A DNA stretch of 64,000 nt from the NCBI RefSeq assembly GCF_027925145.1, contig NZ_AP027130.1, positions 682,001 to 746,000 of the forward strand, written 5' to 3'. This stretch comes from Thermodesulfomicrobium sp. WS. Lineage in GTDB: Bacteria; Desulfobacterota; Desulfovibrionia; Desulfovibrionales; Desulfomicrobiaceae. The notes under the pieces are model-generated. The model was not told the origin of the DNA, ran no database searches, and saw only the letters and a program-made list of their open reading frames with translations. The translations under genes and the position numbers were made by a program. Below are positions 1-64,000 of this stretch, in pieces (position 1 is the stretch's first letter; every line of letters starts with the position of its first letter).

Positions 1-2399
1 TGATAATTGGCGGCGTCGGCGCGGGAGATGAGGGACTGCACCGAGTCGTTTGGGGCAAGCAGGGTGGCGCCGATGCTCAGGGTGCACTCCGAGGTGATGG
101 CCGCCACCTGTTTTTGGATGCGGGAGGCAAGGAGGGAGAGCCCTTCGGCCGATGCCTCGGCGCAGAGCACCAGGAATTCGTCTCCGCCGAAGCGGAAGGG
201 ATAGTCCATGCCTTTGCGGAGATTTTCGCGCAGCACGGCGCCGATGCCGGCAAGGAGCTCGTCCCCGGCGCTATGGCCGTGGCGGTCGTTGTACTGTTTG
301 AAGCGGTCCACGTCGAAGAAGAGCACTCCCAGGGGTTTGCCCGTGCGTTGGCTGCGGTCTATTTCCCGTTCGGTGATGCTGGTGAGGTGGTGGCGGTTGA
401 AGACGCGGGTGAGGGCATCGAGCAGGGCCTGGTCCTTGATGGCGCGCTCCAGGCGGCGCACCGCGGTCATGTCCCGGCCCACGAGCACGGCGTGGTAGCG
501 GGGCGACTGCACCCGGATGCCCAAGAGCTCCAGCACGAACTCGCGGTTGCTCAACGCAGTGCGCACTTCCACGGGTTCGCGGCGGTCGAGAAGGGCGCTT
601 AAGTCCCAATGCGGGTCGAGGGGGTTCATGGACGTGCCCAAGTCCAGGATGTTGCGGCCCACCAAAGCCTGGGCGTAGGGCTTGGACACGAAGCCGATGA
701 CCCCGGTCTCGTCGATGGTCATGACGATATCGGGCATGACGCGCAGAAGCCCTGCGAGAAAGTCGCGCTGTTCCACGGCCTCGAAGCCGTGGAAATGTAC
801 GGCGGAAAGGTCCTGGACGAGGAGCAGGATACGCCGGGGGCCGTTTTCCTGGCTCGCCATGCGGTAGGCGCTGACGCTGATGCAGGGCGCGGATTCCGCC
901 ATCTGGGGGTCCAGGGGGCAAAAGGCCGTGCAATGGCAGTCCTGCGCAGGGGTGTCCAGAAAATGGCGCCACTCCTCCACCTGCACCGGGTGCGGCAGCA
1001 GGGTGATGAGGTCGGTGAGCAGGGCGTCTTGGGGTGCGGCCGTGGTGAGGTAGCGGTTGAGCGCCGTGTTGGCGGCGATGAGGCGGCCGCTGCCATCGAA
1101 CAGGGCCACGCCCACGGGCAGGCTCTCCAAGAGGGCGGCCTTGGCGCGTTGGGGGGCCTGATAGGTGAGATAGCGGCGGTAACTGGCAGCGGCCAGACGG
1201 GCGTAGAGCTCGGCGGCGGCGGATTTTTCCCCGCAGTCGGGCTGGGAGAGGCGTAGTTCTCCCAGGGGCTCGTCGTGGTCCGTCATGAGGATGGGGGTGA
1301 GGCTTGCCGGAAGGGGCATGGTGGCAAGCAGGTTGCCTCGGCCGAGAAAGGTCGCTCCCATGGGAGTGAGGGCGAAGCGCTGCCACCCCGGCACTTCCGG
1401 GTCGCGCAGGATCACTTCCGCGGTCTGGCAGCCCCAATTCCAGCGGACGTGGCGGCCCATGACCGTGGCCACGGCGGATACGTCCCCGGTGACGGCCTCG
1501 ATCTCCCGCGCCTGGGCAAAAAAATCCTGGATATCGTCCACGGCGTAAGGCTTGAAGGACCATGTCTGGCGCCAGTCGACGCGCATCACCGTGCACATGG
1601 CATCGAAGCGCTCGCTCACGGTGGCCCGAAGTGTCTCCAGGGTCGCTGCGTCCAGACCGATGGCGCGCTTGATGAGCAGGTGCACCTGGCCAAGGGCCTC
1701 GGGCTTGGGGTGGGGGGCGAATTCCGCCTCTGCCCAGGCGGTGGCCAGGATGACCAGCTGGGTGAGCGGCGGGTGTTCCAGGACCCCGGCGAGATCGTGG
1801 TGGTGCTGCACCGCCTCGATGACCGGGCGCGGCAGATTCCAGAATTCGAGAAGTTCGGCGGTGAGCGCTTGGTGCTCCATGGCCTCCGGCAGTCCCGGGC
1901 CCACCAAGTCCGCGGGGGCGCCTTGAGGCAGACGGCCGGCCACGGTGAGGATGAGGATGGCCATGTCTTTGAGCAGCGTGGCCAGATAGGCTTCTTGCAC
2001 CAGCGAGGCATGGGCGTGCTGGGCCATGGCCTCGGCAGCCAGCGCCCCCCAGACGATGGTCCGCCACACCAGGTTGGGGTCGAAGCCGTGCTCCAGGAGG
2101 ATCACCCCGAGCCCCCGGTGCAGGGAGATGGTGAGCGCGATGCGCAGCAGTTCTTGCCGTCCGAGCACCACCACCGCACGGCGCAAGTCCACGATACGCT
2201 GGGTCTGCCCATAGACCGGCGAATTGACCAGGGCGAGCACGGTCCCGGCCAGGGCCGGGTCCGCCCGGAGGGTGTCGGCGACGGCGGCGGCGTCGGATTG
2301 GGGATCGACGATGATGGACAACAGCTTGGCCGCTATTGGAGAAAAGGAGGCCCGCAGACTCTCGCGCAAGGCTTGGGACAGTGGGGTGCGCATGGTCAT
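1..2399 (-). CDS. HDOD-PAS-PAS-GGDEF signalling protein (C-terminus cut by window edge)
   Basis: Cytosolic regulator and probable diguanylate cyclase. The frame is open from the start codon to the window edge (799 codons), so the end is missing. Residues about 15-220 look like an HDOD domain, residues about 425-540 and 545-650 like two PAS sensors, and the GGDEF motif itself is at residues about 738-742 (bases 174-188), preceded by a typical Asp-rich FFDVDRFK segment. The allosteric I-site RxxD expected just before GGDEF reads KGMD, so product inhibition may be weak or absent. The start ATG (2399) overlaps the stop of the polyprenyl synthase gene by 4 nt; a second ATG at 2393 has better spacing from GGGAG and is an alternative. 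Last gene of a five-gene chain. Domain calls are from motifs; the signal sensed is unknown. Confidence 0.85.
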   Translation of the reverse strand, partial: MTMRTPLSQALRESLRASFSPIAAKLLSIIVDPQSDAAAVADTLRADPALAGTVLALVNSPVYGQTQRIVDLRRAVVVLGRQELLRIALTISLHRGLGVILLEHGFDPNLVWRTIVWGALAAEAMAQHAHASLVQEAYLATLLKDMAILILTVAGRLPQGAPADLVGPGLPEAMEHQALTAELLEFWNLPRPVIEAVQHHHDLAGVLEHPPLTQLVILATAWAEAEFAPHPKPEALGQVHLLIKRAIGLDAATLETLRATVSERFDAMCTVMRVDWRQTWSFKPYAVDDIQDFFAQAREIEAVTGDVSAVATVMGRHVRWNWGCQTAEVILRDPEVPGWQRFALTPMGATFLGRGNLLATMPLPASLTPILMTDHDEPLGELRLSQPDCGEKSAAAELYARLAAASYRRYLTYQAPQRAKAALLESLPVGVALFDGSGRLIAANTALNRYLTTAAPQDALLTDLITLLPHPVQVEEWRHFLDTPAQDCHCTAFCPLDPQMAESAPCISVSAYRMASQENGPRRILLLVQDLSAVHFHGFEAVEQRDFLAGLLRVMPDIVMTIDETGVIGFVSKPYAQALVGRNILDLGTSMNPLDPHWDLSALLDRREPVEVRTALSNREFVLELLGIRVQSPRYHAVLVGRDMTAVRRLERAIKDQALLDALTRVFNRHHLTSITEREIDRSQRTGKPLGVLFFDVDRFKQYNDRHGHSAGDELLAGIGAVLRENLRKGMDYPFRFGGDEFLVLCAEASAEGLSLLASRIQKQVAAITSECTLSIGATLLAPNDSVQSLISRADAANY

Positions 2400-3379
2400 T
2401 TCTCCCGTTTGAGGACGTACTCGCCGATGGTCTGGAGGAGCTCCCGCTCGGGGGATGGGGGAAAGAGGGAAAGGGCGGTGAGGGCGCTGGTGACGTAGGT
2501 CTGGGCGGCCTCCACCGTGGCGCGGGCAAAGCCGCCGTCCACCACGCGTCGCTCGATGGCTTCAAGCTCTGCCGCGCAGAGCTCCCGGCGCTGGATACGG
2601 CCGGCAAGTGCTCCGCGTTCGTCGTCCGGGAGGCTTTCGAGGAACAGGAGCAGCGGCAGGGTCCGCTTGCCTTCGCGCAGGTCCCCGCCTTGGGGCTTGC
2701 CCAGGGTGGCTTGCGTGGCGGCGTAGTCCAGGGCGTCGTCCACCAATTGGAAGGCGATGCCCAGCCCCAGGCCGAAACGTCGGGCGGCGTCCACCATGGC
2801 GGCGTCCGCCTGGGCGAGGATGGCCCCGGCTTCACAGGCCGCCTGGATGAGGTAGGCGGTCTTGCCGGTGATGATTTCGAGGTACGCTTCCTGGGAAAGG
2901 GTCGGGGCGTCCATGGCGGCGATTTCCTCGATCTCCCCGGCGGCGGTGGCGAGGATGGCCTGGGCCGCGCAGGCGGTGAGCGCCGGGATGCCGGGGCGCG
3001 CCATGATGGCGTTGGCGTGGGCCAGAAGGGCGTCTCCGGCGAGGATGGCGGGCACGAGGCCAAAGACGGTATGCGCCGCAGGCACACCCCGGCGGGTGGT
3101 CGCCCCGTCGAGGATGTCGTCGTGGATGAGGGTGGCGGAGTGCAGAAGCTCCAGGGCCACGGCCGTGGCGTGCAGGTGGACTTCCGCGCCGCCCAAGGCC
3201 CGGGCGGTGAGGATGGTGAGCATGGGGCGCAGGCGCTTGCCCCCGGCGCCCAGCACGTGGCGGGCCACGGGTTGGACGGATTGCGGCAGGCGCGCGATTT
3301 CTTCGTGGAGCGCCGTGTGGATGGCGGGAAGCTCGGCCTGAAAGGCGAGTTTGAGTTGCTGTGTGGTGCACCGAGTCAT
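2396..3379 (-). CDS. ispB: Polyprenyl diphosphate synthase (octaprenyl type)
   Basis: Condenses isopentenyl diphosphate units onto an allylic starter to make the long isoprenoid tail, here most likely for menaquinone. The 327-aa length is normal for trans-prenyltransferases. Both Asp-rich metal-binding motifs are visible: DDILD at residues 87-91 and DDALD at 214-218, with GGKRLRP near residue 46. It sits between mqnD and the GGDEF gene with ATGA overlaps at both ends, and the quinone head-group genes upstream support a menaquinone role. Tail length cannot be read from sequence alone; the enzyme could also serve undecaprenyl-like or other quinone tails, though family and context favour menaquinone. 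Confidence 0.92.
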   Translation of the reverse strand: MTRCTTQQLKLAFQAELPAIHTALHEEIARLPQSVQPVARHVLGAGGKRLRPMLTILTARALGGAEVHLHATAVALELLHSATLIHDDILDGATTRRGVPAAHTVFGLVPAILAGDALLAHANAIMARPGIPALTACAAQAILATAAGEIEEIAAMDAPTLSQEAYLEIITGKTAYLIQAACEAGAILAQADAAMVDAARRFGLGLGIAFQLVDDALDYAATQATLGKPQGGDLREGKRTLPLLLFLESLPDDERGALAGRIQRRELCAAELEAIERRVVDGGFARATVEAAQTYVTSALTALSLFPPSPERELLQTIGEYVLKREK

Positions 3380-4146
3380 GCAGAGGTCCCTAGGCGGCTA
3401 AGAAGGGCGAGGGCGGCGCGGCCTGCCTCCCCCATATCCAGGCTCAAGTCGTTGGCATAGGCGGCAATATGGTTGGCGAGCGTAGGGGCGTCAAGCTCTT
3501 GGGCGAGGGAGCGTACCAACGGCATCACTGCCTCCGGGTGGCTGCGGGCAAAGGTGAGGCTTTTTCGGATGGCGTCCTCCACCGCGGCGCGGGCCTCGGG
3601 CGGGTGCTTGCGGGCCATGACGATGACCCCCAGGGGGATGGGGAGCCCGTGGGAGACTTCCCGCCACCACTGGCCCAGGTCGAGGGCGAGGCTGAGGCCT
3701 AGGCGCGCGTAGATGAGGGCGGTCTCGTGGATGACGAGGCCGGCGTCCACGGCGCCGGTTTGGACCATCTGCGGGATGGCGTGAAAGATGGCGGGCACGG
3801 CCTCGAACTCGGGGCCGAGGGCGGCGCGCAGCAGCCGGTAGGCCGTGGTGGCGAGCCCGGGCACGGCGATGCGCTGCAGACGTTGGGGCGGCGGGGTGCG
3901 CGTGACCAGCTTGGGGCCGTGTTCCAAGCCGAAGGCCCCGCCGCAGGACAGGATGTGGTATTCGGCAAGGTCCAGGGCGGCTGCGGCGCTCACCTTGATG
4001 ACGTCGAAGCATCCCTGGGCGGCGCGCTCGTTGAGTTCTTGGACATCGTGCCAGAAAAAGCGGGCCGTGGGGCCAGGGATGCGGCCGAGAATCCACGAGC
4101 CGAAGATCCAGGTGTCGTTGGGGCAGGGAGAGATGGCGACGTTCAT
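3376..4146 (-). CDS. mqnD: 1,4-dihydroxy-6-naphthoate synthase
   Basis: Cleaves cyclic dehypoxanthinyl futalosine to 1,4-dihydroxy-6-naphthoate in the futalosine route to menaquinone. The 256-aa protein opens with the family hallmark SPCPNDT (residues 7-13) and has the solute-binding-protein-like fold shared by MqnA and MqnD; there is no signal peptide, consistent with a cytosolic enzyme. The start overlaps the mqnB stop by 4 nt, and the end overlaps the ispB start by 4 nt. MqnA is the nearest alternative, but the N-terminal CPND motif and the mqnB neighbour favour MqnD. Confidence 0.93.
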   Translation of the reverse strand: MNVAISPCPNDTWIFGSWILGRIPGPTARFFWHDVQELNERAAQGCFDVIKVSAAAALDLAEYHILSCGGAFGLEHGPKLVTRTPPPQRLQRIAVPGLATTAYRLLRAALGPEFEAVPAIFHAIPQMVQTGAVDAGLVIHETALIYARLGLSLALDLGQWWREVSHGLPIPLGVIVMARKHPPEARAAVEDAIRKSLTFARSHPEAVMPLVRSLAQELDAPTLANHIAAYANDLSLDMGEAGRAALALLSRLGTSA

Positions 4147-4784
4147 GACGGGTGGGCAAACAGGGTTTGGGTGGCGAGTGCCAGGGCGGCGAGGGCGGCG
4201 GGGATGTCCCAGCGGCGTTTGTCCCGTTCGCCCACGGCATTGGAGATGCTGCGCACCTCAAGAAACGGGACTCCGGCCAGGCGGGCGGCCAGGGCCACGC
4301 CGAAGCCTTCCATGGATTCGGTGACGGCCTGCCACTGGCGGTGCAGGCGACTGGCCAGCTCCGGGTCTCCGGTGACTCCGGCGCCCGTGAGGGCCGGCCC
4401 GCGCACCCACTGCCTGGGGATCGAGATCCCCAGGGCCTGGGCCGCGGCGTCGGGCTCAAGGCGCAGGACGGGCTCGGGGAGGTCTTCCAGCATGGGAAAG
4501 CCCAGGGGGACCAGCGTGCCGTCTGCCCCTCGCACCCCGTATTCGGGCCAGATTTCCTCGGTGGCGACCACGAGGGCCCCGATGGGGGCGACGGCAAGGT
4601 CGAAGCTCCCGGCAATCCCCAGATGGAGGACGCCGCGCACCGGCATTTGTCCCAAGATCCGGGCCGTGGAGGCCGCGGCCGCTACCGGGCCCACGCCCAC
4701 CACGGCGGCGTGGAGTTCGGGATATGGGCCGAGGCGCACGGCTGCAGCGCATTCCCGCTGGGTGGGGCAGGCGAGGAGGATCAC
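4143..4784 (-). CDS. mqnB: Futalosine hydrolase
   Basis: Removes hypoxanthine from futalosine to give dehypoxanthine futalosine, the second step of the futalosine menaquinone pathway. The 213-aa protein has the nucleoside phosphorylase/MTA-nucleosidase fold pattern: GIAGSF in the middle and SMEGFGVA near residue 155, which provides the ribose-binding Met-Glu pair. It overlaps the nucleotide-sugar dehydrogenase stop and the mqnD start by 4 nt each. The generic alternative is an MTA/SAH nucleosidase, but the ATGA coupling to mqnD makes futalosine hydrolase the better call. Confidence 0.9.
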   Translation of the reverse strand: MILLACPTQRECAAAVRLGPYPELHAAVVGVGPVAAAASTARILGQMPVRGVLHLGIAGSFDLAVAPIGALVVATEEIWPEYGVRGADGTLVPLGFPMLEDLPEPVLRLEPDAAAQALGISIPRQWVRGPALTGAGVTGDPELASRLHRQWQAVTESMEGFGVALAARLAGVPFLEVRSISNAVGERDKRRWDIPAALAALALATQTLFAHPS

Positions 4785-6091
4785 AGGCGCCAGTATACGG
4801 TTTCGGTGAGGAACCGGTCCTTGGGCAGGACCCCTTTGACGTCCACCACCACCGGCCGGATGCCAGGGCGGTGCATGGCGGCCACCATGGTGGGATCCAG
4901 TTGGGAGAAGGGCGTGTGGGCCACGGCGATGATCATGGCATCGAGCCCCGTGAGCTCCTCGAGCGGCTTGAGGCGGATGCCGTATTCCGCCTGCGCTTCG
5001 GCCGGGTCTGCCAAGGGGTCGTGCACGTGGCTCGTAATCCCGTATTCGGCGAGTTCCGCCAGGATGTCCGGCACGCGGCTATTGCGCAGGTCCGGGACGT
5101 TTTCCTTGAAGGTGAGGCCGAGGACGCCCACCTGCGCCCCGCGCACCGGGCTGCCTTGGGCGATGAGCAGTTTGACGGTCTTTTCCGCCACGAACTTGCC
5201 CATGGCGTCATTGGTGCGCCGGCCGGCCAGGATCACCTGCGGATGAAATCCCAGGCTCTGGGCCTTGGCCGTGAGGTAGTAGGGGTCCACGCCGATGCAG
5301 TGGCCGCCCACCAGTCCGGGCCGGAAGGGGAGGAAGTTCCACTTGGTGCCCGCAGCGAGGAGCACGTCCTGGGTGTCGATGCCCATGCGGTCGAAGATCA
5401 TGGCCAGCTCGTTCATGAGGGCGATGTTGATGTCCCGCTGGGTGTTTTCGATGACCTTGGCCGCTTCGGCCACCTTGATGCTCGGGGCGCGGTGGATGCC
5501 TGCCCGCACCACCGTGCCGTAGACCTGGGCGAGCAGTTCCGTGACGTCCGGCGTTTGGCCGGCCACGATTTTGACCACCGAGGCGAGGGTGTGCTCGCGG
5601 TCCCCGGGATTGATGCGTTCCGGAGAGTAGCCCACGAAGAAGTCCTCGCCGCAGCGCATCCCCGAGGTGGCCTCCAAGACGGGCACGCATGCTTCTTCGG
5701 TAAGCCCGGGGTAGACGGTGGATTCGTACACCACCACTGTGCCCGGCTGCAGGTGCGCGCCCACGGTGCGGGTGGCGGCCATAAGCGGCCCCAGGTCCGG
5801 GGTGCGGTCCGGGCGGATGGGGGTGGGCACGGCCACCACGATGATTCCTGCCTCGGCAAGCAGGCCGGGGTCGGTGGTGTAGCGCAGAGCGGTTTCCGCC
5901 AGGGTCTTGGCCGGGACCTCGTGGGTGCGGTCGATGCCGGCGGAAAGCTCCGCCACCCGTTGGGGGGAGATATCGAAGCCGATGACGTCGAAGTGCCGGG
6001 CAAAGGCCACGGCCAGGGGCAGGCCCACGTAGCCGAGCCCCACCACGGCCAGGGCGCGTCGGCGGTGGTGCAAATCATCCATGTGGATCAT
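4781..6091 (-). CDS. Nucleotide-sugar dehydrogenase (VipA/TviB/WbpA type)
   Basis: Oxidises a UDP-N-acetylhexosamine (probably UDP-GlcNAc or UDP-GalNAc) to its uronic acid with NAD+, giving a precursor for surface polysaccharide. The 436-aa protein has the Rossmann motif VGLGYVG (residues 17-23), and GGHCIGVDP with the catalytic cysteine at residue 265. I chose the ATG at 6091 because AGGAGG (6100-6105) lies 8 nt upstream; an ATG 18 nt further up lies right on that site. It is the first gene of the chain leading into mqnB, mqnD and ispB, an odd partner for quinone genes. Substrate is inferred from family only. Confidence 0.88.
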   Translation of the reverse strand: MIHMDDLHHRRRALAVVGLGYVGLPLAVAFARHFDVIGFDISPQRVAELSAGIDRTHEVPAKTLAETALRYTTDPGLLAEAGIIVVAVPTPIRPDRTPDLGPLMAATRTVGAHLQPGTVVVYESTVYPGLTEEACVPVLEATSGMRCGEDFFVGYSPERINPGDREHTLASVVKIVAGQTPDVTELLAQVYGTVVRAGIHRAPSIKVAEAAKVIENTQRDINIALMNELAMIFDRMGIDTQDVLLAAGTKWNFLPFRPGLVGGHCIGVDPYYLTAKAQSLGFHPQVILAGRRTNDAMGKFVAEKTVKLLIAQGSPVRGAQVGVLGLTFKENVPDLRNSRVPDILAELAEYGITSHVHDPLADPAEAQAEYGIRLKPLEELTGLDAMIIAVAHTPFSQLDPTMVAAMHRPGIRPVVVDVKGVLPKDRFLTETVYWRL

Positions 6092-6151
6092 GGGGAGGTC
6101 CTCCTGCATACTGCTCTCGACAGGTCCTTGGGCCTATGGCAAAAGCGCGCC

Positions 6152-6349
6152 ATGGCTTTGGACCGTCCAACTCTTCTGTGTGCGTTGGGACTGGCCTTGG
6201 TTTTGGAGGCAGTCCCCTATTTTCTCTTGGCGGAGAGGATGCCCCGCTATTTTCGGACCATGGCCTCCATGCCGCCGCGGGTGCTGCGTCTGGTGGCCGC
6301 ACTCATGCTCGCCCTGGGGCTGGGCTTGGTGGCCTTGGGGCGCGCGTAG
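6152..6349 (+). CDS. DUF2065 small inner-membrane protein
   Basis: A 65-aa protein of two hydrophobic segments (residues about 7-27 and 44-63) joined by a short basic, methionine-rich loop, the layout of the DUF2065 (YjeT-like) family. Function is unknown. In many proteobacteria members of this family lie next to hflC or purA; here the gene is alone, divergent from the nucleotide-sugar dehydrogenase (60 nt between start codons) and convergent with menG, leaving 2 nt between the stop codons. No strong ribosome-binding site is visible ahead of the ATG. Confidence 0.72.
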   Translation: MALDRPTLLCALGLALVLEAVPYFLLAERMPRYFRTMASMPPRVLRLVAALMLALGLGLVALGRA

Positions 6350-6351
6350 CT

Positions 6352-7044
6352 TCATGCCGGTCGACTGGCCTCGTGGAGAAACACGATGCCCGAGGCCATG
6401 GGCGTGTAGCGGATCAACGTGAATCCGGCTTCTTCCAATTCTTGGGCGAGCGCCTCCTCGTGGGGAAAGGCGGCGATGGTCTGGGCCAGATAGCGGTAGG
6501 CTTCCGGGTCGCGGGAGACCATGCGGCCGATGGCCGGAAGCAGCCGCTGCAGATACCAATTGTAGAGCCCCCCCCAGATGCGGCGCCGGCCGGTGCCGAA
6601 TTCCAGGACCACGAGCTTTCCTCCGGGCCGCAGGACGCGAAGGATCTCGGCAAAGGCGTCGCTGCGCGGGCGGATGTTGCGGATGCCGAAGGCCACGGTC
6701 ACGGCCTCGACGCTGGCGTCCGGCAGGGGAAGGAGCCGGGCGTCGGCCTGCACGGGCCAGATGGGCCGGCCGGTGCGTTTGGCGTGCCCGCGTGCCAGCA
6801 TGGGGTGGGAAAAGTCCACGGCCACCACTTGGGCCTGGGGATGCTGGCGGCAGATCTCGCAGCTCACATCCAGGGTGCCGGCGGCGAGGTCCAGGACCGG
6901 GCCGCGCAGCGGCGGCAGGCAGCGCACCATGGCCCGCCGCCACAGCCGGTCCAGGCCAAGGCTCAGCACGTGGTTGAGGAGATCGTAGAAGCGGGCGATA
7001 TTGCCGAAGAGTCCTGCCACCCGGCGGGAGTGGGCGTCACGCAT
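6352..7044 (-). CDS. ubiE: Demethylmenaquinone methyltransferase (UbiE/MenG)
   Basis: Uses S-adenosylmethionine to methylate demethylmenaquinone, the last step of menaquinone synthesis. The 230-aa protein has the class I methyltransferase motif I VLDLAAGTLD (residues about 50-59), and FGIRNI and EFGTGR segments typical of UbiE. It lies near, but not in, the mqnB-mqnD-ispB operon and completes the head group made there. The start overlaps the small upstream gene by 8 nt, so the two are probably co-translated. Ubiquinone synthesis is unlikely because the pathway genes here are the futalosine type. Confidence 0.92.
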   Translation of the reverse strand: MRDAHSRRVAGLFGNIARFYDLLNHVLSLGLDRLWRRAMVRCLPPLRGPVLDLAAGTLDVSCEICRQHPQAQVVAVDFSHPMLARGHAKRTGRPIWPVQADARLLPLPDASVEAVTVAFGIRNIRPRSDAFAEILRVLRPGGKLVVLEFGTGRRRIWGGLYNWYLQRLLPAIGRMVSRDPEAYRYLAQTIAAFPHEEALAQELEEAGFTLIRYTPMASGIVFLHEASRPA

Positions 7045-7207
7045 GGGGCTCCTCGGGTTCGCCGGCCTTGGTGATGACCCGCAGCACCTCGTCGTGGATC
7101 AGGGCGAAGTTTTCGGCAAAATTGGCCGGCGAGATGCGCCCCACCTCGATGAACTTGATGACCACTTCCTTGGCCACCTGCAGGGCCTGCTTGCGTTCGC
7201 TGTCCAT
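7037..7207 (-). CDS. Small conserved-looking protein of unknown function
   Basis: A 56-aa, mostly helical and slightly acidic protein. I chose the ATG at 7207 because AGGAAGG sits 6 nt before it; an ATG two codons upstream touches the ribosome-binding site. The end overlaps the start of ubiE by 8 nt, which makes a real, translated gene likely. No membrane segment, signal peptide or known motif is visible. I do not recognise a function; an accessory or regulatory role for the methyltransferase is only suggested by position. Confidence 0.65.
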   Translation of the reverse strand: MDSERKQALQVAKEVVIKFIEVGRISPANFAENFALIHDEVLRVITKAGEPEEPHA

Positions 7208-7233
7208 AGGCATCCTTCCTGGTTGGAGCAAAG

Positions 7234-7284
7234 AAAAACCGCCCGGGGGGAATGGTCGTGACCTGCTTTGGGGAGTCCGGGCGG
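7234..7284 (-). terminator. Second hairpin of a tandem terminator region
   Basis: CCGCCCGG (7239-7246) pairs with CCGGGCGG (7277-7284) around a 30-nt loop. Reading leftward, the stem is followed by a T run (TTTTTC), so it could back up the main terminator at 7286-7330. Downstream of the acidic-protein gene. Confidence 0.5.
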
Positions 7285-7285
7285 C

Positions 7286-7330
7286 AAAAACCGAAGAGAA
7301 AAACCGGTGAAGCCCTCCCCTTCGGTTTTT
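7286..7330 (-). terminator. Intrinsic terminator after the acidic-protein gene
   Basis: An 11-bp perfect inverted repeat, AAAAACCGAAG (7286-7296) and CTTCGGTTTTT (7320-7330), with a 23-nt loop. It ends in T5 on both strands, so it can act in either direction. It starts 8 nt after the stop codon at 7338. Confidence 0.8.
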
Positions 7331-7337
7331 GAAAACG

Positions 7338-8549
7338 CTATCCTTGGCCTGCTTCCGCCATGAGCGCAGCGAGCTCCTCTCGGATGGCCCGGGCCGCCAC
7401 CCGCGGGGCTTCGTCCTCGACGAGGGCGCGCATTCGTCCTTCCAGGTCCGCTTTCCCGCTCTCCAGGGCTTGGGCCATGGCATCCAGGCGGGCGGCAAGG
7501 GCCGTGATCTGGGCGTCCCGGGCGGCGAGCTGCTGCTTGAGGGCCGCCACTTCGGCATCCCTGGCCGCCACTTGGGCGCGTACGGCCTCGATCTCCGCGT
7601 TTTGCGCCGCTATGGTCTGGCGGAGGGCCGTGGCGTCTTCCGGGAGGATGCCGCTTGGAGCTGGGGCCGCCTCCGCAGACTTCGGGGCGGAGCCCTCCGC
7701 GAGGGCCGCCATTGCTGCCTGCAGGGCGGCCAATTCCTCACGCAACGGGGCCGCCCAGGTGTCCAGGTCCGGGAGCGCCGGGGCTTCGGCCTTGGGCGCC
7801 AGATCCTGGCGCACGGCGGCGGTGGCTGCGGCGAGACGATCGTCCACTTGGGCAAGGACAAGGGCCATGAGCGCGGGGAAGAAAGGAAGTTTTTCCGGGT
7901 CCTCGGGGAGTGCCACGATTCCCATGCGCTCCGGGGCCGCCGGGGGTTCGGGAGCGGATGGTTGCTGCGCGCCGCTCTCGGGTGCTTTCGGGACATCGCG
8001 TGCCGGCGCATGGCTTGTCGGCCCCTGCAGGGTAGATCCATCGCCCAGGGGCAGTTCTGCGGCACCTGCAAGGGGAGCGAGGTCTGGCTCCGTGAGGAGG
8101 TCGGCGTCCTCGGCGGATGCGGGCCCAAGGTCGGGCTCTACCGTCAGATCCTTGGCAGGATCGTCCTCGTGCGCTGGTGCCGAAGGCTCGGTGGTTGCCG
8201 CAGTGGCGGTCGGCTCGTTGTCGGCAAAGATCGGTGTCTCGGCGAAGATGTCCAGGTCATCGTCTGCGGTAAGCGGGGAGTTCCCCTCCGCACCAAGGAC
8301 GATGTCGGCGTCGGGATCCAAGACTTCCGTTGCCGTGGGAGAAGTTTTTTGCTGCGGCGGGGCGGGTGCTTCCAGATCCGCCAGCGGGTCGAGGTCTGGC
8401 GCCACGTCTTCGAGGAGGGCGTCGAGTTCGTCGTCCAGGCTTTGCGGGTCCACGGCGTTTTCCGCCGGGAAGTCGCCCAAGCCCGATGTGATGGGTGCGC
8501 CTTCTTCAATGATGTCCGTGAGCTCAATGATTTCGTCGTCTGCGTGCAT
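7338..8549 (-). CDS. Acidic coiled-coil protein of unknown function
   Basis: A 403-aa, strongly acidic protein without signal peptide or membrane segment. It opens with a compact motif, DDEIIELTDIIEEG (residues 4-17), followed by about 150 residues of low-complexity Asp/Glu/Ala/Pro sequence. Residues about 205-240 are more hydrophobic, and residues about 255-390 form a long Ala/Glu/Gln-rich coiled coil ending in an Arg/Glu helix. The architecture is that of a scaffold: a short N-terminal docking peptide, flexible acidic linker and coiled-coil oligomerisation end. A GGGGAAGT ribosome-binding site precedes the ATG and a strong terminator follows, so it is probably monocistronic. No function is known to me; I recall similar IELTDI-type N-termini in other Desulfovibrio proteins, but cannot check. 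Confidence 0.75.
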   Translation of the reverse strand: MHADDEIIELTDIIEEGAPITSGLGDFPAENAVDPQSLDDELDALLEDVAPDLDPLADLEAPAPPQQKTSPTATEVLDPDADIVLGAEGNSPLTADDDLDIFAETPIFADNEPTATAATTEPSAPAHEDDPAKDLTVEPDLGPASAEDADLLTEPDLAPLAGAAELPLGDGSTLQGPTSHAPARDVPKAPESGAQQPSAPEPPAAPERMGIVALPEDPEKLPFFPALMALVLAQVDDRLAAATAAVRQDLAPKAEAPALPDLDTWAAPLREELAALQAAMAALAEGSAPKSAEAAPAPSGILPEDATALRQTIAAQNAEIEAVRAQVAARDAEVAALKQQLAARDAQITALAARLDAMAQALESGKADLEGRMRALVEDEAPRVAARAIREELAALMAEAGQG

Positions 8550-8612
8550 ACTTCCCCCGCCAAGGTTGTCGCCTGTGCTTGATGTCTCCGTTGTCTATCC
8601 CAAGTGGCCGCG

Positions 8613-8646
8613 AAAAAAAAGCCCCACCCGCCGGGGCGGATGGGGC
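8613..8646 (-). terminator. Intrinsic terminator of the cytochrome c3 gene
   Basis: A 12-bp stem (GCCCCATCCGCC against GGCGGGTGGGGC on the minus strand, one G-T wobble, loop of 2-4 nt) is followed by eight T residues. It lies 49 nt past the cytochrome stop codon. Confidence 0.88.
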
Positions 8647-8694
8647 AACCAAGGGCCCGTGCTTGTGCTTTGCCAACGCCGCGCTACTGGCGCT

Positions 8695-9111
8695 CTACTT
8701 CATATGGCACTTGTTGCAGGCGGTGGGACCGGTGGGCTTGTTTTCCGCCTTCAGCTTCTTGTGGCACTCCATGCACTGATTGTGGAAGGCGTTTTCCACG
8801 AGCTTGACGTCCTTGGCGTTGGCTGCGGTCTTGGCTTCCTTGGAGTCATGGCAGCCCGCCGAGGTACATTTTTTGATCGCACCATCTTTTTCCATGGTGT
8901 GGTGGCATTTGACGCACTCAACGGAGGCGTGTTTGGAGTGGGCGAAGGGCACGGCCTTCTGCAGGGGTTTTCCTTCCTTGGTCTGCATGCCTTCCGGTGC
9001 TTTGATGACGTAGTCATCGCCCGGGGCCTTGGCCGTGGCCGAGAACAGGGGTGCAGTGCCCAAAGCGAGCAGCAGCACACAGAACAGGCTGACAATCATG
9101 GACTTCTTCAT
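8695..9111 (-). CDS. cycA: Periplasmic tetraheme cytochrome c3
   Basis: Low-potential electron carrier that typically links periplasmic hydrogenases and formate dehydrogenases to membrane redox complexes in sulfate reducers. The 138-aa precursor starts with a signal peptide (residues 1-24, basic MKK then hydrophobic core, FSA cleavage). Four heme c sites follow in order: CVKCH, CTSAGCH (the CX4CH spacing), CMECH and CNKCH, with further histidines (HSKH, CHH, AFHNQ) available as axial ligands for bis-histidine hemes. The start is the ATG at 9111, preceded by GAGG(A); an in-frame ATG 15 codons upstream would bury the signal peptide. It has its own terminator and a plausible promoter, and hemL lies upstream. 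Type I c3 usually has CX4CH at heme 4; here it is CX2CH, as in some other genera. Confidence 0.95.
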
Positions 9112-9160
9112 TTTTCCTCTACCTCCACAAAAAAAAGTTCGAAAAAGCACAAGCACACAA

Positions 9161-9191
9161 TCTATAGAGAGGGTCTTGGTTTTCCGTCAAG
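9161..9191 (-). promoter_or_regulatory. Candidate sigma-70 promoter of cytochrome c3
   Basis: TTGACG (minus strand 9191-9186) and TATAGA (9166-9161) are 19 nt apart, a little longer than ideal. The -35 box overlaps the 3' end of hemL. Offset by two bases, TCTATA gives 17-nt spacing. Confidence 0.45.
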
Positions 9192-10473
9192 GATGGGCCG
9201 TGGTTTGAGGATCAAAGGCGCGCGTGGCCTCCACAATGCGCTCGAGATCGGCGTCCGTATGGGCAAAGGAAAGGAAGGCGCATTCGAAGCCCGAAGGGGC
9301 AAGAAAGACGCCGTGTTCGCGCATGTGGCGGAAGAAGCGGCCATAGAGCGCCGTGTCCATGGTCTGGGCGCTGGGAAAATCTGTCACCGGATGTTCGGTG
9401 AAGAAAAGGGTGAACATGGACGCCACGGTGGTGCACTGCACCGCAATGCCCTTGGCGCGCAGGATGTCCGTCATCTCCGAGGCCAAGGCGCGGGTGCGTC
9501 GGGCAAGGGCGTCGTAGTCGTGGCCTTCCAAAAGGCGCAGCGTCGCCAGCCCGGCGGCCATGGCCACGGGGTTTCCCGAGAGGGTCCCGGCCTGATACAC
9601 CGGGCCTTGAGGGGCGATGTGCTCCATGATCTCCCTGCGGCCGCCGTAGGCCCCTACGGGCAGTCCACCGCCGATGATTTTGCCAAGACACGTCAGGTCC
9701 GGCTGGATGCCCAAGGCCGCCTGCGCCCCGCCGTAGGCCAGGCGAAAGCCGGTGATGACCTCGTCGAAGACGAGAAGCGCCCCGTATTGGGTGCACAGCT
9801 CGCGAAGGGTTTCCAAAAATCCGGGTTGGGGGGGCACTAAGCCCATGTTGCCGGCCACGGGCTCCACGAACACGCAGGCGATGCGGTCGCCATGCTCGGT
9901 AAAGAGGGCGCGCACCGTCTCGGTGTCGTTGTAATGGGCAAGGAGGGTGTGCTGGACCACTGCGGCGGGTACGCCGGGTGTGCCGGGAATGGCCTGGGTG
10001 GCGACGCCGGAGCCGGCGCTGGCGAGGAAGGCGTCGGCATGGCCGTGGTAGCCGCCGTGGAATTTGAGCACCAGATCGCGGCCGGTAAACCCTCGGGCCA
10101 GACGCAGGGCGCTCATGGTGGCCTCGGTGCCGGAAGATACCATGCGCACCATTTCGATGCTCGGCACCGCGCGGATCACGGCTTCCGCCAATTCCACCTC
10201 CAGCCGGCAGGGGGCGCCGTAACTGGTGCCCCGGCGCACGGCCTCGATAATGGCGGCCTCCACCTCGGGATGGGCGTGGCCGAGGAGCATGGGGCCCCAG
10301 GACATGACGAGATCGATGAGTTCCGCGCCGTCTTCCGTGACAATATGGCTGCCTTTGGCGCTGGCGATGAAAAGGGGCGTGGCCCCCACGCTTTTGCACG
10401 CCCTGACCGGGCTGTTGACCCCGCCGGGAATGGCGTTGCAGGCGCGCTGAAATAATACTTCCGAAGAGAGCAT
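9187..10473 (-). CDS. hemL: Glutamate-1-semialdehyde 2,1-aminomutase
   Basis: PLP enzyme that converts glutamate-1-semialdehyde to 5-aminolevulinate, the first committed tetrapyrrole precursor in the C5 pathway. The 428-aa protein matches the family in length. Visible motifs include GGVNSPVRA near the N-terminus, SGTEATMSA (cofactor phosphate), FDEVITGFR, and [16 protein letters not shown] with the Schiff-base lysine. The start ATG is preceded by AGAGGAAC. It follows the siroheme decarboxylase subunit gene on the same strand by 18 nt, so the two are probably one operon supplying heme, and lies upstream of the multiheme cytochrome c3 that consumes it. Confidence 0.95.
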
Positions 10474-10491
10474 TGGTGTTCCTCTGTGGTT

Positions 10492-10962
10492 TTAAAAATA
10501 CTCCATGGACGTTTTCTTGAGCTCTTTATCGCTGAAGAGGATATCGTATTGGGTGACTCCCGTGAGTTCTTGGATGCGACGCACCACCGCCAAACATTCG
10601 TCTTGGGTGCGGCCATGGATCATGGTATAGAGGCTGTACGGCCAATCGAGGCAGTTGCGGCGTAAATAGCAATGGGAGATTTCCGGTTGGGCTGCCATGA
10701 TGCGGCCTGCGGCGTCTTCATCGACGCCGTCTTCCACGTACCAGGCCACCATGGCATTGAAGCCGTAACCTGCCTGCTGGTGGCGCAAGGTGGCGCCAAA
10801 GCGGCGGATTTGGCCGCCTTCTTTGAGGCGCCGCAAAAGCGCGAGCACGTCCTCTTCGGTCACTCCTGCCTCGCGGGCAATGTCGGCATAGGGGGTGGCG
10901 CTGTCGGGAAGCGTGCCTTGCACCATGCGCAGCACCTGGCGTTCGTTGGGGGTAAATTCCAT
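10492..10962 (-). CDS. Siroheme decarboxylase subunit (AhbA/AhbB family, Lrp-like)
   Basis: Part of the alternative heme pathway of sulfate reducers and archaea, in which siroheme is decarboxylated to 12,18-didecarboxysiroheme. The 156-aa protein combines an N-terminal winged-helix (residues about 1-60) with an RRFGATLRHQ-AGYGFNAM core and a C-terminal ferredoxin-like half; this is the AhbA/AhbB/NirDLGH pattern rather than a plain AsnC regulator. The start at 10962 has GAGGA six nt upstream. The 18-nt gap to hemL supports a heme role. Which of the two subunits this is cannot be told here, and its partner is not in the window. The alternative is an Lrp-type regulator. Confidence 0.82.
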   Translation of the reverse strand: MEFTPNERQVLRMVQGTLPDSATPYADIAREAGVTEEDVLALLRRLKEGGQIRRFGATLRHQQAGYGFNAMVAWYVEDGVDEDAAGRIMAAQPEISHCYLRRNCLDWPYSLYTMIHGRTQDECLAVVRRIQELTGVTQYDILFSDKELKKTSMEYF

Positions 10963-11137
10963 GAGTCTTCCTCGATAGTTCCAGGAGTTTTCGTGCCGCA
11001 GCTGTAGTCCCTTTGCTGGGGACCTGCAAGGGGGGAGGCTTGGGATCGTCTTTGTGGCGGGAGGAAGGGGAGCGGGTGGACAGGGAACAAAGGCCTCAGT
11101 AGGCTTTGAGAGGAGACGTTGCGAGAAGGAGGTGCGC

Positions 11138-12133
11138 ATGCAGGCGGTGGTGCTGGGCGCTGGCAGTTGGGGGACCGCGTTGGCGCACGCGCTGGCGTTT
11201 TCGGGGAAGGAGACCGTGCTTTGGGGCCGCAGTGGCGCCCTCATGGCCGAGATGGCCCAATGCAGGGAAAATCGTCGCTATTTGCCGGGGTGGCCGGTGG
11301 CTGCAGCGGTACGTCCCACGGCGGACATGGCGGCGGCCTTGCACGGTGCCGAGTTGGTGGTGCTTGCCATCCCCTGCCAGCGCTTGGCTGCTTTTTTGCG
11401 GGAACATGCCGCGTTTTTCCCGGAAGGCGTGGCCGTGGTGGGTGCCGGTAAGGGCGTGGAGCAGGGGAGCCTGCGCACCATGGGCCAGGTGGTGGCTGCG
11501 GAGCTTGGCGCACGGCAGGTGCGCTACGGCGTGCTCTCCGGGCCGTCCTTTGCGGCGGGGGTCATGGCCGGGCAGCCTACGGCCGTGGTCTTGGGGTGCG
11601 CGGATGCGGCCTTGGGAGAACGTATCCAGGTGCGTTGCGCCAGCCCGGTGTTTCGGGTGTACGGCACCACCGACGTGCTGGGCGTGGAGCTCGCGGGTGC
11701 ACTCAAAAACGTCATGGCCATTGCCGCGGGGCTCGCCGATGGCCTAGGGTTCGGGGAGAACGCCCGTGCGGCCCTCATCACCCGGGGGCTGGCGGAGATG
11801 GCCCGCCTCGGTGAGGCCATGGGGGCCCGGGCCCAGACCTTTATGGGGCTTGCCGGGCTGGGGGATTTGGTGCTCACCTGCACCGGGGATGCAAGTCGCA
11901 ACCGTCGCGTGGGTCTGGCGGTTGGCCGGGGGCACACCCTGGAAGCCGCCTTGGCGCAGGTGGGCGGCGTGGCCGAAGGGGTATGGACCACCCAGGCTGT
12001 ATGGGCCTTGGCGCAGCGGTTGGGGGTCGAGATGCCCATTTGTGAACAGGTCCATGCCGTACTCTTCTCCGGCAAGAGTCCCGTGGAAGCGGTGCGCACC
12101 TTGATGGGGCGGCCGCTGCGTTGGGAAGCCTAG
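11138..12133 (+). CDS. gpsA: Glycerol-3-phosphate dehydrogenase [NAD(P)+]
   Basis: Reduces dihydroxyacetone phosphate to sn-glycerol-3-phosphate for phospholipid synthesis; cytosolic. The 331-aa protein starts with the Rossmann motif GAGSWGTALA (residues 6-15), and carries LSGPSFA and the catalytic-lysine segment ALKNVMAIAAG. I chose the ATG at 11138 because GAAGGAGG lies 5 nt upstream and because the dinucleotide fold then starts at residue 2 as in homologues. Divergent from the siroheme decarboxylase gene. Its last 4 nt overlap the end of yjbQ on the other strand. Confidence 0.95.
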   Translation: MQAVVLGAGSWGTALAHALAFSGKETVLWGRSGALMAEMAQCRENRRYLPGWPVAAAVRPTADMAAALHGAELVVLAIPCQRLAAFLREHAAFFPEGVAVVGAGKGVEQGSLRTMGQVVAAELGARQVRYGVLSGPSFAAGVMAGQPTAVVLGCADAALGERIQVRCASPVFRVYGTTDVLGVELAGALKNVMAIAAGLADGLGFGENARAALITRGLAEMARLGEAMGARAQTFMGLAGLGDLVLTCTGDASRNRRVGLAVGRGHTLEAALAQVGGVAEGVWTTQAVWALAQRLGVEMPICEQVHAVLFSGKSPVEAVRTLMGRPLRWEA

Positions 12134-12534
12134 CCTTCGGGCGCTGCGGCGAGCGCCTGCACCCATACGGTGCGGCGCCGCGGGCCATCGAATTCCGCCA
12201 GGAAGATCCGCTGCCAGGTGCCGAGCCGCAGCCGGCCGGATTCCATCACCACGGACACAGAACTGCCCACCAGGATCGTTTTGATATGGGCGTCGGCATT
12301 GCCCTCCACGTGGCGGAAATGGGGGCTTTGCGGAACGAGGCGACGCAGAGCGGCGATGACGTCGTGGGCCACGTCCGGGTCGGCGCCTTCGTTGATGAGA
12401 ATGCCGCAGGTGGTATGCGGGCTGAAGACCATCAGGGCCGCTGCCTGGGGGTACCGGGCTGCGGCAGCGGCCACCTGCTCGGTGATGTCCACGAGTGCTT
12501 CGCGGCGGGAGGTGGAGACGGTGAAGCTCGTCAT
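12130..12534 (-). CDS. yjbQ: YjbQ family protein (UPF0047)
   Basis: Small cytosolic protein of the YjbQ/UPF0047 family, for which weak thiamine-phosphate synthase activity has been reported but the true role is unclear. The 134-aa sequence holds the family core SPHTTCGILINE and the buried His/Asp cluster near GNADAHIKT, plus WQRIFLAEFDGPR near the end. The ATG at 12534 overlaps the stop of the RsbW-like gene by 4 nt, so it is the third gene of the partner-switching operon; that association is unusual and worth noting. A longer start 7 codons upstream exists but lacks a ribosome-binding site. Confidence 0.85.
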   Translation of the reverse strand: MTSFTVSTSRREALVDITEQVAAAAARYPQAAALMVFSPHTTCGILINEGADPDVAHDVIAALRRLVPQSPHFRHVEGNADAHIKTILVGSSVSVVMESGRLRLGTWQRIFLAEFDGPRRRTVWVQALAAAPEG

Positions 12535-12944
12535 TTGAGCGGAATTTCCACGCACAGGGCGTTGCCGCAGCGGTTGTGGGAGAAACGGGCGGTGAGCAGC
12601 CGGAAGATTTCGTGGCCGCGGCCGCTTTCCGCTTCAGGATCGCTTTGGCGGCGGATCCAGCCTTGCCAGTCGAAGCCTTGACCTTGGTCTTTGACGTAGA
12701 GACGCAGCTTGCCCTGCCGGTGCTTGAGCCGCCACAGGACCTCCTTGGCGGGGTCGGCGCCGTTGCCGTGCAGAATGGCGTTGTTGAGCGCTTCTCGCGT
12801 CACGAGGGCAACGTCGAAGAATCGGTCCTCGGCCCCGTGGCGCGCCAGGAATTCCCGCAAGAGCTCGACGCTGCGGTCCACATGGCGCAGTTCCGAGCTC
12901 ATCTGGACTTCGATGTCGTGTTCGAGGACGGTGGCAGTAAACAT
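12531..12944 (-). CDS. RsbW-like anti-sigma/serine kinase (HATPase)
   Basis: A 137-aa single-domain GHKL ATPase of the RsbW/SpoIIAB type. The N-box EALNNAILHGN lies at residues about 53-63 and the G1 box DQGQGFDW at about 88-95; the C-terminal G2 region is GRGHEIFRLL. Such proteins bind ATP, phosphorylate a STAS-domain antagonist and sequester a target. The start at 12944 has GAGG 6 nt upstream and begins 1 nt after the phosphatase gene's stop. The neighbouring RsbU-like phosphatase is the expected counter-enzyme, but no STAS protein is encoded in the window, so the third partner must be elsewhere or absent. Confidence 0.85.
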   Translation of the reverse strand: MFTATVLEHDIEVQMSSELRHVDRSVELLREFLARHGAEDRFFDVALVTREALNNAILHGNGADPAKEVLWRLKHRQGKLRLYVKDQGQGFDWQGWIRRQSDPEAESGRGHEIFRLLTARFSHNRCGNALCVEIPLK

Positions 12945-12945
12945 G

Positions 12946-14067
12946 TCAGACCTCGATGCCCAAGAGTACGCTGTCGTCTTCGGCAGGGCCCTTGCGGGCG
13001 GCGATGTATTCATGGACGGCCTCCACGGTGGCAGCGATGGGCATGGATGCAGTGGAGCGGATAGCGGCCCACAGCAGGGCGATGCCTTGGTCCCGCGTGA
13101 TGGGGGGATCACCGAAACCTTCAACAAGTCCATCGGTATAGAGAAAAATCCTGTCCCCTGGCTGGACTGCGATTTCCTGCGGCGTCCACAGCGCGGTATC
13201 GAATACGCCGAGGATGTCCCCTTCAGCGGGGACGAGCTCCATGGATCCGTCCTGGCGGGCGAGAACCGGCGGGGGATGGCCGGCGCTTACCAGGTGAATG
13301 CTGTTTTGGGTGCGGTTGACGCGGGCCATGGCCAAGGTGGCGTGTGCGCCGTTGGTGAGGATACGGGTCAGCACCCGGTTGGTCATGGCGAGGCTCTCTT
13401 CCGGCGCCGTGGCGGCATTGACGTTTTGGCGCAGCAAGGCCGTCAGGGCGGAGGTGAGAAAGCCGGCCCCAAGGTCGTGGCCGCTCACGTCGGCAACGAT
13501 GTAGTCGAACACCCCCACGCCTGTGGGCAGCACGTCGTAGATATCGCCGCCAGCCTCGAGCACGGGGGCGAAATGCACGCCGAATCGGGCCTCGGGCAGG
13601 TCTTCGGGGCGGACCAAAAGCGACTGTTGGGCCGCCTGGAGCTGCCCGAGGCGCTGCGCTTGGGCTTCGATGAGGGCGCGGTAGGTAAGCCGCAGGCGCA
13701 GATGAACCTTGACCCGGGCGAGCACCTCGGCCTTTTCGAAGGGTTTGGAAATGAAATCCACCCCGCCGCATTCGAGACCATGCACCCGGCTTTCGGTGTC
13801 CGTGAGGGCGGAGATGAAGATCACCGGGATGTCGGCAATTTGGGGCGTCTCTTTGAGGAGCTGGCAGGTGAGGTAGCCGGTCTCCCCAGGCATCATGACA
13901 TCGAGGAGGATGAGGTCGACGGGATGCAGCGCGGCCAGCTCCCGCGCCTGGGGGCCATTGTGGGCGGTGAGTGTGGCAAAGCCGCTTCGCCGCAGCATGG
14001 ACTCCAAGATGCGGGCATTGAGGGGCTCGTCGTCCACGATGAGGATGAGCGGGGTGCGATGCTCCAC
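12946..14067 (-). CDS. Response regulator with PP2C-type (RsbU/SpoIIE) phosphatase output
   Basis: A 373-aa two-domain signalling protein. Residues about 5-125 form a receiver (IVDDEP acidic pocket, LLDVMMPG with the phospho-Asp, and the switch lysine in SKPFEK). After a coiled-coil linker, residues about 165-373 form a SpoIIE/PP2C Ser/Thr phosphatase with GGDIYDV, ADVSGHDLGAG and DDSVLLGIEV metal-binding motifs. It would dephosphorylate an anti-anti-sigma factor when activated. I take the GTG at 14067 as start: AGGAGG lies 4 nt before it and the receiver begins about 7 residues later, while no good ATG exists. First gene of the rsbU-like/rsbW-like/yjbQ operon; no partner kinase is adjacent. 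Confidence 0.87.
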   Translation of the reverse strand: MEHRTPLILIVDDEPLNARILESMLRRSGFATLTAHNGPQARELAALHPVDLILLDVMMPGETGYLTCQLLKETPQIADIPVIFISALTDTESRVHGLECGGVDFISKPFEKAEVLARVKVHLRLRLTYRALIEAQAQRLGQLQAAQQSLLVRPEDLPEARFGVHFAPVLEAGGDIYDVLPTGVGVFDYIVADVSGHDLGAGFLTSALTALLRQNVNAATAPEESLAMTNRVLTRILTNGAHATLAMARVNRTQNSIHLVSAGHPPPVLARQDGSMELVPAEGDILGVFDTALWTPQEIAVQPGDRIFLYTDGLVEGFGDPPITRDQGIALLWAAIRSTASMPIAATVEAVHEYIAARKGPAEDDSVLLGIEV

Positions 14068-14248
14068 AGGGCCTCCTGGCAAGCTCCATAGCGCCGCTGA
14101 ATGGCTCCTGCAAGGGTGCGGGGGTTCCTTGGCAAAAAAAGCGGCGCAGTGGTCCCCCGAGCGAGGGATCGGGCGGGGGAGCTCGGGCCGCTGGGGCTGG
14201 GCGCGGCGTGGGGGGCAAAAATTGCTGCGCGATTTGCTGCTCAAAATC

Positions 14249-14277
14249 TTGACAGGGGGAACACGCCTTTGTAGTGA
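14249..14277 (+). promoter_or_regulatory. Promoter of tRNA-Val
   Basis: TTGACA (14249-14254), 17-nt spacer, TAGTGA (14272-14277), ending 14 nt before the tRNA. Same layout as the other tRNA promoters here. Confidence 0.7.
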
Positions 14278-14291
14278 CGAGGCCCTCGTTG

Positions 14292-14366
14292 AGGCGCGTA
14301 GCTCAGTGGGAGAGCACTTGCTTGACGTGCAAGGGGTCAGGAGTTCGACCCTCCTCGCGCCTACCA
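14292..14366 (+). tRNA. tRNA-Val (GAC)
   Basis: 75-nt cloverleaf with a 7-bp acceptor stem (AGGCGCG with CGCGCCT), encoded CCA at 14364-14366, TTCGA T-loop and anticodon loop TTGACGT, giving anticodon GAC (valine). Stands alone between a signalling operon on the other strand and thrS. Confidence 0.93.
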
Positions 14367-14377
14367 CTGCAAACACC

Positions 14378-14396
14378 AGGGAGGCAGAGCCTCCCT
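14378..14396 (+). terminator. Hairpin between tRNA-Val and thrS
   Basis: AGGGAGGC and GCCTCCCT form an 8-bp perfect stem with a 3-nt loop, 12 nt after the tRNA. There is no T run, so it may be a weak terminator, a 3'-processing stop or part of the thrS leader. Confidence 0.45.
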
Positions 14397-14417
14397 GATG
14401 CATTTCTGGGGTGACGC

Positions 14418-16352
14418 ATGGTGTACGTAGGAGAGGTCTCGGTGGAGGCAGTGCCAGGGATGACCTGCCGTGATGCCCTGGTGCAGGGGGTGTCCAAAAA
14501 GGCAATGAAGGAAGTCGTTGCCTGTCTTTGTGATGGCGAACCCAAGGATCTGGATGCGCCGCTTCCTTCGGGAACCGAGCGTGTGGAGCCTGTCTTTTTG
14601 GATTCTCCGCTGGGGACGTCCATTTTACGCCATAGCGCCGCCCATATCATGGCCGAGGCAGTCAAGCGTCTGTATCCTGAGGCCAAGGTGACCATCGGGC
14701 CGGACATCGAAAATGGATTTTATTACGACTTCGATCTTGCGCACGCCTTTACCCCAGAAGACTTGGAACGCATCGAAGCCGTGATGCGCGAAAGCATTGC
14801 GGCCGATCATCCCTTTGTGCGCCGCGAGATGTCCGCGCAGCAGGCGCGGGAGTATTTTCGCTCTTTGGGCGAGACCTATAAGATCGAAATCATTGACGAT
14901 CTCGGTGCGGAAACGGTGTCCGTCTACCAGCATGGGGATTTCGTGGATCTGTGCCGGGGGCCGCATTTGCCCTCTACGGGGTTCGTGCGCGCCTTCAAGC
15001 TCACGGCCGTTGCCGGTGCGTATTGGCGGGGGGATGCGAACCGGCCGATGCTTCAGCGCATCTACGGCACGGCTTTCCCCACGGAAAAGGCCTTGAAGGC
15101 CCATTTGGCCATGCTCGAAGAGGCCAAGAAGCGCGATCACCGCAAGCTCGGCCCGCAGCTGGATCTGTTCAGCTTCCATGAGCGCGGCGGTGCCGGCATG
15201 GCCTACTGGCACCCCAAGGGGGCGCTCGTGCGGGCCATTCTGGAAGATTTCGTCACCAAGGAGATGCTGCGCCGTGGCTACGGTCTGGTGCGCACCCCGC
15301 AGATTCTGCGCCGCGATTTGTGGGAGACCTCGGGACATTACGCCAATTATCGGGAAAACATGTATTTTACCGAGATCGATGGCGTTCCGTATGGCGTCAA
15401 GCCCATGAATTGCGTGGCGCACATGCTCATCTACAATACCACGCAGCATAGCTACCGGGATTTGCCGGTGCGGCTCTTTGAATTCGGTGTGGTGCATCGC
15501 CACGAGCTCTCGGGCGTGCTCCATGGGCTCTTGCGGGTACGGCAATTTACGCAGGACGATGCCCACATCATCTGCCGCCCTGATCAATTGCTGGATGAAA
15601 TCAAGGGTGTGATGCGATGGATTCAGGATCTCATGGGCGTCTTTGGCTTCGAGTATCGCATGGAGCTCAGCACCCGGCCGGAAAAGTCCATCGGTACGGA
15701 TGAAGATTGGGAGCGCGCGACAAGTGCCCTGCGGGAGGCCATGGCGCAGATGGGCCTGGAGTACAGCGTCAACGAAGGCGACGGCGCGTTTTACGGCCCC
15801 AAGATCGATGTCAAGCTCCGGGATTGCTTGGGCCGGGAATGGCAGTGCTCCACGATTCAGGTGGATTTCACCTTGCCGGAACGCTTCGATCTTGTGTATA
15901 TCGGCGAAGACGGGGAGCGGCACCGGCCGGTGATGGTGCACCGGGCCATCATGGGCTCGGTGGAGCGGTTCATCGGTATCCTCGTGGAGCATTTTGCCGG
16001 GGCCTTCCCCTTGTGGTTGGCGCCCGAGCAGGTTCGGGTGCTCACGGTGACCGATCGCCACGACGCCTATGCCTTTGAGGTGGTGCAGGCGCTGCGGGAT
16101 GCAGGCCTACGGGCCGAGGTGGACACGCGGAACGAGAAACTCGGCTACAAGGTGCGTGAGGCCCAAATGGCGAAGATCCCCTACGCTGTGGTGATCGGAG
16201 ACGAGGAAGTGGCAAGCGCGCGCGTGAGCGTGCGCCAACGGGGTGGTGCGAATCTTGGGACCATGACGGTTGCTGCGTTGGTGGACCGTTTGCGCCACGA
16301 GTGTGCGGAACCTTTTACGCGCGGAGGCATGCGCTATTCTTTCCACTACTAA
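14418..16352 (+). CDS. thrS: Threonyl-tRNA synthetase
   Basis: Charges tRNA-Thr with threonine and edits mischarged serine. The 644-aa protein has an N-terminal TGS domain (residues 1-60), the editing domain with HSAAH (HxxxH, residues about 75-79) and the CRGPHLP motif, then the class II catalytic core. Zinc ligands are visible in MNCVAHM and in the HRHELSG and [11 protein letters not shown] segments; the anticodon-binding domain occupies the last 110 residues. The start is the ATG at 14418, with a weak GGGGTGA before it. First gene of thrS-infC-rpmI-rplT-pheS-pheT; its last 17 nt contain the start of infC. Confidence 0.97.
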
Positions 16353-16860
16353 TAAGGCCCGGAAGAACCGGCAGATTCGGGCGCGGGAGATTCGCGTCAT
16401 CGGCGAAGACGGCGCGCAGATTGGTATCATGAGCGTGGATGAGGCCCTGGTTATTGCAGAAAGCCGGGGACTCGATCTCGTGGAGGTGGCCCCCAACGCC
16501 AAGCCCCCGGTGTGCAAGGTGATGGATTATGGGAAATATCTCTACGAAGAGAAGAAAAAGGCTCAAGAGGCCAAGAAGCGCCAGACGCAGATTCAGGTGA
16601 AGGAGGTCAAATTCCGGCCCCATACCGATGACCACGACATCGAGACCAAAGTACGCCATATCCGTCGTTTTCTCGACGACGGAGACCGGTGCAAGGTGAC
16701 GGTGTTCTTCCGGGGGCGGGAAATGGCCCACAAGGATTTGGGGGAGGCCATTTTGCAGCGCATCGTGGAGATGACCGCCGATGTGGCCAAGGTAGAGCAG
16801 GCCTCGCGTTTTGAAGGCCGGACCATGTTTTTGGTACTGGCCCCACTACCCAAGAAATAA
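16336..16860 (+). CDS. infC: Translation initiation factor IF-3, AUU start
   Basis: Binds the 30S subunit, prevents premature 50S joining and proofreads start codons. The 174-aa sequence is typical: an N-terminal domain ([16 protein letters not shown]) and C-terminal domain joined by the [12 protein letters not shown] linker helix. No ATG, GTG or TTG fits the expected N-terminus. The ATT at 16336 lies exactly 8 nt after GGAGG (16323-16327), matching the rare AUU start known for infC in other bacteria, through which IF-3 represses its own translation. The start lies inside thrS, overlapping its end by 17 nt. Confidence 0.93.
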
Positions 16861-16861
16861 C

Positions 16862-16879
16862 CGCCAGCCTCGGCTGGCG
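16862..16879 (+). promoter_or_regulatory. Leader hairpin before rpmI
   Basis: CGCCAGC and GCTGGCG pair perfectly around CTCG, directly after the infC stop and before rpmI. It lacks a T run. In E. coli ribosomal protein L20 represses rpmI-rplT by binding structures in this region; a similar role here is an inference. Confidence 0.4.
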
Positions 16880-16923
16880 TGGCCCGCTGCGTATGCGGCA
16901 GGAGCTTTTGAAGGAGGAAAACC

Positions 16924-17124
16924 ATGCCCAAGATCAAGACCAACCGGAGCGCCGCCAAGCGCTTTACGGCCACGGGCGGGGGGAAGATTCGGCGCAATCA
17001 TTGTAACATGCGCCACATCTTGACCAAGAAGTCGCCCAAGCGGAAGCGGCAGCTGCGGAAATCGGTCATTGTGGCCGATTCCAACGTGGCGTCGATCCGT
17101 CGTCTGTTGCCCTACCTGTTCTAA
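16924..17124 (+). CDS. rpmI: 50S ribosomal protein L35
   Basis: Component of the large ribosomal subunit. 66 aa, very basic, starting [14 protein letters not shown] and containing the conserved [15 protein letters not shown] stretch; length and sequence are those of bL35. AAGGAGG lies 5-6 nt before the ATG. Placed between infC and rplT as in most bacteria, so it is part of the translation operon and probably subject to L20 autoregulation. Confidence 0.97.
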
Positions 17125-17205
17125 ACATCGCAAAACCACCCCACAGTGGGTGCGGCGCAGTGTTCCAGTTTGTTCCCACTGGACCTGGCCGTGAAGGAGA
17201 TCGTC

Positions 17206-17562
17206 ATGCGTGTCAAAAGAGGAATGACTGCCCATCGTCGGCACAAGAAGTATCTCAAACTTGCCAAAGGCTATCGTGGCTCGCGTCACGCGCTCATCCG
17301 TACCGCCCGGGAGACCGTAGAACGCGCATTGTGTTTTGCCTACCGGGATCGCAAGCAGAAGAAGCGCGCTTTTCGTGCCCTGTGGATCATGCGCATCAAT
17401 GCCGCCGCCCGGGAGCATGGACTGACCTACAACCGCTTCATGCACGGGCTCAAACTCTGCCAGGTCCAGCTGAACCGGAAGGTGCTGGCGGACATGGCGG
17501 TGCGGGAGAAAGAGGCATTTGCCGCGTTGTGTCAGATGGTCCAGCAGAAGGTCACGGCGTGA
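17206..17562 (+). CDS. rplT: 50S ribosomal protein L20
   Basis: Large-subunit protein needed for early 50S assembly, and a translational repressor of its own operon in model bacteria. 118 aa, starting [15 protein letters not shown] and containing the [13 protein letters not shown] signature. The ATG at 17206 has AAGGAG 6 nt before it; an upstream in-frame start is not supported. Its TGA stop overlaps the GTG start of pheS by 3 nt. Confidence 0.97.
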
Positions 17563-18596
17563 AGACCCAATTGATCCACGATTTGGAAGCCTTGGTGCCG
17601 CGCTTTGCAGAGGCGCTGGCGAAGGCGGATGCTTCCGACCTGGAAGCGGTACGGGTGCAGTTTCTGGGCCGCAAGGGAAGCCTTGCGGCCCTTATGGCTG
17701 CCATGGGCGGCCTGGATCCGCAGGACCGCCCCGAGGTGGGGCGGGTGGCCAATGCCGTCAAGGCGCGGCTTGCGGAGCTCTGGCAGCAGTGCCAGGAGCA
17801 TTTGGCCCAAAAAGCCCAGGGGACGATGCCTTTTGACGCCGGGGATCCCGCGTGGGTGCCGCATGTGGGGGCACTGCACCCCACGACGCGTATCCAGCAG
17901 GAGATCTGCGCGGTGCTCCAGCGCATGGGCTTTGAGACGGTATCCGGTCCTGAGGTGGAGACGGATTTTCATAATTTCGAGGCCCTCAATCTTCCTCCCG
18001 GACATCCCGCGCGGGACATGCAGGACACCCTGTACATCACCGAGCGGGTACTTTTGCGCACGCATACCTCACCCATGCAGGTGCGCACCATGCTCGCCCG
18101 CCGACCCCCGCTCGCCATCATTGCCCCGGGCAAGGTGTACCGCCGGGATTCGGACCTGACGCATACCCCCATGTTCCACCAGATCGAAGGCCTTTTGGTG
18201 GACCGGCAGGTGACCATGTCCCAGTTGCGCGGAGTCCTCACCGCCCTGGTGCAGGCGGTGTTCGGGGCCTCCACCCGGGTGCGTTTCCGGCCGAGCTTTT
18301 TCCCGTTTACCGAGCCCAGCGCCGAGGTGGACATGAGCTGCGTGTTGTGCGCCGGCCGCGGCGTGCTGGACTGTGGCGAGGGGTGTCGGGTGTGCAAAGG
18401 CACGGGATGGGTGGAAATTTTGGGCTGCGGCATGGTGGATCCCGCGGTGTTTGCCAAGGTGGGCATCGATCCGGAGGCGTGGACCGGCTTTGCCTTTGGC
18501 CTCGGGGTGGAGCGTATGGCCATGCTCAAGTATGGGATTGGCGATCTGCGCCTCTTTTTCGAAAACGATAGTCGATTTGTGCGCCAGTTTGCGTGA
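17559..18596 (+). CDS. pheS: Phenylalanyl-tRNA synthetase alpha subunit
   Basis: Catalytic subunit of the PheS2PheT2 enzyme that charges tRNA-Phe. 345 aa from a GTG start that overlaps the rplT stop; no ATG is available in the right place, and AAGG lies 7 nt upstream. An N-terminal coiled coil (residues about 1-90) is followed by the class II core with [33 protein letters not shown], and [14 protein letters not shown] (motif 3). A Cys-rich loop (CVLC...CRVC) before LGCGMVDP is a little longer than usual because of the insert VLDCGEG. Confidence 0.96.
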
Positions 18597-18605
18597 GGTG
18601 CGGTG

Positions 18606-20993
18606 ATGTTGCTCGGACTTTCGTGGCTTCGGCAGTGGACGCCCTTTGAGGGAACAGCGCAGGAGTTGGCCGATCGGCTCACCATGTTGGGCCTGGAAGT
18701 GGAAGATATCCGCGATCCCTTTGCGCATTTGGCCTCGGTGGTGACGGGACGGGTGGTGGAGTGCGTCCCGCACCCGGCGTCGGATCATCTGTCGGTGTGC
18801 CGGGTGGACGTGGGAGGCGCGGAGCTTCTTCCCATCGTATGTGGGGCCCCCAATGTGGCGGCGGGGCAGATCGTGCCGGTGGCTCCCGTGGGCACCACGC
18901 TTCCGGGGGGCATGACCATCCAAAAGGCCAAGCTGCGCGGGGAGCGTTCGTGGGGCATGATCTGCTCGGAGCGGGAATTGGGCTTGGGAGAGAGCCATAG
19001 CGGCATCATGGTGCTCGACCCGAAGCTTTCCCCTGGGGTGCCCGTGCCGGATGCCTTGGGCCTGGAGCGCGTGGTGCTCGATGTGAGCATTACTCCCAAC
19101 CGTGCGGATTGTCTTTCTGTTTTGGGCCTGGCGCGGGAAACGGCCGCGGCCTTTGGATTGCCGGTGCACCTTCCCCAGGTGCGGCTCACCGAGGCCGGGG
19201 AACCCTGGTCGCTTGCCGTGGAGGCGGAGGCCGAGGCCTGCTCGCTCTATCAGGCCCGATTGATCCGTTCCCTTTCGGTTGCCTCGAGTCCGGATTGGAT
19301 GCGCTACCGCCTTCTTGCCTGTGGTATGCGGCCGCGCAACAATCTCGTGGATGTCACCAACTACGTGCTCTTGGAGACGGGCCAGCCCCTGCACGCCTTT
19401 GACGCGGACCGTCTGCGCGGGGGGTGCATCCGGGCGGCCCGGACTTCGCAGCCGCTGGAATTCACCACCTTGGATGGCCAGGTGCGGCGCATGGAGCCTG
19501 GGGACATCCTCATTTGGGATGCCCAAGGACCGGTGGCGGTGGCCGGCGTCATGGGCGGGCAGGATTCGGAAGTCACGGAGACGACCACGAACGTGCTTTT
19601 GGAGAGCGCGGTGTTCCACCCGCTCACGGTGCGGCGCACGGCCCGGCGCTTGGGGATCGCCAGCGAGGCGGCGTATCGCTTCGAACGCGGAGTGGATCAG
19701 CTCGCTACGACGTGGGCTCTCGACCGGGCTGCCGCCCTCATGGCGGAGCTTGCCGGCGGCGTGGTCGCCCCGGGAGTGGCGGGGGCAGAGCCGGTACCGT
19801 ATGCCCCGCGCTCGGTGTCCTTCCGCCCTCGGCGGGTTTTCGAGGTCCTCGGAGTGGATCCGGGCGAGGAATTTGCCCACAAGACCTTGGTGTCCTTGGG
19901 ATGTGCCGTCATGAACCACGGGGACGCCTGGGAGGTCACCTTGCCCTCGTTCCGGCTGGATCTGGAGCGGGAGATCGATTTGGTGGAAGAGGTGGCCCGG
20001 TTTTACGGCATGGACCGCATCCCGGCGGTGCTCCCGCCGGTGTCGTTGTCCCTCGATGCCCTGGCGCAGGCGGACACGAGCTTTGCGGAGACGGCTGCGG
20101 TCAAGGCATGGGGCAAGGGCGTCGGACTGTTGGAAGCGGTGAACTACAGCTTCGTGAGCGCCGCAGACATAACGCGGTGCGGCCTTTCCCTGGAGCGCGC
20201 TGTCCGCGTGGCCAACCCCTTGAGTGAGGACATGGAAGTGCTGCGCACCGATTTGGTGCCAGGGATGCTGCGCGCCTTGCGCCACAATATCGCGGGCGGA
20301 ACGACCCGTGTGCGGCTCTTTGAGGTGGCGCGGGTATTCGTTTCGGATCCCCAGAAGGAAACCACGGTGGCGGAGGCGCTGCGTTTGGCCATTCTCCTGC
20401 ATGGTGCGCGTTTTGCCGAGCGGGCGCCGTATCCGCGCGGGGAGGTGGCGTTTGCCGATATCAAGGGTCTGGTAGAGCATTTGCTTGTGCATTTGGGCTT
20501 GGGGCCGTGCCGTTGGCAAGCGGAGCCGGCCCGGCCGTATCTGGCCGAGCAAGCCACGGTGTGGGTGGATGGCCGCAGCCTCGGTGCAGTGGGCCGCATC
20601 GTGCCCAGTATCGCCGATGCCTATGAGGCGCGCGGGGCGGTGTGGTACGCAGACCTCGATCTGGAGCAGCTTTTGGCCATGGCCCGGCAGTCCCGCGTGC
20701 GTTTCACCCCCTTGGCGCGCTTCCCGGTGGTGCGCCGAGACGTGACCTTGCGCATGGGCTGGGACATTTCCGTGGATCAGGTGCTCGCCGCAGTGGCGGC
20801 CATGCAGGAGCCGTTGGTGGACGAACACTTCGTCTTGGACGTCTACCACCCGCAGGACGCTGCGGTACGCCATGTGACAGTACGCGTGGTGTATCGGCAC
20901 CCCGAGCGGACCCTCAAAGACAAGGAAGTGGACGCGGCCCATAGTCGGCTGGTTTCCCGTATTGTGCAGCAATTGCCTGTCCAGGTGGTGTGA
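18606..20993 (+). CDS. pheT: Phenylalanyl-tRNA synthetase beta subunit
   Basis: Non-catalytic, editing and tRNA-binding subunit of phenylalanyl-tRNA synthetase. 795 aa. The order is the standard one: N-terminal EMAP-like tRNA-binding domain (residues about 40-150), B3/B4 editing domain (about 200-390), B5, catalytic-like domain, and the C-terminal FDX-ACB anticodon-binding domain (RHPERTLKDKEVDAAH). I use the ATG at 18606, 7 nt after GAGG; the GTG just before it is an alternative. Nine nt after the pheS stop. Confidence 0.96.
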   Translation: MLLGLSWLRQWTPFEGTAQELADRLTMLGLEVEDIRDPFAHLASVVTGRVVECVPHPASDHLSVCRVDVGGAELLPIVCGAPNVAAGQIVPVAPVGTTLPGGMTIQKAKLRGERSWGMICSERELGLGESHSGIMVLDPKLSPGVPVPDALGLERVVLDVSITPNRADCLSVLGLARETAAAFGLPVHLPQVRLTEAGEPWSLAVEAEAEACSLYQARLIRSLSVASSPDWMRYRLLACGMRPRNNLVDVTNYVLLETGQPLHAFDADRLRGGCIRAARTSQPLEFTTLDGQVRRMEPGDILIWDAQGPVAVAGVMGGQDSEVTETTTNVLLESAVFHPLTVRRTARRLGIASEAAYRFERGVDQLATTWALDRAAALMAELAGGVVAPGVAGAEPVPYAPRSVSFRPRRVFEVLGVDPGEEFAHKTLVSLGCAVMNHGDAWEVTLPSFRLDLEREIDLVEEVARFYGMDRIPAVLPPVSLSLDALAQADTSFAETAAVKAWGKGVGLLEAVNYSFVSAADITRCGLSLERAVRVANPLSEDMEVLRTDLVPGMLRALRHNIAGGTTRVRLFEVARVFVSDPQKETTVAEALRLAILLHGARFAERAPYPRGEVAFADIKGLVEHLLVHLGLGPCRWQAEPARPYLAEQATVWVDGRSLGAVGRIVPSIADAYEARGAVWYADLDLEQLLAMARQSRVRFTPLARFPVVRRDVTLRMGWDISVDQVLAAVAAMQEPLVDEHFVLDVYHPQDAAVRHVTVRVVYRHPERTLKDKEVDAAHSRLVSRIVQQLPVQVV

Positions 20994-20998
20994 GGTCC

Positions 20999-21349
20999 AT
21001 GGCGGCGCGGCGCTACCGCATCGGTGAGGTGGCGGCACTTTTGGGGGTGCGGACGTCCACCCTGCGGTTTTGGGAGACAGAGTTTCCGGAAGCCTGTGCG
21101 CAGCGCACCTCCACCGGGCAGCGCTACTACACCGAAGAGGCCGTGGCCATGCTGCGCCGCATCAAGGAACTGGTGCACCAGGAAGGACTGACCCTGGCCG
21201 GGGCCCGTCGCCGCCTGCGCCAGGAGGCGCTTGACGATGCGGCGGACGATCTTTGGGAAGAAGTTGTGCGCGACTTGGAAGTTCTGTACGATCTGCTCGC
21301 CACTCCTTCGGCAGCGGGGAGCCCAAGCCACGGAGGTCTCCATGGCTAG
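20999..21349 (+). CDS. MerR-family transcriptional regulator
   Basis: 116-aa one-component regulator. The N-terminal winged helix reads YRIGEVAALLGVRTSTLRFWE (first 21 residues of the domain, residues about 5-25), followed by the typical Arg/Tyr wing and a dimerisation helix. There are no cysteines that would suggest metal sensing, and the C-terminal region is short, so no ligand domain is evident. A MerR-type gene often follows pheT (or ihfA) in proteobacteria. The ATG at 20999 has GAGG only 3 nt away; GTG at 20990, overlapping the pheT stop, is possible. Confidence 0.85.
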   Translation: MAARRYRIGEVAALLGVRTSTLRFWETEFPEACAQRTSTGQRYYTEEAVAMLRRIKELVHQEGLTLAGARRRLRQEALDDAADDLWEEVVRDLEVLYDLLATPSAAGSPSHGGLHG

Positions 21350-21818
21350 TGTGCACAAGATTTTTATGGCCAAGGATGGAAGCGCCGCTTTCGTCTGTCC
21401 GGCATGCGGTCGGGAGAAGGTGTTCGATGCCCGGGCCTTTTTGGACAAAAATCCACGCTTTGACGTGCGCTGCTCCTGCGGCCAGGTAACACCTGTCCTC
21501 TTGGAATTTCGCAAATATTTCCGCAAGAAAGTCCGCTTGGTTGGGCTTTGCACCGTGGAACGCACGGGCCAGGAATACCCCATCGAAGTGCGGGACGTAT
21601 CCTTGGAGGGCGTGGGTTTTGCCCTGGCGGACAAGACGGTCGTGCCGGACATGCTCCCTGGAGACGTGGTGGAGGTGCGCTTTCGCCTCGACAACCGCGC
21701 CAAAAGCCGCGTGGAGCGCCGCGGCGAGATCCGCACCCTGCGCGGGGAATTTGTCGGCGTGGAGTTTTTTCCCGTGGCCTATGACAAGGACCTGGGCGGC
21801 TATCTTTTGGGAACGTGA
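21342..21818 (+). CDS. PilZ-domain c-di-GMP receptor with N-terminal zinc-ribbon-like segment
   Basis: 158 aa. Residues about 18-50 hold two cysteine pairs, CPAC and CSC, spaced like a degenerate zinc ribbon. Residues about 58-158 form a PilZ domain with RKKVR (RxxxR) and DVSLEGVG (DxSxxG), the two c-di-GMP-binding signatures, so ligand binding is likely. The ATG at 21342 overlaps the merR stop by 8 nt and has GGAGG 5 nt upstream. The output is unknown. A possible ligand source in the window is the GGDEF protein at 1-2399. Confidence 0.87.
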   Translation: MASVHKIFMAKDGSAAFVCPACGREKVFDARAFLDKNPRFDVRCSCGQVTPVLLEFRKYFRKKVRLVGLCTVERTGQEYPIEVRDVSLEGVGFALADKTVVPDMLPGDVVEVRFRLDNRAKSRVERRGEIRTLRGEFVGVEFFPVAYDKDLGGYLLGT

Positions 21819-21835
21819 CCATAAGGAGATCTCGC

Positions 21836-23014
21836 ATGCGACTGGCCCAGCGAATGCAAGCCATCCGGCCTTCAGCCACCTTGGCGGTCAATGCCAAGGC
21901 CCAGGAGCTGCGCGCTGCAGGTAAACCCATCGTGAGTCTGGCCGTGGGCGAGCCGGACTTTCCCACCCCGGCGCACGTGGTGGAAGCGGCCCACCAGGCC
22001 CTGCGCGATGGATTCACCCGCTATACCCCCGTGCCGGGCATTGCCCCGCTGCGCGAGGCCGTGGCGGCTTCTTTTGCGCGCCATGGCGTCACCACGGCTG
22101 GCCCGGAGCATGTGATGGTGACCAATGGCGGCAAGCAGGCCCTCTTCAACCTCTTTCTCGCCCTTTTGGATCCGGGCGATGCGGTGCTTGTCCCCGCGCC
22201 GTACTGGGTGAGCTATCCGGATATGATCGCCCTGGCGCAAGGGGTGCCGGTGGTGGTGCCCACCGAGCCGGAACGGGGCTTCTTGGTGGACCTCGACGCC
22301 TTGGATGCGGCCTGCACGCCACGCACGCGTATGCTGGTCCTCAATTCGCCCTCCAATCCCACGGGCGCGCACTACACCCAGGAGGCCATGGACCAATTGG
22401 CCGCCTGGGCCCATGACCGGGGGATCTTCGTGGTGAGCGACGAGATCTACGACCAGTTGGTGTACCCGCCGGCAGCGCCAGCCTCCCTGGCCCGGTGGTG
22501 GGAGCGTCACCCGGAAGGGTTCGCCGTGGTCAACGGCCTGGCCAAGAGCCATGCCATGACCGGCTGGCGTGTGGGCTACGTCTTGGCCCATGCGGACCTC
22601 ATCAAGGCCATGATCAAGATCCAGGGGCAAAGCACGTCCAACATCTGTTCCATTGCCCAGAAGGCGGCCTTGGCTGCGCTCACGGGCGACGACGCCTGTG
22701 TCCAGAGCATGCGGCAGGCCTTCCAGCGCCGTCGGGATTTGGCCATGGACATGGTGCAGACGTGGCCCAAGGTGGTGTGTCCCAAGCCGCAGGGGGCGTT
22801 TTATCTCTTTCCTCGGGTGGACGCCCTGTACTCGCCGGCGGTGCCGGATTCCGCCGCCATGTGCGCCTATCTCCTCGAGGCCGCATCCGTGGCGTTGGTG
22901 CCGGGTGCGGCCTTCGGCGATGACCGCTGTATTCGCATTTCCTATGCCGTGGACGACGCCACGCTGACCGAAGCCCTTGGGGCCATAGGTCAGGCGTTGG
23001 CGCGTCTGTGCTAG
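21836..23014 (+). CDS. Class I/II aminotransferase (aspartate aminotransferase type)
   Basis: PLP-dependent transaminase of the AspC/AspB group, probably aspartate-2-oxoglutarate. 392 aa. Visible motifs: [43 protein letters not shown], and [16 protein letters not shown] with the Schiff-base lysine (AKSH), then RISYAVDD. The ATG at 21836 has AAGGAG 9 nt upstream and the next protein's PilZ stop 17 nt before. Substrate preference (aspartate versus aromatic or alanine) cannot be settled from motifs. Confidence 0.9.
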
Positions 23015-23025
23015 GGGAGGTCGCT

Positions 23026-24672
23026 ATGGGGATTCATCAGACACCCGCGTGGCAGGCGTTGGCCGAGCACGCCCGGCAGATGCAGCGCATCCATCTGCGT
23101 CAGCTCTTTGCCGAGGACCCGGATCGCTTTACCCGCTTCCACCGCCGCATCCCTGGGCTGTTGGTGGATTTTTCCAAAAACTGGATCACGGACCGCACCC
23201 TGGCCTTGCTGATGGACCTCGCCGTGGCCGCGGATCTTCCCGCGCGTCGGGACGCCATGCTGCGCGGCGAGCGCATCAATTCCACGGAAAAGCGGGCCGT
23301 GCTCCATACCGCCTTGCGCCGACCGCGAGGGGCGTCGCTTCTGCTGGACGGCCGGGACGTGGTGGCGGACGTGCACGCGGTACTGGACCAGATGGAACAC
23401 TGGGTCGAGGCGGTGCGCAGCGGTGCGTGGCGGGGATACACCGACCGGCCCATCACCGATGTGGTCAATATCGGCATCGGCGGCTCTGATCTCGGGCCGC
23501 GCATGGCGGTACATGCCTTGGGGGCTTACGCCGCCAAACATTTGCGTTTCCATTTCGTCTCCAACATTGATCCCACCCACATGGCTCGGGTGCTGGAGGT
23601 GGTGCTCCCGGAGACCACGGTCTTCTTGGTGGCCTCCAAGACCTTTACCACCCAGGAAACCCTGGCCAACGCCCACGCGGCCCGTGCCTGGTTTCTGCGC
23701 TCCGCCACCGAGGCCGACATCGCCCGGCATTTCGTGGCCATGTCCACCAATACCGAGGCGGTGCGTGCCTTTGGCATCGACCCTGCCAATATGTTTGGTT
23801 TTTGGGACTGGGTGGGCGGCCGCTACTCGGTGTGGTCGGCCATCGGCCTTTCGGTCGCCTTGGCCATCGGCATGGAAGGATTCCGGGAGTTTTTGGCGGG
23901 CGGCCACGACATGGACACCCATTTCGCCACTGCCCCGCTTGCGGACAACATCCCCGTGATCTTGGGTCTGCTGCGGGTGTGGTACCGCGATTTCTGTGGT
24001 CTTTCCTCGTGCGCGGTCCTTCCGTACGACCAGTATCTCGAACATTTTCCCAGTTATCTCCAGCAACTGGATATGGAGAGCAACGGCAAGGGCGTGACCC
24101 ATGCTGGAGTCCCGGTGCAGTATGCCACGGGCCCGGTGCTGTGGGGACAGGTGGGCACCAATGGGCAGCACGCCTTCTACCAGCTCCTCCATCAGGGGAC
24201 GAGCGTGGTGCCGTGCGACTTCTTGGCCCCGAGAGCGCCGCTCCACCCCTTGGGCGACCAGCACCGCATGCTGCTGGCCAATTTCCTTGCCCAGACCGAG
24301 GCCCTCATGCGCGGCCGCACCCTGGAGGAGGCCCGGCAGGCCCTGCGCCATCTGCCAGAAGCGGAGCGGGAGCGCCTTGCCCCGCACAAGGTCTTTCCGG
24401 GCAACCGGCCGTCCACGTCCATCGTGTACGACCGCCTGACCCCGCGCACCTTGGGTCGGCTCATCGCCCTCTACGAGCACATGGTGTTCGTGCAAGGCGT
24501 GATCTGGGACATCAATTCCTTCGACCAGATGGGCGTGGAGCTGGGCAAAGAGCTGGCGGGCGCCTTGCTGCCGGAGCTGGTGCCCGGAGCGGCGGTGGGC
24601 GAGCATGACGCCTCCACCGCGGCCTTGGTGCGGTATCTGCGCGCCGAAGACGACACCCCCGCCGGGGACTAG
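23026..24672 (+). CDS. pgi: Glucose-6-phosphate isomerase
   Basis: Interconverts glucose-6-phosphate and fructose-6-phosphate. 548 aa, the usual length of the long form. Signature 1 region is [15 protein letters not shown]; the base-providing Glu is in [11 protein letters not shown]; signature 2 is near [25 protein letters not shown] with the catalytic lysine. ATG at 23026 has GGGGAGG 5 nt upstream. Follows the aminotransferase by 11 nt in the same operon-like run. It connects to manC at 46156, which uses mannose-1-phosphate derived from fructose-6-phosphate. Confidence 0.96.
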
Positions 24673-24705
24673 GTCTGGGCCGGGCGGGGAAACCTTTGCC
24701 ATACC

Positions 24706-26169
24706 ATGCGCTATAATCCCTTTCGCGTCGATCCCGCCCACCCCTTCCAACTGGTCCGTTTTCTCTCCGCAAGCTCGTTGGTGTTGGTGCTCGGCGCCGG
24801 ACTGGTGCTTGCCGCGGTGCTCACCAACACCGTGCGCGCGGCGTTTTTGGACAAGAACCGCGCCTTTGCCCAGCTTTTGGCGGAAAATCTCAATCACCAG
24901 ATCTATCGGCGCTTCACCTTGCCGGTGGTGCTCGCCTTTGGCCGGGTGGAGCTCAAGCGCAAGGATCAGTACGAGCGCCTGGATCAGGTGGTCGAGTCCA
25001 CCATCCATTCCTTCCATGTGCTGGAAATCCGCATCTACAACGACGCCGGAGAAGTGGTGTACGCCACCCAGCCCCATTTGGTGGGGCGTACGGACCTGAG
25101 TGATGGGGCGGTGCGCGCCGCGGTTGAGGCAGGCCGCACCACCATGGAAGAGGTCCATGCGCGCTCGTGGTGGGCCGCTTTTCTCGACCCCACCCCTGAG
25201 GCAGAGAGCGTGGTGCTGCGCACGGTCTATCCGCTGCGGGCGGAGGCGGATCTGCGGTTTCGGGAAAACCCTGGTCCCCTTTTGGGGGTGCTCGAAATCA
25301 CCCAAGACATCAGCCACGATTCCGGCACCGTGGTGCGCCTGCAGCTCTCCATTTTGGTGGCGACCCTCGTCTCGTCCGCGGTGCTCTACGGCCTCATGGT
25401 CTTTCTCATCCGCAAGGCGGACCGGGTGCTGGTGGAGCGGGCCCGGGAGCGGGAACGCCTGGAGCGCGAGCTTGCGCAAAACGAAAAGCTGGCCTCCATG
25501 GGCCGCATGGTGGCGAGCATCGCCCACGAGATCCGCAATCCCTTAGGCATCATCCGCAGCAGCGCCGAGCTCTTGCGCAAGAAAGAGGCAGATCCGTCGA
25601 GCCCCAGCGCGCGCATGCTCGAGGCCATCTTCGAAGAATCCAAGCGCCTCAGCCAGATCGTCCATGACTTTTTGGACTACGCCCGGCCGCGGCAGCCTGC
25701 CATGGACGAGGTGGACCTCTATGCCCTGGCCCATCAGGCGGTGACCTTTTTGGGGCAGGATGGCCGCGTGCGCTTGGAAAACCGCTTGCCGGCGCCGTAT
25801 CTGGTGCACGGGGACAAGGAGTTGATCTACCGCGCGCTCTACAACGTCCTGGCCAATGCGGTGGCGGTTTCCCCTGCGGGCGAGACGGTGACCGTGGAGC
25901 CGGTATGTCGGGAAGGATTGCGCGGCGTGCGGGTGCGGGACCGCGGCCCGGGTTTCGACCTTCAGATGCTGCCGCGCTACATCGAGCCGTTCTTCACCAC
26001 CCGGGAGCAGGGGACCGGCCTTGGGCTCGCCATTGTCCACTCCGTCATGCAGGCCCATGGCGGCGAATTGCTGCTGGGCAATGCCGAAGAAGGCGGCGGT
26101 CAGGTGGACCTTGTGTTCTGTGAGCCGTGTTCGGAGAATTCCTCCTCACGTCCCCTGCTTTTTTCCTAA
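24706..26169 (+). CDS. Membrane sensor histidine kinase (orphan)
   Basis: 487 aa. Two membrane segments (residues about 18-42 and 210-235) bracket a periplasmic sensor domain of about 165 residues. A HAMP-like coiled coil leads to the dimerisation domain with phospho-acceptor His274 in IAHEIRNPL, followed by the HATPase with N box (NVLANAV), G1 (DRGPGF), F (EPFFTT) and G2 (GTGLGLAI). No response regulator lies nearby, so the partner is elsewhere. The C-terminal serine-rich tail (SENSSSRPLLFS) is encoded by one copy of a direct repeat shared with the recD 3' end. Ribosome-binding site is weak. Confidence 0.9.
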   Translation: MRYNPFRVDPAHPFQLVRFLSASSLVLVLGAGLVLAAVLTNTVRAAFLDKNRAFAQLLAENLNHQIYRRFTLPVVLAFGRVELKRKDQYERLDQVVESTIHSFHVLEIRIYNDAGEVVYATQPHLVGRTDLSDGAVRAAVEAGRTTMEEVHARSWWAAFLDPTPEAESVVLRTVYPLRAEADLRFRENPGPLLGVLEITQDISHDSGTVVRLQLSILVATLVSSAVLYGLMVFLIRKADRVLVERARERERLERELAQNEKLASMGRMVASIAHEIRNPLGIIRSSAELLRKKEADPSSPSARMLEAIFEESKRLSQIVHDFLDYARPRQPAMDEVDLYALAHQAVTFLGQDGRVRLENRLPAPYLVHGDKELIYRALYNVLANAVAVSPAGETVTVEPVCREGLRGVRVRDRGPGFDLQMLPRYIEPFFTTREQGTGLGLAIVHSVMQAHGGELLLGNAEEGGGQVDLVFCEPCSENSSSRPLLFS

Positions 26170-26242
26170 CTCGCGCACGTCTCCCGCCAGCCCGACCAGG
26201 CTGTCGGAGCTGCTCCTCACGTCCCACGCTTTTTTTCCTCAC
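26131..26242. repeat. Imperfect direct repeat, about 39 bp, twice
   Basis: Copy 1 is 26131-26170 and copy 2 is 26204-26242, 73 nt apart. Both read TCGGAG, then CTCCTCACGTCCC, then GCTTTTTT and CCT, with small gaps, roughly 80% identical. Copy 1 codes for the end of the histidine kinase and copy 2 covers the recD stop codon. The T runs may contribute to termination on the plus strand. Confidence 0.6.
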
Positions 26243-28023
26243 TGTGCAGAGTCGTACGGGGATGGCTGCCAGAGCCGCTCTCCAAGCCCGGAGCTGCGCT
26301 GGGTGCGGCGGCTTGCCGCCTGAAGGATGCGCTCCGGATCGCCAAGGATGATGAGGCGAGAGCGGGCGCGGGTGATGGCCGTATAGACGAGTTCCCGAGA
26401 CATCATGGGGTGATCGGCCTGGGGCAGGACGAGGACGACGGTTTCGGCTTCGGATCCCTGACTTTTGTGCACCGTGGTGGCATAGGCGCTTTCCACCGCG
26501 CCCAAGGCCGCCGGCGGCACCGAGCGCGGGCCGGCGAACCAGACGCGAAGTCCTCTGCCAGGAGCCGCCAGGGTGATCCCCACGTCCCCGTTGGCCAAAT
26601 CCAGTTCCGGATCGTTGGCGAGTACGAGAATGAGGCGACCCGGAAACCATGGGTCCGAGGTGGTGCGGAGCATGCCCTCCAGGAGGGCGTTGGCGTGCTC
26701 CACGCCTCCGGGGCCGTGGCGCATGGGGCAAAGGATGCGCAGGCGGTCGATGGCGGCCAGGGCGGCATCGGGAGACAGGCGGCCGAGTGGTTTGAAGGCG
26801 GGAAGTGCATGACGGCCCAAGAGGGCTGCCAGTTCGGCTTCGGTGCGCCATGGGGAAATAGTGACGTCCGGCCAGGGTTGGGCGAGGATGAACTGCAGGC
26901 GCGGTGTATCGCCGGCGCGCAGGGCCTGGGCCAGGGCTTGGATGCCCGAGTCCTGGCGAAAACGGTAGGTGCGCCGCAAAGCGATCAGGTTTTCGGCAAG
27001 GGGCGGCGCGGGCGTGGGCAGGGCGGGAAGTTCCCAGCCGCAAAGCGTATGGGCCATGTCGGTGGTCTCCGGGCCCACGGCCTCGGGATCCGGGCTGCCG
27101 GTGAGACTTGCCAGCACCGCCCCTTCTTCCACGGAGGTGAGCTGGTGGGGATCGCCCAGGAGCACCAAGCGCGCCCCTTCGGGCAGTGCCCGTACCACAT
27201 GCCAGGCGAGTTCTCCGTCCATGAGCGAGGTTTCGTCCACCGCGAGGAGATCCAGCGCCAGGGGGCGCGATGGGTCGCGCTGCGGCGTGCCGGATGCCCC
27301 CATCTCCAGCAGGCGGTGGATGGTGGAGGCTGTGGTGGGGATCAGACCCTGGATTTCCGAGGCAAGCGTGGGCCGCACCCTGTCGATGGCCTCGCGCATG
27401 CGCGCTGCGGCCTTGCCCGTGGGCGCGGCCAAAAGGATGCGGGGGCGTTTGCCCCATGCATGGACAGTGTGGGCGGCAAAGAGCGCCAGGGCCCGAGCCA
27501 GGGTGGTGGTTTTGCCGGTGCCCGGGCCGCCGGCGATGATGGTGAGTTGGCACCTGACCACCTGGAGGGCAGCCAGGGCCTGGAAGTCGGGTTCCGAGCC
27601 GAGGTTAGGGAAAAATCGCGGCAGGGCCGTGGCGAGCCAGGCCGTATCCACCTCGGGCCGGCATTGGGCCAGGTGGAGGAGGCGCTTCGCAAGTTCGGTC
27701 TCGTGGTGGTAATGTCGCCAGAGATAGAGGCGCCCCGAGCTTCGGGCCAGAGGGGCCGGATCGCCCTGGCTGCTGATCCACGGCATATTCGTGGCCGTCA
27801 GCTGGGGGGCGAGCCCGGCAGAGATGGCCTCCATCCGGGCGGTGAGTTCCCCTTCGGCAAGGCAGGTGTGTCCGCGTCGGGCCCCTTGGGAGAGCAGGGC
27901 TGCGGCCAGGGCCACGGCCAGGGGCGCGCCGAGGTGCGCGAGTGCCCCGGCGCTCAGGAGGTCTTGGGGGGTGAAGCCCAGCTCCGGGGCAAGGCGGGAA
28001 ATCAGCTCTGGGGCAGGGAGCAT
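26239..28023 (-). CDS. recD: RecBCD helicase subunit RecD
   Basis: 5'-3' helicase subunit (exonuclease V alpha) of RecBCD, acting on double-strand breaks. 594 aa. Walker A GGPGTGKTTT lies near residue 160, the DEAD-like box is AVDETSLMD, and VHKSQGSEAETVVLVLP near the end is the RecD motif V/VI region. The start at 28023 overlaps the recB stop by 22 nt; there is no clear ribosome-binding site, so translation is probably coupled. Last gene of the membrane protein-HD-recC-recB-recD operon. Confidence 0.95.
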   Translation of the reverse strand: MLPAPELISRLAPELGFTPQDLLSAGALAHLGAPLAVALAAALLSQGARRGHTCLAEGELTARMEAISAGLAPQLTATNMPWISSQGDPAPLARSSGRLYLWRHYHHETELAKRLLHLAQCRPEVDTAWLATALPRFFPNLGSEPDFQALAALQVVRCQLTIIAGGPGTGKTTTLARALALFAAHTVHAWGKRPRILLAAPTGKAAARMREAIDRVRPTLASEIQGLIPTTASTIHRLLEMGASGTPQRDPSRPLALDLLAVDETSLMDGELAWHVVRALPEGARLVLLGDPHQLTSVEEGAVLASLTGSPDPEAVGPETTDMAHTLCGWELPALPTPAPPLAENLIALRRTYRFRQDSGIQALAQALRAGDTPRLQFILAQPWPDVTISPWRTEAELAALLGRHALPAFKPLGRLSPDAALAAIDRLRILCPMRHGPGGVEHANALLEGMLRTTSDPWFPGRLILVLANDPELDLANGDVGITLAAPGRGLRVWFAGPRSVPPAALGAVESAYATTVHKSQGSEAETVVLVLPQADHPMMSRELVYTAITRARSRLIILGDPERILQAASRRTQRSSGLGERLWQPSPYDSAQ

Positions 28024-31000
28024 AGGCGGCTGCGCATGGCGTGGATGGTTGGGGGATGGGCGGGGATATGGACGATGCCATGCCCGGGATAGCGGGGATG
28101 GATGCCGCGCACGAAAAGGAAGAAGGCCCCGCCCAAAAGTTCCAGGGGATCGCACCCTGGCATTCGTGCGGCGAGCAGGCGGTCGAGAGCGGCCAGATAC
28201 AAGGCGGCCTGCAGATCGTAGCCGTGTTCCTCCATGATCTTGGCCATGGCGGCCGGGGTGTAGGCCTCCGGGGTTTCCCCCAACAGGTGGGTCTTCCAGT
28301 CCACCACGTAGTAGCGGCCGTGGATCTCCAGCACTGCGTCCACAAAGCCGGTGATCCATCCCGAGCCCACGTCGCGGGCAAAGGGGGGAGTGCGGCCATT
28401 GAAGGAGCGCGTCATTGCGGCGAGTTCCATGCGGCTGAGTCCTTGTGTGGGCAGAAGAAACTCCATCTCCGCCACCCAGCCTTGGTGCTCGCGCAGACAC
28501 AAACCGCCGAGGTCGGCATGCAGCACATGCTCCACCATCTGGGTCAAGGCATCGGTCCAGCGCAAATCCAGCCCATATGTCTCAAGACCCCGGCGCACGG
28601 CGTCTTCCACCGGCATGTTGGCGGCAATGTTTTCCCAGATGGCATGGACGCAGGACCCGGCTACCGGACCGCGGGGAAACTGGGCAATATCCCAGATCTC
28701 GCGCGGCGTCTCCGGGCGCGCTGCGGCCGCTTTGGGCGGCTCGTCGTCCCATCCCGGCCGGGTTTGGGAAAGCCCTCGCATCAGGCCCGTGAAGCTGTGG
28801 ATGGCGGGCGGCGGGGGGAGGGCCCGTGTCCATGGGGTGATGCGAAGTTCCCAGGCAGGCTGCGGCGGCGTCCATGGTTGGGGCTGGGTTGTGGGAAGCA
28901 CCTGGATGGAGATGGTATGTGCCAGGGAAGCGAGATCGGCGTCCACGTCGGCGTCCCTAAAGCCTTTCCATCGCCCGCCACGGATCCTGTGCAGAACCCA
29001 GGCCAGACCCGAAGTGTCGGCCTGGTTGATGCGGCCCCAAGCGAAATAGAGGCGGTGGCTGGCCCGGGTGAGGGCCACGTAGGCCAGGCGCACGCCCTCG
29101 GCCAGGGCCTCTTCTCGGGCTCGGGTTTGGGCGTCGGCGCCGCCTTCCAGGTCCATGACGAGGCCGCGCTGGTCGTGGTAGAACAGCGGCGGGGAGCCCG
29201 CATCGGTTGCTCGAAAGAGATATGGACAAAAAACAATCATAAATTCCAAACCTTTACTCTTGTGCACCGTAAGGATGCGCACCGCCTCTTGGGCACCGAT
29301 GGGCCGCAGTTTGGTGGTGTTGTTGGACGCTGTGTCGGGGCTGGCAACCAAACGGCACAGCGCTGCGGGCGTGGCCCCGCGGCTTTCGTGGAGCTGTAAA
29401 AGCTCCAGCAGGTGATCGAGGTTGGTCACTGCCCGCAGCCCCTGAGGCAGACGCAACAGGCGTTCTCGCGTATGGACCTGGGTAAACAGCCATTCCAGGG
29501 CCGCCACCACCCCTTGGCGGCGCCACACCTCCATGGCCTCGGCAAAACGTTCCTGCCAGATCTCCAACTCTTCGGGGTGGTCGTGAAGTTCCCGGATGGC
29601 GCTGGCGTCAAAGCCCATGAAGTCCGTGGCTAGGGCCGTGGCCACCCGGGCGCGGCATCGGGGCTCGCGCATGGCGAAAAGCAGGGCGAGCACCCCTTGT
29701 GCCTCAGCGCTGTCGAGCACCGAGGCGTCTTCTTCCAGGATGCAGGGAATGCGGGCGGCTTCCAGTGCCCTGGCAATGGGGAGCATCTGCGCGCGGGTAT
29801 CCACCAGCACTGCTATGTGGCCGGGGTGGATGGGGGCGCCGTCCAGGCGCACGCCCCGGGCAAGCAGACGGCTGATCTCCGCAGCCACGGCCTGGGCAAG
29901 CAGGGGGATCACCGTCCCTTGGGGAAGGGGGGTGTCCGGGGCTGGCACCCGCCAGAGCACGCAAGCTGCGGAACAGTCCGGGTCCTCGATGCTGGGCCAC
30001 GGGGCAGGCCGGGGCTGCACCGGGGAAAACGCCATCTGCGGGAGCACGAAGGCGTTCGCATGGCGGGAGAAGATGGCGTTGACAGCCGCTACCAGGGCAG
30101 GGGCGGCGCGGTAGTTGGTATCGAGGGTGGCGCGGTGCTCGCAGCGGTCGGCGGCCGCGAAATACACGTGGATGTCCGCGCCGCGGAAGGCATAGATGGC
30201 CTGTTTGGGGTCGCCGACGGTGATACGGCAATGCCCCGCATGGTCGAAGATGCGTGCGAGGATGTGCTCTTGCAGGGCGTCGGTGTCCTGGAATTCGTCC
30301 ACAATGGCCACGCGCCACGTCTCTTGCGCCTGGCGGCAGATCTCCGGGTCGTTTACCAACGCTGCGGCCTGGCGGATGAGGGCGTCGAAGCCATGCATCC
30401 CCAGTTCCTCGCTGGCGGCGTCGATGCGCGCCATGGCCGTGGATGCGGCCCTGGCCAGGGTCTGGGTGCGCCAGAGGTCCGCGGCGCGATAGAAGTCTTG
30501 CGCCGCGCTCCATGCCGCGGCGAGGTGGACAAGGGGCGAGAAATTCGGGTCTGCGCCGGCTTTGAGGCACTTTCCCAAATGTTCGGGCAGGAGCTTGGCA
30601 AGGGCGTCTTGGTCCTGGGATGCGGGTTTTTTCCATGGCGTGGCGAGGAACTTCCGCCATGCATCCAGGGCGTTGGCAAGTGTTGCCTGGCGGATGCGGT
30701 TTCCCAGAAATACGGTTTGACGGTGCGTTTCGCACCAGGCCACGGTCTCTTCGATGGCGTCCCAATGCGTTTGCACGGCCTGGAGTGCGTCTTGGAAAGC
30801 GTCCTGGGTACGGAAGAGTTCATGGGTATCCGCAGGTGCAGCAGCAGGGTGGATGACCGGGTTTTGCACCAGGGCCGGGGTACGCAGCAGGGCTTCCAGG
30901 TCCTCGACGCGTAGGGTTTGGCGCAGGTATTGGCCGGCAAGCCCCGGCAGCGTGCAGAGCTCCTGGCGCCACAACTCCATGGCCGCGTGGTGGATGATGG

Positions 31001-31418
31001 GGGTGGCGTCGTCGGTGAGCACACTTGCCCCGGCGCTCAAACCAAAGCGGCTGATGAGGCGCTGGCAAAAACCATGGATGGTGCAGATGGGGGCCTGATC
31101 CATGGCCAGGCGTGCCGCCGCCAGACGGGCCGCCACGGGGATGCCGCGGGCCTCGGCCTCCTGGAGTCGGCGCGAGACGACATCGTCGCTGGAGGCGGTG
31201 TGCTGGTGCAGACAGTGTGTTAGACGTTGGGTGAGGCGGGAGCGCAGTTCCTGGGTGGCGGCGTCGGTGAAGGTGACCGTGAGGATGCGCTCTACCGGGA
31301 TGCCCTCCAGGGCCACCAGGCGGATGAAGAGGACCTCCAGCGCGTAGGTCTTGCCGGTTCCGGCGCTGGCCTCCACGAGTACGCGGCCGGAAAGGGGGAG
31401 CGAGAAGAGATCCGTCAT
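28002..31418 (-). CDS. recB: RecBCD helicase-nuclease subunit RecB
   Basis: 3'-5' UvrD-type helicase with C-terminal nuclease, the core of RecBCD. 1138 aa, near the family's usual length. Walker A VEASAGTGKTY is at residues about 15-25, motif II is VDEFQDTD, and LTVHKSKGLEF is motif V. The nuclease domain near the C-terminus shows GFVDAVLEI...VVDWKT, the D-(D)xK catalytic set. The ATG at 31418 overlaps the recC stop (ATGA). The gene order recC-recB-recD differs from E. coli only by lacking ptr. Confidence 0.96.
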   Translation of the reverse strand: MTDLFSLPLSGRVLVEASAGTGKTYALEVLFIRLVALEGIPVERILTVTFTDAATQELRSRLTQRLTHCLHQHTASSDDVVSRRLQEAEARGIPVAARLAAARLAMDQAPICTIHGFCQRLISRFGLSAGASVLTDDATPIIHHAAMELWRQELCTLPGLAGQYLRQTLRVEDLEALLRTPALVQNPVIHPAAAPADTHELFRTQDAFQDALQAVQTHWDAIEETVAWCETHRQTVFLGNRIRQATLANALDAWRKFLATPWKKPASQDQDALAKLLPEHLGKCLKAGADPNFSPLVHLAAAWSAAQDFYRAADLWRTQTLARAASTAMARIDAASEELGMHGFDALIRQAAALVNDPEICRQAQETWRVAIVDEFQDTDALQEHILARIFDHAGHCRITVGDPKQAIYAFRGADIHVYFAAADRCEHRATLDTNYRAAPALVAAVNAIFSRHANAFVLPQMAFSPVQPRPAPWPSIEDPDCSAACVLWRVPAPDTPLPQGTVIPLLAQAVAAEISRLLARGVRLDGAPIHPGHIAVLVDTRAQMLPIARALEAARIPCILEEDASVLDSAEAQGVLALLFAMREPRCRARVATALATDFMGFDASAIRELHDHPEELEIWQERFAEAMEVWRRQGVVAALEWLFTQVHTRERLLRLPQGLRAVTNLDHLLELLQLHESRGATPAALCRLVASPDTASNNTTKLRPIGAQEAVRILTVHKSKGLEFMIVFCPYLFRATDAGSPPLFYHDQRGLVMDLEGGADAQTRAREEALAEGVRLAYVALTRASHRLYFAWGRINQADTSGLAWVLHRIRGGRWKGFRDADVDADLASLAHTISIQVLPTTQPQPWTPPQPAWELRITPWTRALPPPPAIHSFTGLMRGLSQTRPGWDDEPPKAAAARPETPREIWDIAQFPRGPVAGSCVHAIWENIAANMPVEDAVRRGLETYGLDLRWTDALTQMVEHVLHADLGGLCLREHQGWVAEMEFLLPTQGLSRMELAAMTRSFNGRTPPFARDVGSGWITGFVDAVLEIHGRYYVVDWKTHLLGETPEAYTPAAMAKIMEEHGYDLQAALYLAALDRLLAARMPGCDPLELLGGAFFLFVRGIHPRYPGHGIVHIPAHPPTIHAMRSRLCSLPQS

Positions 31419-34400
31419 GGCGCGGCCTCGGGGAGCATGGGGACGAGCAGGCGCTGTGCCAGATCGTGGGATTCGTCCCAATGCGGGGTGTCGGGAAAGC
31501 AGAGGCGCAGATAGGGGTCCTGGTTTTCGGGGAAGGGGCCGTCTGTCCAGACTTTGACCATCTCGTGATGTGCCGAGTCGTGGCCTTTGGACGCGTATGT
31601 CTGGGCATACTTGAGGCACGCCTTGGGGAGCAGGGCCACAGGGCGGGTATGGGCCTCGAGCCAAAGTTCTATGGCCGCACGCAGGCGGTCTTTGCTTTCT
31701 TTCGGGTCGAGGACTGGCTTGGTGATGGTGTGGTCTTCGGTGATGAGGGTGACCTGATCGGCCGCGCGCGTCGCCCCGGCCACGATCCGCGTGAGGGAGA
31801 GGCGCAGGAGATCTTGGGTCTTGAGGGTGGCAGGCCGGTAGAGCACGATGCCTTCTGCGCCCAGAGGCAGCGTCCCGCAAAGCGTGATTCCCTCCTCTTC
31901 CACCCAAAAGGGCTGGGGCCGGATCCCGTGCGGGGCTCGAGCGCGGATGCGCTGAGCCATGTCCATCACCTGATCGATGGTGGGAGCGACGAAGGCGTCA
32001 CCGCCTGGGGTGTCGGGGATGACCTGCCAGGCGTGGGCGGTCCGTATGAGTTCGGTGCAGGAAGCGCCGCTCTGGGCAAGCTCCAAGAGTGCGCCCTTGA
32101 GGCGGTGGAGTGTCCGGTGCGTCGGCGCGCCCCAAGGCTCGTCGTCGGGGAGGTCTTCTTCGCGCACCTGCGGCCGGATCCCCAAGGCGTGCAGAAGCGT
32201 ACGGCAGGGGTGGGCGAGGTCGCGGATCAGGCGGTCAAGCTCCAGTTCCGCCGGCATCTGGGGCCGGGGAAGGGGGTGCCGGAAGAATGGCGGTCGGAGC
32301 CGCTGGGGACGGAGAAAGGCGTGCGCCTCCTGCAGACGGCAGGGGGTCAAGGTAGGCCAGGGAAACGAGACATCGAGGGCGCGGGGGTGGAAGGCGAAGA
32401 CCGGGTGCGTGGTGACCAGGGCCGTGGAAGGGGGGGCGCCGTCTACGGTGGCGCGGCTATCGAGGTGTTCCAGGAGGCTGATGAGCACTGGAGACGGGCC
32501 TTGGGCCGAGGGCCCTGCGCTGGGGGCGAAAAGGAGCAGATGTTCACGGGCAGAGAGCAGTGCCTCCAAAAAGAGGCCGCGGTCGTCGTCGGTGGGGTTG
32601 CGGTCTCCTGGCTGGGGATGCGCGGCGGTTAGGTCGATGCTCGGGGCTGTTTGGGCACGTGGAAAGCTGCCCGCAGCCAGCCCCAAAAAGGCCACCACGC
32701 GGAAAGGCACGGCGCGCATGGGCCGCGGGGCGCAGAAGGTCATGCCGCGGGCGAGAAATTCCCCCTCCTGGGGTTCGCCGCCGAGGGTGCGCTCCAGGGC
32801 CAGGACCATGGAGCGGCCGCAGGCCGTAGGGCGACCGGCGTCTTTCCATGCGCTCAGGGTTTCGGCGATGCCTCGGCGAAGTTGTTCCGGAGCGCCGCTT
32901 CCTTGAGCAGGCCAAAAGGTTTCGAGTATCCAGGGCAGGATCCGCTCCCAGTCCGGGGCAGGGCTTTGGACCCATTGGCAGAGGCGCTCCAGGTGCTCCA
33001 GCCACAGGGCGCAGGCGGCGAAAAGCTCACGGTCCTCGCTTGGGCCAAGGGCCAGGGGGGCGACCCCTTGGATGGTGCCGTGGTGGTCGCCGGTGATGGC
33101 CCCGAGGGCCAGGCGCGTAAGTCCGGCGCGCCAGGTGCCGATGGCGCTGGGTGGCGCACCATGTCTTTGCCGGAAGGCCGCGTCGATCCCCCACGCAATG
33201 CCTGCCTGCGCGAGCCAGGTCTGCAGACGCAGGCAGGCGTCTTCGGAAAGTCCAAGAAGGCTCCGTGTGGGCGTGGCGGAGAAGAGTTCCTGCACGCGGC
33301 TGCGCTCCAGGCGGCCGGCGGCGGTGCGCAGAAGGTCCAGGAGGAAGCGGACTTCTTGATGGATGTGCCCATGGTCCGCCACGGTGTACGTGATCTCGGG
33401 GGAGTTGCTGCCGAAGACCGCATGGATGAGGGGGGCGTAGGTCTCCATGTCCGCCGTGATGGCCAGGATGTGGTGCGGCTCCAAGGAGGTGTCGGTCTGC
33501 AGAAGGTGCAGGACGCGCTCCCGCAGGACCTCCACTTCTCGGCGGGCAGTCGGGCAGAGGTGGACTTCCATATGGGTGCGGCTTCGAGGAAAATCTCGAA
33601 TTTCTGGGGAAGGTGGCAGGTGGAGCAGGTCCGCGTGCAGGCAGTCCAAAAGGGTGTCTTGTGCTGGCGGCGCAAAGATGGGCACGAGTCCGGCGCGCTC
33701 CTCAAAACGATCTACGGCCTCCCGAAGCGAGGCGCCGAGCAGGGCGAGGAGCTGGGCCGCACTTCCTTCCTCCTGGGCGCGTCGCCGTCCCCAGGCATGG
33801 GGAGACGGGGAGAGCAGGTAGACGCGTACGGGCAGGTGTTCGCCCAGGGCCGCCAGGAGCTCTCCGAAATGGGGGGGCAAGCTGGAGATGCCAAAGACCG
33901 CCAGGCGGTGGGGCAGACCCTCCGGGGGTGGGCCGTGGCGCAGCACCTCGATCATGGCCAGGGTGAGGGCGGCGCGGTGGCTTTCTTCCTCGCCGCGCAC
34001 CACGCGCTGCCAAAGCCGCCGCTGCCAGTCTTCGGAAGCCCGGTTTTCCGGGCCGATCTCGCCGCACGGCACGCCTTGCTGCCACTTGGCGAGCCAATGG
34101 GGACGAAAGAGCTGGTAGCGCTCGAAGACTGAGGCCAGGGCCAGGGCCTGTCCCATGCGCTGGCGCGGTAAGGAGGCGGTCGCCCCCTCACCCATCAAGG
34201 CGCCTTCGTCTTCCAGCGCCGCCATCAAGCGCCACAGCAGCCGGGAGGCGGAAAGCGGGCGCCGCGCGCCGGGAAGGCACAGCCGGCGGGCGAGATCGTG
34301 CAGCAAGGCCGCGGGGAAAGGGAAGCGCACCCCGGCGCAGATGCCGTGCTCCTGGGCCAAGGTCATGGCCAGGTAGCGTTCCATGCCCCGGGACTGGACC

Positions 34401-34504
34401 ACCACGGTCTCCTGGGTGAGGGGCGAAGGGCTGTCCTTGAGGTGGTCGGCGAGGAGGGTTGCCAGGTATTCCAGGCGGTTGGAGAGAAAGACCGTCAGCG
34501 CCAT
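31415..34504 (-). CDS. recC: RecBCD subunit RecC
   Basis: Helicase-like scaffold subunit of RecBCD that holds the split strands and, in E. coli, recognises Chi. 1029 aa, starting LTVFLSNRLEYLA followed by VVVQSRGMERYLAM, a signature of the N-terminal helicase-like domain. Consistent with a pseudo-helicase, no intact Walker A is seen. It starts 3 nt after the HD-hydrolase stop and overlaps recB by 4 nt. Chi specificity cannot be predicted from the sequence here. Confidence 0.95.
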   Translation of the reverse strand: MALTVFLSNRLEYLATLLADHLKDSPSPLTQETVVVQSRGMERYLAMTLAQEHGICAGVRFPFPAALLHDLARRLCLPGARRPLSASRLLWRLMAALEDEGALMGEGATASLPRQRMGQALALASVFERYQLFRPHWLAKWQQGVPCGEIGPENRASEDWQRRLWQRVVRGEEESHRAALTLAMIEVLRHGPPPEGLPHRLAVFGISSLPPHFGELLAALGEHLPVRVYLLSPSPHAWGRRRAQEEGSAAQLLALLGASLREAVDRFEERAGLVPIFAPPAQDTLLDCLHADLLHLPPSPEIRDFPRSRTHMEVHLCPTARREVEVLRERVLHLLQTDTSLEPHHILAITADMETYAPLIHAVFGSNSPEITYTVADHGHIHQEVRFLLDLLRTAAGRLERSRVQELFSATPTRSLLGLSEDACLRLQTWLAQAGIAWGIDAAFRQRHGAPPSAIGTWRAGLTRLALGAITGDHHGTIQGVAPLALGPSEDRELFAACALWLEHLERLCQWVQSPAPDWERILPWILETFWPAQGSGAPEQLRRGIAETLSAWKDAGRPTACGRSMVLALERTLGGEPQEGEFLARGMTFCAPRPMRAVPFRVVAFLGLAAGSFPRAQTAPSIDLTAAHPQPGDRNPTDDDRGLFLEALLSAREHLLLFAPSAGPSAQGPSPVLISLLEHLDSRATVDGAPPSTALVTTHPVFAFHPRALDVSFPWPTLTPCRLQEAHAFLRPQRLRPPFFRHPLPRPQMPAELELDRLIRDLAHPCRTLLHALGIRPQVREEDLPDDEPWGAPTHRTLHRLKGALLELAQSGASCTELIRTAHAWQVIPDTPGGDAFVAPTIDQVMDMAQRIRARAPHGIRPQPFWVEEEGITLCGTLPLGAEGIVLYRPATLKTQDLLRLSLTRIVAGATRAADQVTLITEDHTITKPVLDPKESKDRLRAAIELWLEAHTRPVALLPKACLKYAQTYASKGHDSAHHEMVKVWTDGPFPENQDPYLRLCFPDTPHWDESHDLAQRLLVPMLPEAAP

Positions 34505-34507
34505 GGG

Positions 34508-35059
34508 CTAGGTGAGTCCTACCTCGTCGGCGATGTGGTGGATGGCGGCGGTGGCGAGTGTCAGAAATTCGTCAAGGGGCAGATCCAGGTGGCTGCACTC
34601 GGCGATGGTCTTTCGGCATACGGCGGCGGCAAAACGTTTGTCCTTCATCTTTTTGCGCAGGCTCGATGCCGTAAGGCCTTGGGTGCGCTCTGGCCGCACC
34701 AGGGCCGCGGCGTGGATGAGGCCGGTGACCGTCTCCCCGCAGCGCAGGGCGAAATCCAGGGGGGTCGTCGGCGTCAAGCCGGTGGCCTCGTTGTGGGCGC
34801 GGATGGCGGCGAGCCCTGCTTCGGGGAGCATGCCGCCGAGGGTGTTGGCAGCGACGATGCCGTGGAGTTCCGGGGAATCTTGGGTGGCGGGATAGTCGAG
34901 GTCGTGCAGCAGCCCCACTCGGCCCCAGAGTTCGGGGTCGTGACCAAGGCGCTGGGCGAGCGCCGTGAGCACGGCCTCGGTTTCCAGGGCATGGATGCGC
35001 AGGTGCGGCGGGGTGTTGGCTTCGTCAAGGAGGAGAAGGGCCTGGTCGCGGGAAATCAT
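34508..35059 (-). CDS. HD-domain hydrolase (HDIG-like)
   Basis: 183-aa single-domain HD phosphohydrolase. The metal-binding pattern is visible: His in RIHALE, HD in GLLHDLDYP, His in RAHNEA, and Asp in TPLDFALRCGET. Family members act on nucleotides or cyclic nucleotides; the substrate here is unknown. The ATG at 35059 overlaps the stop of the membrane-protein gene by 4 nt and the gene ends 3 nt before recC, so it is locked into the recCBD operon. This placement suggests a link to DNA-end processing or nucleotide salvage, by inference only. Confidence 0.85.
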   Translation of the reverse strand: MISRDQALLLLDEANTPPHLRIHALETEAVLTALAQRLGHDPELWGRVGLLHDLDYPATQDSPELHGIVAANTLGGMLPEAGLAAIRAHNEATGLTPTTPLDFALRCGETVTGLIHAAALVRPERTQGLTASSLRKKMKDKRFAAAVCRKTIAECSHLDLPLDEFLTLATAAIHHIADEVGLT

Positions 35060-35958
35060 GCAGTTCGCTCCGGGGAGGTGGTTTCGGGTCGTTGGGCGGG
35101 GAAGCCGGTAAACACCCGGTCCCATACCAAGTTCAGGGCAATGGCAAAGACAATGGCCAGGATGGCCAAGGCCACGTCGTACACGGGTGGCGCGGCCAGG
35201 GCCAGGCGGATGAACACGGTGGCCAGGGCATAGCCGGAGTTGCGAAACACCGCCTGGAACGATGGCCAGAAATACTGCGCCACCAGCACGATGAGGATGT
35301 CGGTGAAAACGAGCAGGGTGTAGAAGAAGGGAAAAAACTCCACGTGGGGCAGTCCCGCCAAGGTGATGGCCGCATTGGTCAGGCCAAAGCCCACAAAGAC
35401 CGTCAGCAGCACCAGGGCGATGGCCTTTTTGATGGCCACGAAGCGGTAGAGGGCCGTGGCCGAGAGGGTGTCTTTTTTGTGTTTGGGCTGGATGCGGCGG
35501 AATATGCCGAGCAGGGCAAAGAGGATGAGGGCTCCGAATCCGTATGCCGCCAGGTGGAGTACGGGCGTGAGGTCGGCCTCCACGGTGATGGGCTCGCCGA
35601 GGAGGCTTAGCTCCTTGAAGGCGTTGCGCAAAAGGATCAGGGCCAAGATCTCGAATTGGGTGCCCAGGGATTTGGAAAAGGAACACGGTAGGGTGAAGAG
35701 AAAGCTCACCACCTCGAGGATGAGCACCAACGTGAAGGCGAGGTTGACGGCGTGGAAATGGTTGGCAGGGGTATGCTGGGCGAGGACTGGGGGCAGAAGC
35801 CCTTGGCGGCCGAGTTCGATGCCCGCCAGGGCCGCGAGAAAGACAACAACTAAAAGCGCCGCCGCCCGGCGGTGGAACCCTTCGCTTTCCCAGAAATGAT
35901 GCAGGGGATCGAAGAGAAAGGTGATGATTTCGCAGATCCGGTCCACCCACTTCCCCAT
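35056..35958 (-). CDS. Polytopic membrane protein of unknown function
   Basis: 300 aa with about seven hydrophobic segments (around residues 30-50, 70-95, 140-165, 180-205, 215-240, 250-265, 270-285). There is no signal peptide, and a polar loop with KHKKD follows the third segment. I do not recognise the family. The ATG at 35958 has GGAGG 4 nt upstream; the first in-frame ATG nine codons earlier is less likely. First gene of the operon that continues with the HD hydrolase and recCBD. Confidence 0.75.
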   Translation of the reverse strand: MGKWVDRICEIITFLFDPLHHFWESEGFHRRAAALLVVVFLAALAGIELGRQGLLPPVLAQHTPANHFHAVNLAFTLVLILEVVSFLFTLPCSFSKSLGTQFEILALILLRNAFKELSLLGEPITVEADLTPVLHLAAYGFGALILFALLGIFRRIQPKHKKDTLSATALYRFVAIKKAIALVLLTVFVGFGLTNAAITLAGLPHVEFFPFFYTLLVFTDILIVLVAQYFWPSFQAVFRNSGYALATVFIRLALAAPPVYDVALAILAIVFAIALNLVWDRVFTGFPAQRPETTSPERTA

Positions 35959-36093
35959 ACTGCCTCCGGTCACCGAGCATGGCAAAAGCCCGCAACAGAG
36001 GCAAGCCCCGTCGCCTGCCGTGCGGCATGGGACGGGGGCGGGAAGGGAGGCATCTTGCTCCGCAGCAAGGCCCAGGAGGGTGGCGCTGCAGGC

Positions 36094-36441
36094 TTACAGG
36101 GAGCGATCCACCAGCACGCCTACGGTCTCTTCGATGGCCGCAGCCAGGCGCAGGATGTCGTCCGGCGGAATCTTGCGAATGAGTTTGTCGGTCTGCGGGT
36201 CGCGGACCTCCACCTGGAGACGATCCGTGGAGTCATCCACATGGAAACGGAGCTCCACACCGAGCGAGGCCATGTAGGCGCTCATGGCGTCCGCCACTTC
36301 CTCGACTTGCTCGCGGGAAGGGGGCAGCGACGGCACGGGCTGCCGTTCCACGTTGGGGTCACGCTGGGGCTGGCGGTCCGAGGTCCAATCGGCCGCCGGT
36401 ACCTGGGGATTCTGAACAGCGATGGCGGCAAGAGGATTCAT
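36094..36441 (-). CDS. flaG: FlaG-family flagellar protein
   Basis: 115-aa FlaG protein, thought to influence flagellar filament length. The C-terminal half (residues about 45-115) is the conserved part: GVELRFHVDD, LQVEVRDPQTDKLIRKIPPDDIL and LAAAIEETVGVLVDR. The N-terminal 40 residues are a Pro/Gln-rich linker. GGAGG lies 7 nt before the ATG. Divergent from the flagellin gene and preceded by an almost perfect sigma-28 promoter (36484-36510). Confidence 0.92.
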   Translation of the reverse strand: MNPLAAIAVQNPQVPAADWTSDRQPQRDPNVERQPVPSLPPSREQVEEVADAMSAYMASLGVELRFHVDDSTDRLQVEVRDPQTDKLIRKIPPDDILRLAAAIEETVGVLVDRSL

Positions 36442-36483
36442 GATTGGCCTCCGTGTTTGAGGATATGGATGGGTTCGCCTCCT

Positions 36484-36510
36484 TTATCGGCCGCGAGGGA
36501 CAGGACTTTA
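36484..36510 (-). promoter_or_regulatory. Sigma-28 (FliA) promoter of flaG
   Basis: On the minus strand, TAAAGTCC (36510-36503), 11-nt spacer, GCCGATAA (36491-36484). The textbook FliA consensus is TAAAGTTT-N11-GCCGATAA, so 14 of 16 defined bases match with exact spacing. The flaG start codon is 43 nt downstream of the -10 box. Confidence 0.85.
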
Positions 36511-36594
36511 GGGGGTGCGGAAAAAATGACCGCACCGGCGGGGTATGGACGGGAGATTTTTGCTAGCAGCTTTTTTTCATTGATTAAAAAAAGT

Positions 36595-36611
36595 TCGGCA
36601 TCTTTTCTGCA
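36595..36611 (+). promoter_or_regulatory. Candidate sigma-54 promoter of flagellin
   Basis: TCGGCA (36595-36600) and TCTGCA (36606-36611) place GG at 36597-36598 and GC at 36609-36610 with exactly 10 nt between, the GG-N10-GC rule of sigma-54. The predicted transcript starts near 36622, 29 nt before the flagellin ATG, which has AAGGAGG in between. AT-rich sequence lies upstream. Confidence 0.6.
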
Positions 36612-36650
36612 AAAGGAGGGGCACACCACACTAACAAGGAGGTTTTCCCC

Positions 36651-37595
36651 ATGTCTTTGGTCATTAACCACAATTTGATGGCGATGAACGCCGCCAGAAA
36701 TTTGACCCAGTCCTACGGCGCGCTGTCCACCTCCACGCGCCGGCTGTCCTCAGGCCTGCGGGTGGGCACCGCGGCGGACGATGCCGCGGGCCTTGCCATC
36801 CGCGAGCTCATGCGCGCGGACATCGCCTCCCTCAAGCAGGGCATCCGCAACGCCAACGACGCCATTTCCCTCATCCAGACCGCCGACGGCGCCCTTCAGG
36901 TCATCGATGAAAAGCTCATCCGTATGAAGGAACTGGCCGAACAGGCGGCCACCGGCACCTACACCTCGGACCAGCGCCTCATCATCGACTCCGAGTACCA
37001 GGCCATGGCCTCGGAAATCACCCGAATCGCCAACGCCACCAACTTCAACGGTATCTACCTCTTGAATGGCAATCTTTCGGCATCCACTCCGCATGTGGCA
37101 AGCTGGGCCAGCTCTCATAATGGTTCAGGACTGGCCTCCACCGGCCCGCTCAAGGTGCACTTTGGCACGGGCAACAGCTCTGCCGAGGACTACTACTACA
37201 TCGCCATCCAGACGGCCACGGCTTCGGCCCTGGGTGTGGGCAACCAGGCGGATGTCAACCGGGACAACGGCTCCGGCGTAGCAGGGGCCGGCTTTAGCAT
37301 CTCCACCCAGCAGGCGGCGCAACAGGCCCTGGAGGCCCTCAATGCGGCTATCGTCTCCAAGGACAACATCCGCGCCAATCTGGGCGCGCTCCAGAACCGG
37401 CTGCAGAACACCATCACCAACCTGCAGATCCAGGCGGAGAACCTGCAGGCTGCGGAGTCGCGGATTTCCGACGCCGACGTGGCCCAGGAGATGACCCAGT
37501 TCGTCCGCAACCAGATCCTCACCCAGTCGGCAGTGGCCATGCTCTCGCAGGCCAACCAGTTGCCGCAGATGGCCATGCAGCTCATCCAGGGATAG
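36651..37595 (+). CDS. fliC: Flagellin
   Basis: Filament subunit exported by the flagellar type III system. 314 aa with the two conserved terminal domains that form D0/D1: N-terminal SLVINHNLMAMNAARNL to about residue 140 (RLSSGLRVGTAADDAAGLAI) and C-terminal from about residue 225 (NLQAAESRISDADVAQEM). The variable centre (residues about 140-220) is short, giving a small-domain filament. AAGGAGG precedes the ATG. Only one flagellin gene is in the window. flaG is divergent, and rnc is convergent. Confidence 0.97.
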   Translation: MSLVINHNLMAMNAARNLTQSYGALSTSTRRLSSGLRVGTAADDAAGLAIRELMRADIASLKQGIRNANDAISLIQTADGALQVIDEKLIRMKELAEQAATGTYTSDQRLIIDSEYQAMASEITRIANATNFNGIYLLNGNLSASTPHVASWASSHNGSGLASTGPLKVHFGTGNSSAEDYYYIAIQTATASALGVGNQADVNRDNGSGVAGAGFSISTQQAAQQALEALNAAIVSKDNIRANLGALQNRLQNTITNLQIQAENLQAAESRISDADVAQEMTQFVRNQILTQSAVAMLSQANQLPQMAMQLIQG

Positions 37596-37651
37596 GGATA
37601 AGGAATCGGGCGCGTGCGCTGACGCGGAGTGTGGCAAGTGGCCAAAGACAG

Positions 37652-37675
37652 GCCGGGGTCCGTCAGGGCCCCGGC
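37652..37675. terminator. GC-rich hairpin between flagellin and rnc
   Basis: GCCGGGG (37652-37658) and CCCCGGC (37669-37675) with a 10-nt loop, 56 nt past the flagellin stop and over the rnc stop codon. No T run on either strand, so termination would need Rho or is weak. Confidence 0.4.
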
Positions 37676-38400
37676 TCCAGAAGCCCTGGGCCATGGGCGT
37701 CGTTCTCGGTGAGTGCCTGGAGCGCCGCCGCTGCCGCCGCTTGCTCCGCCTTGCGGATGCTGGTCTCCCAGGCGCAAAAGCTCTGGCCGTCGGGCACGGT
37801 GACCTGCACGTGGTATTCTTTGGCGTGCTCGGGGCCGCGACTGGCAAGCAGGGTGTAGGTCGGCCGCTGCCGCCACCGGCTTTGCGTATATTCTTGCAAT
37901 TTGCTTTTGAAGTCCGCCGGTCGGAAGGTCTCGGGCGGCGATGGCCATTTGCCGGCAAACAGATGGTCCACCAAGGCGCATGCCGGCGCCAATCCTCCAT
38001 CAAGAAAAAGGGCGCCCAGCAACGCTTCCAGGGCGTCGCTGACTACGGAATTTTTTTCCCGTCCCCCTTGCGCCTCCTCTCCTCGCCCCAATAAGATCCA
38101 TTCATGCAGCCCGATGGTGCGGGCCGCTTCCGCCAAGGCAGCCTCACTGACCAGGGCAGAGCGCATCTTGGTGAGGTGCCCTTCCTGGGCATGGGGAAAG
38201 CGGGTGTAGAGGGCGTGGCTCACGGCCAGTTCGAGCACGGCGTCCCCCAGAAATTCCAGGCGTTCATTGCTTTCGGTTTGGTGTTCATTGGCATGGGAGC
38301 TATGGGTAAGGGCCTGGATGAACAGCTTGACTTGCCGGGGTTGGTAGGCGAGCATGCGATGCAATTCATGTAGGACACGTTGGAGAGAATCCTCGGACAT
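37663..38400 (-). CDS. rnc: Ribonuclease III
   Basis: Double-strand-specific endoribonuclease for rRNA and mRNA processing. 245 aa. The catalytic signature ERLEFLGDAVLEL is at residues about 42-54 and the second acidic cluster is DALEALLGALFLD. The C-terminal double-stranded RNA-binding domain spans residues about 160-232. The start ATG is 11 nt from the divergent start of the acyl-CoA synthetase-like gene; GGAG lies 7 nt upstream. Confidence 0.96.
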   Translation of the reverse strand: MSEDSLQRVLHELHRMLAYQPRQVKLFIQALTHSSHANEHQTESNERLEFLGDAVLELAVSHALYTRFPHAQEGHLTKMRSALVSEAALAEAARTIGLHEWILLGRGEEAQGGREKNSVVSDALEALLGALFLDGGLAPACALVDHLFAGKWPSPPETFRPADFKSKLQEYTQSRWRQRPTYTLLASRGPEHAKEYHVQVTVPDGQSFCAWETSIRKAEQAAAAAALQALTENDAHGPGLLEPGP

Positions 38401-38411
38401 TACGGAACTCC

Positions 38412-40469
38412 ATGCAAGACATTCATGTGGGAGCGCTTTTTTCCCCCCAGGCAGTGGCTGTCGTCGGCCCGTGCCATGAAGAAGGGACCGTGGCGGCACG
38501 GTTTTGGGCACGGCTGCGGGAGTGGGCCTATCAGGGCGCTGTGACGGCAGTCAATTGCCGGGACTGTCTGCCAGAAACCCTGACGCTTGCTGGGGTGGAC
38601 TTGGCTGTGGTCTGCCTTCCACCGGAGCAAGTGCCCGGGGCCGTGGAGCGGCTTGCCCGTCTCGGGGTGCGCGCTGCCTTGGTTCCCGGCAGCGGCTTTG
38701 CCGATCGGGGCGGCGAAGGATATTTCTTGGAGCAACGTCTGGCCGCCGTGGCGCGGGAGACCAATATGGCGGTGCTCGGCCCGCATTGTCTGGGGGTGGT
38801 CTCCTGGCCGGAAGGGCTCAACGCCTCGCTTTTGGAAAAGCTTCCCCCATCGGGAGGGGTGGCGTTCTTCTCCCCATCGGCCACGGTGTCCGGAGCCGTG
38901 GTGGACTGGGCCGTGGCCGAAGGCGTGGGCCTTTCTCGTCTGGCGGCCCTGGGGAACCGTGCGGCGGTGGATGAGGCCTCGATCCTGCAGTATTTGGCGG
39001 AAGACGGAGAAACCCGCGTCATTGCCGGGTATCTCGAAGGGGTGTTTGCTGCCCGGCGTTTTGCCCGGGTGAGCCAGACCGTCACTCGGGTGAAACCCGT
39101 GGTCATGCTCCTTGGCGGGCTCACCGCCCCAGGCAGGCAGGCCGTGGCCGCGGCAGCCGGACCCCTGGCGGGTTCGGAGGCGGCGTATCGCGCCGCCTTG
39201 CGCCAGGCCGGCATCATCGGCGTTTCCGACCTGGAGACCTTTCTCGATACCGTCAAGGCCTTTGCCTTGCTGCCCCAACCTTCCGGGCCGCATGTGGCAA
39301 TCCTTACCAATTCCGGTGGTGCCGGCGTCTTGGCCGCGGATGCCTTGAGTGCCACGCGGTTGGAGCTCGCCCGCTTCTCGCGGGCTACAGCCGAGGCCCT
39401 GCAGCGGCAGACCGGGGCGTGGCCCTCCAATCCGTTGGATCTTGGCGCCGAGGCCACGCCGGAAGACTTTGCGGCCGCCCTGCGCCTTGCCGTGGCGGAT
39501 CCACGAGTGCGCCTGGTATTGGCGGTCATCGCCCGTCCTGTGGGGACGGACGTGCAGGCCGTGCTGGAGGCCATGGCGCAGGTGGATCGCCAGGATACCC
39601 CTGTGGCGCTCTGTTTGGTCGGGGAGCGGCCGGGGGCGTTGGTGCGGCAGGTCCATGCCCAGGGGATCCCATGTTTTTCTTCTCCTGCAGCCGCAGCCCG
39701 GGCGCTTGACGCCATGCTCGCATACGGCTGCTGGCAGGAGGAGCCCTTCCCAGTGGAGGTGTGCTATCGTCGGGACAGCACCAAGGCGGAGCTGTGGTTG
39801 CGGGAGGCCATGAACGCGGGCCATCGGGATCTGGGCGGGCCGGCGGTGTATCCCCTGCTCGAGGCGTACGAGCTCCGGCACCCGGTAACGGAACTCGCCC
39901 GCACCAGTAAGACCGCGGCCCGCATCGCCCGCCGTTTGGGGGGGGCGGTGGCGCTCAAGATCGCTTCGCCACATATCCAGCGCAAAAGCGATGTGGACGG
40001 CGTGGAGCTTGGCCTGACGGACCCCGAGGCCGTGCGTCAGGGCTTTGCGCGGCTCACGCACCGGGTACAGCGCTTGCGGCCGGAGGCTTTTGTTTCCGGG
40101 TGCTGGGTCCAGGAGATGGTTGTTGGCCCTGTGGTGGAGGCGCGGATATGGGCGGTGCGGGATCCTTTGTTTGGTCCGGTGGTTCGTCTGGGGTTGGTCG
40201 ACGGCGACCACCACGGAGTGAATGCTCGGTTGGCGCCCATTTCGCTCACCGATGCCAGCCGTATGGTGCGGGAGTTCACCCCCCTGGCGGCCAGCCGCGG
40301 CGGCAGACAGCCCATGCATCTGCGGGCCTTGGAAGACGTGCTGCTCACTGTATCGCAGCTGACCTTGGATATGCCCGAACTCTATACCGTGGAGTTGGAG
40401 CCGGTGCTGGTCACCCCTCGGGGGGCATGGGTGGTGGATGCCCGGGTGTGTCTCGTGCCTGTGGAGTAG
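38412..40469 (+). CDS. Degenerate ADP-forming acyl-CoA synthetase-like protein
   Basis: 685-aa protein with the full alpha-beta fusion of NDP-forming acyl-CoA (acetyl-CoA) synthetases: CoA-binding Rossmann domain (residues about 5-130), two CoA-ligase domains (about 140-450) and a C-terminal ATP-grasp domain (about 470-685). Active homologues transfer phosphate through two histidines. Here the first, in the SHTGSLAG loop, aligns to Ala248 (AAAGPLAG), and the second, in the SPDIxHKSD loop, aligns to Arg524 (SPHIQRKSD, although a His sits at 521). So it is probably a non-catalytic or repurposed member. It is followed after 34 nt by the DRTGG protein gene. No GNAT domain is present, unlike Pat acetyltransferases, which are also degenerate in this region. 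Confidence 0.85.
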   Translation: MQDIHVGALFSPQAVAVVGPCHEEGTVAARFWARLREWAYQGAVTAVNCRDCLPETLTLAGVDLAVVCLPPEQVPGAVERLARLGVRAALVPGSGFADRGGEGYFLEQRLAAVARETNMAVLGPHCLGVVSWPEGLNASLLEKLPPSGGVAFFSPSATVSGAVVDWAVAEGVGLSRLAALGNRAAVDEASILQYLAEDGETRVIAGYLEGVFAARRFARVSQTVTRVKPVVMLLGGLTAPGRQAVAAAAGPLAGSEAAYRAALRQAGIIGVSDLETFLDTVKAFALLPQPSGPHVAILTNSGGAGVLAADALSATRLELARFSRATAEALQRQTGAWPSNPLDLGAEATPEDFAAALRLAVADPRVRLVLAVIARPVGTDVQAVLEAMAQVDRQDTPVALCLVGERPGALVRQVHAQGIPCFSSPAAAARALDAMLAYGCWQEEPFPVEVCYRRDSTKAELWLREAMNAGHRDLGGPAVYPLLEAYELRHPVTELARTSKTAARIARRLGGAVALKIASPHIQRKSDVDGVELGLTDPEAVRQGFARLTHRVQRLRPEAFVSGCWVQEMVVGPVVEARIWAVRDPLFGPVVRLGLVDGDHHGVNARLAPISLTDASRMVREFTPLAASRGGRQPMHLRALEDVLLTVSQLTLDMPELYTVELEPVLVTPRGAWVVDARVCLVPVE

Positions 40470-40503
40470 GATCAGTCAAAATCCTTTGCCAAGGAGAATG
40501 GGT

Positions 40504-41571
40504 ATGGCCGTTGGAATCTATATCGGCTCGACATCGAGCTATTCGGGCAAGAACATGGTCGCCATGGGCTTGGGCCTGCGGCTGCAAAAGGAAGGCTACC
40601 GCGTGGGCTACATGAAGCCTGTGGGTGCCTTGCCTATGGAAAAGAATGGCGTGCTGGGTGATGCCGATGCCTTTTTCGTGCAGGAGATTCTTGGGCTCAG
40701 TGAAGACCCTACACTGGTGACTCCAGTGGTAGTGGATCAAGATTTCAAGATGCGCGCCTTTGGGGGACGTTGCGAAGATTTGATGGGAAAAATCGTCTCC
40801 GCATACGAAAAATTGTCCCAGGACAAAGACGTCATGCTGGTTGCCGGGTCCGGCAGCATGTATTCGGGCAAGTACTGTGGCGTGGACGGGGTGAGTGTAG
40901 TGCGGAGTTTGGGCATCAAGGCCATCGTCATCGATCGCTACATGAAGGAGCTCAACTACGACTTCCTCGTCGTGCTGCGGGAGATTCTCGGTGACTTGCT
41001 TTTAGGGGTCCTTTTGAACGATATCCCGCCAAGTTTCCGCGATGAGCTCGATACCCTCCTGCATCCCTTTTTGGAGAGTAAGGGGGTCAAAGTGCTGGGC
41101 AAGATCCCGTCGGATCCCCTCATGGGGGCCATCAAGGTGGCGGACTTGGCCGAGCGCCTGGGCGGCCGCATTATCACGGCCCAGGCCAAGGCGGACCGGG
41201 TGGTGGAGAGTTTTCTCATCGGCACCATGCAGGTGGAAAACTTTATGACCCACTTCCGGAAAAACAAGAAGTCTGCCATTATCGTGGGTGGAGACCGTTC
41301 CGATGTGCAGCTTGTGGCCTTGGAAGGCCAGTGCCAATGTTTGGTGCTGACGGGAAATCTCTATCCCAACGATATCATCATGACTCGGGCGGAAGTCTTG
41401 GAGGTGCCCATCGTGGTGGTGCGCGACGATACGTTTACTGTGGCCAAGAAGATGGAAGCTATTCTCTCGCGGCACAAGCTGCGGGATCTCATCAAGATTC
41501 AGCATGGGTCCCAGCTGGTGAGCTCCATCATCGATTTTGCGTATATCAAAGAGGCCTTGGGATTGAAATAA
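40504..41571 (+). CDS. BioD-like/DRTGG protein (phosphotransacetylase N-terminal type)
   Basis: 355-aa cytosolic protein resembling the regulatory N-terminal half of long phosphate acetyltransferases. Residues 1-210 are a BioD-like P-loop domain with GSTSSYSGKN (residues 7-16; Asn replaces the usual Ser/Thr after Lys), GYMKPVGA and a GSGSM Walker-B-like region. Residues about 220-330 are a DRTGG domain, with DRSD where the family usually has DRTGG-like sequence. The catalytic PTA_PTB domain is absent. I chose the ATG at 40504 (AAGGAG 7 nt upstream) over 40498. Probably co-transcribed with the acyl-CoA synthetase-like gene, and likely a sensor rather than an enzyme, by inference. Confidence 0.82.
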   Translation: MAVGIYIGSTSSYSGKNMVAMGLGLRLQKEGYRVGYMKPVGALPMEKNGVLGDADAFFVQEILGLSEDPTLVTPVVVDQDFKMRAFGGRCEDLMGKIVSAYEKLSQDKDVMLVAGSGSMYSGKYCGVDGVSVVRSLGIKAIVIDRYMKELNYDFLVVLREILGDLLLGVLLNDIPPSFRDELDTLLHPFLESKGVKVLGKIPSDPLMGAIKVADLAERLGGRIITAQAKADRVVESFLIGTMQVENFMTHFRKNKKSAIIVGGDRSDVQLVALEGQCQCLVLTGNLYPNDIIMTRAEVLEVPIVVVRDDTFTVAKKMEAILSRHKLRDLIKIQHGSQLVSSIIDFAYIKEALGLK

Positions 41572-41589
41572 CGGCCTGCATGCCGTGGG

Positions 41590-42051
41590 TTACGCCATGC
41601 CCGGGTCCTGGGGGAGTCCTGGGGCCTGGGCCGCCTGTTTGGCGAGCACGTCGCAGCGTTCATTTTCCGGATGGCCGGCGTGGCCCCGGATCCACTGGAA
41701 GTCCACGTGGTGGCGGTTGAGCAAGGCAATGAGGCGCTGCCAGAGGTCCTGGTTTTTGACGGGTTTTTTGTCGGCGGTTTTCCATCCCCGCTTCTGCCAT
41801 GCCGGCAGCCACCCCTTGACGATGGCGTCGTGGACGTAGCGGGAGTCGGTGATCACCTGCACGTGGCAGGGCCGATTGAGGGCGGCGAGTCCCTCGATGA
41901 CGGCGAGAAGTTCCATGCGGTTGTTGGTGGTATGGCAGAAGCCGCCGCAAAGTTCTTTTTCATGGCTCCCCCAGCGTAAGATGGCGGCCCATCCTCCCGG
42001 TCCAGGGTTGCCGAGGCTTGCGCCATCGGTAAAGAGGAGCACCTCGCTCAT
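41590..42051 (-). CDS. rnhA: Ribonuclease HI
   Basis: Cleaves RNA in RNA-DNA hybrids. 153 aa with the four catalytic acids in place: [11 protein letters not shown] (Asp), [13 protein letters not shown] (Glu), VITDSRYV (Asp) and [11 protein letters not shown] (Asp), plus the basic handle QKRGWK. The ATG overlaps the stop of the TPM-like gene by 4 nt. Confidence 0.96.
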
Positions 42052-42542
42052 GGTCGGCCCAGTCTTTCCATGTGCTCCGTGATGGTGAGGACGATCTGTC
42101 CAAGGCCTTCCTGCCAGCGGCCGTTTTCCCAGTACGGAAGGAGCACCGGGCCTTCCAGTTCGGCTTCCAGGCCGGGTCGTAGCGCATGCCGCAAGAGGGG
42201 CGGAAACACCACCCGGGCCTCGCGCCTGGGGGGGCAGAGGGCGATCATGAGCGTCTTGGAGTCCATGGTGGGCAGCAGGATGCCCTCGCGAGTAATGCGG
42301 ATGCGCACCGTAATGCCGTGGGTGTTTTGCATGACCCGGGCAAAGCGGATGAGCGTGTCTCGTTGTTCTGGCGAGAGGGATTTGGTTTGATCCCAAACAA
42401 TGCCTTGGTCCGTGACAGATTCCAGGGATCGTTGGTGGTTGACCCAAAACAGATACCCGACGAGGACAAAGACACCAAGCACGCCCACGAAGCGGAGGAT
42501 TTTTTCCGCGGGGCTCGAACCAGAGATGCGGGGCAGTTGCAC
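42048..42542 (-). CDS. TPM-domain-like membrane-anchored protein
   Basis: 164 aa. One membrane span at residues about 17-38, then a soluble domain ([29 protein letters not shown]) that resembles the TPM fold of the YgcG/Psb32 group. I take the GTG at 42542 as start, 4 nt after AGGAGG, because upstream in-frame sequence is only shadow of the other strand. Divergent from hflKC (67 nt between start codons) and coupled to rnhA by ATGA. Function unknown; TPM domains are associated with membrane-protein quality control or phosphatase activity in other organisms, which would fit the HflKC neighbours. Confidence 0.65.
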
Positions 42543-42609
42543 AGGGCCTCCTGAAGGAAGAAGTGACGGAGCAGCTGCGGCAGCGCCTTGGAAACGCAAG
42601 GAGAGATCA

Positions 42610-43650
42610 ATGACATGGGATTGGGAAAAACTCCAGCAGCGCCGGCAGCGGCCAGTGGGGCCGGGGCCGAATCTTGGGGATTTCACCGAGCGCGTCAAGG
42701 AGTGGCGCCACTTGCGGCCTCCTGCGGGGCGGTGGCTCGTCTTGGCCGGGGTATTGTTGTGGTTGGCAAGCGGAATTTACATTGTGGAGCCCGATGAATT
42801 GGGGGTGGTGCAGCGTTTTGGGGCGTATCACCGCACGACGGACCCTGGCCCGCATTATCACCTGCCATTCCCAATAGAAAAGGTACAAACACCCAAAGTT
42901 ACCAAGATTCAGCGGGTAGAGATCGGCTTTCGGGGGAGCACCGCATTCGTGACCCAAGGTGGAGCGCAGATACGTCTCGTTCCGGAAGAGTCTTTGATGC
43001 TCACCGGAGATGAAAACATCGTTGATGTGCAATTTATTGTGCAGTATCAGATCGCTGATGCGGAGAAATTTCTCTTTCGTATATCCAATCCCGAAAAAAC
43101 GGTGAAAGATGCGGCTGAGGCTGCTATGCGAGAGGTCATCGGCTATAACAAGATCGATTCTGCCCTCACGGACGGTAAACTTGCCATCCAAAATGAGACT
43201 CGAGCGCTGATGCAGCGTATCCTCGATGCCTATGAAAGCGGTATCCGGGTGGTTGCAGTGCAATTGCAAGACGTGCACCCGCCCAAACAGGTCATCGACG
43301 CCTTCAAGGATGTGGCTTCGGCCAAGGAGGACAAAAGCCGATACATCAACGAGGCCGAGGCGTATGAAAACGACTTGCTGCCGCGCACTCGGGGCGAGGC
43401 GGCCCGCCTCGTCAACGAGGCCGAAGCCTACCGCGAGACGGTCATCCGCAAGGCGCAGGGCGAGGCCGGGCGTTTTACCGCTGTCTTGGCGGAGTACCGC
43501 AAGGCGGAGGATGTCACCCGTCGCCGTCTGCTCATCGAGACCATGGAGGCGGTATTGGGAAGCGACACGGTCCATAAAATCATTGTGGATACCGAGGCCA
43601 TGGGCCGCACCCTTCCGCTCCTTCCCCTTTCTCCTGGAGGTCAGCGCTAA
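42610..43650 (+). CDS. hflK: FtsH protease activity modulator HflK
   Basis: SPFH/prohibitin-type membrane protein that, with HflC, cages the FtsH protease. 346 aa, with a short cytosolic N-terminus, one membrane span at residues about 43-62, then the SPFH domain (VEPDELGVVQRFG) and a long coiled coil rich in Glu/Ala/Arg (about 225-310). The ATG at 42610 has AAGGAG 7-8 nt upstream. Its TAA stop shares one base with the hflC start (TAATG). Confidence 0.95.
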   Translation: MTWDWEKLQQRRQRPVGPGPNLGDFTERVKEWRHLRPPAGRWLVLAGVLLWLASGIYIVEPDELGVVQRFGAYHRTTDPGPHYHLPFPIEKVQTPKVTKIQRVEIGFRGSTAFVTQGGAQIRLVPEESLMLTGDENIVDVQFIVQYQIADAEKFLFRISNPEKTVKDAAEAAMREVIGYNKIDSALTDGKLAIQNETRALMQRILDAYESGIRVVAVQLQDVHPPKQVIDAFKDVASAKEDKSRYINEAEAYENDLLPRTRGEAARLVNEAEAYRETVIRKAQGEAGRFTAVLAEYRKAEDVTRRRLLIETMEAVLGSDTVHKIIVDTEAMGRTLPLLPLSPGGQR

Positions 43651-44495
43651 TGCGGATGCAGATTGCCGTGGTGGCCGCCATCATGCTGGTGGTGGTGGCG
43701 TGGGAGTGTGTGTATGTGGTGGATGAAACCCAGCGGGCCATTGTTTTGGAACTGGGCCGTCCGGTGGGTGAGGAACCCCAGGGGCCGGGGCTGCACTTCA
43801 AATTGCCCTTTATCCAAAAGGCAGAATACTTTGATGCCCGGGTGCTGGAATACGACGCCCCGCCGGCGGAGGTGCTGACCCGAGACAAGAAAAATCTGGT
43901 GGTGGACAATTATTCGCGCTGGCGCATCCTCGATCCGCTGCTGTTTTACCGCTCGGTGCGGACGATCCCCGGAGCTCTGGCCCGTATCGATGATGTGATT
44001 TACTCGCAGGTGCGCGAGGTGCTGGGGAGGTATCTCCTCACGGAAGTGGTGGCGCAGGAGCGGGCGACTATTATGGAGGAAGTGCGTCAGGCAGCCGACG
44101 ACCGTCTCCGGGCATTCGGCATCGCGGTGGTGGACGTGCGCATCAAGCGCACGGACCTGCCGCCGGAAAACCAGAAGGCCATTTATGGACGGATGCGGGC
44201 AGAGCGGGAGCGCCAGGCCAAACAATACCGTTCCGAGGGTCAGGAAGAGGCGGCAAAGATTACTTCCGATGCAGACCGCAAGCGGGCGGTGCTCTTGGCC
44301 GAGGCCAATCGTAAGGCCGCGCAGCTGCGCGGTGAAGGCGAGGCCCAGGCAACGGCCATTTACGCGGGGGCCTTTGGCCAGGACCCCGAGTTTTATGCCT
44401 TCTGGCGTTCGTTGGAGGCGTATCGGAGAAGCCTGACCAATAGCACGGACGTGGTGCTCAGCCCGCAGAGCGAGTTCCTGCAGTATTTGCGCTGA
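43650..44495 (+). CDS. hflC: FtsH protease activity modulator HflC
   Basis: Second half of the HflKC complex. 281 aa with an N-terminal membrane span (residues about 4-24), the SPFH domain starting VVDETQRAIVLELGRPVG, and a C-terminal coiled coil (RAERERQAKQYRSEG). The start shares one base with the hflK stop. A bidirectional terminator follows at 44534-44571. Confidence 0.95.
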   Translation: MRMQIAVVAAIMLVVVAWECVYVVDETQRAIVLELGRPVGEEPQGPGLHFKLPFIQKAEYFDARVLEYDAPPAEVLTRDKKNLVVDNYSRWRILDPLLFYRSVRTIPGALARIDDVIYSQVREVLGRYLLTEVVAQERATIMEEVRQAADDRLRAFGIAVVDVRIKRTDLPPENQKAIYGRMRAERERQAKQYRSEGQEEAAKITSDADRKRAVLLAEANRKAAQLRGEGEAQATAIYAGAFGQDPEFYAFWRSLEAYRRSLTNSTDVVLSPQSEFLQYLR

Positions 44496-44533
44496 TGGCG
44501 ATCTTCCCGGGCTGGGCTCCCAGGGGAACTTGC

Positions 44534-44571
44534 AAAGGCCTCAACGCGGATGCACGGCGTTGGGGCCTTTT
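44534..44571. terminator. Bidirectional terminator between hflC and rhomboid
   Basis: AAAGGCCTCAACGC (44534-44547) pairs with GCGTTGGGGCCTTT (44557-44570), 14 bp with one G-T wobble and a 9-nt loop. Both ends have short A/T runs, so it can serve both converging genes. Confidence 0.8.
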
Positions 44572-44628
44572 GGGTGGGATCGTCCCGGTGCGCTTGCTTC
44601 TGGAGCGGCTTTCCAGGCGGCAGGGGGC

Positions 44629-45489
44629 TTACGAAAGCGCCAACATCCAGGCAATGACGGGAAGCAGCAGGGCTGTGCCCAGCAGGCATGTATCCAGTGC
44701 GCGGGCAAGGGGAGCGCATCGCTTGAGGATCCCGCCTGCCATAAGGCCGGTGATCAGCCCTGCCACATGGGCGGCAAGGTCGGTGTCTTCGTCTCCCATG
44801 CCCAGGAGGGCGAGCAGGGCAAGGCCTATGGCCACGATGGTGGGCAGACGGCGCTCGCTGCCCCACGCCGCAAGACCGACGGCAGCAAAGACTGCGGTGG
44901 AAAAGCCGATGGAGTCATGGGGACTTCCCAAGACCCAGGCCGCCAGGAGGTTGGCGGTGCTCGCGGCAAGCAGGGTGGCCAACCAGGTGAGTCCCGCCCC
45001 AAAGCGCCTGGCCGCCATGGCGACAAAGAGCACCCCGGCGGCGAGGTTGGCGATGAGGTGGGCGCCGTCGGCATGGAGGGTCAGGGCGGTGACGGCCCGC
45101 CAGATCTCGCCGCCTTGTATGGCCTGGGCCTTGGCGCTGCCTGCGGTGATCCAGAGGCTGCGCGGGATGGTTGTCAGGGGAAGGACATGGGTGGTGATCA
45201 GCCCAAAGACTCCCTCAGCCAGAAGCGGCAGAAAGACCGCGTTGGGAAGGGAACGGGAAGAAGGCGAAGCCGGAGGGTGCGCAGAGACCTCGCGCTCTAT
45301 GGCCGCGATTTCTGCTCGAGCGGCAAGCGCCAGGGGTTCGGGGACCAGCACTCGAAAGCCGTGAGCCGAGCGCAGCGCGCGGTAGGGGATGTCCTTGGCT
45401 GCTAAGGCAAGCGCTGTGAGCCGCGCTTGGCTTCGGGAAAGATGGGTGGCCACGGGTACCCACGGCGTGCGGTCAGGAGAAGCAAACAT
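44629..45489 (-). CDS. Rhomboid-family intramembrane serine protease with N-terminal DUF2007-like domain
   Basis: 286 aa. Residues about 1-70 form a small soluble domain (LAAKDIPYRALRSAHGFRVLVPEPLALAARAEI) that resembles DUF2007 signal-transducing domains. Six or so membrane spans follow from about residue 85. The catalytic serine is in IGFSTAVF and the catalytic histidine in AAHVAGLITG; the loop HADGAHLIANLA resembles the HxxxxHxxxN region. I use the ATG at 45489, since the preceding in-frame ATG lies in the tRNA-Pro terminator; no strong ribosome-binding site is seen, so the start is uncertain. Substrates unknown. Confidence 0.83.
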   Translation of the reverse strand: MFASPDRTPWVPVATHLSRSQARLTALALAAKDIPYRALRSAHGFRVLVPEPLALAARAEIAAIEREVSAHPPASPSSRSLPNAVFLPLLAEGVFGLITTHVLPLTTIPRSLWITAGSAKAQAIQGGEIWRAVTALTLHADGAHLIANLAAGVLFVAMAARRFGAGLTWLATLLAASTANLLAAWVLGSPHDSIGFSTAVFAAVGLAAWGSERRLPTIVAIGLALLALLGMGDEDTDLAAHVAGLITGLMAGGILKRCAPLARALDTCLLGTALLLPVIAWMLALS

Positions 45490-45502
45490 GGGCTGGAAGA
45501 CA

Positions 45503-45531
45503 AAGGGCTTGGAGATGTTCCCCAAGCCCTT
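45503..45531 (-). terminator. Terminator of tRNA-Pro
   Basis: AAGGGCTTGG and CCAAGCCCTT form a 10-bp perfect stem with a 9-nt loop, 10 nt after the tRNA 3' end, followed by TTTGTCTT on the minus strand. Confidence 0.7.
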
Positions 45532-45540
45532 GTGTTCGTA

Positions 45541-45617
45541 TGGTCGGGATGGCGCGACTCGAACGCGCGATCTCTGCGTCCCGAACGCAGCGCTCTACCA
45601 GACTGAGCCACATCCCG
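45541..45617 (-). tRNA. tRNA-Pro (CGG)
   Basis: 77-nt cloverleaf, acceptor CGGGATG with CATCCCG, encoded CCA (45543-45541), T-loop TTCGAGT and anticodon loop TTCGGGA giving CGG (proline). Confidence 0.93.
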
Positions 45618-45629
45618 AAAGCGAAGGCG

Positions 45630-45658
45630 CTCTTAGGCCAAGGAGTAAAACTTGGCAA
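45630..45658 (-). promoter_or_regulatory. Promoter of tRNA-Pro
   Basis: TTGCCA (45658-45653), 17-nt spacer, TAAGAG (45635-45630), 12 nt before the tRNA. Confidence 0.65.
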
Positions 45659-45693
45659 GGACTTTTCCTCCCTTTTTCGCGCGTTGGGAGGCG

Positions 45694-45963
45694 TTAGCCG
45701 TAACGGCCGTTTTTCACAGTAAAGATATAGGGTTCCAGTTCGGGGTGATTTTCAGCGCTGGGCCCTTCGAGCTCGGGTTCGGCCCAATGCCATCCTGCCT
45801 CGTGCCAGCGCAGCCAGGCCAAGCGGGCCTTGAATGCGGCGTCCACATACACCACCTGTGCCCGTCCTTCTTCGGCCAGGTGCGTGTCCACGGCAATGCC
45901 GACCTTGCGGCCATGGGGGGAAGAAAAGGGGACTGGATAACCAGGCCGGAGCTTGGGTGGCAT
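45694..45963 (-). CDS. Small protein of unknown function
   Basis: 89 aa, soluble, with a Pro-rich basic start (MPPKLRPGYPVPFSSPHGRK) and a centre rich in Trp (WLRWHEAGWHW). AGGAGG lies 4 nt before the ATG, which argues for a real gene. No family recognised. A 7-bp inverted repeat (45980-45994) lies directly upstream. The tRNA-Pro gene follows on the same strand but has its own promoter. Confidence 0.65.
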   Translation of the reverse strand: MPPKLRPGYPVPFSSPHGRKVGIAVDTHLAEEGRAQVVYVDAAFKARLAWLRWHEAGWHWAEPELEGPSAENHPELEPYIFTVKNGRYG

Positions 45964-45979
45964 AGGACCTCCTGAGTGA

Positions 45980-45994
45980 GGATATCAGATATCC
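45980..45994. promoter_or_regulatory. Inverted repeat, possible operator
   Basis: GGATATC-A-GATATCC, 7-bp arms around one base, in the divergent region between the 89-aa gene and manC, 17 nt upstream of the former's start. Could be an operator; no known regulator matches. Confidence 0.35.
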
Positions 45995-46155
45995 ACTACC
46001 CTGAAGGAAGACTCGATGCAAGAAACGGACTGTTTCAGCCTGGTTTACTGGGCGTCATCGCTTGAGGGACGTGGTGGCTTTTCTGCTTGCTTCGACGATG
46101 CTGTCCCCGTAGCCATGGGGCGTATTTTGTGGACATGAAGAGTTGGAGGTATGCT

Positions 46156-47577
46156 GTGGCGCTGTATCCTGTGATCCTTGCCGGAGGCTCCGGCACCCGT
46201 TTGTGGCCGCTATCCCGCAAATTATACCCCAAGCAGTTGCTCCCTCTCTTAGGGAAAGATACGCTGCTTCAAATGACGTGGAAGCGTCTTGCTGGCCTTG
46301 GCGCCTCTATGGCGCTGGTGCTCTGTAGCGAGGAGCACCGTTTTATCGTGGCGGAGCAACTCCGGGAGATTGGCGCTGTCGGCCGCATCATCCTCGAGCC
46401 GGTGGCCCGGAATACCGCTCCTGCGGTGGCCGTGGCTGCCCTGGCGGCCACGTGTCAGGACCCCGAGGCAGTGCTGGTGGTGCTTCCGGCGGATCATGCG
46501 GTGGATGAAGCATCGTTTCAGAATGCGGTCCACGAAGCCTTGCCTTTGGCCGAGGCCGGACATCTCGTGACCTTTGGGGTCCCGCCTACCCGGCCGGAGA
46601 CGGGGTATGGCTACATTCAGCGAGGAGAGGCGCTGCCCGAGGGTGGTTTCCGGGTGGTGCGCTTTGTGGAAAAGCCCGATGCGGACACCGCCCGGAGGTA
46701 TTGCGACAGCGGCGAGTATTGGTGGAACTCCGGTATGTTTGTGCTGCGGGCCGATGTGGTCCTCGCGGAGTTGGAGCGCTTCGAGCCGGATATGGTGGCG
46801 GCGTGTCGGTCCGCGCTGGGCACCAGTTGCCAGGATCTGGACTTTTTGCGTTTGGATGCTGAGAAATTTGCCGCAAGCCCTGAAAAATCCATCGACTACG
46901 CCGTGATGGAGCGCACGGACCGGGCGGCGGTGCTGCCCCTTGCCACAGCCTGGAGCGATTTGGGCTCTTGGGACGCCTTGTGGGAGGCCGGTGCCAAGGA
47001 TGCCTCGGGAAACGTGGTTCACGGTGACGTGCTCCTGGCTGACGTGCATGATTCCTTTGTCCATGCCGAATCCCGCCTGGTGGCTGCGGTCGGGCTCGCC
47101 GACCATATCGTGGTGGAAACCGTCGACGCCGTGCTCGTGGCCCCTCGCCACCGGGTGCAGGAAGTCAAGCAGTTGGTGGATACCCTCAAGGCGCATCACC
47201 GGCCTGAGGCGGTCACGCACCGCAAGGTCTTCCGGCCGTGGGGAAATTACGAGTCCATCGATGCCGGCGACCGGTATCAGGTGAAACGCATTACTGTCCT
47301 GCCGGGTCAGGTGTTGTCCCTGCAGAAGCATTTCCACCGCGCCGAGCATTGGGTGGTGGTGCGGGGGACCGCCATGGTCACCCGGGGACAGGAGCAGATC
47401 CTTTTGCGGGAGAACGAATCCATCTATATCCCGCTGGGGACAGTGCATCGCTTGGAAAACCCTGGCCGCATTCCTTTGGAGCTCATCGAGGTGCAAGTGG
47501 GCCCCTATCTTGGCGAAGACGATATCGTCCGTCTGGAAGATGTCTATGGGCGCAACCTCCAGCAGGCCAAAGGGTGA
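46156..47577 (+). CDS. manC: Mannose-1-phosphate guanylyltransferase / mannose-6-phosphate isomerase
   Basis: Bifunctional enzyme making GDP-mannose for polysaccharide or lipopolysaccharide. 473 aa. The N-terminal nucleotidyltransferase has AGGSGTRLWPLSR (residues about 7-19) and FVEKPD; the C-terminal cupin isomerase starts near residue 355 (FRPWGNYE) with the LSLQKHFHRAEHW and VQVGPYLGEDDIVR motifs. The GTG at 46156 is chosen because GGAGG lies 6 nt upstream and the protein then starts at the usual ALYPVILAGG; an ATG at 46135 is possible. Not clustered with other glycan genes here. Confidence 0.94.
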   Translation: MALYPVILAGGSGTRLWPLSRKLYPKQLLPLLGKDTLLQMTWKRLAGLGASMALVLCSEEHRFIVAEQLREIGAVGRIILEPVARNTAPAVAVAALAATCQDPEAVLVVLPADHAVDEASFQNAVHEALPLAEAGHLVTFGVPPTRPETGYGYIQRGEALPEGGFRVVRFVEKPDADTARRYCDSGEYWWNSGMFVLRADVVLAELERFEPDMVAACRSALGTSCQDLDFLRLDAEKFAASPEKSIDYAVMERTDRAAVLPLATAWSDLGSWDALWEAGAKDASGNVVHGDVLLADVHDSFVHAESRLVAAVGLADHIVVETVDAVLVAPRHRVQEVKQLVDTLKAHHRPEAVTHRKVFRPWGNYESIDAGDRYQVKRITVLPGQVLSLQKHFHRAEHWVVVRGTAMVTRGQEQILLRENESIYIPLGTVHRLENPGRIPLELIEVQVGPYLGEDDIVRLEDVYGRNLQQAKG

Positions 47578-47694
47578 ACGTCCGTCGCGTCATAGGCCCG
47601 CATGTCGCATGTTTTGCGGTTTTTTGGCGATTGACGCCGCATCTCTTTTCCCGTAGCTCCTCGCCACTTCCAGGATTGGCAAGATATATCGAAT

Positions 47695-47732
47695 GATAAT
47701 CGATAATTGAAAAAATCCTGGGGTGTCCCAGG
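47695..47732 (+). promoter_or_regulatory. livK leader: repeated GATAAT and a hairpin
   Basis: Two GATAAT hexamers (47695-47700, 47702-47707) lie in an AT-rich patch, and CCTGGG-GTGT-CCCAGG (47717-47732) can form a 6-bp hairpin before the livK start. One GATAAT could be a -10 box (TTGGCA is 13 nt upstream, too near), or the pair could be a Fur-like half-site. No firm assignment. Confidence 0.3.
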
Positions 47733-47792
47733 TAGCGTAGGGTGTGGCCTTTGAGGCTGTGGATTCAACTATCTCCCGTAAGGAGGAGACGC

Positions 47793-48926
47793 ATGAAACG
47801 CTGTTTTCTGCTGGCTGTGGTCCTTGCCGTATTTGGCATGACAGCTCCGGGTTTGGCCGCGGACACGGTGCGCATCGGTGTGTACCTGCCGCTCACTGGC
47901 CAGAACGCCTTTGGTGGGCAGCTGGAGCTCGAAGGGGTGCAGATGGCCCATGAGGAATTGGGCGAGGTGCTCGGCAAGAAGGTGGAGCTCTTCGTGGTCG
48001 ACAACAAGTCCGACAAGGTGGAAGCCGCCAATGCGGTCAAGCGCCTCATTGAGAAGGAGCAGGTCCAGGCCATCATCGGCACGTACGGCTCCTCTTTGGC
48101 CATGGCCGGCGGCGAGGTGGCGGAGAAGGCCGGTGTCCCTCAGGTGGGCACGAGCTGCACCAATCCTTTGGTGACCCAGGGCAAGAAGCATATCTTCCGC
48201 GTGTGCTTTATCGATCCCTTCCAGGGCGCAGGCGCGGCGACCTATGCCTTCAAGGATTTGGGGCTCAAGAAGGCGGCATTGCTGGTGGACGTGGCCAACG
48301 ACTATTCCGTGGGCCTGGCCAGCTTCTTCAAGCGCTCCTTTGCGAAACTGGGCGGCGAGGTGGTGGCTGCGCTCAACTATCAGTCCGGTGACCAGGACTT
48401 CACGGCCCAGCTGCAACAGATCATGGCCAAGAAGCCGGATGTGCTGTTCATTCCTTCGTACTTTGCCGAGGGCGCCATCATCATGAAGCAGGCCAAGGAG
48501 CTGGGCGCCACCTTCAAGATCATGGGCGGCGACGCCATGGATAATCCCGAGATCGTCACCATCGGCGGTGCGGCGGTGGAAGGGTTCATGCACACGACCT
48601 TCCCGTATGATCCCTCCATGCCGGATATGAACCCCGTGGCCCAGAAGTTCACGCAAAATTGGAAAAAGAAGCATCCGGACAAGGACCCCAATGTCAACGC
48701 GGCCTTGGGCTATGATGCGTACATGATCATCATCGACGCCATCAAGCGCGCCGGTTCCGCAGAACCTGCCAAGATCAGCGCAGCCTTGGCCGACACCAAG
48801 GGATTTGTGGGGGTCACCGGAGTGACCACCATCAATGAGACCCATGACGCGGAAAAACCTGTGGGCATCGTGGTCATCAAGAACGGCAAGAAGACGTACG
48901 TGGGCAGCATCCAGCCAGAACTGTAA
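47793..48926 (+). CDS. livK: Branched-chain amino-acid ABC transporter, substrate-binding protein
   Basis: Periplasmic binding protein that delivers leucine, isoleucine or valine (or a related amino acid) to the LivHMGF permease. 377 aa with a signal peptide (residues 1-22, MKRC then hydrophobic, LAAD cleavage) and the type I periplasmic-binding fold: RIGVYLPLTGQNAFGG, IGTYGSSLAMA, YDAYMIIIDAI. GGAGGAGA lies 4-5 nt before the ATG. A hairpin separates it from livH, allowing more binding protein than permease. Exact ligand is not determinable. Confidence 0.93.
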   Translation: MKRCFLLAVVLAVFGMTAPGLAADTVRIGVYLPLTGQNAFGGQLELEGVQMAHEELGEVLGKKVELFVVDNKSDKVEAANAVKRLIEKEQVQAIIGTYGSSLAMAGGEVAEKAGVPQVGTSCTNPLVTQGKKHIFRVCFIDPFQGAGAATYAFKDLGLKKAALLVDVANDYSVGLASFFKRSFAKLGGEVVAALNYQSGDQDFTAQLQQIMAKKPDVLFIPSYFAEGAIIMKQAKELGATFKIMGGDAMDNPEIVTIGGAAVEGFMHTTFPYDPSMPDMNPVAQKFTQNWKKKHPDKDPNVNAALGYDAYMIIIDAIKRAGSAEPAKISAALADTKGFVGVTGVTTINETHDAEKPVGIVVIKNGKKTYVGSIQPEL

Positions 48927-48942
48927 TCCCCACAACGAGGCC

Positions 48943-48973
48943 AAACCGGGGAGGGCGACCTCCCCGGTTTTTT
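48943..48973 (+). terminator. Attenuating terminator between livK and livH
   Basis: AAACCGGGGAGG and CCTCCCCGGTTT pair perfectly (12 bp) around GCGA, followed by TTT. It ends 11 nt before the livH ATG. Partial read-through would set the ratio of binding protein to permease. Confidence 0.85.
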
Positions 48974-48984
48974 GAGGTAATGGC

Positions 48985-49878
48985 ATGACGATTGAAATTT
49001 TTCTCCAACACCTGCTCAATGGTCTCACTCTGGGGAGCCTCTACGCCCTCATCGCCATCGGCTACACCATGGTCTATGGCATCCTGCGCCTCATCAACTT
49101 CGCGCACAGCGAAATTTTTATGTTGGGCGCGTATTGTGTTTTTTGGGGAGTGACTCTGTTGCATCTGCCATGGCCCCTTGCGCTGGTGGCTGCGGTGGCT
49201 GCGGTGGCGTTGGTGGGTGTTCTGGTGGACCGGGTGGCGTATCGGCCCTTGCGTGATGCCCCGCGCATCTCGGCATTGATCAGCGCCATCGGCGTCTCCT
49301 TTTTTCTGCAGAATGTGGCCATTGTGCTTTTCAAGGCCATCCCGCGCGAAGTGTATCGCCCTGAGTGGCTGGAAAACCCCATGATCATGGGTGGGGTGCG
49401 CGTGTTGCCCCTTACGCTCTTCGTACCGGTGCTTTCCCTGCTCCTCATGCTTGGTCTCATGTACATCGTGTACCACACCAAACCGGGTTTGGGCATGCGG
49501 GCCATCAGTAAGGACATCGAAACCAGCGCCCTGATGGGCGTGCCGGTGAACTCCATCATTGCCCTCACCTTTGGGCTGGGCTCCGCCCTGGCGGCGGCCA
49601 GCGGCATCATGTGGGCGTTGCGCTATCCGCAACTGCAGCCCATCATGGGTGTCATCCCTGGGTTCAAGGCCTTTATCGCGGCGGTGTTTGGCGGCATCGG
49701 CTCCATTCCCGGGGCCGTCATCGGCGGACTCGTGCTCGGATTTTTGGAGATCCTCATCGTGGCCTTTTTTCCGGATTTGGCCGGCTACCGGGACGCCTTC
49801 GCCTTTGTGCTCCTGATCGTCGTTTTGCTCGTGAAGCCTACGGGCCTTTTGGGCGCACGTCCCGAGGAGAAAGTATGA
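48985..49878 (+). CDS. livH: Branched-chain amino-acid ABC permease LivH
   Basis: Inner-membrane permease. 297 aa with about eight membrane spans; typical starts LQHLLNGLTLGSLYALIAIGYTMVYG and NFAHSEIFMLGAY are present, and the cytoplasmic coupling loop is GLGMRAISKDIETSALMGV. GAGGTA precedes the ATG. ATGA overlap with livM. Confidence 0.95.
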   Translation: MTIEIFLQHLLNGLTLGSLYALIAIGYTMVYGILRLINFAHSEIFMLGAYCVFWGVTLLHLPWPLALVAAVAAVALVGVLVDRVAYRPLRDAPRISALISAIGVSFFLQNVAIVLFKAIPREVYRPEWLENPMIMGGVRVLPLTLFVPVLSLLLMLGLMYIVYHTKPGLGMRAISKDIETSALMGVPVNSIIALTFGLGSALAAASGIMWALRYPQLQPIMGVIPGFKAFIAAVFGGIGSIPGAVIGGLVLGFLEILIVAFFPDLAGYRDAFAFVLLIVVLLVKPTGLLGARPEEKV

Positions 49879-50915
49879 AGCGGCATCATGTTTTTGCACT
49901 CAACCTCATGCTGGTGGGGGTGTTGGCGGCGCTCTTGGCCTGCGCCCAACGCTTTTTGGACGGATACTCCATCCAGATATTGAATCTGGTGGCCATCAAT
50001 ATCTTGCTCGCCCTGTCGCTCAACCTGATTTACGGCTTTACCGGGATGTTTAGCCTGGGGCATGCAGGGTTTATGGCCATTGGCGCCTATGTGTGCGCCA
50101 TTTTGATCCTGTCTCCGGATCAAAAGGCCATGCTCTTTTTACTGGAGCCCGCGTATCCGTTCATCGAGAACGCCCACGCGCCCTTCGTGGTGGCGGTCTT
50201 GGCCGGCGGCTTGGCCGCAGCCGCCATGGCGGTGGTGGTGGGGTTTCCGCTCCTGCGCCTCGGCGACGACTATCTCGGCATCGCCACCCTGGGATTTGCC
50301 GAGATCGTGCGCGTGCTGGCCAACAACTTGCCGCGGATCACCAATGGCGCCCTGGGATTCAAAGGTATTCCGGCCTACGCCAACCTGTGGTGGAACTATG
50401 GGTGGTGCTTGCTCGCACTGGTGCTCATCGTGCGGATTCTGCGCAGCAACACGGGGCGGTGCTTCAAGGCCATCCGTGATGACGAAGTGGCGGCCCGAGC
50501 CATGGGGGTGAACGTCTTTCGCCTCAAGCTGCTCTCCTTCGCTCTGGGCGCTTTTTTCGCCGGCGTGGGTGGAGGCCTTTTGGCCAGCTTGCTTACGACG
50601 ATCGATCCTAAGATGTTCCTCTTTGTGCTCACCTTCAACGTGCTCATGATCGTGGTCATGGGTGGTTTGGGCTCGGTGACGGGGTCGGTCATTGCCGGAG
50701 CAGCAGTGACCATCATTTTGGAGTGGTTGCGCTTCGTGGAAAATCCCATCACCTTGGGATCCGTGACCCTGCCGGGGATCCCGGGCATGCGCATGGTGGT
50801 GTTTTCGCTCCTTCTCATTGCGGTCATTTTGTTCCGTCGGGAGGGGCTGATGGGGACGCGGGAGATTTCCTGGGAAGGGATCGCCGCGTGGCTTCGGCAA
50901 AGGAGGAAGGCATGA
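49875..50915 (+). CDS. livM: Branched-chain amino-acid ABC permease LivM
   Basis: Second permease subunit. 346 aa with about ten hydrophobic spans; core SLNLIYGFTGMFSLGHAGFMAIGAY and coupling loop GRCFKAIRDDEVAARAMGVN. The ATG at 49875 overlaps the livH stop (ATGA) and its own stop overlaps livG (ATGA). Confidence 0.95.
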   Translation: MKRHHVFALNLMLVGVLAALLACAQRFLDGYSIQILNLVAINILLALSLNLIYGFTGMFSLGHAGFMAIGAYVCAILILSPDQKAMLFLLEPAYPFIENAHAPFVVAVLAGGLAAAAMAVVVGFPLLRLGDDYLGIATLGFAEIVRVLANNLPRITNGALGFKGIPAYANLWWNYGWCLLALVLIVRILRSNTGRCFKAIRDDEVAARAMGVNVFRLKLLSFALGAFFAGVGGGLLASLLTTIDPKMFLFVLTFNVLMIVVMGGLGSVTGSVIAGAAVTIILEWLRFVENPITLGSVTLPGIPGMRMVVFSLLLIAVILFRREGLMGTREISWEGIAAWLRQRRKA

Positions 50916-51691
50916 GCGCCTTGGTGGAAGCGCGCAGCTTGACCATGCGTTTTGGGGGCCTGGTGGCGGTGAGCGAATTTTCCGCGGCCATCGCACCGGG
51001 TGCCATCGTAGGACTTATCGGGCCCAATGGGGCAGGCAAGACCACGTGTTTCAACATGATCACCGGGTTTTACCGCCCAACCCAGGGGCAAGTGCTGCTG
51101 GACGGCCGAGACATCACCGGGCTTCCTCCCCATGCCGTATGTGCGGCGGGCATTGCCCGGACATTCCAGAATATCCGGCTGTTTGGCAATGGCACGGCTC
51201 TGGAGAACGTGTTGGTGGGGATGTATGTACGCCAGAAGAGTTTCTGGTGGCAGTCGGCCCTGTTTTGGCCGCCGGCCCTGCGGGAGGAAGCGCGGCAGCA
51301 GGCGCGGGCCATGGAGCTTTTGGAGGCCGTGGGCCTGGCAAATGTTGCGGGAGAAAAGGCCTCCAGTTTGCCGTATGGCGCCCAGCGCCGTTTGGAGATT
51401 GCCCGCGCCTTGGCTACAGAGCCGCGGTTTCTGCTCCTCGACGAGCCGGCAGCTGGCATGAATCCGCAGGAATCGCAGGAGCTCATGGAGTTTATTCGCC
51501 ATATTCGTGATGCGTTCTCCCTCACCATCCTGCTCATCGAGCACGATATGAAGGTGGTGATGGGGGTGTGCGAGCATATCTATGTGCTCGACTACGGCGT
51601 CACCATTGCCCAAGGTCCGCCTGCGGCCATCCAATCCAATCCCAAGGTCATTGAGGCCTACCTCGGCGAGGAGGCGCTCGCGTATGCTTAA
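50912..51691 (+). CDS. livG: Branched-chain amino-acid ABC transporter ATP-binding protein LivG
   Basis: 259-aa ABC ATPase energising LivHM. Walker A GPNGAGKTT (residues about 36-44), the signature loop in LPYGAQRRLEIARAL, Walker B LLLDEPAAG, and H-loop IEHDMKVV. AAGGAGGAAGG precedes the ATG. Its last 8 nt overlap livF. Confidence 0.96.
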   Translation: MSALVEARSLTMRFGGLVAVSEFSAAIAPGAIVGLIGPNGAGKTTCFNMITGFYRPTQGQVLLDGRDITGLPPHAVCAAGIARTFQNIRLFGNGTALENVLVGMYVRQKSFWWQSALFWPPALREEARQQARAMELLEAVGLANVAGEKASSLPYGAQRRLEIARALATEPRFLLLDEPAAGMNPQESQELMEFIRHIRDAFSLTILLIEHDMKVVMGVCEHIYVLDYGVTIAQGPPAAIQSNPKVIEAYLGEEALAYA

Positions 51692-52388
51692 AGTCACGAA
51701 CCTTCACGTTTCCTATGGAGGCATTCACGCCCTTCAGGGGATTTCCCTCGAGGCCCCTGCCGGTAAGATCGTCACCCTCATCGGGGCCAACGGCGCGGGG
51801 AAAAGCAGCACGCTGCGGGCCATTGCCGGGCTGATCAAGTCCAAGACCGGCTCCATCACCTATGAGGGCGAGGAGCTGACCACCTTGGATCCGGCCGCCA
51901 TCGTGCGTCGAGGTATTGCCCTGTCCCCGGAGGGGCGGCGCATCTTTCCCCACCTTTCGGTGCGCGAAAATCTGCTCTTGGGGGCCTATAGCCGTTCCGA
52001 CAGTGCTGGTATTGCCCGGGACATGGAATGGGTCTTCGACCTCTTCCCGCGGCTTCGGGAGCGCAGCGAGCAAAAAGGAGGCACCCTTTCCGGGGGCGAG
52101 CAGCAGATGTTGGCGGTGGGCCGCGCCCTCATGAGCCGGCCGCAGGTGCTCATGCTCGATGAGCCGAGCCTGGGTCTTGCTCCACTTTTAGTCAAAGACG
52201 TGTTCTCCATCATTGAGCGCATCAACGCCGAAGGCCGCACCGTGCTCTTGGTGGAACAAAACGCCTTTGCCGCTCTGAAAATCGCTCATTATGCCTACGT
52301 CCTGGAGACCGGACGCATTACCCTCCATGGTACTGGAGAAGAGCTTTTGGCCGATCAGCGCGTCATTCAGGCGTATTTGGGAGGATAG
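51684..52388 (+). CDS. livF: Branched-chain amino-acid ABC transporter ATP-binding protein LivF
   Basis: 234-aa partner ATPase of LivG. Walker A GANGAGKSS (about residues 33-41), signature LSGGEQQMLAVGRAL, Walker B LMLDEPSLGLAP and VEQNAFAAL. GAGGAGG lies about 10 nt upstream of the ATG. The operon ends at the terminator 52413-52441. Confidence 0.96.
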   Translation: MLKVTNLHVSYGGIHALQGISLEAPAGKIVTLIGANGAGKSSTLRAIAGLIKSKTGSITYEGEELTTLDPAAIVRRGIALSPEGRRIFPHLSVRENLLLGAYSRSDSAGIARDMEWVFDLFPRLRERSEQKGGTLSGGEQQMLAVGRALMSRPQVLMLDEPSLGLAPLLVKDVFSIIERINAEGRTVLLVEQNAFAALKIAHYAYVLETGRITLHGTGEELLADQRVIQAYLGG

Positions 52389-52412
52389 CCCACTGCGACA
52401 GCAGTACGTTTC

Positions 52413-52441
52413 AACGCCCGGAATTGTTTTCGGGCGTTTTT
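52413..52441 (+). terminator. Terminator of the liv operon
   Basis: AACGCCCG and CGGGCGTT form an 8-bp stem around a 10-nt loop, followed by TTTTCTT; 24 nt after the livF stop. Confidence 0.85.
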
Positions 52442-52498
52442 CTTGTGAGGGGTTGCTCGGAGAGGTAAGGTCCCTTGGCGGCTGGCGCGGCGGAGCAT

Positions 52499-52530
52499 AA
52501 AAAATCCCACGAGAGGTCGTCTCGTGGGAT
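52499..52530 (-). terminator. Terminator of the tRNA-Gln/tRNA-Glu transcript
   Basis: ATCCCACGAGA and TCTCGTGGGAT (11-bp perfect stem, 5-nt loop) followed on the minus strand by T6, 10 nt after tRNA-Glu. Confidence 0.9.
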
Positions 52531-52539
52531 GGATTGTTG

Positions 52540-52617
52540 TGGCGTCCCCAAGGGGATTTGAACCCCTGTTATCGGCGTGAAAGGCCGGTGTCCTGGACCG
52601 AGCTAGACGATGGGGAC
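52540..52617 (-). tRNA. tRNA-Glu (TTC)
   Basis: 78-nt cloverleaf with acceptor GTCCCCA and TGGGGAC, discriminator G, encoded CCA, and anticodon TTC in loop CTTTCAC. Two nt after tRNA-Gln and transcribed with it. Confidence 0.93.
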
Positions 52618-52619
52618 CT

Positions 52620-52693
52620 TGGCTGGGCGACTAGGATTCGAACCTAGATTGACGGAGTCAGAGTCCGCTGTCCTGCCGTTGAACGATCGCCCA
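52620..52693 (-). tRNA. tRNA-Gln (CTG)
   Basis: 74-nt cloverleaf with acceptor TGGGCGA and TCGCCCA, encoded CCA, and anticodon loop CTCTGAC giving CTG (glutamine). First gene of a two-tRNA transcript. Confidence 0.92.
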
Positions 52694-52706
52694 CAACGGA
52701 GATGGC

Positions 52707-52735
52707 CATCTATGGAGAATGCCGGTGCCTGTCAA
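52707..52735 (-). promoter_or_regulatory. Promoter of tRNA-Gln/Glu
   Basis: TTGACA (52735-52730), 17-nt spacer, TAGATG (52712-52707), 13 nt before tRNA-Gln. Confidence 0.72.
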
Positions 52736-52859
52736 GCAGAAAAACGCTGGGTGTTACCGGACAATGCTCTTTGGTCTGGGTGCAGGCGTCTGCGATCTCC
52801 TTTGGTGGAGGGGTGTTTGCAGGATCGCTTGGGACCGTAGGACTGCTCGGTCCGTAGTT

Positions 52860-53020
52860 GTTCCACAGGGGTTTTGCGTCCTTCCGCGAGGCTAAGCGGC
52901 ATCTTTGAACGCCAATGCCTGCCTGCGCCTGGTCTCGGCAGGGTTTGCCGAACTCGACGATGCATGGACGACCGGCACGGTCTATCTCAACCGCAACCGG
53001 CAACCCAGGGGGATGCCCAC
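52860..53020 (+). mobile_element. Fossil of an IS256-family transposase C-terminus
   Basis: Translated on the plus strand, two adjacent frames give RLSGIFE and then ACLRLVSAGFAELDDAWTTG-TVYLN. This matches the C-terminal pattern of IS256/mutator transposases (GIFPNRDA-RLVGAVLAE-HDEWAE-RRYL) from memory of the family. A frameshift near 52905 and in-frame stops upstream, with no terminal inverted repeats seen, show it is dead. The gap between tRNA-Gln and tRNA-Arg (52694-53118) otherwise holds only a promoter and a terminator. Confidence 0.5.
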
Positions 53021-53075
53021 CGCTGCGAAAACTTGCCGAAATGGGGTGCCCCATCGCCGTACTCGGCAACGCAAC

Positions 53076-53111
53076 GAAAAAGCCCTCTTGGCATTTGGGC
53101 CAAAAGGGCTT
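53076..53111 (-). terminator. Terminator of tRNA-Arg
   Basis: AAGCCCTTTTGGC and GCCAAGAGGGCTT (13-bp stem with one T-G pair, 6-nt loop) followed by TTTC on the minus strand, 8 nt after the tRNA. Confidence 0.85.
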
Positions 53112-53118
53112 GATGTGC

Positions 53119-53195
53119 TGGTGCGCCCGGCATGATTCGAACATGCGACCTACTGATTCGTAGTCAGGTACTCTATCCAGCTGAGCTACGGGCGC
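53119..53195 (-). tRNA. tRNA-Arg (ACG)
   Basis: 77-nt cloverleaf; acceptor GCGCCCG and CGGGCGC, encoded CCA, anticodon loop CTACGAA giving ACG (arginine, read as ICG). The first pair of the anticodon stem (27-43) is a C-T mismatch; the other four pair. Confidence 0.92.
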
Positions 53196-53210
53196 GTGGT
53201 GCAGAGGTGC

Positions 53211-53238
53211 CTTTTATGGAAAGGTTTTCCCCTGTCAA
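53211..53238 (-). promoter_or_regulatory. Promoter of tRNA-Arg
   Basis: TTGACA (53238-53233), 16-nt spacer, TAAAAG (53216-53211), 15 nt before the tRNA, just after tRNA-Leu. Confidence 0.6.
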
Positions 53239-53245
53239 GTTTTTT

Positions 53246-53333
53246 TGGTGCCGGAGGCGAGACTCGAACTCGCAAGGGGCCGAACCCCGGTGGATTTTGA
53301 GTCCACTGCGTCTACCAATTCCACCACTCCGGC
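53246..53333 (-). tRNA. tRNA-Leu (CAA)
   Basis: 88-nt type II tRNA with a long variable arm (CCGGGGTTCGGCCCCTTG region), acceptor GCCGGAG and CTCCGGC, encoded CCA and anticodon CAA in loop CTCAAAA. Confidence 0.93.
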
Positions 53334-53346
53334 ACGCAGGAAGCCC

Positions 53347-53375
53347 TTTTTAGAGAAGAGCCGTGGGGCCGTCAA
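53347..53375 (-). promoter_or_regulatory. Promoter of tRNA-Leu
   Basis: TTGACG (53375-53370), 17-nt spacer, TAAAAA (53352-53347), 13 nt before the tRNA. Confidence 0.7.
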
Positions 53376-53501
53376 GCAGGGAATTGGTGCATGTGTTGTG
53401 GTGATGTCTTTGGAGGGGATGCTTGCCTTTCTGGGGGAGAGGAGTAGAAGAGAAATCTAGGTTCGTTTTTGGAGTGTCGTTAAGAAACAGTGGAGGTGTC
53501 T

Positions 53502-54611
53502 ATGCGTTTGAAATTGTTTGGTGTTTTTTTGATGGCCCTTGTCCTGGCCGTCCCGGCGTGGGGTGCCGATTACGTGCGTAAGGTGGATAATTTTTTGATT
53601 CTTTTGGATACTTCGGGATCGATGTACGATAGCTTCCAGAAAGGCCCACAGAGCAAAGTGGGGCACGCTGCGGCGCTTTTGGCGCGCATGAATAAAGAGA
53701 TCCCGGAGCTGGGCTACCTTGGTGGCCTGTACACGGCGGCTCCTTTCCGCGAACTTCAGGTGCTTTCTCCCTTTGCTCAGAAGACCTATGGCGAGGCCGT
53801 GGCCAAGGTGCCGGTGCAGTGCAAGAGTCTGCAGTGCGCATGGCCGACTCCCTTGGGCGTTGGCTTGGCGGCCCTGGAGCCAGCCATCAAGAGCGTCTCT
53901 GGCCGTACTGCGGTGATCATCCTTTCCGACGGCATGGAAAACCAGGGGCCGGCGACGCTGCCCATTGCCAAGATGCTGGCGGAAAAATACGGCGTGTGCT
54001 TCCATGTGATCAGCTATGCGGACAAGGCCTCGGGGCAGGCGCTGTTGGATGCCATTGCCAAGCTCAAGGATTGCTCGGTGAGCGCGAAGGCCGCACAGCT
54101 GGATGATCCTGCCGCCCTTTCCACCTTTGTGCGCAAGGTCTTTTACGATATGGTGAGCGATGGCGACGACGATGGCGACGGCGTGCTCAATTCCAAGGAT
54201 AAATGCCCAGGCACCCCCAAGGACTTGGCAGTGGATGTCGATGGCTGTCCCATCCCGCTCACGGTGACGCTGCATGTGTTCTTCGACTTCGACAAATGGG
54301 ATATCAAGCCGCAGTACCACAAGGACTTGGCGAATTTTGCCAATTTCATGAAGCAGTACCCTGGGGTGAAGGTGGAGATCGATGGTCATACCGACTCCAT
54401 TGGTTCTGATGAGTACAACCAAAAACTCTCCCAGCGTCGCGCTGAGTCGGTGCGGATGTATCTGGTGCAGAAGCTGGGGATGAATCCCTCCCTGCTGACT
54501 GCCGTGGGTTTTGGCGAGTCCAAGCCCATTGCCAGCAACGACACCGAAGAAGGCCGGGCCAAGAACCGTCGCATCGAGGCGGTGCTGGATGGGGTGTACA
54601 AAAAGCGCTAA
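53502..54611 (+). CDS. VWA - thrombospondin type 3 - OmpA-like envelope protein
   Basis: 369-aa exported protein. A signal peptide (residues 1-21, PAWGAD cleavage) is followed by a von Willebrand A domain whose MIDAS reads DTSGSM (residues about 34-39), then a short calcium-binding type 3 repeat (DGDDDGDGVLNSKDKCPGTP, about residues 218-237) and a C-terminal OmpA/MotB peptidoglycan-binding domain (HTDSIGSDEYNQKLSQRRAESV). It probably sits in the periplasm or outer membrane, bound to peptidoglycan, with the metal-dependent VWA domain binding a partner. TGGAGG lies 5 nt before the ATG; a terminator follows. Confidence 0.92.
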   Translation: MRLKLFGVFLMALVLAVPAWGADYVRKVDNFLILLDTSGSMYDSFQKGPQSKVGHAAALLARMNKEIPELGYLGGLYTAAPFRELQVLSPFAQKTYGEAVAKVPVQCKSLQCAWPTPLGVGLAALEPAIKSVSGRTAVIILSDGMENQGPATLPIAKMLAEKYGVCFHVISYADKASGQALLDAIAKLKDCSVSAKAAQLDDPAALSTFVRKVFYDMVSDGDDDGDGVLNSKDKCPGTPKDLAVDVDGCPIPLTVTLHVFFDFDKWDIKPQYHKDLANFANFMKQYPGVKVEIDGHTDSIGSDEYNQKLSQRRAESVRMYLVQKLGMNPSLLTAVGFGESKPIASNDTEEGRAKNRRIEAVLDGVYKKR

Positions 54612-54634
54612 TCCGCTTGATGGAGCAAGGGTAC

Positions 54635-54666
54635 GGCCGCTCATGGTATGATGGGCGGCCTTTTTT
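54635..54666 (+). terminator. Terminator after the VWA/OmpA gene
   Basis: GGCCGC (54635-54640) and GCGGCC (54655-54660), extended by TCAT/ATGA pairing, followed by T6; 24 nt after the stop. Confidence 0.85.
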
Positions 54667-54792
54667 ATGCTATTTCAGTATAGTGAAAAAAGTATCGAAG
54701 TTTTTCGCCAAAAGCGTCCATGCGGCGGGAATATTCCGTGAATTATGTGACATGGTGCACGACGAAAAAAAGACTTGAGCTGGGGGGCGGGT

Positions 54793-54830
54793 TTATCCAC
54801 AAAAGGGGGCATCGAAAATATTTATCCACA
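54793..54830 (+). promoter_or_regulatory. Two perfect DnaA boxes
   Basis: TTATCCACA occurs at 54793-54801 and 54822-54830, same strand, 29 bp apart. The second abuts the AGGAGGGG ribosome-binding site of the DUF169 gene. They lie in the otherwise AT-rich gap after 54667. Two exact 9-mers this close are unlikely by chance in a GC-rich genome, so DnaA control of this transcript is possible. Confidence 0.55.
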
Positions 54831-54840
54831 GGAGGGGACG

Positions 54841-55617
54841 ATGACGTATACGGAGATGCAAGACCTGCTCATGCGTGAGCTGCGCTTGTACCACTATCCC
54901 ATCGCAGTGAAGTTTTTTTATGACCAGGAGGCAGTGGATGCCTTCAAGGCCGCAGCAGACGAGTATGTCGTTCCAGTCAAACCCATGACGTTTTGCCAGT
55001 GGGAGATTGCCGCCCGTATGAAAGGGCAGGTGGTGTACTCGGAAAAAGAGGGGCTTGGATGTTCCAATGCCCACTACAGCTTTGGCTGGAAGCCTTTTGA
55101 CGAAGGTGAGGTGAAAAGCCACGCCAAGTATACGCGGGATTTGGAGCAGGCAGAGCGTTTTGTCCGTTCCAAGGCGCGTATGCCGGAGGGGATGATCGGC
55201 ATCGCCGTGGCGCCGCTTGCCAAGGCCGATCTTTTCGGTGGCCCGGATACCGTGCACTTCTATTGCGACAACATGCAGGCCTACCATTTGGCGGTGGATT
55301 ACATGGCCGCCATGGATGCCCACCCCTTGCGTCCGGCGATCACCATGAATTCATCTGCATGTGGCGGCAATGTATGGACTTATGTGAATAAGGACTTCAA
55401 CATGCTCCCCGCCTGCTCCGGGTCGTACAATGCCGGAAAGACTGAACGGGGCGAGATCAACGTCATTATCCCAGGTGAAGCCATTGGTGCGGTTTGTGAT
55501 CGTCTGGTGGAGCGTATAGAGAAGCTTGGCAGCAGTTCCATTACCCGGCCTGGCGACGGCTTCCCGGGTGCGGATGTGTGTAAAAACTGTCCTCTCATTG
55601 TTTTCAAGAAAGCCTAA
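54841..55617 (+). CDS. DUF169 family protein
   Basis: 258-aa cytosolic protein of the DUF169 family, of unknown function, common in anaerobes. Conserved-looking features include the N-terminal RLYHYPIAVKFF segment, four cysteine sites (FCQWE, LGCSNAHY, SSACGG, LPACSG) and a C-terminal CKNCP. The cysteines suggest metal or redox binding. AGGAGGGG precedes the ATG directly after the second DnaA box. Followed after 20 nt by the TauE/SafE permease, so probably one operon. Confidence 0.85.
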   Translation: MTYTEMQDLLMRELRLYHYPIAVKFFYDQEAVDAFKAAADEYVVPVKPMTFCQWEIAARMKGQVVYSEKEGLGCSNAHYSFGWKPFDEGEVKSHAKYTRDLEQAERFVRSKARMPEGMIGIAVAPLAKADLFGGPDTVHFYCDNMQAYHLAVDYMAAMDAHPLRPAITMNSSACGGNVWTYVNKDFNMLPACSGSYNAGKTERGEINVIIPGEAIGAVCDRLVERIEKLGSSSITRPGDGFPGADVCKNCPLIVFKKA

Positions 55618-55637
55618 CCCGTTGCAGGAGGAATATC

Positions 55638-56864
55638 ATGCGTCGATTGTGGTTGCTTGGAGTTTTGAGTGTCATTCTGATGATCGGTGCGGGGCAGGTC
55701 TGGGCCCAGCAAGACAACGCGACTCCACCGTCAGCGCAAGTCAAGGCCGAACCTGCCGCTCCATCCGCCCCGGCTGCTCCCGCTGCCCCGGCGGCAGGGG
55801 GAAGCAAATTGGAGCGCGCCATCAAAACGGCACCGGTGGGCACGGAGCCTGGGCAGATTGATCCTAATAAGGCCCCAGGATTTTTGGGGATCCCGGGTGC
55901 GCCGCAGGTGAACCCCATTCTTGCCTTGCTATGGGCCGTCTGGGTGGGCTGGATCTTTTCCACCGTGGGCGCCTTTGGCGGCGTCATGGCAGGTGTGGGC
56001 CATATGTCGGTATTTGGCCTGGGCGGATATGCCAAGACGTTTAAAGGCACCGCACCGGAACTCAACAAGGCGATCACTGACTCTATTCGTGGCTCCAACC
56101 AGTTTTTGGTAGGACTTTCGGCACTGATTTCCAGCTTCAATTATTGGAAGATGGGGCGGTTGGTCATGCCCTTGGCCCTTGCCTTGGGTGTCGGCTCGCT
56201 CCTTGGAGCCTGGGGATCGGTGACCCTGACGGCGGGAAAGGTCAGCTTCTCGCAGTATCAGGGCTGGTTTGGTCTTTTTGTGCTGGTCTTGGGGTGCTAT
56301 CTTTTCTGGGAGACATCTCCCGCTGGGCAGGCCAGTAAGAAGAAGGCCAAGGAAGCGGCTCAAGCCTTTGAGCGGGCTGTGAAGGAAAAGGGCGCTGGCT
56401 GTGAGATCGACACCAAGGTGAAGATCGTGAGCGCCAGTCTGACGCAAGTGCAATTTACCTTCTGTGGTGTGGAGTTTACCTTCAACCCGCTGCTTCCCAT
56501 TGTCGGGGGCTTTGCCATCTCCGCAGTGGCCGCTTTCCTCGGCGTTGGTGGTGGCTTTCTTTTGGTGCCGTTTTTGACCAGTATTACCCAGCTGCCCATG
56601 TATTTGGCTGCCGGTACTTCGGCCCTGGCGGTGCTCATCAGCATGATCACCAGTATCGCCACGCTGATTTCCAAGGGGACGCCCATGGATTGGGTGCTCA
56701 TCGGCACGGAATTGGTCGGTATCGCCATCGGCTCGGTGATTGGACCGCGCACGTCCAAGTATTTCTCGGACATTTGGCTCAAGCGTCTTTTCATCGTTCT
56801 TGCCCTGTATGTGGGTGTGGATTACGTGTTGCGCGGCTTCTTCAACTACAGACTGTTCGGCTAA
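55638..56864 (+). CDS. TauE/SafE-family permease with N-terminal extension
   Basis: Probable anion exporter of the TauE/SafE family (sulfite or sulfonate in characterised members). 408 aa. A signal-peptide-like start (residues 1-23) is followed by an Ala/Pro-rich segment (about 25-60) and about eight membrane spans. A soluble stretch of about 70 residues (about 235-275) lies between the two halves; VAAFLGVGGGFLLVP and AAGTSALAVL mark the family core. GGAGGAAT lies before the ATG. In a sulfate reducer, sulfite transport is plausible but only inferred. Confidence 0.85.
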   Translation: MRRLWLLGVLSVILMIGAGQVWAQQDNATPPSAQVKAEPAAPSAPAAPAAPAAGGSKLERAIKTAPVGTEPGQIDPNKAPGFLGIPGAPQVNPILALLWAVWVGWIFSTVGAFGGVMAGVGHMSVFGLGGYAKTFKGTAPELNKAITDSIRGSNQFLVGLSALISSFNYWKMGRLVMPLALALGVGSLLGAWGSVTLTAGKVSFSQYQGWFGLFVLVLGCYLFWETSPAGQASKKKAKEAAQAFERAVKEKGAGCEIDTKVKIVSASLTQVQFTFCGVEFTFNPLLPIVGGFAISAVAAFLGVGGGFLLVPFLTSITQLPMYLAAGTSALAVLISMITSIATLISKGTPMDWVLIGTELVGIAIGSVIGPRTSKYFSDIWLKRLFIVLALYVGVDYVLRGFFNYRLFG

Positions 56865-56875
56865 TGTCGGTCAGT

Positions 56876-56904
56876 CCATGGCCCAGGGGTTCCCTGGGCC
56901 ATGG
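56876..56904 (+). terminator. Perfect 13-bp hairpin after the TauE/SafE gene
   Basis: CCATGGCCCAGGG (56876-56888) pairs with CCCTGGGCCATGG (56892-56904) around GTT. It starts 12 nt after the stop codon and lacks a T run, so it is a weak terminator or an mRNA-stabilising or processing element. It ends 11 nt before the next start codon and includes an alternative ATG. Confidence 0.6.
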
Positions 56905-56915
56905 AAGAGGCGTGC

Positions 56916-57476
56916 ATGCTTGCTTCTTGGTTCCATCGTGTTGATCCGTTTCTGATCTGGGCCTTCCGTCTGCTCCCGGCGGGGGCTTTGGCCTTTGTGG
57001 TGGGCTGCGCAGTCTTGGCGCTCCTGGCGGTGGTGGTGGGCGGCGTTTCGTCGCTGCTGGTGCAAGGGCTCAACCGCGGCTGGTATCGGCGGCAATACGA
57101 AGAGATGATCCGCATGCACAACATCTCCGTGGACGCCGTTGCCCATGGCAGCAAGGATGCGTACCTGGCGGCCAATAAGGAGGCCATGGAGGCCTTTGGG
57201 AAATATTTTTTCAGCCAGGCTGGGGTCTTCACCATATCACTGTGGCCGGTGCCGGTGATTTTGGCCTGGATGGATCTTCGCTTCCGCGATGCGCCGTTGG
57301 AGATATTCGGCTGGAATATCTCATACTTCGTGGTGTTTCTCGTGGTCTATATCGGGGTGCGGCTTGTGGTTGGGCCTCGGCTCAAGTTCCTGACCCCATA
57401 CCGTCGCTTGTGCGCTTGGGCCGAGCATCGGGAGGGGATCACTCCCCGGCATTTTGAAGATATCGGCAAGGAGTAG
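56916..57476 (+). CDS. Membrane protein of unknown function (EMC3/DUF106-like layout)
   Basis: 186 aa. Membrane spans at residues about 15-50 (one long or two short), then a charged helix, and two more at about 95-115 and 130-150. The N-terminal span, basic and coiled middle, and C-terminal pair recall DUF106/EMC3 insertase-like proteins, but I cannot confirm homology. The ATG at 56916 has AGAGG 5 nt upstream; the earlier ATG at 56901 lies in the hairpin. Ends 4 nt before the next gene. Confidence 0.7.
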   Translation: MLASWFHRVDPFLIWAFRLLPAGALAFVVGCAVLALLAVVVGGVSSLLVQGLNRGWYRRQYEEMIRMHNISVDAVAHGSKDAYLAANKEAMEAFGKYFFSQAGVFTISLWPVPVILAWMDLRFRDAPLEIFGWNISYFVVFLVVYIGVRLVVGPRLKFLTPYRRLCAWAEHREGITPRHFEDIGKE

Positions 57477-57480
57477 GGTG

Positions 57481-59112
57481 ATGGAGTTCCGGGGCCTGGC
57501 CCGGCTGCCTCTTTGCGCTTTTCCCGCAGGGACTTTGGGGGCGCGGCGTTTTCGCCGCGTTCGTCTTTTTTTTGCCGCGCTCCACGCGTGGCTGCGTCTC
57601 GTGGGGCGACTCAGCGCTGCCGCCGTCGCCGAACATCCTGTGGATTGGGCCGTGGTGGAGCAGGATGTGGAGCGACTGGCCGCAGCGACCATGCGTTCGG
57701 TGCGCCTTCTGCAAGCCTTGGAGCCCACCCGCTGGCTCGATGTGGAAGAATGGGCCGTGAAGCTCACCTTTTATGCCCGACTGATGGCCGGACATCCGGA
57801 ACCCGAGATCTCCCCCAGCTTTTTTTCTCCCCTCGTGCCGGGACGGGGAATGGTGGTGGAAAACCACTTGTGGCGCTACGCTATGGATGTGGCGGATCTG
57901 CAGCGTCGTGTGGATGGAATCCTGCGGCGTTTGTCCGCGGTGGAGGACCCCGGTTGGCAGCGCGCCGCGCGTCTGGTGCAGGACATGCCCCTTCCCGAAG
58001 TTGTGGAGCGGGAGGCCGAGATTCTGGCGTTCGAGTGGCAGGCACGGACTTGTGCCGCGGTCGCGGTGCTCGAAGCGCCGGAAGGGCAGCGGGTTTTGGA
58101 GCCTGTACTGGTTCCGGTGCGGGAGTTGTGGGCCGGGGTGCGCCGGGCCTGGGCGTTGCGGTTCGCCCCGGACGCCGTGGCGTGGCGTCGGTTTTTGGGC
58201 CGCTGCGATGAGGAAGTGGGCTGCCGGGTGGTGGTGGTCGCTGATCCCAAGGCTGTGGCCTGGGAGGGGACCGTGCAGGGACTTATGGGCGGCGCGCCTC
58301 CCGAAGATGCGGCTGCTCCCGGCCCTGGCGTATGGATTCTGCAGGAAGGCGGAACATGGGTGCCGGTGGCTTCGCCCTCAAGAGCGGCGGCAGGCGCCCC
58401 CTGGCGGCAGCGCCTGGAAACGGTGCGCACTCGGATTGTGGGCGAGGGAGATCCCCCGGTGCGGCCGGAGCATTGTCGCAACCTGGAGGATATGATCGCC
58501 CTCGCCCTGACTGCGTGCTGGGATGCGGTGTTTTCCCGCCTTGGCAGTCCAGGGCCCGGGGTTGCGGGAGTGAAATCTTTGGCTTTGGACCCGTTGGGAG
58601 AGGTAAGGTTTTACTGTACCCCCGGCGCGGTCTTTCCTTCGGCCGCCGGAAAATCCCTTGTGGGCGCAGAGGACGTGCGCTCGCTGCCGCTCTGGTCCCT
58701 GCTCAACGGGTGGATCGCCTTGGCCGATCCGGTCGTTCGCGCGAGCAGCGCTCGGGCCGTCGTGGGCTATGGCATCGTGGGCGCCGATGCCATGCACCTG
58801 TGCCTCTTTTCTGGCCGGCATATCCTTTTCGTGGAGGGGGAGGCGCTCACTTCCGCCCAACGTCAGGTGGTGGTGCGCTGGAAAGTCCCGTGGGCGCTTC
58901 AGGAGGAATTGGGCGTGGTCGCGCAGGTCCTTGCAGAGCGAGGCTTTACCGTAACCCGCCAGGGCATGGTGCTCGACGCCTGGATCGGTCAGGGCAGCGA
59001 AGTGGTCATGCAGCGGGCCTTGGCGGTGTTTGGGGGGGTTGTGCGCGGAGTGCTTGGCGGCCAGGGCGCAGGGGTGTGGCGCCGCATCGTCGCGTCGTGG
59101 GGCCGGGGGTGA
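57481..59112 (+). CDS. Unknown protein, 543 aa
   Basis: 543-aa, Arg/Ala/Val-rich protein with no signal peptide. A hydrophobic, basic stretch (residues about 22-52) could touch the membrane; the rest looks globular, with Trp-rich segments and VVVVADPK, WALQEELGVV and others. No known family recognised. AAGGAG lies 7 nt before the ATG and 4 nt separates it from the preceding stop, so it is translated with the small membrane protein. The (p)ppGpp synthetase gene follows after about 95 nt. Confidence 0.7.
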   Translation: MEFRGLARLPLCAFPAGTLGARRFRRVRLFFAALHAWLRLVGRLSAAAVAEHPVDWAVVEQDVERLAAATMRSVRLLQALEPTRWLDVEEWAVKLTFYARLMAGHPEPEISPSFFSPLVPGRGMVVENHLWRYAMDVADLQRRVDGILRRLSAVEDPGWQRAARLVQDMPLPEVVEREAEILAFEWQARTCAAVAVLEAPEGQRVLEPVLVPVRELWAGVRRAWALRFAPDAVAWRRFLGRCDEEVGCRVVVVADPKAVAWEGTVQGLMGGAPPEDAAAPGPGVWILQEGGTWVPVASPSRAAAGAPWRQRLETVRTRIVGEGDPPVRPEHCRNLEDMIALALTACWDAVFSRLGSPGPGVAGVKSLALDPLGEVRFYCTPGAVFPSAAGKSLVGAEDVRSLPLWSLLNGWIALADPVVRASSARAVVGYGIVGADAMHLCLFSGRHILFVEGEALTSAQRQVVVRWKVPWALQEELGVVAQVLAERGFTVTRQGMVLDAWIGQGSEVVMQRALAVFGGVVRGVLGGQGAGVWRRIVASWGRG

Positions 59113-59207
59113 CTTCGGCGGCAAGGGCCTTGCCAACGGACGGGGCTGGGACTAGGCCCCCAGTATGGCCATGCGTTTGGCGTGGTTTTTCCCCCAAGGA
59201 CGTCCCC

Positions 59208-61340
<2,133 letters not shown>

Positions 61341-61344
61341 ACGC

Positions 61345-61372
61345 AAAAAAGCCCGAGGAGGATTCCTCGGGC
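61345..61372 (-). terminator. Terminator of slyD
   Basis: GCCCGAGGA and TCCTCGGGC (9-bp perfect stem, GGAT loop), followed on the minus strand by T6. It also lies 5 nt after the spoT stop and could help end that transcript. Confidence 0.88.
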
Positions 61373-61399
61373 AAGGTGTCGGGAAGGGCTGCGCGTCCG

Positions 61400-61831
61400 C
61401 TAGGCGTCGATACGTACCACTTCGATTTCAAAGGTCAGGTCCTGGCCAGCCAGGGGATGGTTGGCGTCGATGGTGACGGACTCCTCGCTCACCTCCACGA
61501 TGGCCGCGGGGATTTCGTGGCCTTCGGGAGAGCGCAGAATGATCTGCTCGCCCACCTGGGCAGGGATGTGGCTCGGGAAGGACTGCCGGGGTACGGTGAG
61601 GACCATCTCCTCATGGTGCGGGCCGTAGGCCTCGGCGTAGGGGATGGTGGTGGTGCAGGTGTCGCCCACGGCGTTCATGGACCGCAGGGCCTTTTCAAAG
61701 CCGGGGATGACCATGCCTTGGCCGAGCGTGACCGAGAGGGGTTCGCGCCCGCGGGAAGAATCGAATTGCGTGCCGTCGTCCAGAGTGCCGGTGTAGTGGA
61801 CCACCACGGTGGTGCCGTCTGCCAATGCCAT
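61400..61831 (-). CDS. slyD: FKBP-type peptidyl-prolyl isomerase, SlyD type
   Basis: 143-aa proline isomerase and chaperone. FKBP core VVVHYTGTLDDGTQFDSS, GQGMVIPGFEKAL and an inserted-flap domain (residues about 70-120) mark SlyD. It has no signal peptide. The histidine-rich metal-binding tail of E. coli SlyD is absent. AAGGAG lies 7 nt before the ATG at 61831. Confidence 0.93.
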   Translation of the reverse strand: MALADGTTVVVHYTGTLDDGTQFDSSRGREPLSVTLGQGMVIPGFEKALRSMNAVGDTCTTTIPYAEAYGPHHEEMVLTVPRQSFPSHIPAQVGEQIILRSPEGHEIPAAIVEVSEESVTIDANHPLAGQDLTFEIEVVRIDA

Positions 61832-61872
61832 GAAAGCTCCTTGGGGTTGGGGTGAATGAATATGGCGCGAGC

Positions 61873-62232
61873 CTACCCGCGGCGCGCAAGCTCGGCAACC
61901 CATTTTTCCAGATCATTGGGCGTGCCGGGCGTGTGATCTTCAGGGTAGAGGAGCGCGGACATGTAAAAGGTGCTGTCGAGGTCCAAGCTGCGCCGGGCGC
62001 TTTGGCTCATGGCTTCGAGACGCCCCTGGATGGCCTGTCGGCGTGGCTCCGGAACGTCCTGGAGAAACGCTGCGGCGTTTTGGGCAAGGTCCGCCAAAAT
62101 TTGCGCCTTGTGGCGCATGTGCGCGCGGTAGCGGGCAGCGTCTTTGTCCTGGTGCAGGGCGATTTCCGCCTCAGTCTCGATGCCGCGAATGGTTTGGGCG
62201 GTGCTCTGCAAAAAATCGATCAAGGCTTTCAT
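61873..62232 (-). CDS. Small helical protein of unknown function
   Basis: 119 aa, charged and largely helical (YRAHMRHKAQILADLAQNAAAFL), no membrane span. GGAGG lies 7 nt before the ATG at 62232. The first 62 nt overlap the end of the phospholipase-like gene, so the start is inside it. No family recognised; a longer start (62481) has no ribosome-binding site. Confidence 0.6.
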   Translation of the reverse strand: MKALIDFLQSTAQTIRGIETEAEIALHQDKDAARYRAHMRHKAQILADLAQNAAAFLQDVPEPRRQAIQGRLEAMSQSARRSLDLDSTFYMSALLYPEDHTPGTPNDLEKWVAELARRG

Positions 62233-63067
62233 GGCGGCCCTCCAGGGAAGTAAGGTCTGCGGCCAGGGGAAAGATGATGCCCCGCTCGTGCAGGTCGTAG
62301 AAGCGGCGCTGGCGGCGGTGGAAATGGCGGATGGCGAAAAGGCGTTCGGCACCGATGGGGTCGTGCCCCATGGCCGCGCCATGCCGTGGGTCCGTGAGGG
62401 TTGTCCATACCAGGCGCAGGGCGAGGTCAAGGCTGTGCCGGGCCAGGGTGGCGGTGCGCGGACGCCGTGCCAGTGGTGCAAGATAGAGGTGTTCCAGGGT
62501 GCGCACCCCGTGCTGGAAGATGCCTTTCTTCAGGCGAAAAGTGACCGGGCGCTGGCAGGTGGCCTGGCGCAGCAGTGTGTCGGCCTCGGGAAATACGAGG
62601 GTGGCGATGGCACTGCCCTGGTGACTGGGGATGCGGATGTGGGCGTCTGCGAGCATTTCGGCATAGGAGTGGGCGAGCTTGCCGCGGCCTGCCGAGTATC
62701 CCAGCATGTTGGGGACGAAATAGTTGTGGGCAATGACATCGGCGGCCAAATGGGCCAGATACCCGTAGGCGTGGGCCGTGAGACGCGGCGTGGTCGTGTG
62801 ACTGAGGAGCCGTCGCGCCACGTCCCAGTTGTGGGAGTGGTGGGGCGTCGAGCGGCTGCCTTTGCCTACGAGGATGTCCGCCGCCAGGGAGCCGTATAGA
62901 AAAGCCCGGGGATGGGCGGCCAGAACTGTGGCCACGTGCGCGGGAAGAAGCTCCACGGAGGAAAGGATATGGTTGCCGATGGCAAGGTGGGCGGCCGGCC
63001 CCCAGGCCAGGGCCTCTGAGGGAAATAGGGCCGCGGCGGCCACAAGAACGAAGGCAAAGAAAATCAT
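62171..63067 (-). CDS. Zinc-dependent phospholipase C-like secreted protein
   Basis: 298 aa with a signal peptide (residues 1-21, ALA cleavage before WGPAAH). The [10 protein letters not shown] start, [11 protein letters not shown], and [18 protein letters not shown] histidine motifs match the zinc-dependent phospholipase C/S1-P1 nuclease-like fold, which places the N-terminal Trp on zinc. Substrate unknown (phospholipid or nucleic acid). The ATG overlaps the prfC stop (ATGA). Confidence 0.8.
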
Positions 63068-64000
63068 ATGCAGCGTTTTTCCTGAGTGGCGGCAAAGACG
63101 ATGCCGGGCCACTTCTCGGCAATGTAGTCCAGTCGCCAGGCGCTGTCCACCAGTATGGCGAGGTTGTCTTCGGCATCCATGGCGAGCGAATGCTGCATCT
63201 CCCGCCGGAAGCGCGCAAGCTCGGCGGCATCGTTGCTGTGCACCCAGCGGGCGACGTTCCAGGAAGTCGGCTGATAGGTGGCGTCCACGCCGTATTCGTC
63301 CGCCAGTCGGGCGGTGATGACCTCGAACTGGAGCAGCCCCACTGCGCCCAGAATGAAGTCGTTGGAGGACAAAGGCCGGAAGACCTGCACCGCCCCTTCT
63401 TCGGCCAATTGGATGAGCCCCTTGTGGAGCTGTTTGGCCTTGAGGGGGCTTTGGAGCACCACCTTGCGGAAGTGCTCCGGCGCGAAGCTAGGGATCCCGA
63501 CGAACTTGAGCTCTTCTCCCTGGGTGAAGGTGTCGCCGATCTTGATGGTGCCGTGGTTGTGTAAACCAATGATGTCGCCGGGATAGGCCACGTCCACGCC
63601 GCTGCGATCCTGGGCGAGGAAGATGAGGGCGTTATGGACGGCGAGGTCTTTGCCGAGGCGCAGGTGGCGCAGCTTCATACCCCGGGTGAATTTCCCCGAG
63701 CAGATGCGTACAAAGGCGATGCGGTCCCGGTGGGCGGGGTCCATGTTGGCTTGAATCTTAAAGACAAAGCCGGAGAAGGCCTCTTCGGTGGGGGCCACTT
63801 CCCGGGTGAGGGTGCGGCGCGGCTGCGGGGGCGGGGCGATGCGCACGAAGGTGTCCAGGAGTTCCTGCACGCCGAAGTTGTTGAGGGCGCTGCCGAAAAA
63901 TACCGGCGTCTGTTGTCCTGCGAGGTAGCGGTCCAGGTGGAAGGGATTGCCTGCGCCGGCGAGGAGCTCCAGGTCTGCGCGCAATTCGTCGGCCTGGGGA
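63064..64000 (-). CDS. prfC: Peptide chain release factor 3 (C-terminal part)
   Basis: GTPase that recycles RF1/RF2 after termination. Only the last 312 or so codons are in the window; the G domain lies beyond the right edge. Visible: [18 protein letters not shown] (end of the G domain region), [19 protein letters not shown] and [19 protein letters not shown], typical of RF3. The stop overlaps the phospholipase-like gene's start by 4 nt. Confidence 0.95.

Follow-up and report, generated by a model that had tools for sequence, protein, structure and literature searches.

The window examined here, a stretch of 64,000 nucleotides, encodes a protein of 685 amino acids that is built like an ADP-forming acyl-CoA synthetase (ACD) and is very probably a pseudoenzyme. 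Its gene is directly followed by one for a free-standing DRTGG protein. According to our overall reading, to which we give roughly an even chance, the pseudoenzyme was derived in place from a catalytic ACD paired with the DRTGG protein, and was kept as a non-catalytic partner. The features considered are the following.

36651..37595, + strand: flagellin, outer syntenic marker
37663..38400, - strand: rnc (RNase III), divergent neighbour of the ACD-like gene
38412..40469, + strand: ACD-like protein, 685 aa, with Ala248 for the swinging-loop His and Arg524 for the ATP-grasp His (alignments, AlphaFold model)
38412..38816, + strand: CoA-binding subdomain 1, aa 1-135, with the CoA loop GAS...GKxG changed to GPC...GTxA
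39117..39194, + strand: swinging-loop segment, aa 236-261, GLTAPGRQAVAAAAGPLAGSEAAYRA, Ala248 codon at 39153-39155
39957..40013, + strand: ATP-grasp relay motif KIASPHIQRKSDVDGVELG, aa 516-534, Arg524 codon CGC at 39981-39983
40149..40400, + strand: eroded ATP-grasp positions G580W, G596V, G597D, E601H, D602G and N663E
40504..41571, + strand: free-standing AAA_26 + DRTGG protein (Pfam), 355 aa, 34 bp past the ACD-like stop, with P-loop GSTSSYSGKN and GGDRSD intact
41590..42050, - strand: rnhA, convergent, closing the two-gene unit

The earlier note, made from the sequence alone, held that the 685-residue protein keeps the full ACD domain set, and both Pfam and the predicted fold bear this out. 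Pfam reports CoA_binding_2, Succ_CoA_lig, a weak Ligase_CoA_2 and ATP-grasp_5, in that order, and the CoA-binding, flavodoxin-like, ligase-CoA and ATP-grasp subdomains of ACDs are all present. The AlphaFold model has a mean pLDDT of 89.4, with the fold predicted intact, and aligns with 8wzu with a Z of 45.2 and an rmsd of 2.3 Å over 594 residues. PatZ is also among the best structural matches (Z of 38.1, rmsd of 4.0, 666 residues aligned). Foldseek also gave a weak match to E. coli 3dmy. In comparison with the ACDs Nmar_0206 and Korarchaeum ACD1, the protein presents the same subdomain order (1-2-5-4-3), the same fold and approximately 24-30% identity, yet it lacks both relay histidines, and its phosphate-binding, CoA-loop and Mg-ATP motifs are altered. 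No NCBIfam cut-off was reached, TIGR02717 giving 338 bits against a curated cut-off of 567. Given that the curated ACD models fall this far under their cut-offs, annotation by similarity only would wrongly assign an ADP-forming acetyl-CoA synthetase to such genomes.

The protein was aligned against 8wzu, Korarchaeum ACD1 alpha and beta, PH0766 and PH1788/1789. In Nmar_0206, the relay runs from ATP to H535, then to H256 and to the acyl group (PMC11494057). Alignment to the solved ACDs places Ala248 at H256 of the swinging loop and Arg524 at H535 of the ATP-grasp domain, in exact agreement with the two replacements named in the earlier note; neither the swinging-loop phosphohistidine nor the ATP-grasp relay histidine is present. 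Judging from these residues, the phosphoryl relay as described for ACDs cannot run in this protein. Replacing the swinging-loop histidine by alanine kills activity in the superfamily member DddX (PMC8163506). With this histidine gone, no phosphohistidine would form, and acyl-CoA + ADP + Pi <-> acid + CoA + ATP would not be catalyzed.

A catalytic histidine at a shifted position was considered and rejected. There is no histidine around position 248, and no neighbouring histidine or cysteine that could substitute for it. The sole histidine in the vicinity of Arg524 is His521, three residues before it. Fully intact relatives have this histidine too (ASPHISHKSD in L025), and since it stands there alongside the normal histidine, it is no obvious replacement. 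A sequencing or frame error was likewise rejected: the frame is open, Ala248 is common to a 93%-identical congener, and Arg524 alone depends on a single base (CGC in the window versus CAC in that congener). Arg524 was found only in the window genome, and the loss of the histidine at 248 is common to the whole sampled genus, with a glycine there in a 76%-identical congener. Given that the 93% congener retains CAC at 524, the swinging-loop histidine was lost before the ATP-grasp histidine in the window's genus.

The changes extend well beyond the two histidines, as intact ACDs share 97 invariant positions and 30 of these are changed in the window's protein. The phosphate-binding SQSG has become SPSA, and the swinging-loop SHT is lost entirely, with S247A and T249A besides the change at 248. 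Among the eroded ATP-grasp positions is N663, presumably an Mg ligand, going by succinyl-CoA synthetase. The CoA loop is also variable in the Desulfomicrobium copies. Glu209, Asp676 and the NSGG motif are retained. Erosion of both the CoA loop and the Mg-ATP motifs weakens the idea of a simple acetyl-CoA or ATP sensor, and a ligand-sensing role finds no backing in the retained motifs. In a degraded group from another family (g22, g23 and g43), the invariant positions changed throughout the group number 0 of 64 outside the ATP-grasp half and 3 of 33 inside it. This confinement suggests the ATP side fails first.

For the adjoining gene, the claim of a Pta N-terminal type without the catalytic Pta domain holds with a corrected start: the likely start is the ATG at 40504, preceded by the ribosome binding site aaggag at 40491-40496, which yields 355 aa rather than the 377 aa obtained from 40438. 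According to Pfam, the protein has AAA_26 and DRTGG and lacks PTA_PTB. It hence shares both domains with the N-terminal AAA-DRTGG region of class II phosphotransacetylases, but is free-standing, without their catalytic domain. Its model has a pLDDT of 90.2. All 35 near-invariant positions are kept by the DRTGG proteins, including Gly15-Lys16 of the P-loop and the GGDR-D loop, whatever the state of the partner. PDB 2ioj, the DRTGG protein AF_1212 of Archaeoglobus, was among the hits; its gene probably adjoins that of the ACD AF_1211.

The start codons of rnc and of the ACD-like gene are only 11 bp apart (38400-38412) and divergent, so the promoters must overlap coding sequence. A consensus promoter scan found no sigma-70-like site. 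Downstream, no third partner gene was found; rnhA closes the pair on the opposite strand in many genomes. Upstream lie FlaG (36094-36441, - strand) and, near the flagellin and FlaG genes, a RecC-like exonuclease V gamma subunit with Exonuc_V_gamma and RecC_C (31415-34504, - strand).

Relatives were obtained by searching the order Desulfovibrionales with each protein and then fetching the regions; genus g3 of the sample was taken to be Desulfomicrobium, a naming that we infer. The gene order flagellin-rnc-[ACD]-DRTGG is syntenic across families of the order, and in many cases rnhA comes next, on the opposite strand. As the pairing put forward in the earlier note implies, the two genes remain together in the window's genus and in all sampled Desulfomicrobium, and within the family only G044 splits them over contigs. 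Among 50 non-identical ACD copies of this locus (two without rnc in view), 13 have both histidines, 33 lack only the ATP-grasp one, three lack only the swinging-loop one, and a single copy, that of the window, has neither. At least one histidine is lost in 37 of the 48 ACDs with rnc in view. The ATP-grasp histidine is replaced by Tyr in all sampled Desulfomicrobium and by Ser, Asn, Arg or Asp elsewhere. The swinging-loop histidine is lost in the window's genus and in one other genome (G205, L129:5762-7849), where it independently became Arg with the ATP-grasp histidine kept; acetate kinase is present there, with no second canonical ACD. Given that most relatives with a degraded copy retain the swinging-loop histidine, some of them may still be enzymes.

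Some genera have a fully intact ACD at the same rnc-linked locus. In many others the ACD is cleanly deleted and the DRTGG gene kept, with an rnc-DRTGG gap of mostly 200-500 bp; a solo DRTGG gene straight after rnc is found in L080, L091, L092, L093, L096, L101, L105, L107 and others. The DRTGG protein can therefore do without the ACD in some lineages, and since the solo copies are still approximately 70% identical to that of the window, they probably have a function of their own. In a maximum-likelihood tree, a quick one with several open forks and two long branches, the degraded copies and three intact ones form a clade with an SH-aLRT of 98. Parsimony requires a minimum of four changes for the ATP-grasp histidine and two for the swinging-loop histidine.

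It is common for a free-standing DRTGG gene to follow an ACD gene, and such pairs extend to other Desulfobacterota and to a thorarchaeon. Both histidines are kept in each of the 21 ACDs sampled outside the window's locus, nearly all of which adjoin a DRTGG gene. The authors of a study on D. vulgaris lactate oxidation placed DVU3031, a DRTGG protein without a Pta domain, in an organic-acid region; they also noted ADP-forming ACS genes in the lactate-oxidation region, which stand in for pta-ack in six species (PMC4481167). Thus, one part of what the earlier note proposed stands, namely a non-catalytic ACD-like module beside a Pta-N-terminal-type protein, given the missing histidines, the conserved pair and the purifying selection described below. 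The claim of an undescribed system does not, since pairs with intact histidines are widespread and both gene families already feature in that study. The window's pair consists of the same two adjoining families as those pairs and DVU3031, but its ACD lacks both histidines where the sampled others keep both, and it is linked to rnc rather than to the lactate region. The unusual feature is the rnc-linked locus, not the ACD-DRTGG pairing. No paper on this locus was found in the literature search.

In the window genome, pta (class II, with its own DRTGG), ackA, lactate permease and PFOR lie together at 1.75 Mb, and there is one full acetate kinase. No second, canonical ACD was found. The genome has one Pat-type ACD-GNAT fusion of 918 aa (L002, G000:C1:1450183-1452279), in which, like in E. 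coli PatZ, the swinging-loop histidine region is gone and the ATP-grasp histidine position is kept (IEHPYAVGG). A canonical ACD is present in two other genera of the family (G003 and G044) and missing in the window's genus and in Desulfomicrobium, both of which still keep the rnc-linked copy. Most simply, both would have been present in the ancestor of the family, and the window's genus and Desulfomicrobium would later have lost the canonical ACD and kept the pseudoenzyme.

The syntenic locus, the intact relatives at the same place, the stepwise loss of histidines and the purifying selection together argue, by comparison, for an origin in place: a catalytic, DRTGG-paired ACD may have turned into a pseudoenzyme at this very site, losing its relay histidines one after the other. 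Acetate and ATP formation in the window genome would then be carried by Pta-AckA. That the protein acts as a regulatory or structural partner of DRTGG is about as probable as not; it may have been retained as a subunit without catalytic activity that probably binds the P-loop/DRTGG protein and modulates it, similar to Pat/PatZ, in which an inactive ACD domain modulates the GNAT domain. The analogy with Pat/PatZ lies in an ACD scaffold without the swinging-loop histidine, reported inactive and put to regulatory use. However, the ACD-like protein has no GNAT domain and hence is no type I-II acetyltransferase, it has a separate DRTGG partner instead, and PatZ retains the ATP-grasp histidine.

The main rival explanation, which we consider unlikely, is slow decay: with acetate made by Pta-AckA or by a second ACD, the rnc-linked ACD degrades and is then deleted, and DRTGG is kept independently. 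This would fit the clean loss of the gene from this locus in many genera and the joint erosion of several ligand motifs. It would also fit the accelerated evolution of the ACD: the median ratio of ACD to DRTGG amino-acid divergence is 3.62 in the window's family, versus 0.79 for pairs elsewhere, 1.56 for intact rnc-linked copies and 1.81 for the degraded copies of the other family. Degraded rnc-linked copies mostly co-occur with a second canonical ACD and intact ones are mostly the sole ACD (Fisher p 0.002), yet this association ignores kinship and includes the two copies without rnc in view, and is therefore suggestive only. On the other hand, the three genomes of the window's genus and the 16 of Desulfomicrobium all carry an intact, full-length frame. 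Pairwise NG86 dN/dS is 0.065 and 0.107 against the two congeners and 0.05-0.11 within Desulfomicrobium, far under neutrality, which indicates the sequence is maintained, less strictly than that of the partner. These values and the high confidence of the predicted fold also led us to reject a pseudogene, and the copy is kept even where no second ACD exists.

Two further explanations grant the protein a ligand or a reaction. It is quite unlikely to be a sensor that binds acetyl-CoA as Pat does and passes the signal to DRTGG, Pta or PFOR. In Pat, the histidine-less ACD domain is inactive, yet it has a KD of 290 nM for acetyl-CoA and regulates the GNAT domain (PMC8556138). PatZ is structurally close, and class II Pta proteins, including that of this genome, have DRTGG-AAA as their N-terminal part. 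Nonetheless, no GNAT domain is attached, and the altered, variable CoA loop makes direct ligand sensing less sure than in Pat. It is likewise quite unlikely that the protein is still catalytic with altered chemistry, whereby members without the ATP-grasp histidine phosphorylate the swinging-loop one directly, as in succinyl-CoA synthetase and DddX, and the window's genus catalyzes another reaction on that scaffold. The 33 relatives lacking only the ATP-grasp histidine and the retained Glu209, Asp676 and NSGG would suit this, as would the direct contact between the swinging-loop histidine of DddX and the ATP gamma-phosphate (PMC8163506). For many relatives, catalysis with one histidine is plausible. 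It is not so for the window's genus, which lacks the swinging-loop histidine, Ser247 and Thr249, with no substitute nearby; Asn663 and Glu601 are also lost in the window's protein.

Extending the preferred reading of a non-catalytic DRTGG partner to the order, it is conceivable, if rather doubtful, that at one fixed site in Desulfovibrionales an energy-conserving ACD became, on several independent occasions, a signalling subunit without catalytic activity that serves a free-standing P-loop/DRTGG protein. If true, this repeated conversion would constitute a new two-protein metabolic sensor, with the window's genus and Desulfomicrobium keeping the pseudoenzyme without any catalytic ACD paralogue. 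The single syntenic locus presents a natural series of intact enzyme, single-histidine forms, double-histidine loss and full deletion, with the unchanged partner as an internal clock, which allows the conversion of an enzyme into a non-catalytic partner to be tested directly and draws attention to the conserved free-standing DRTGG protein. Two very fast-evolving ACDs were also observed at this locus: L083:7382-9472 (G003), with a branch length of 1.66 and a deletion at the ATP-grasp histidine motif, and L148:3461-5695 (G005), with a branch length of 1.03 and an insertion at the same motif.
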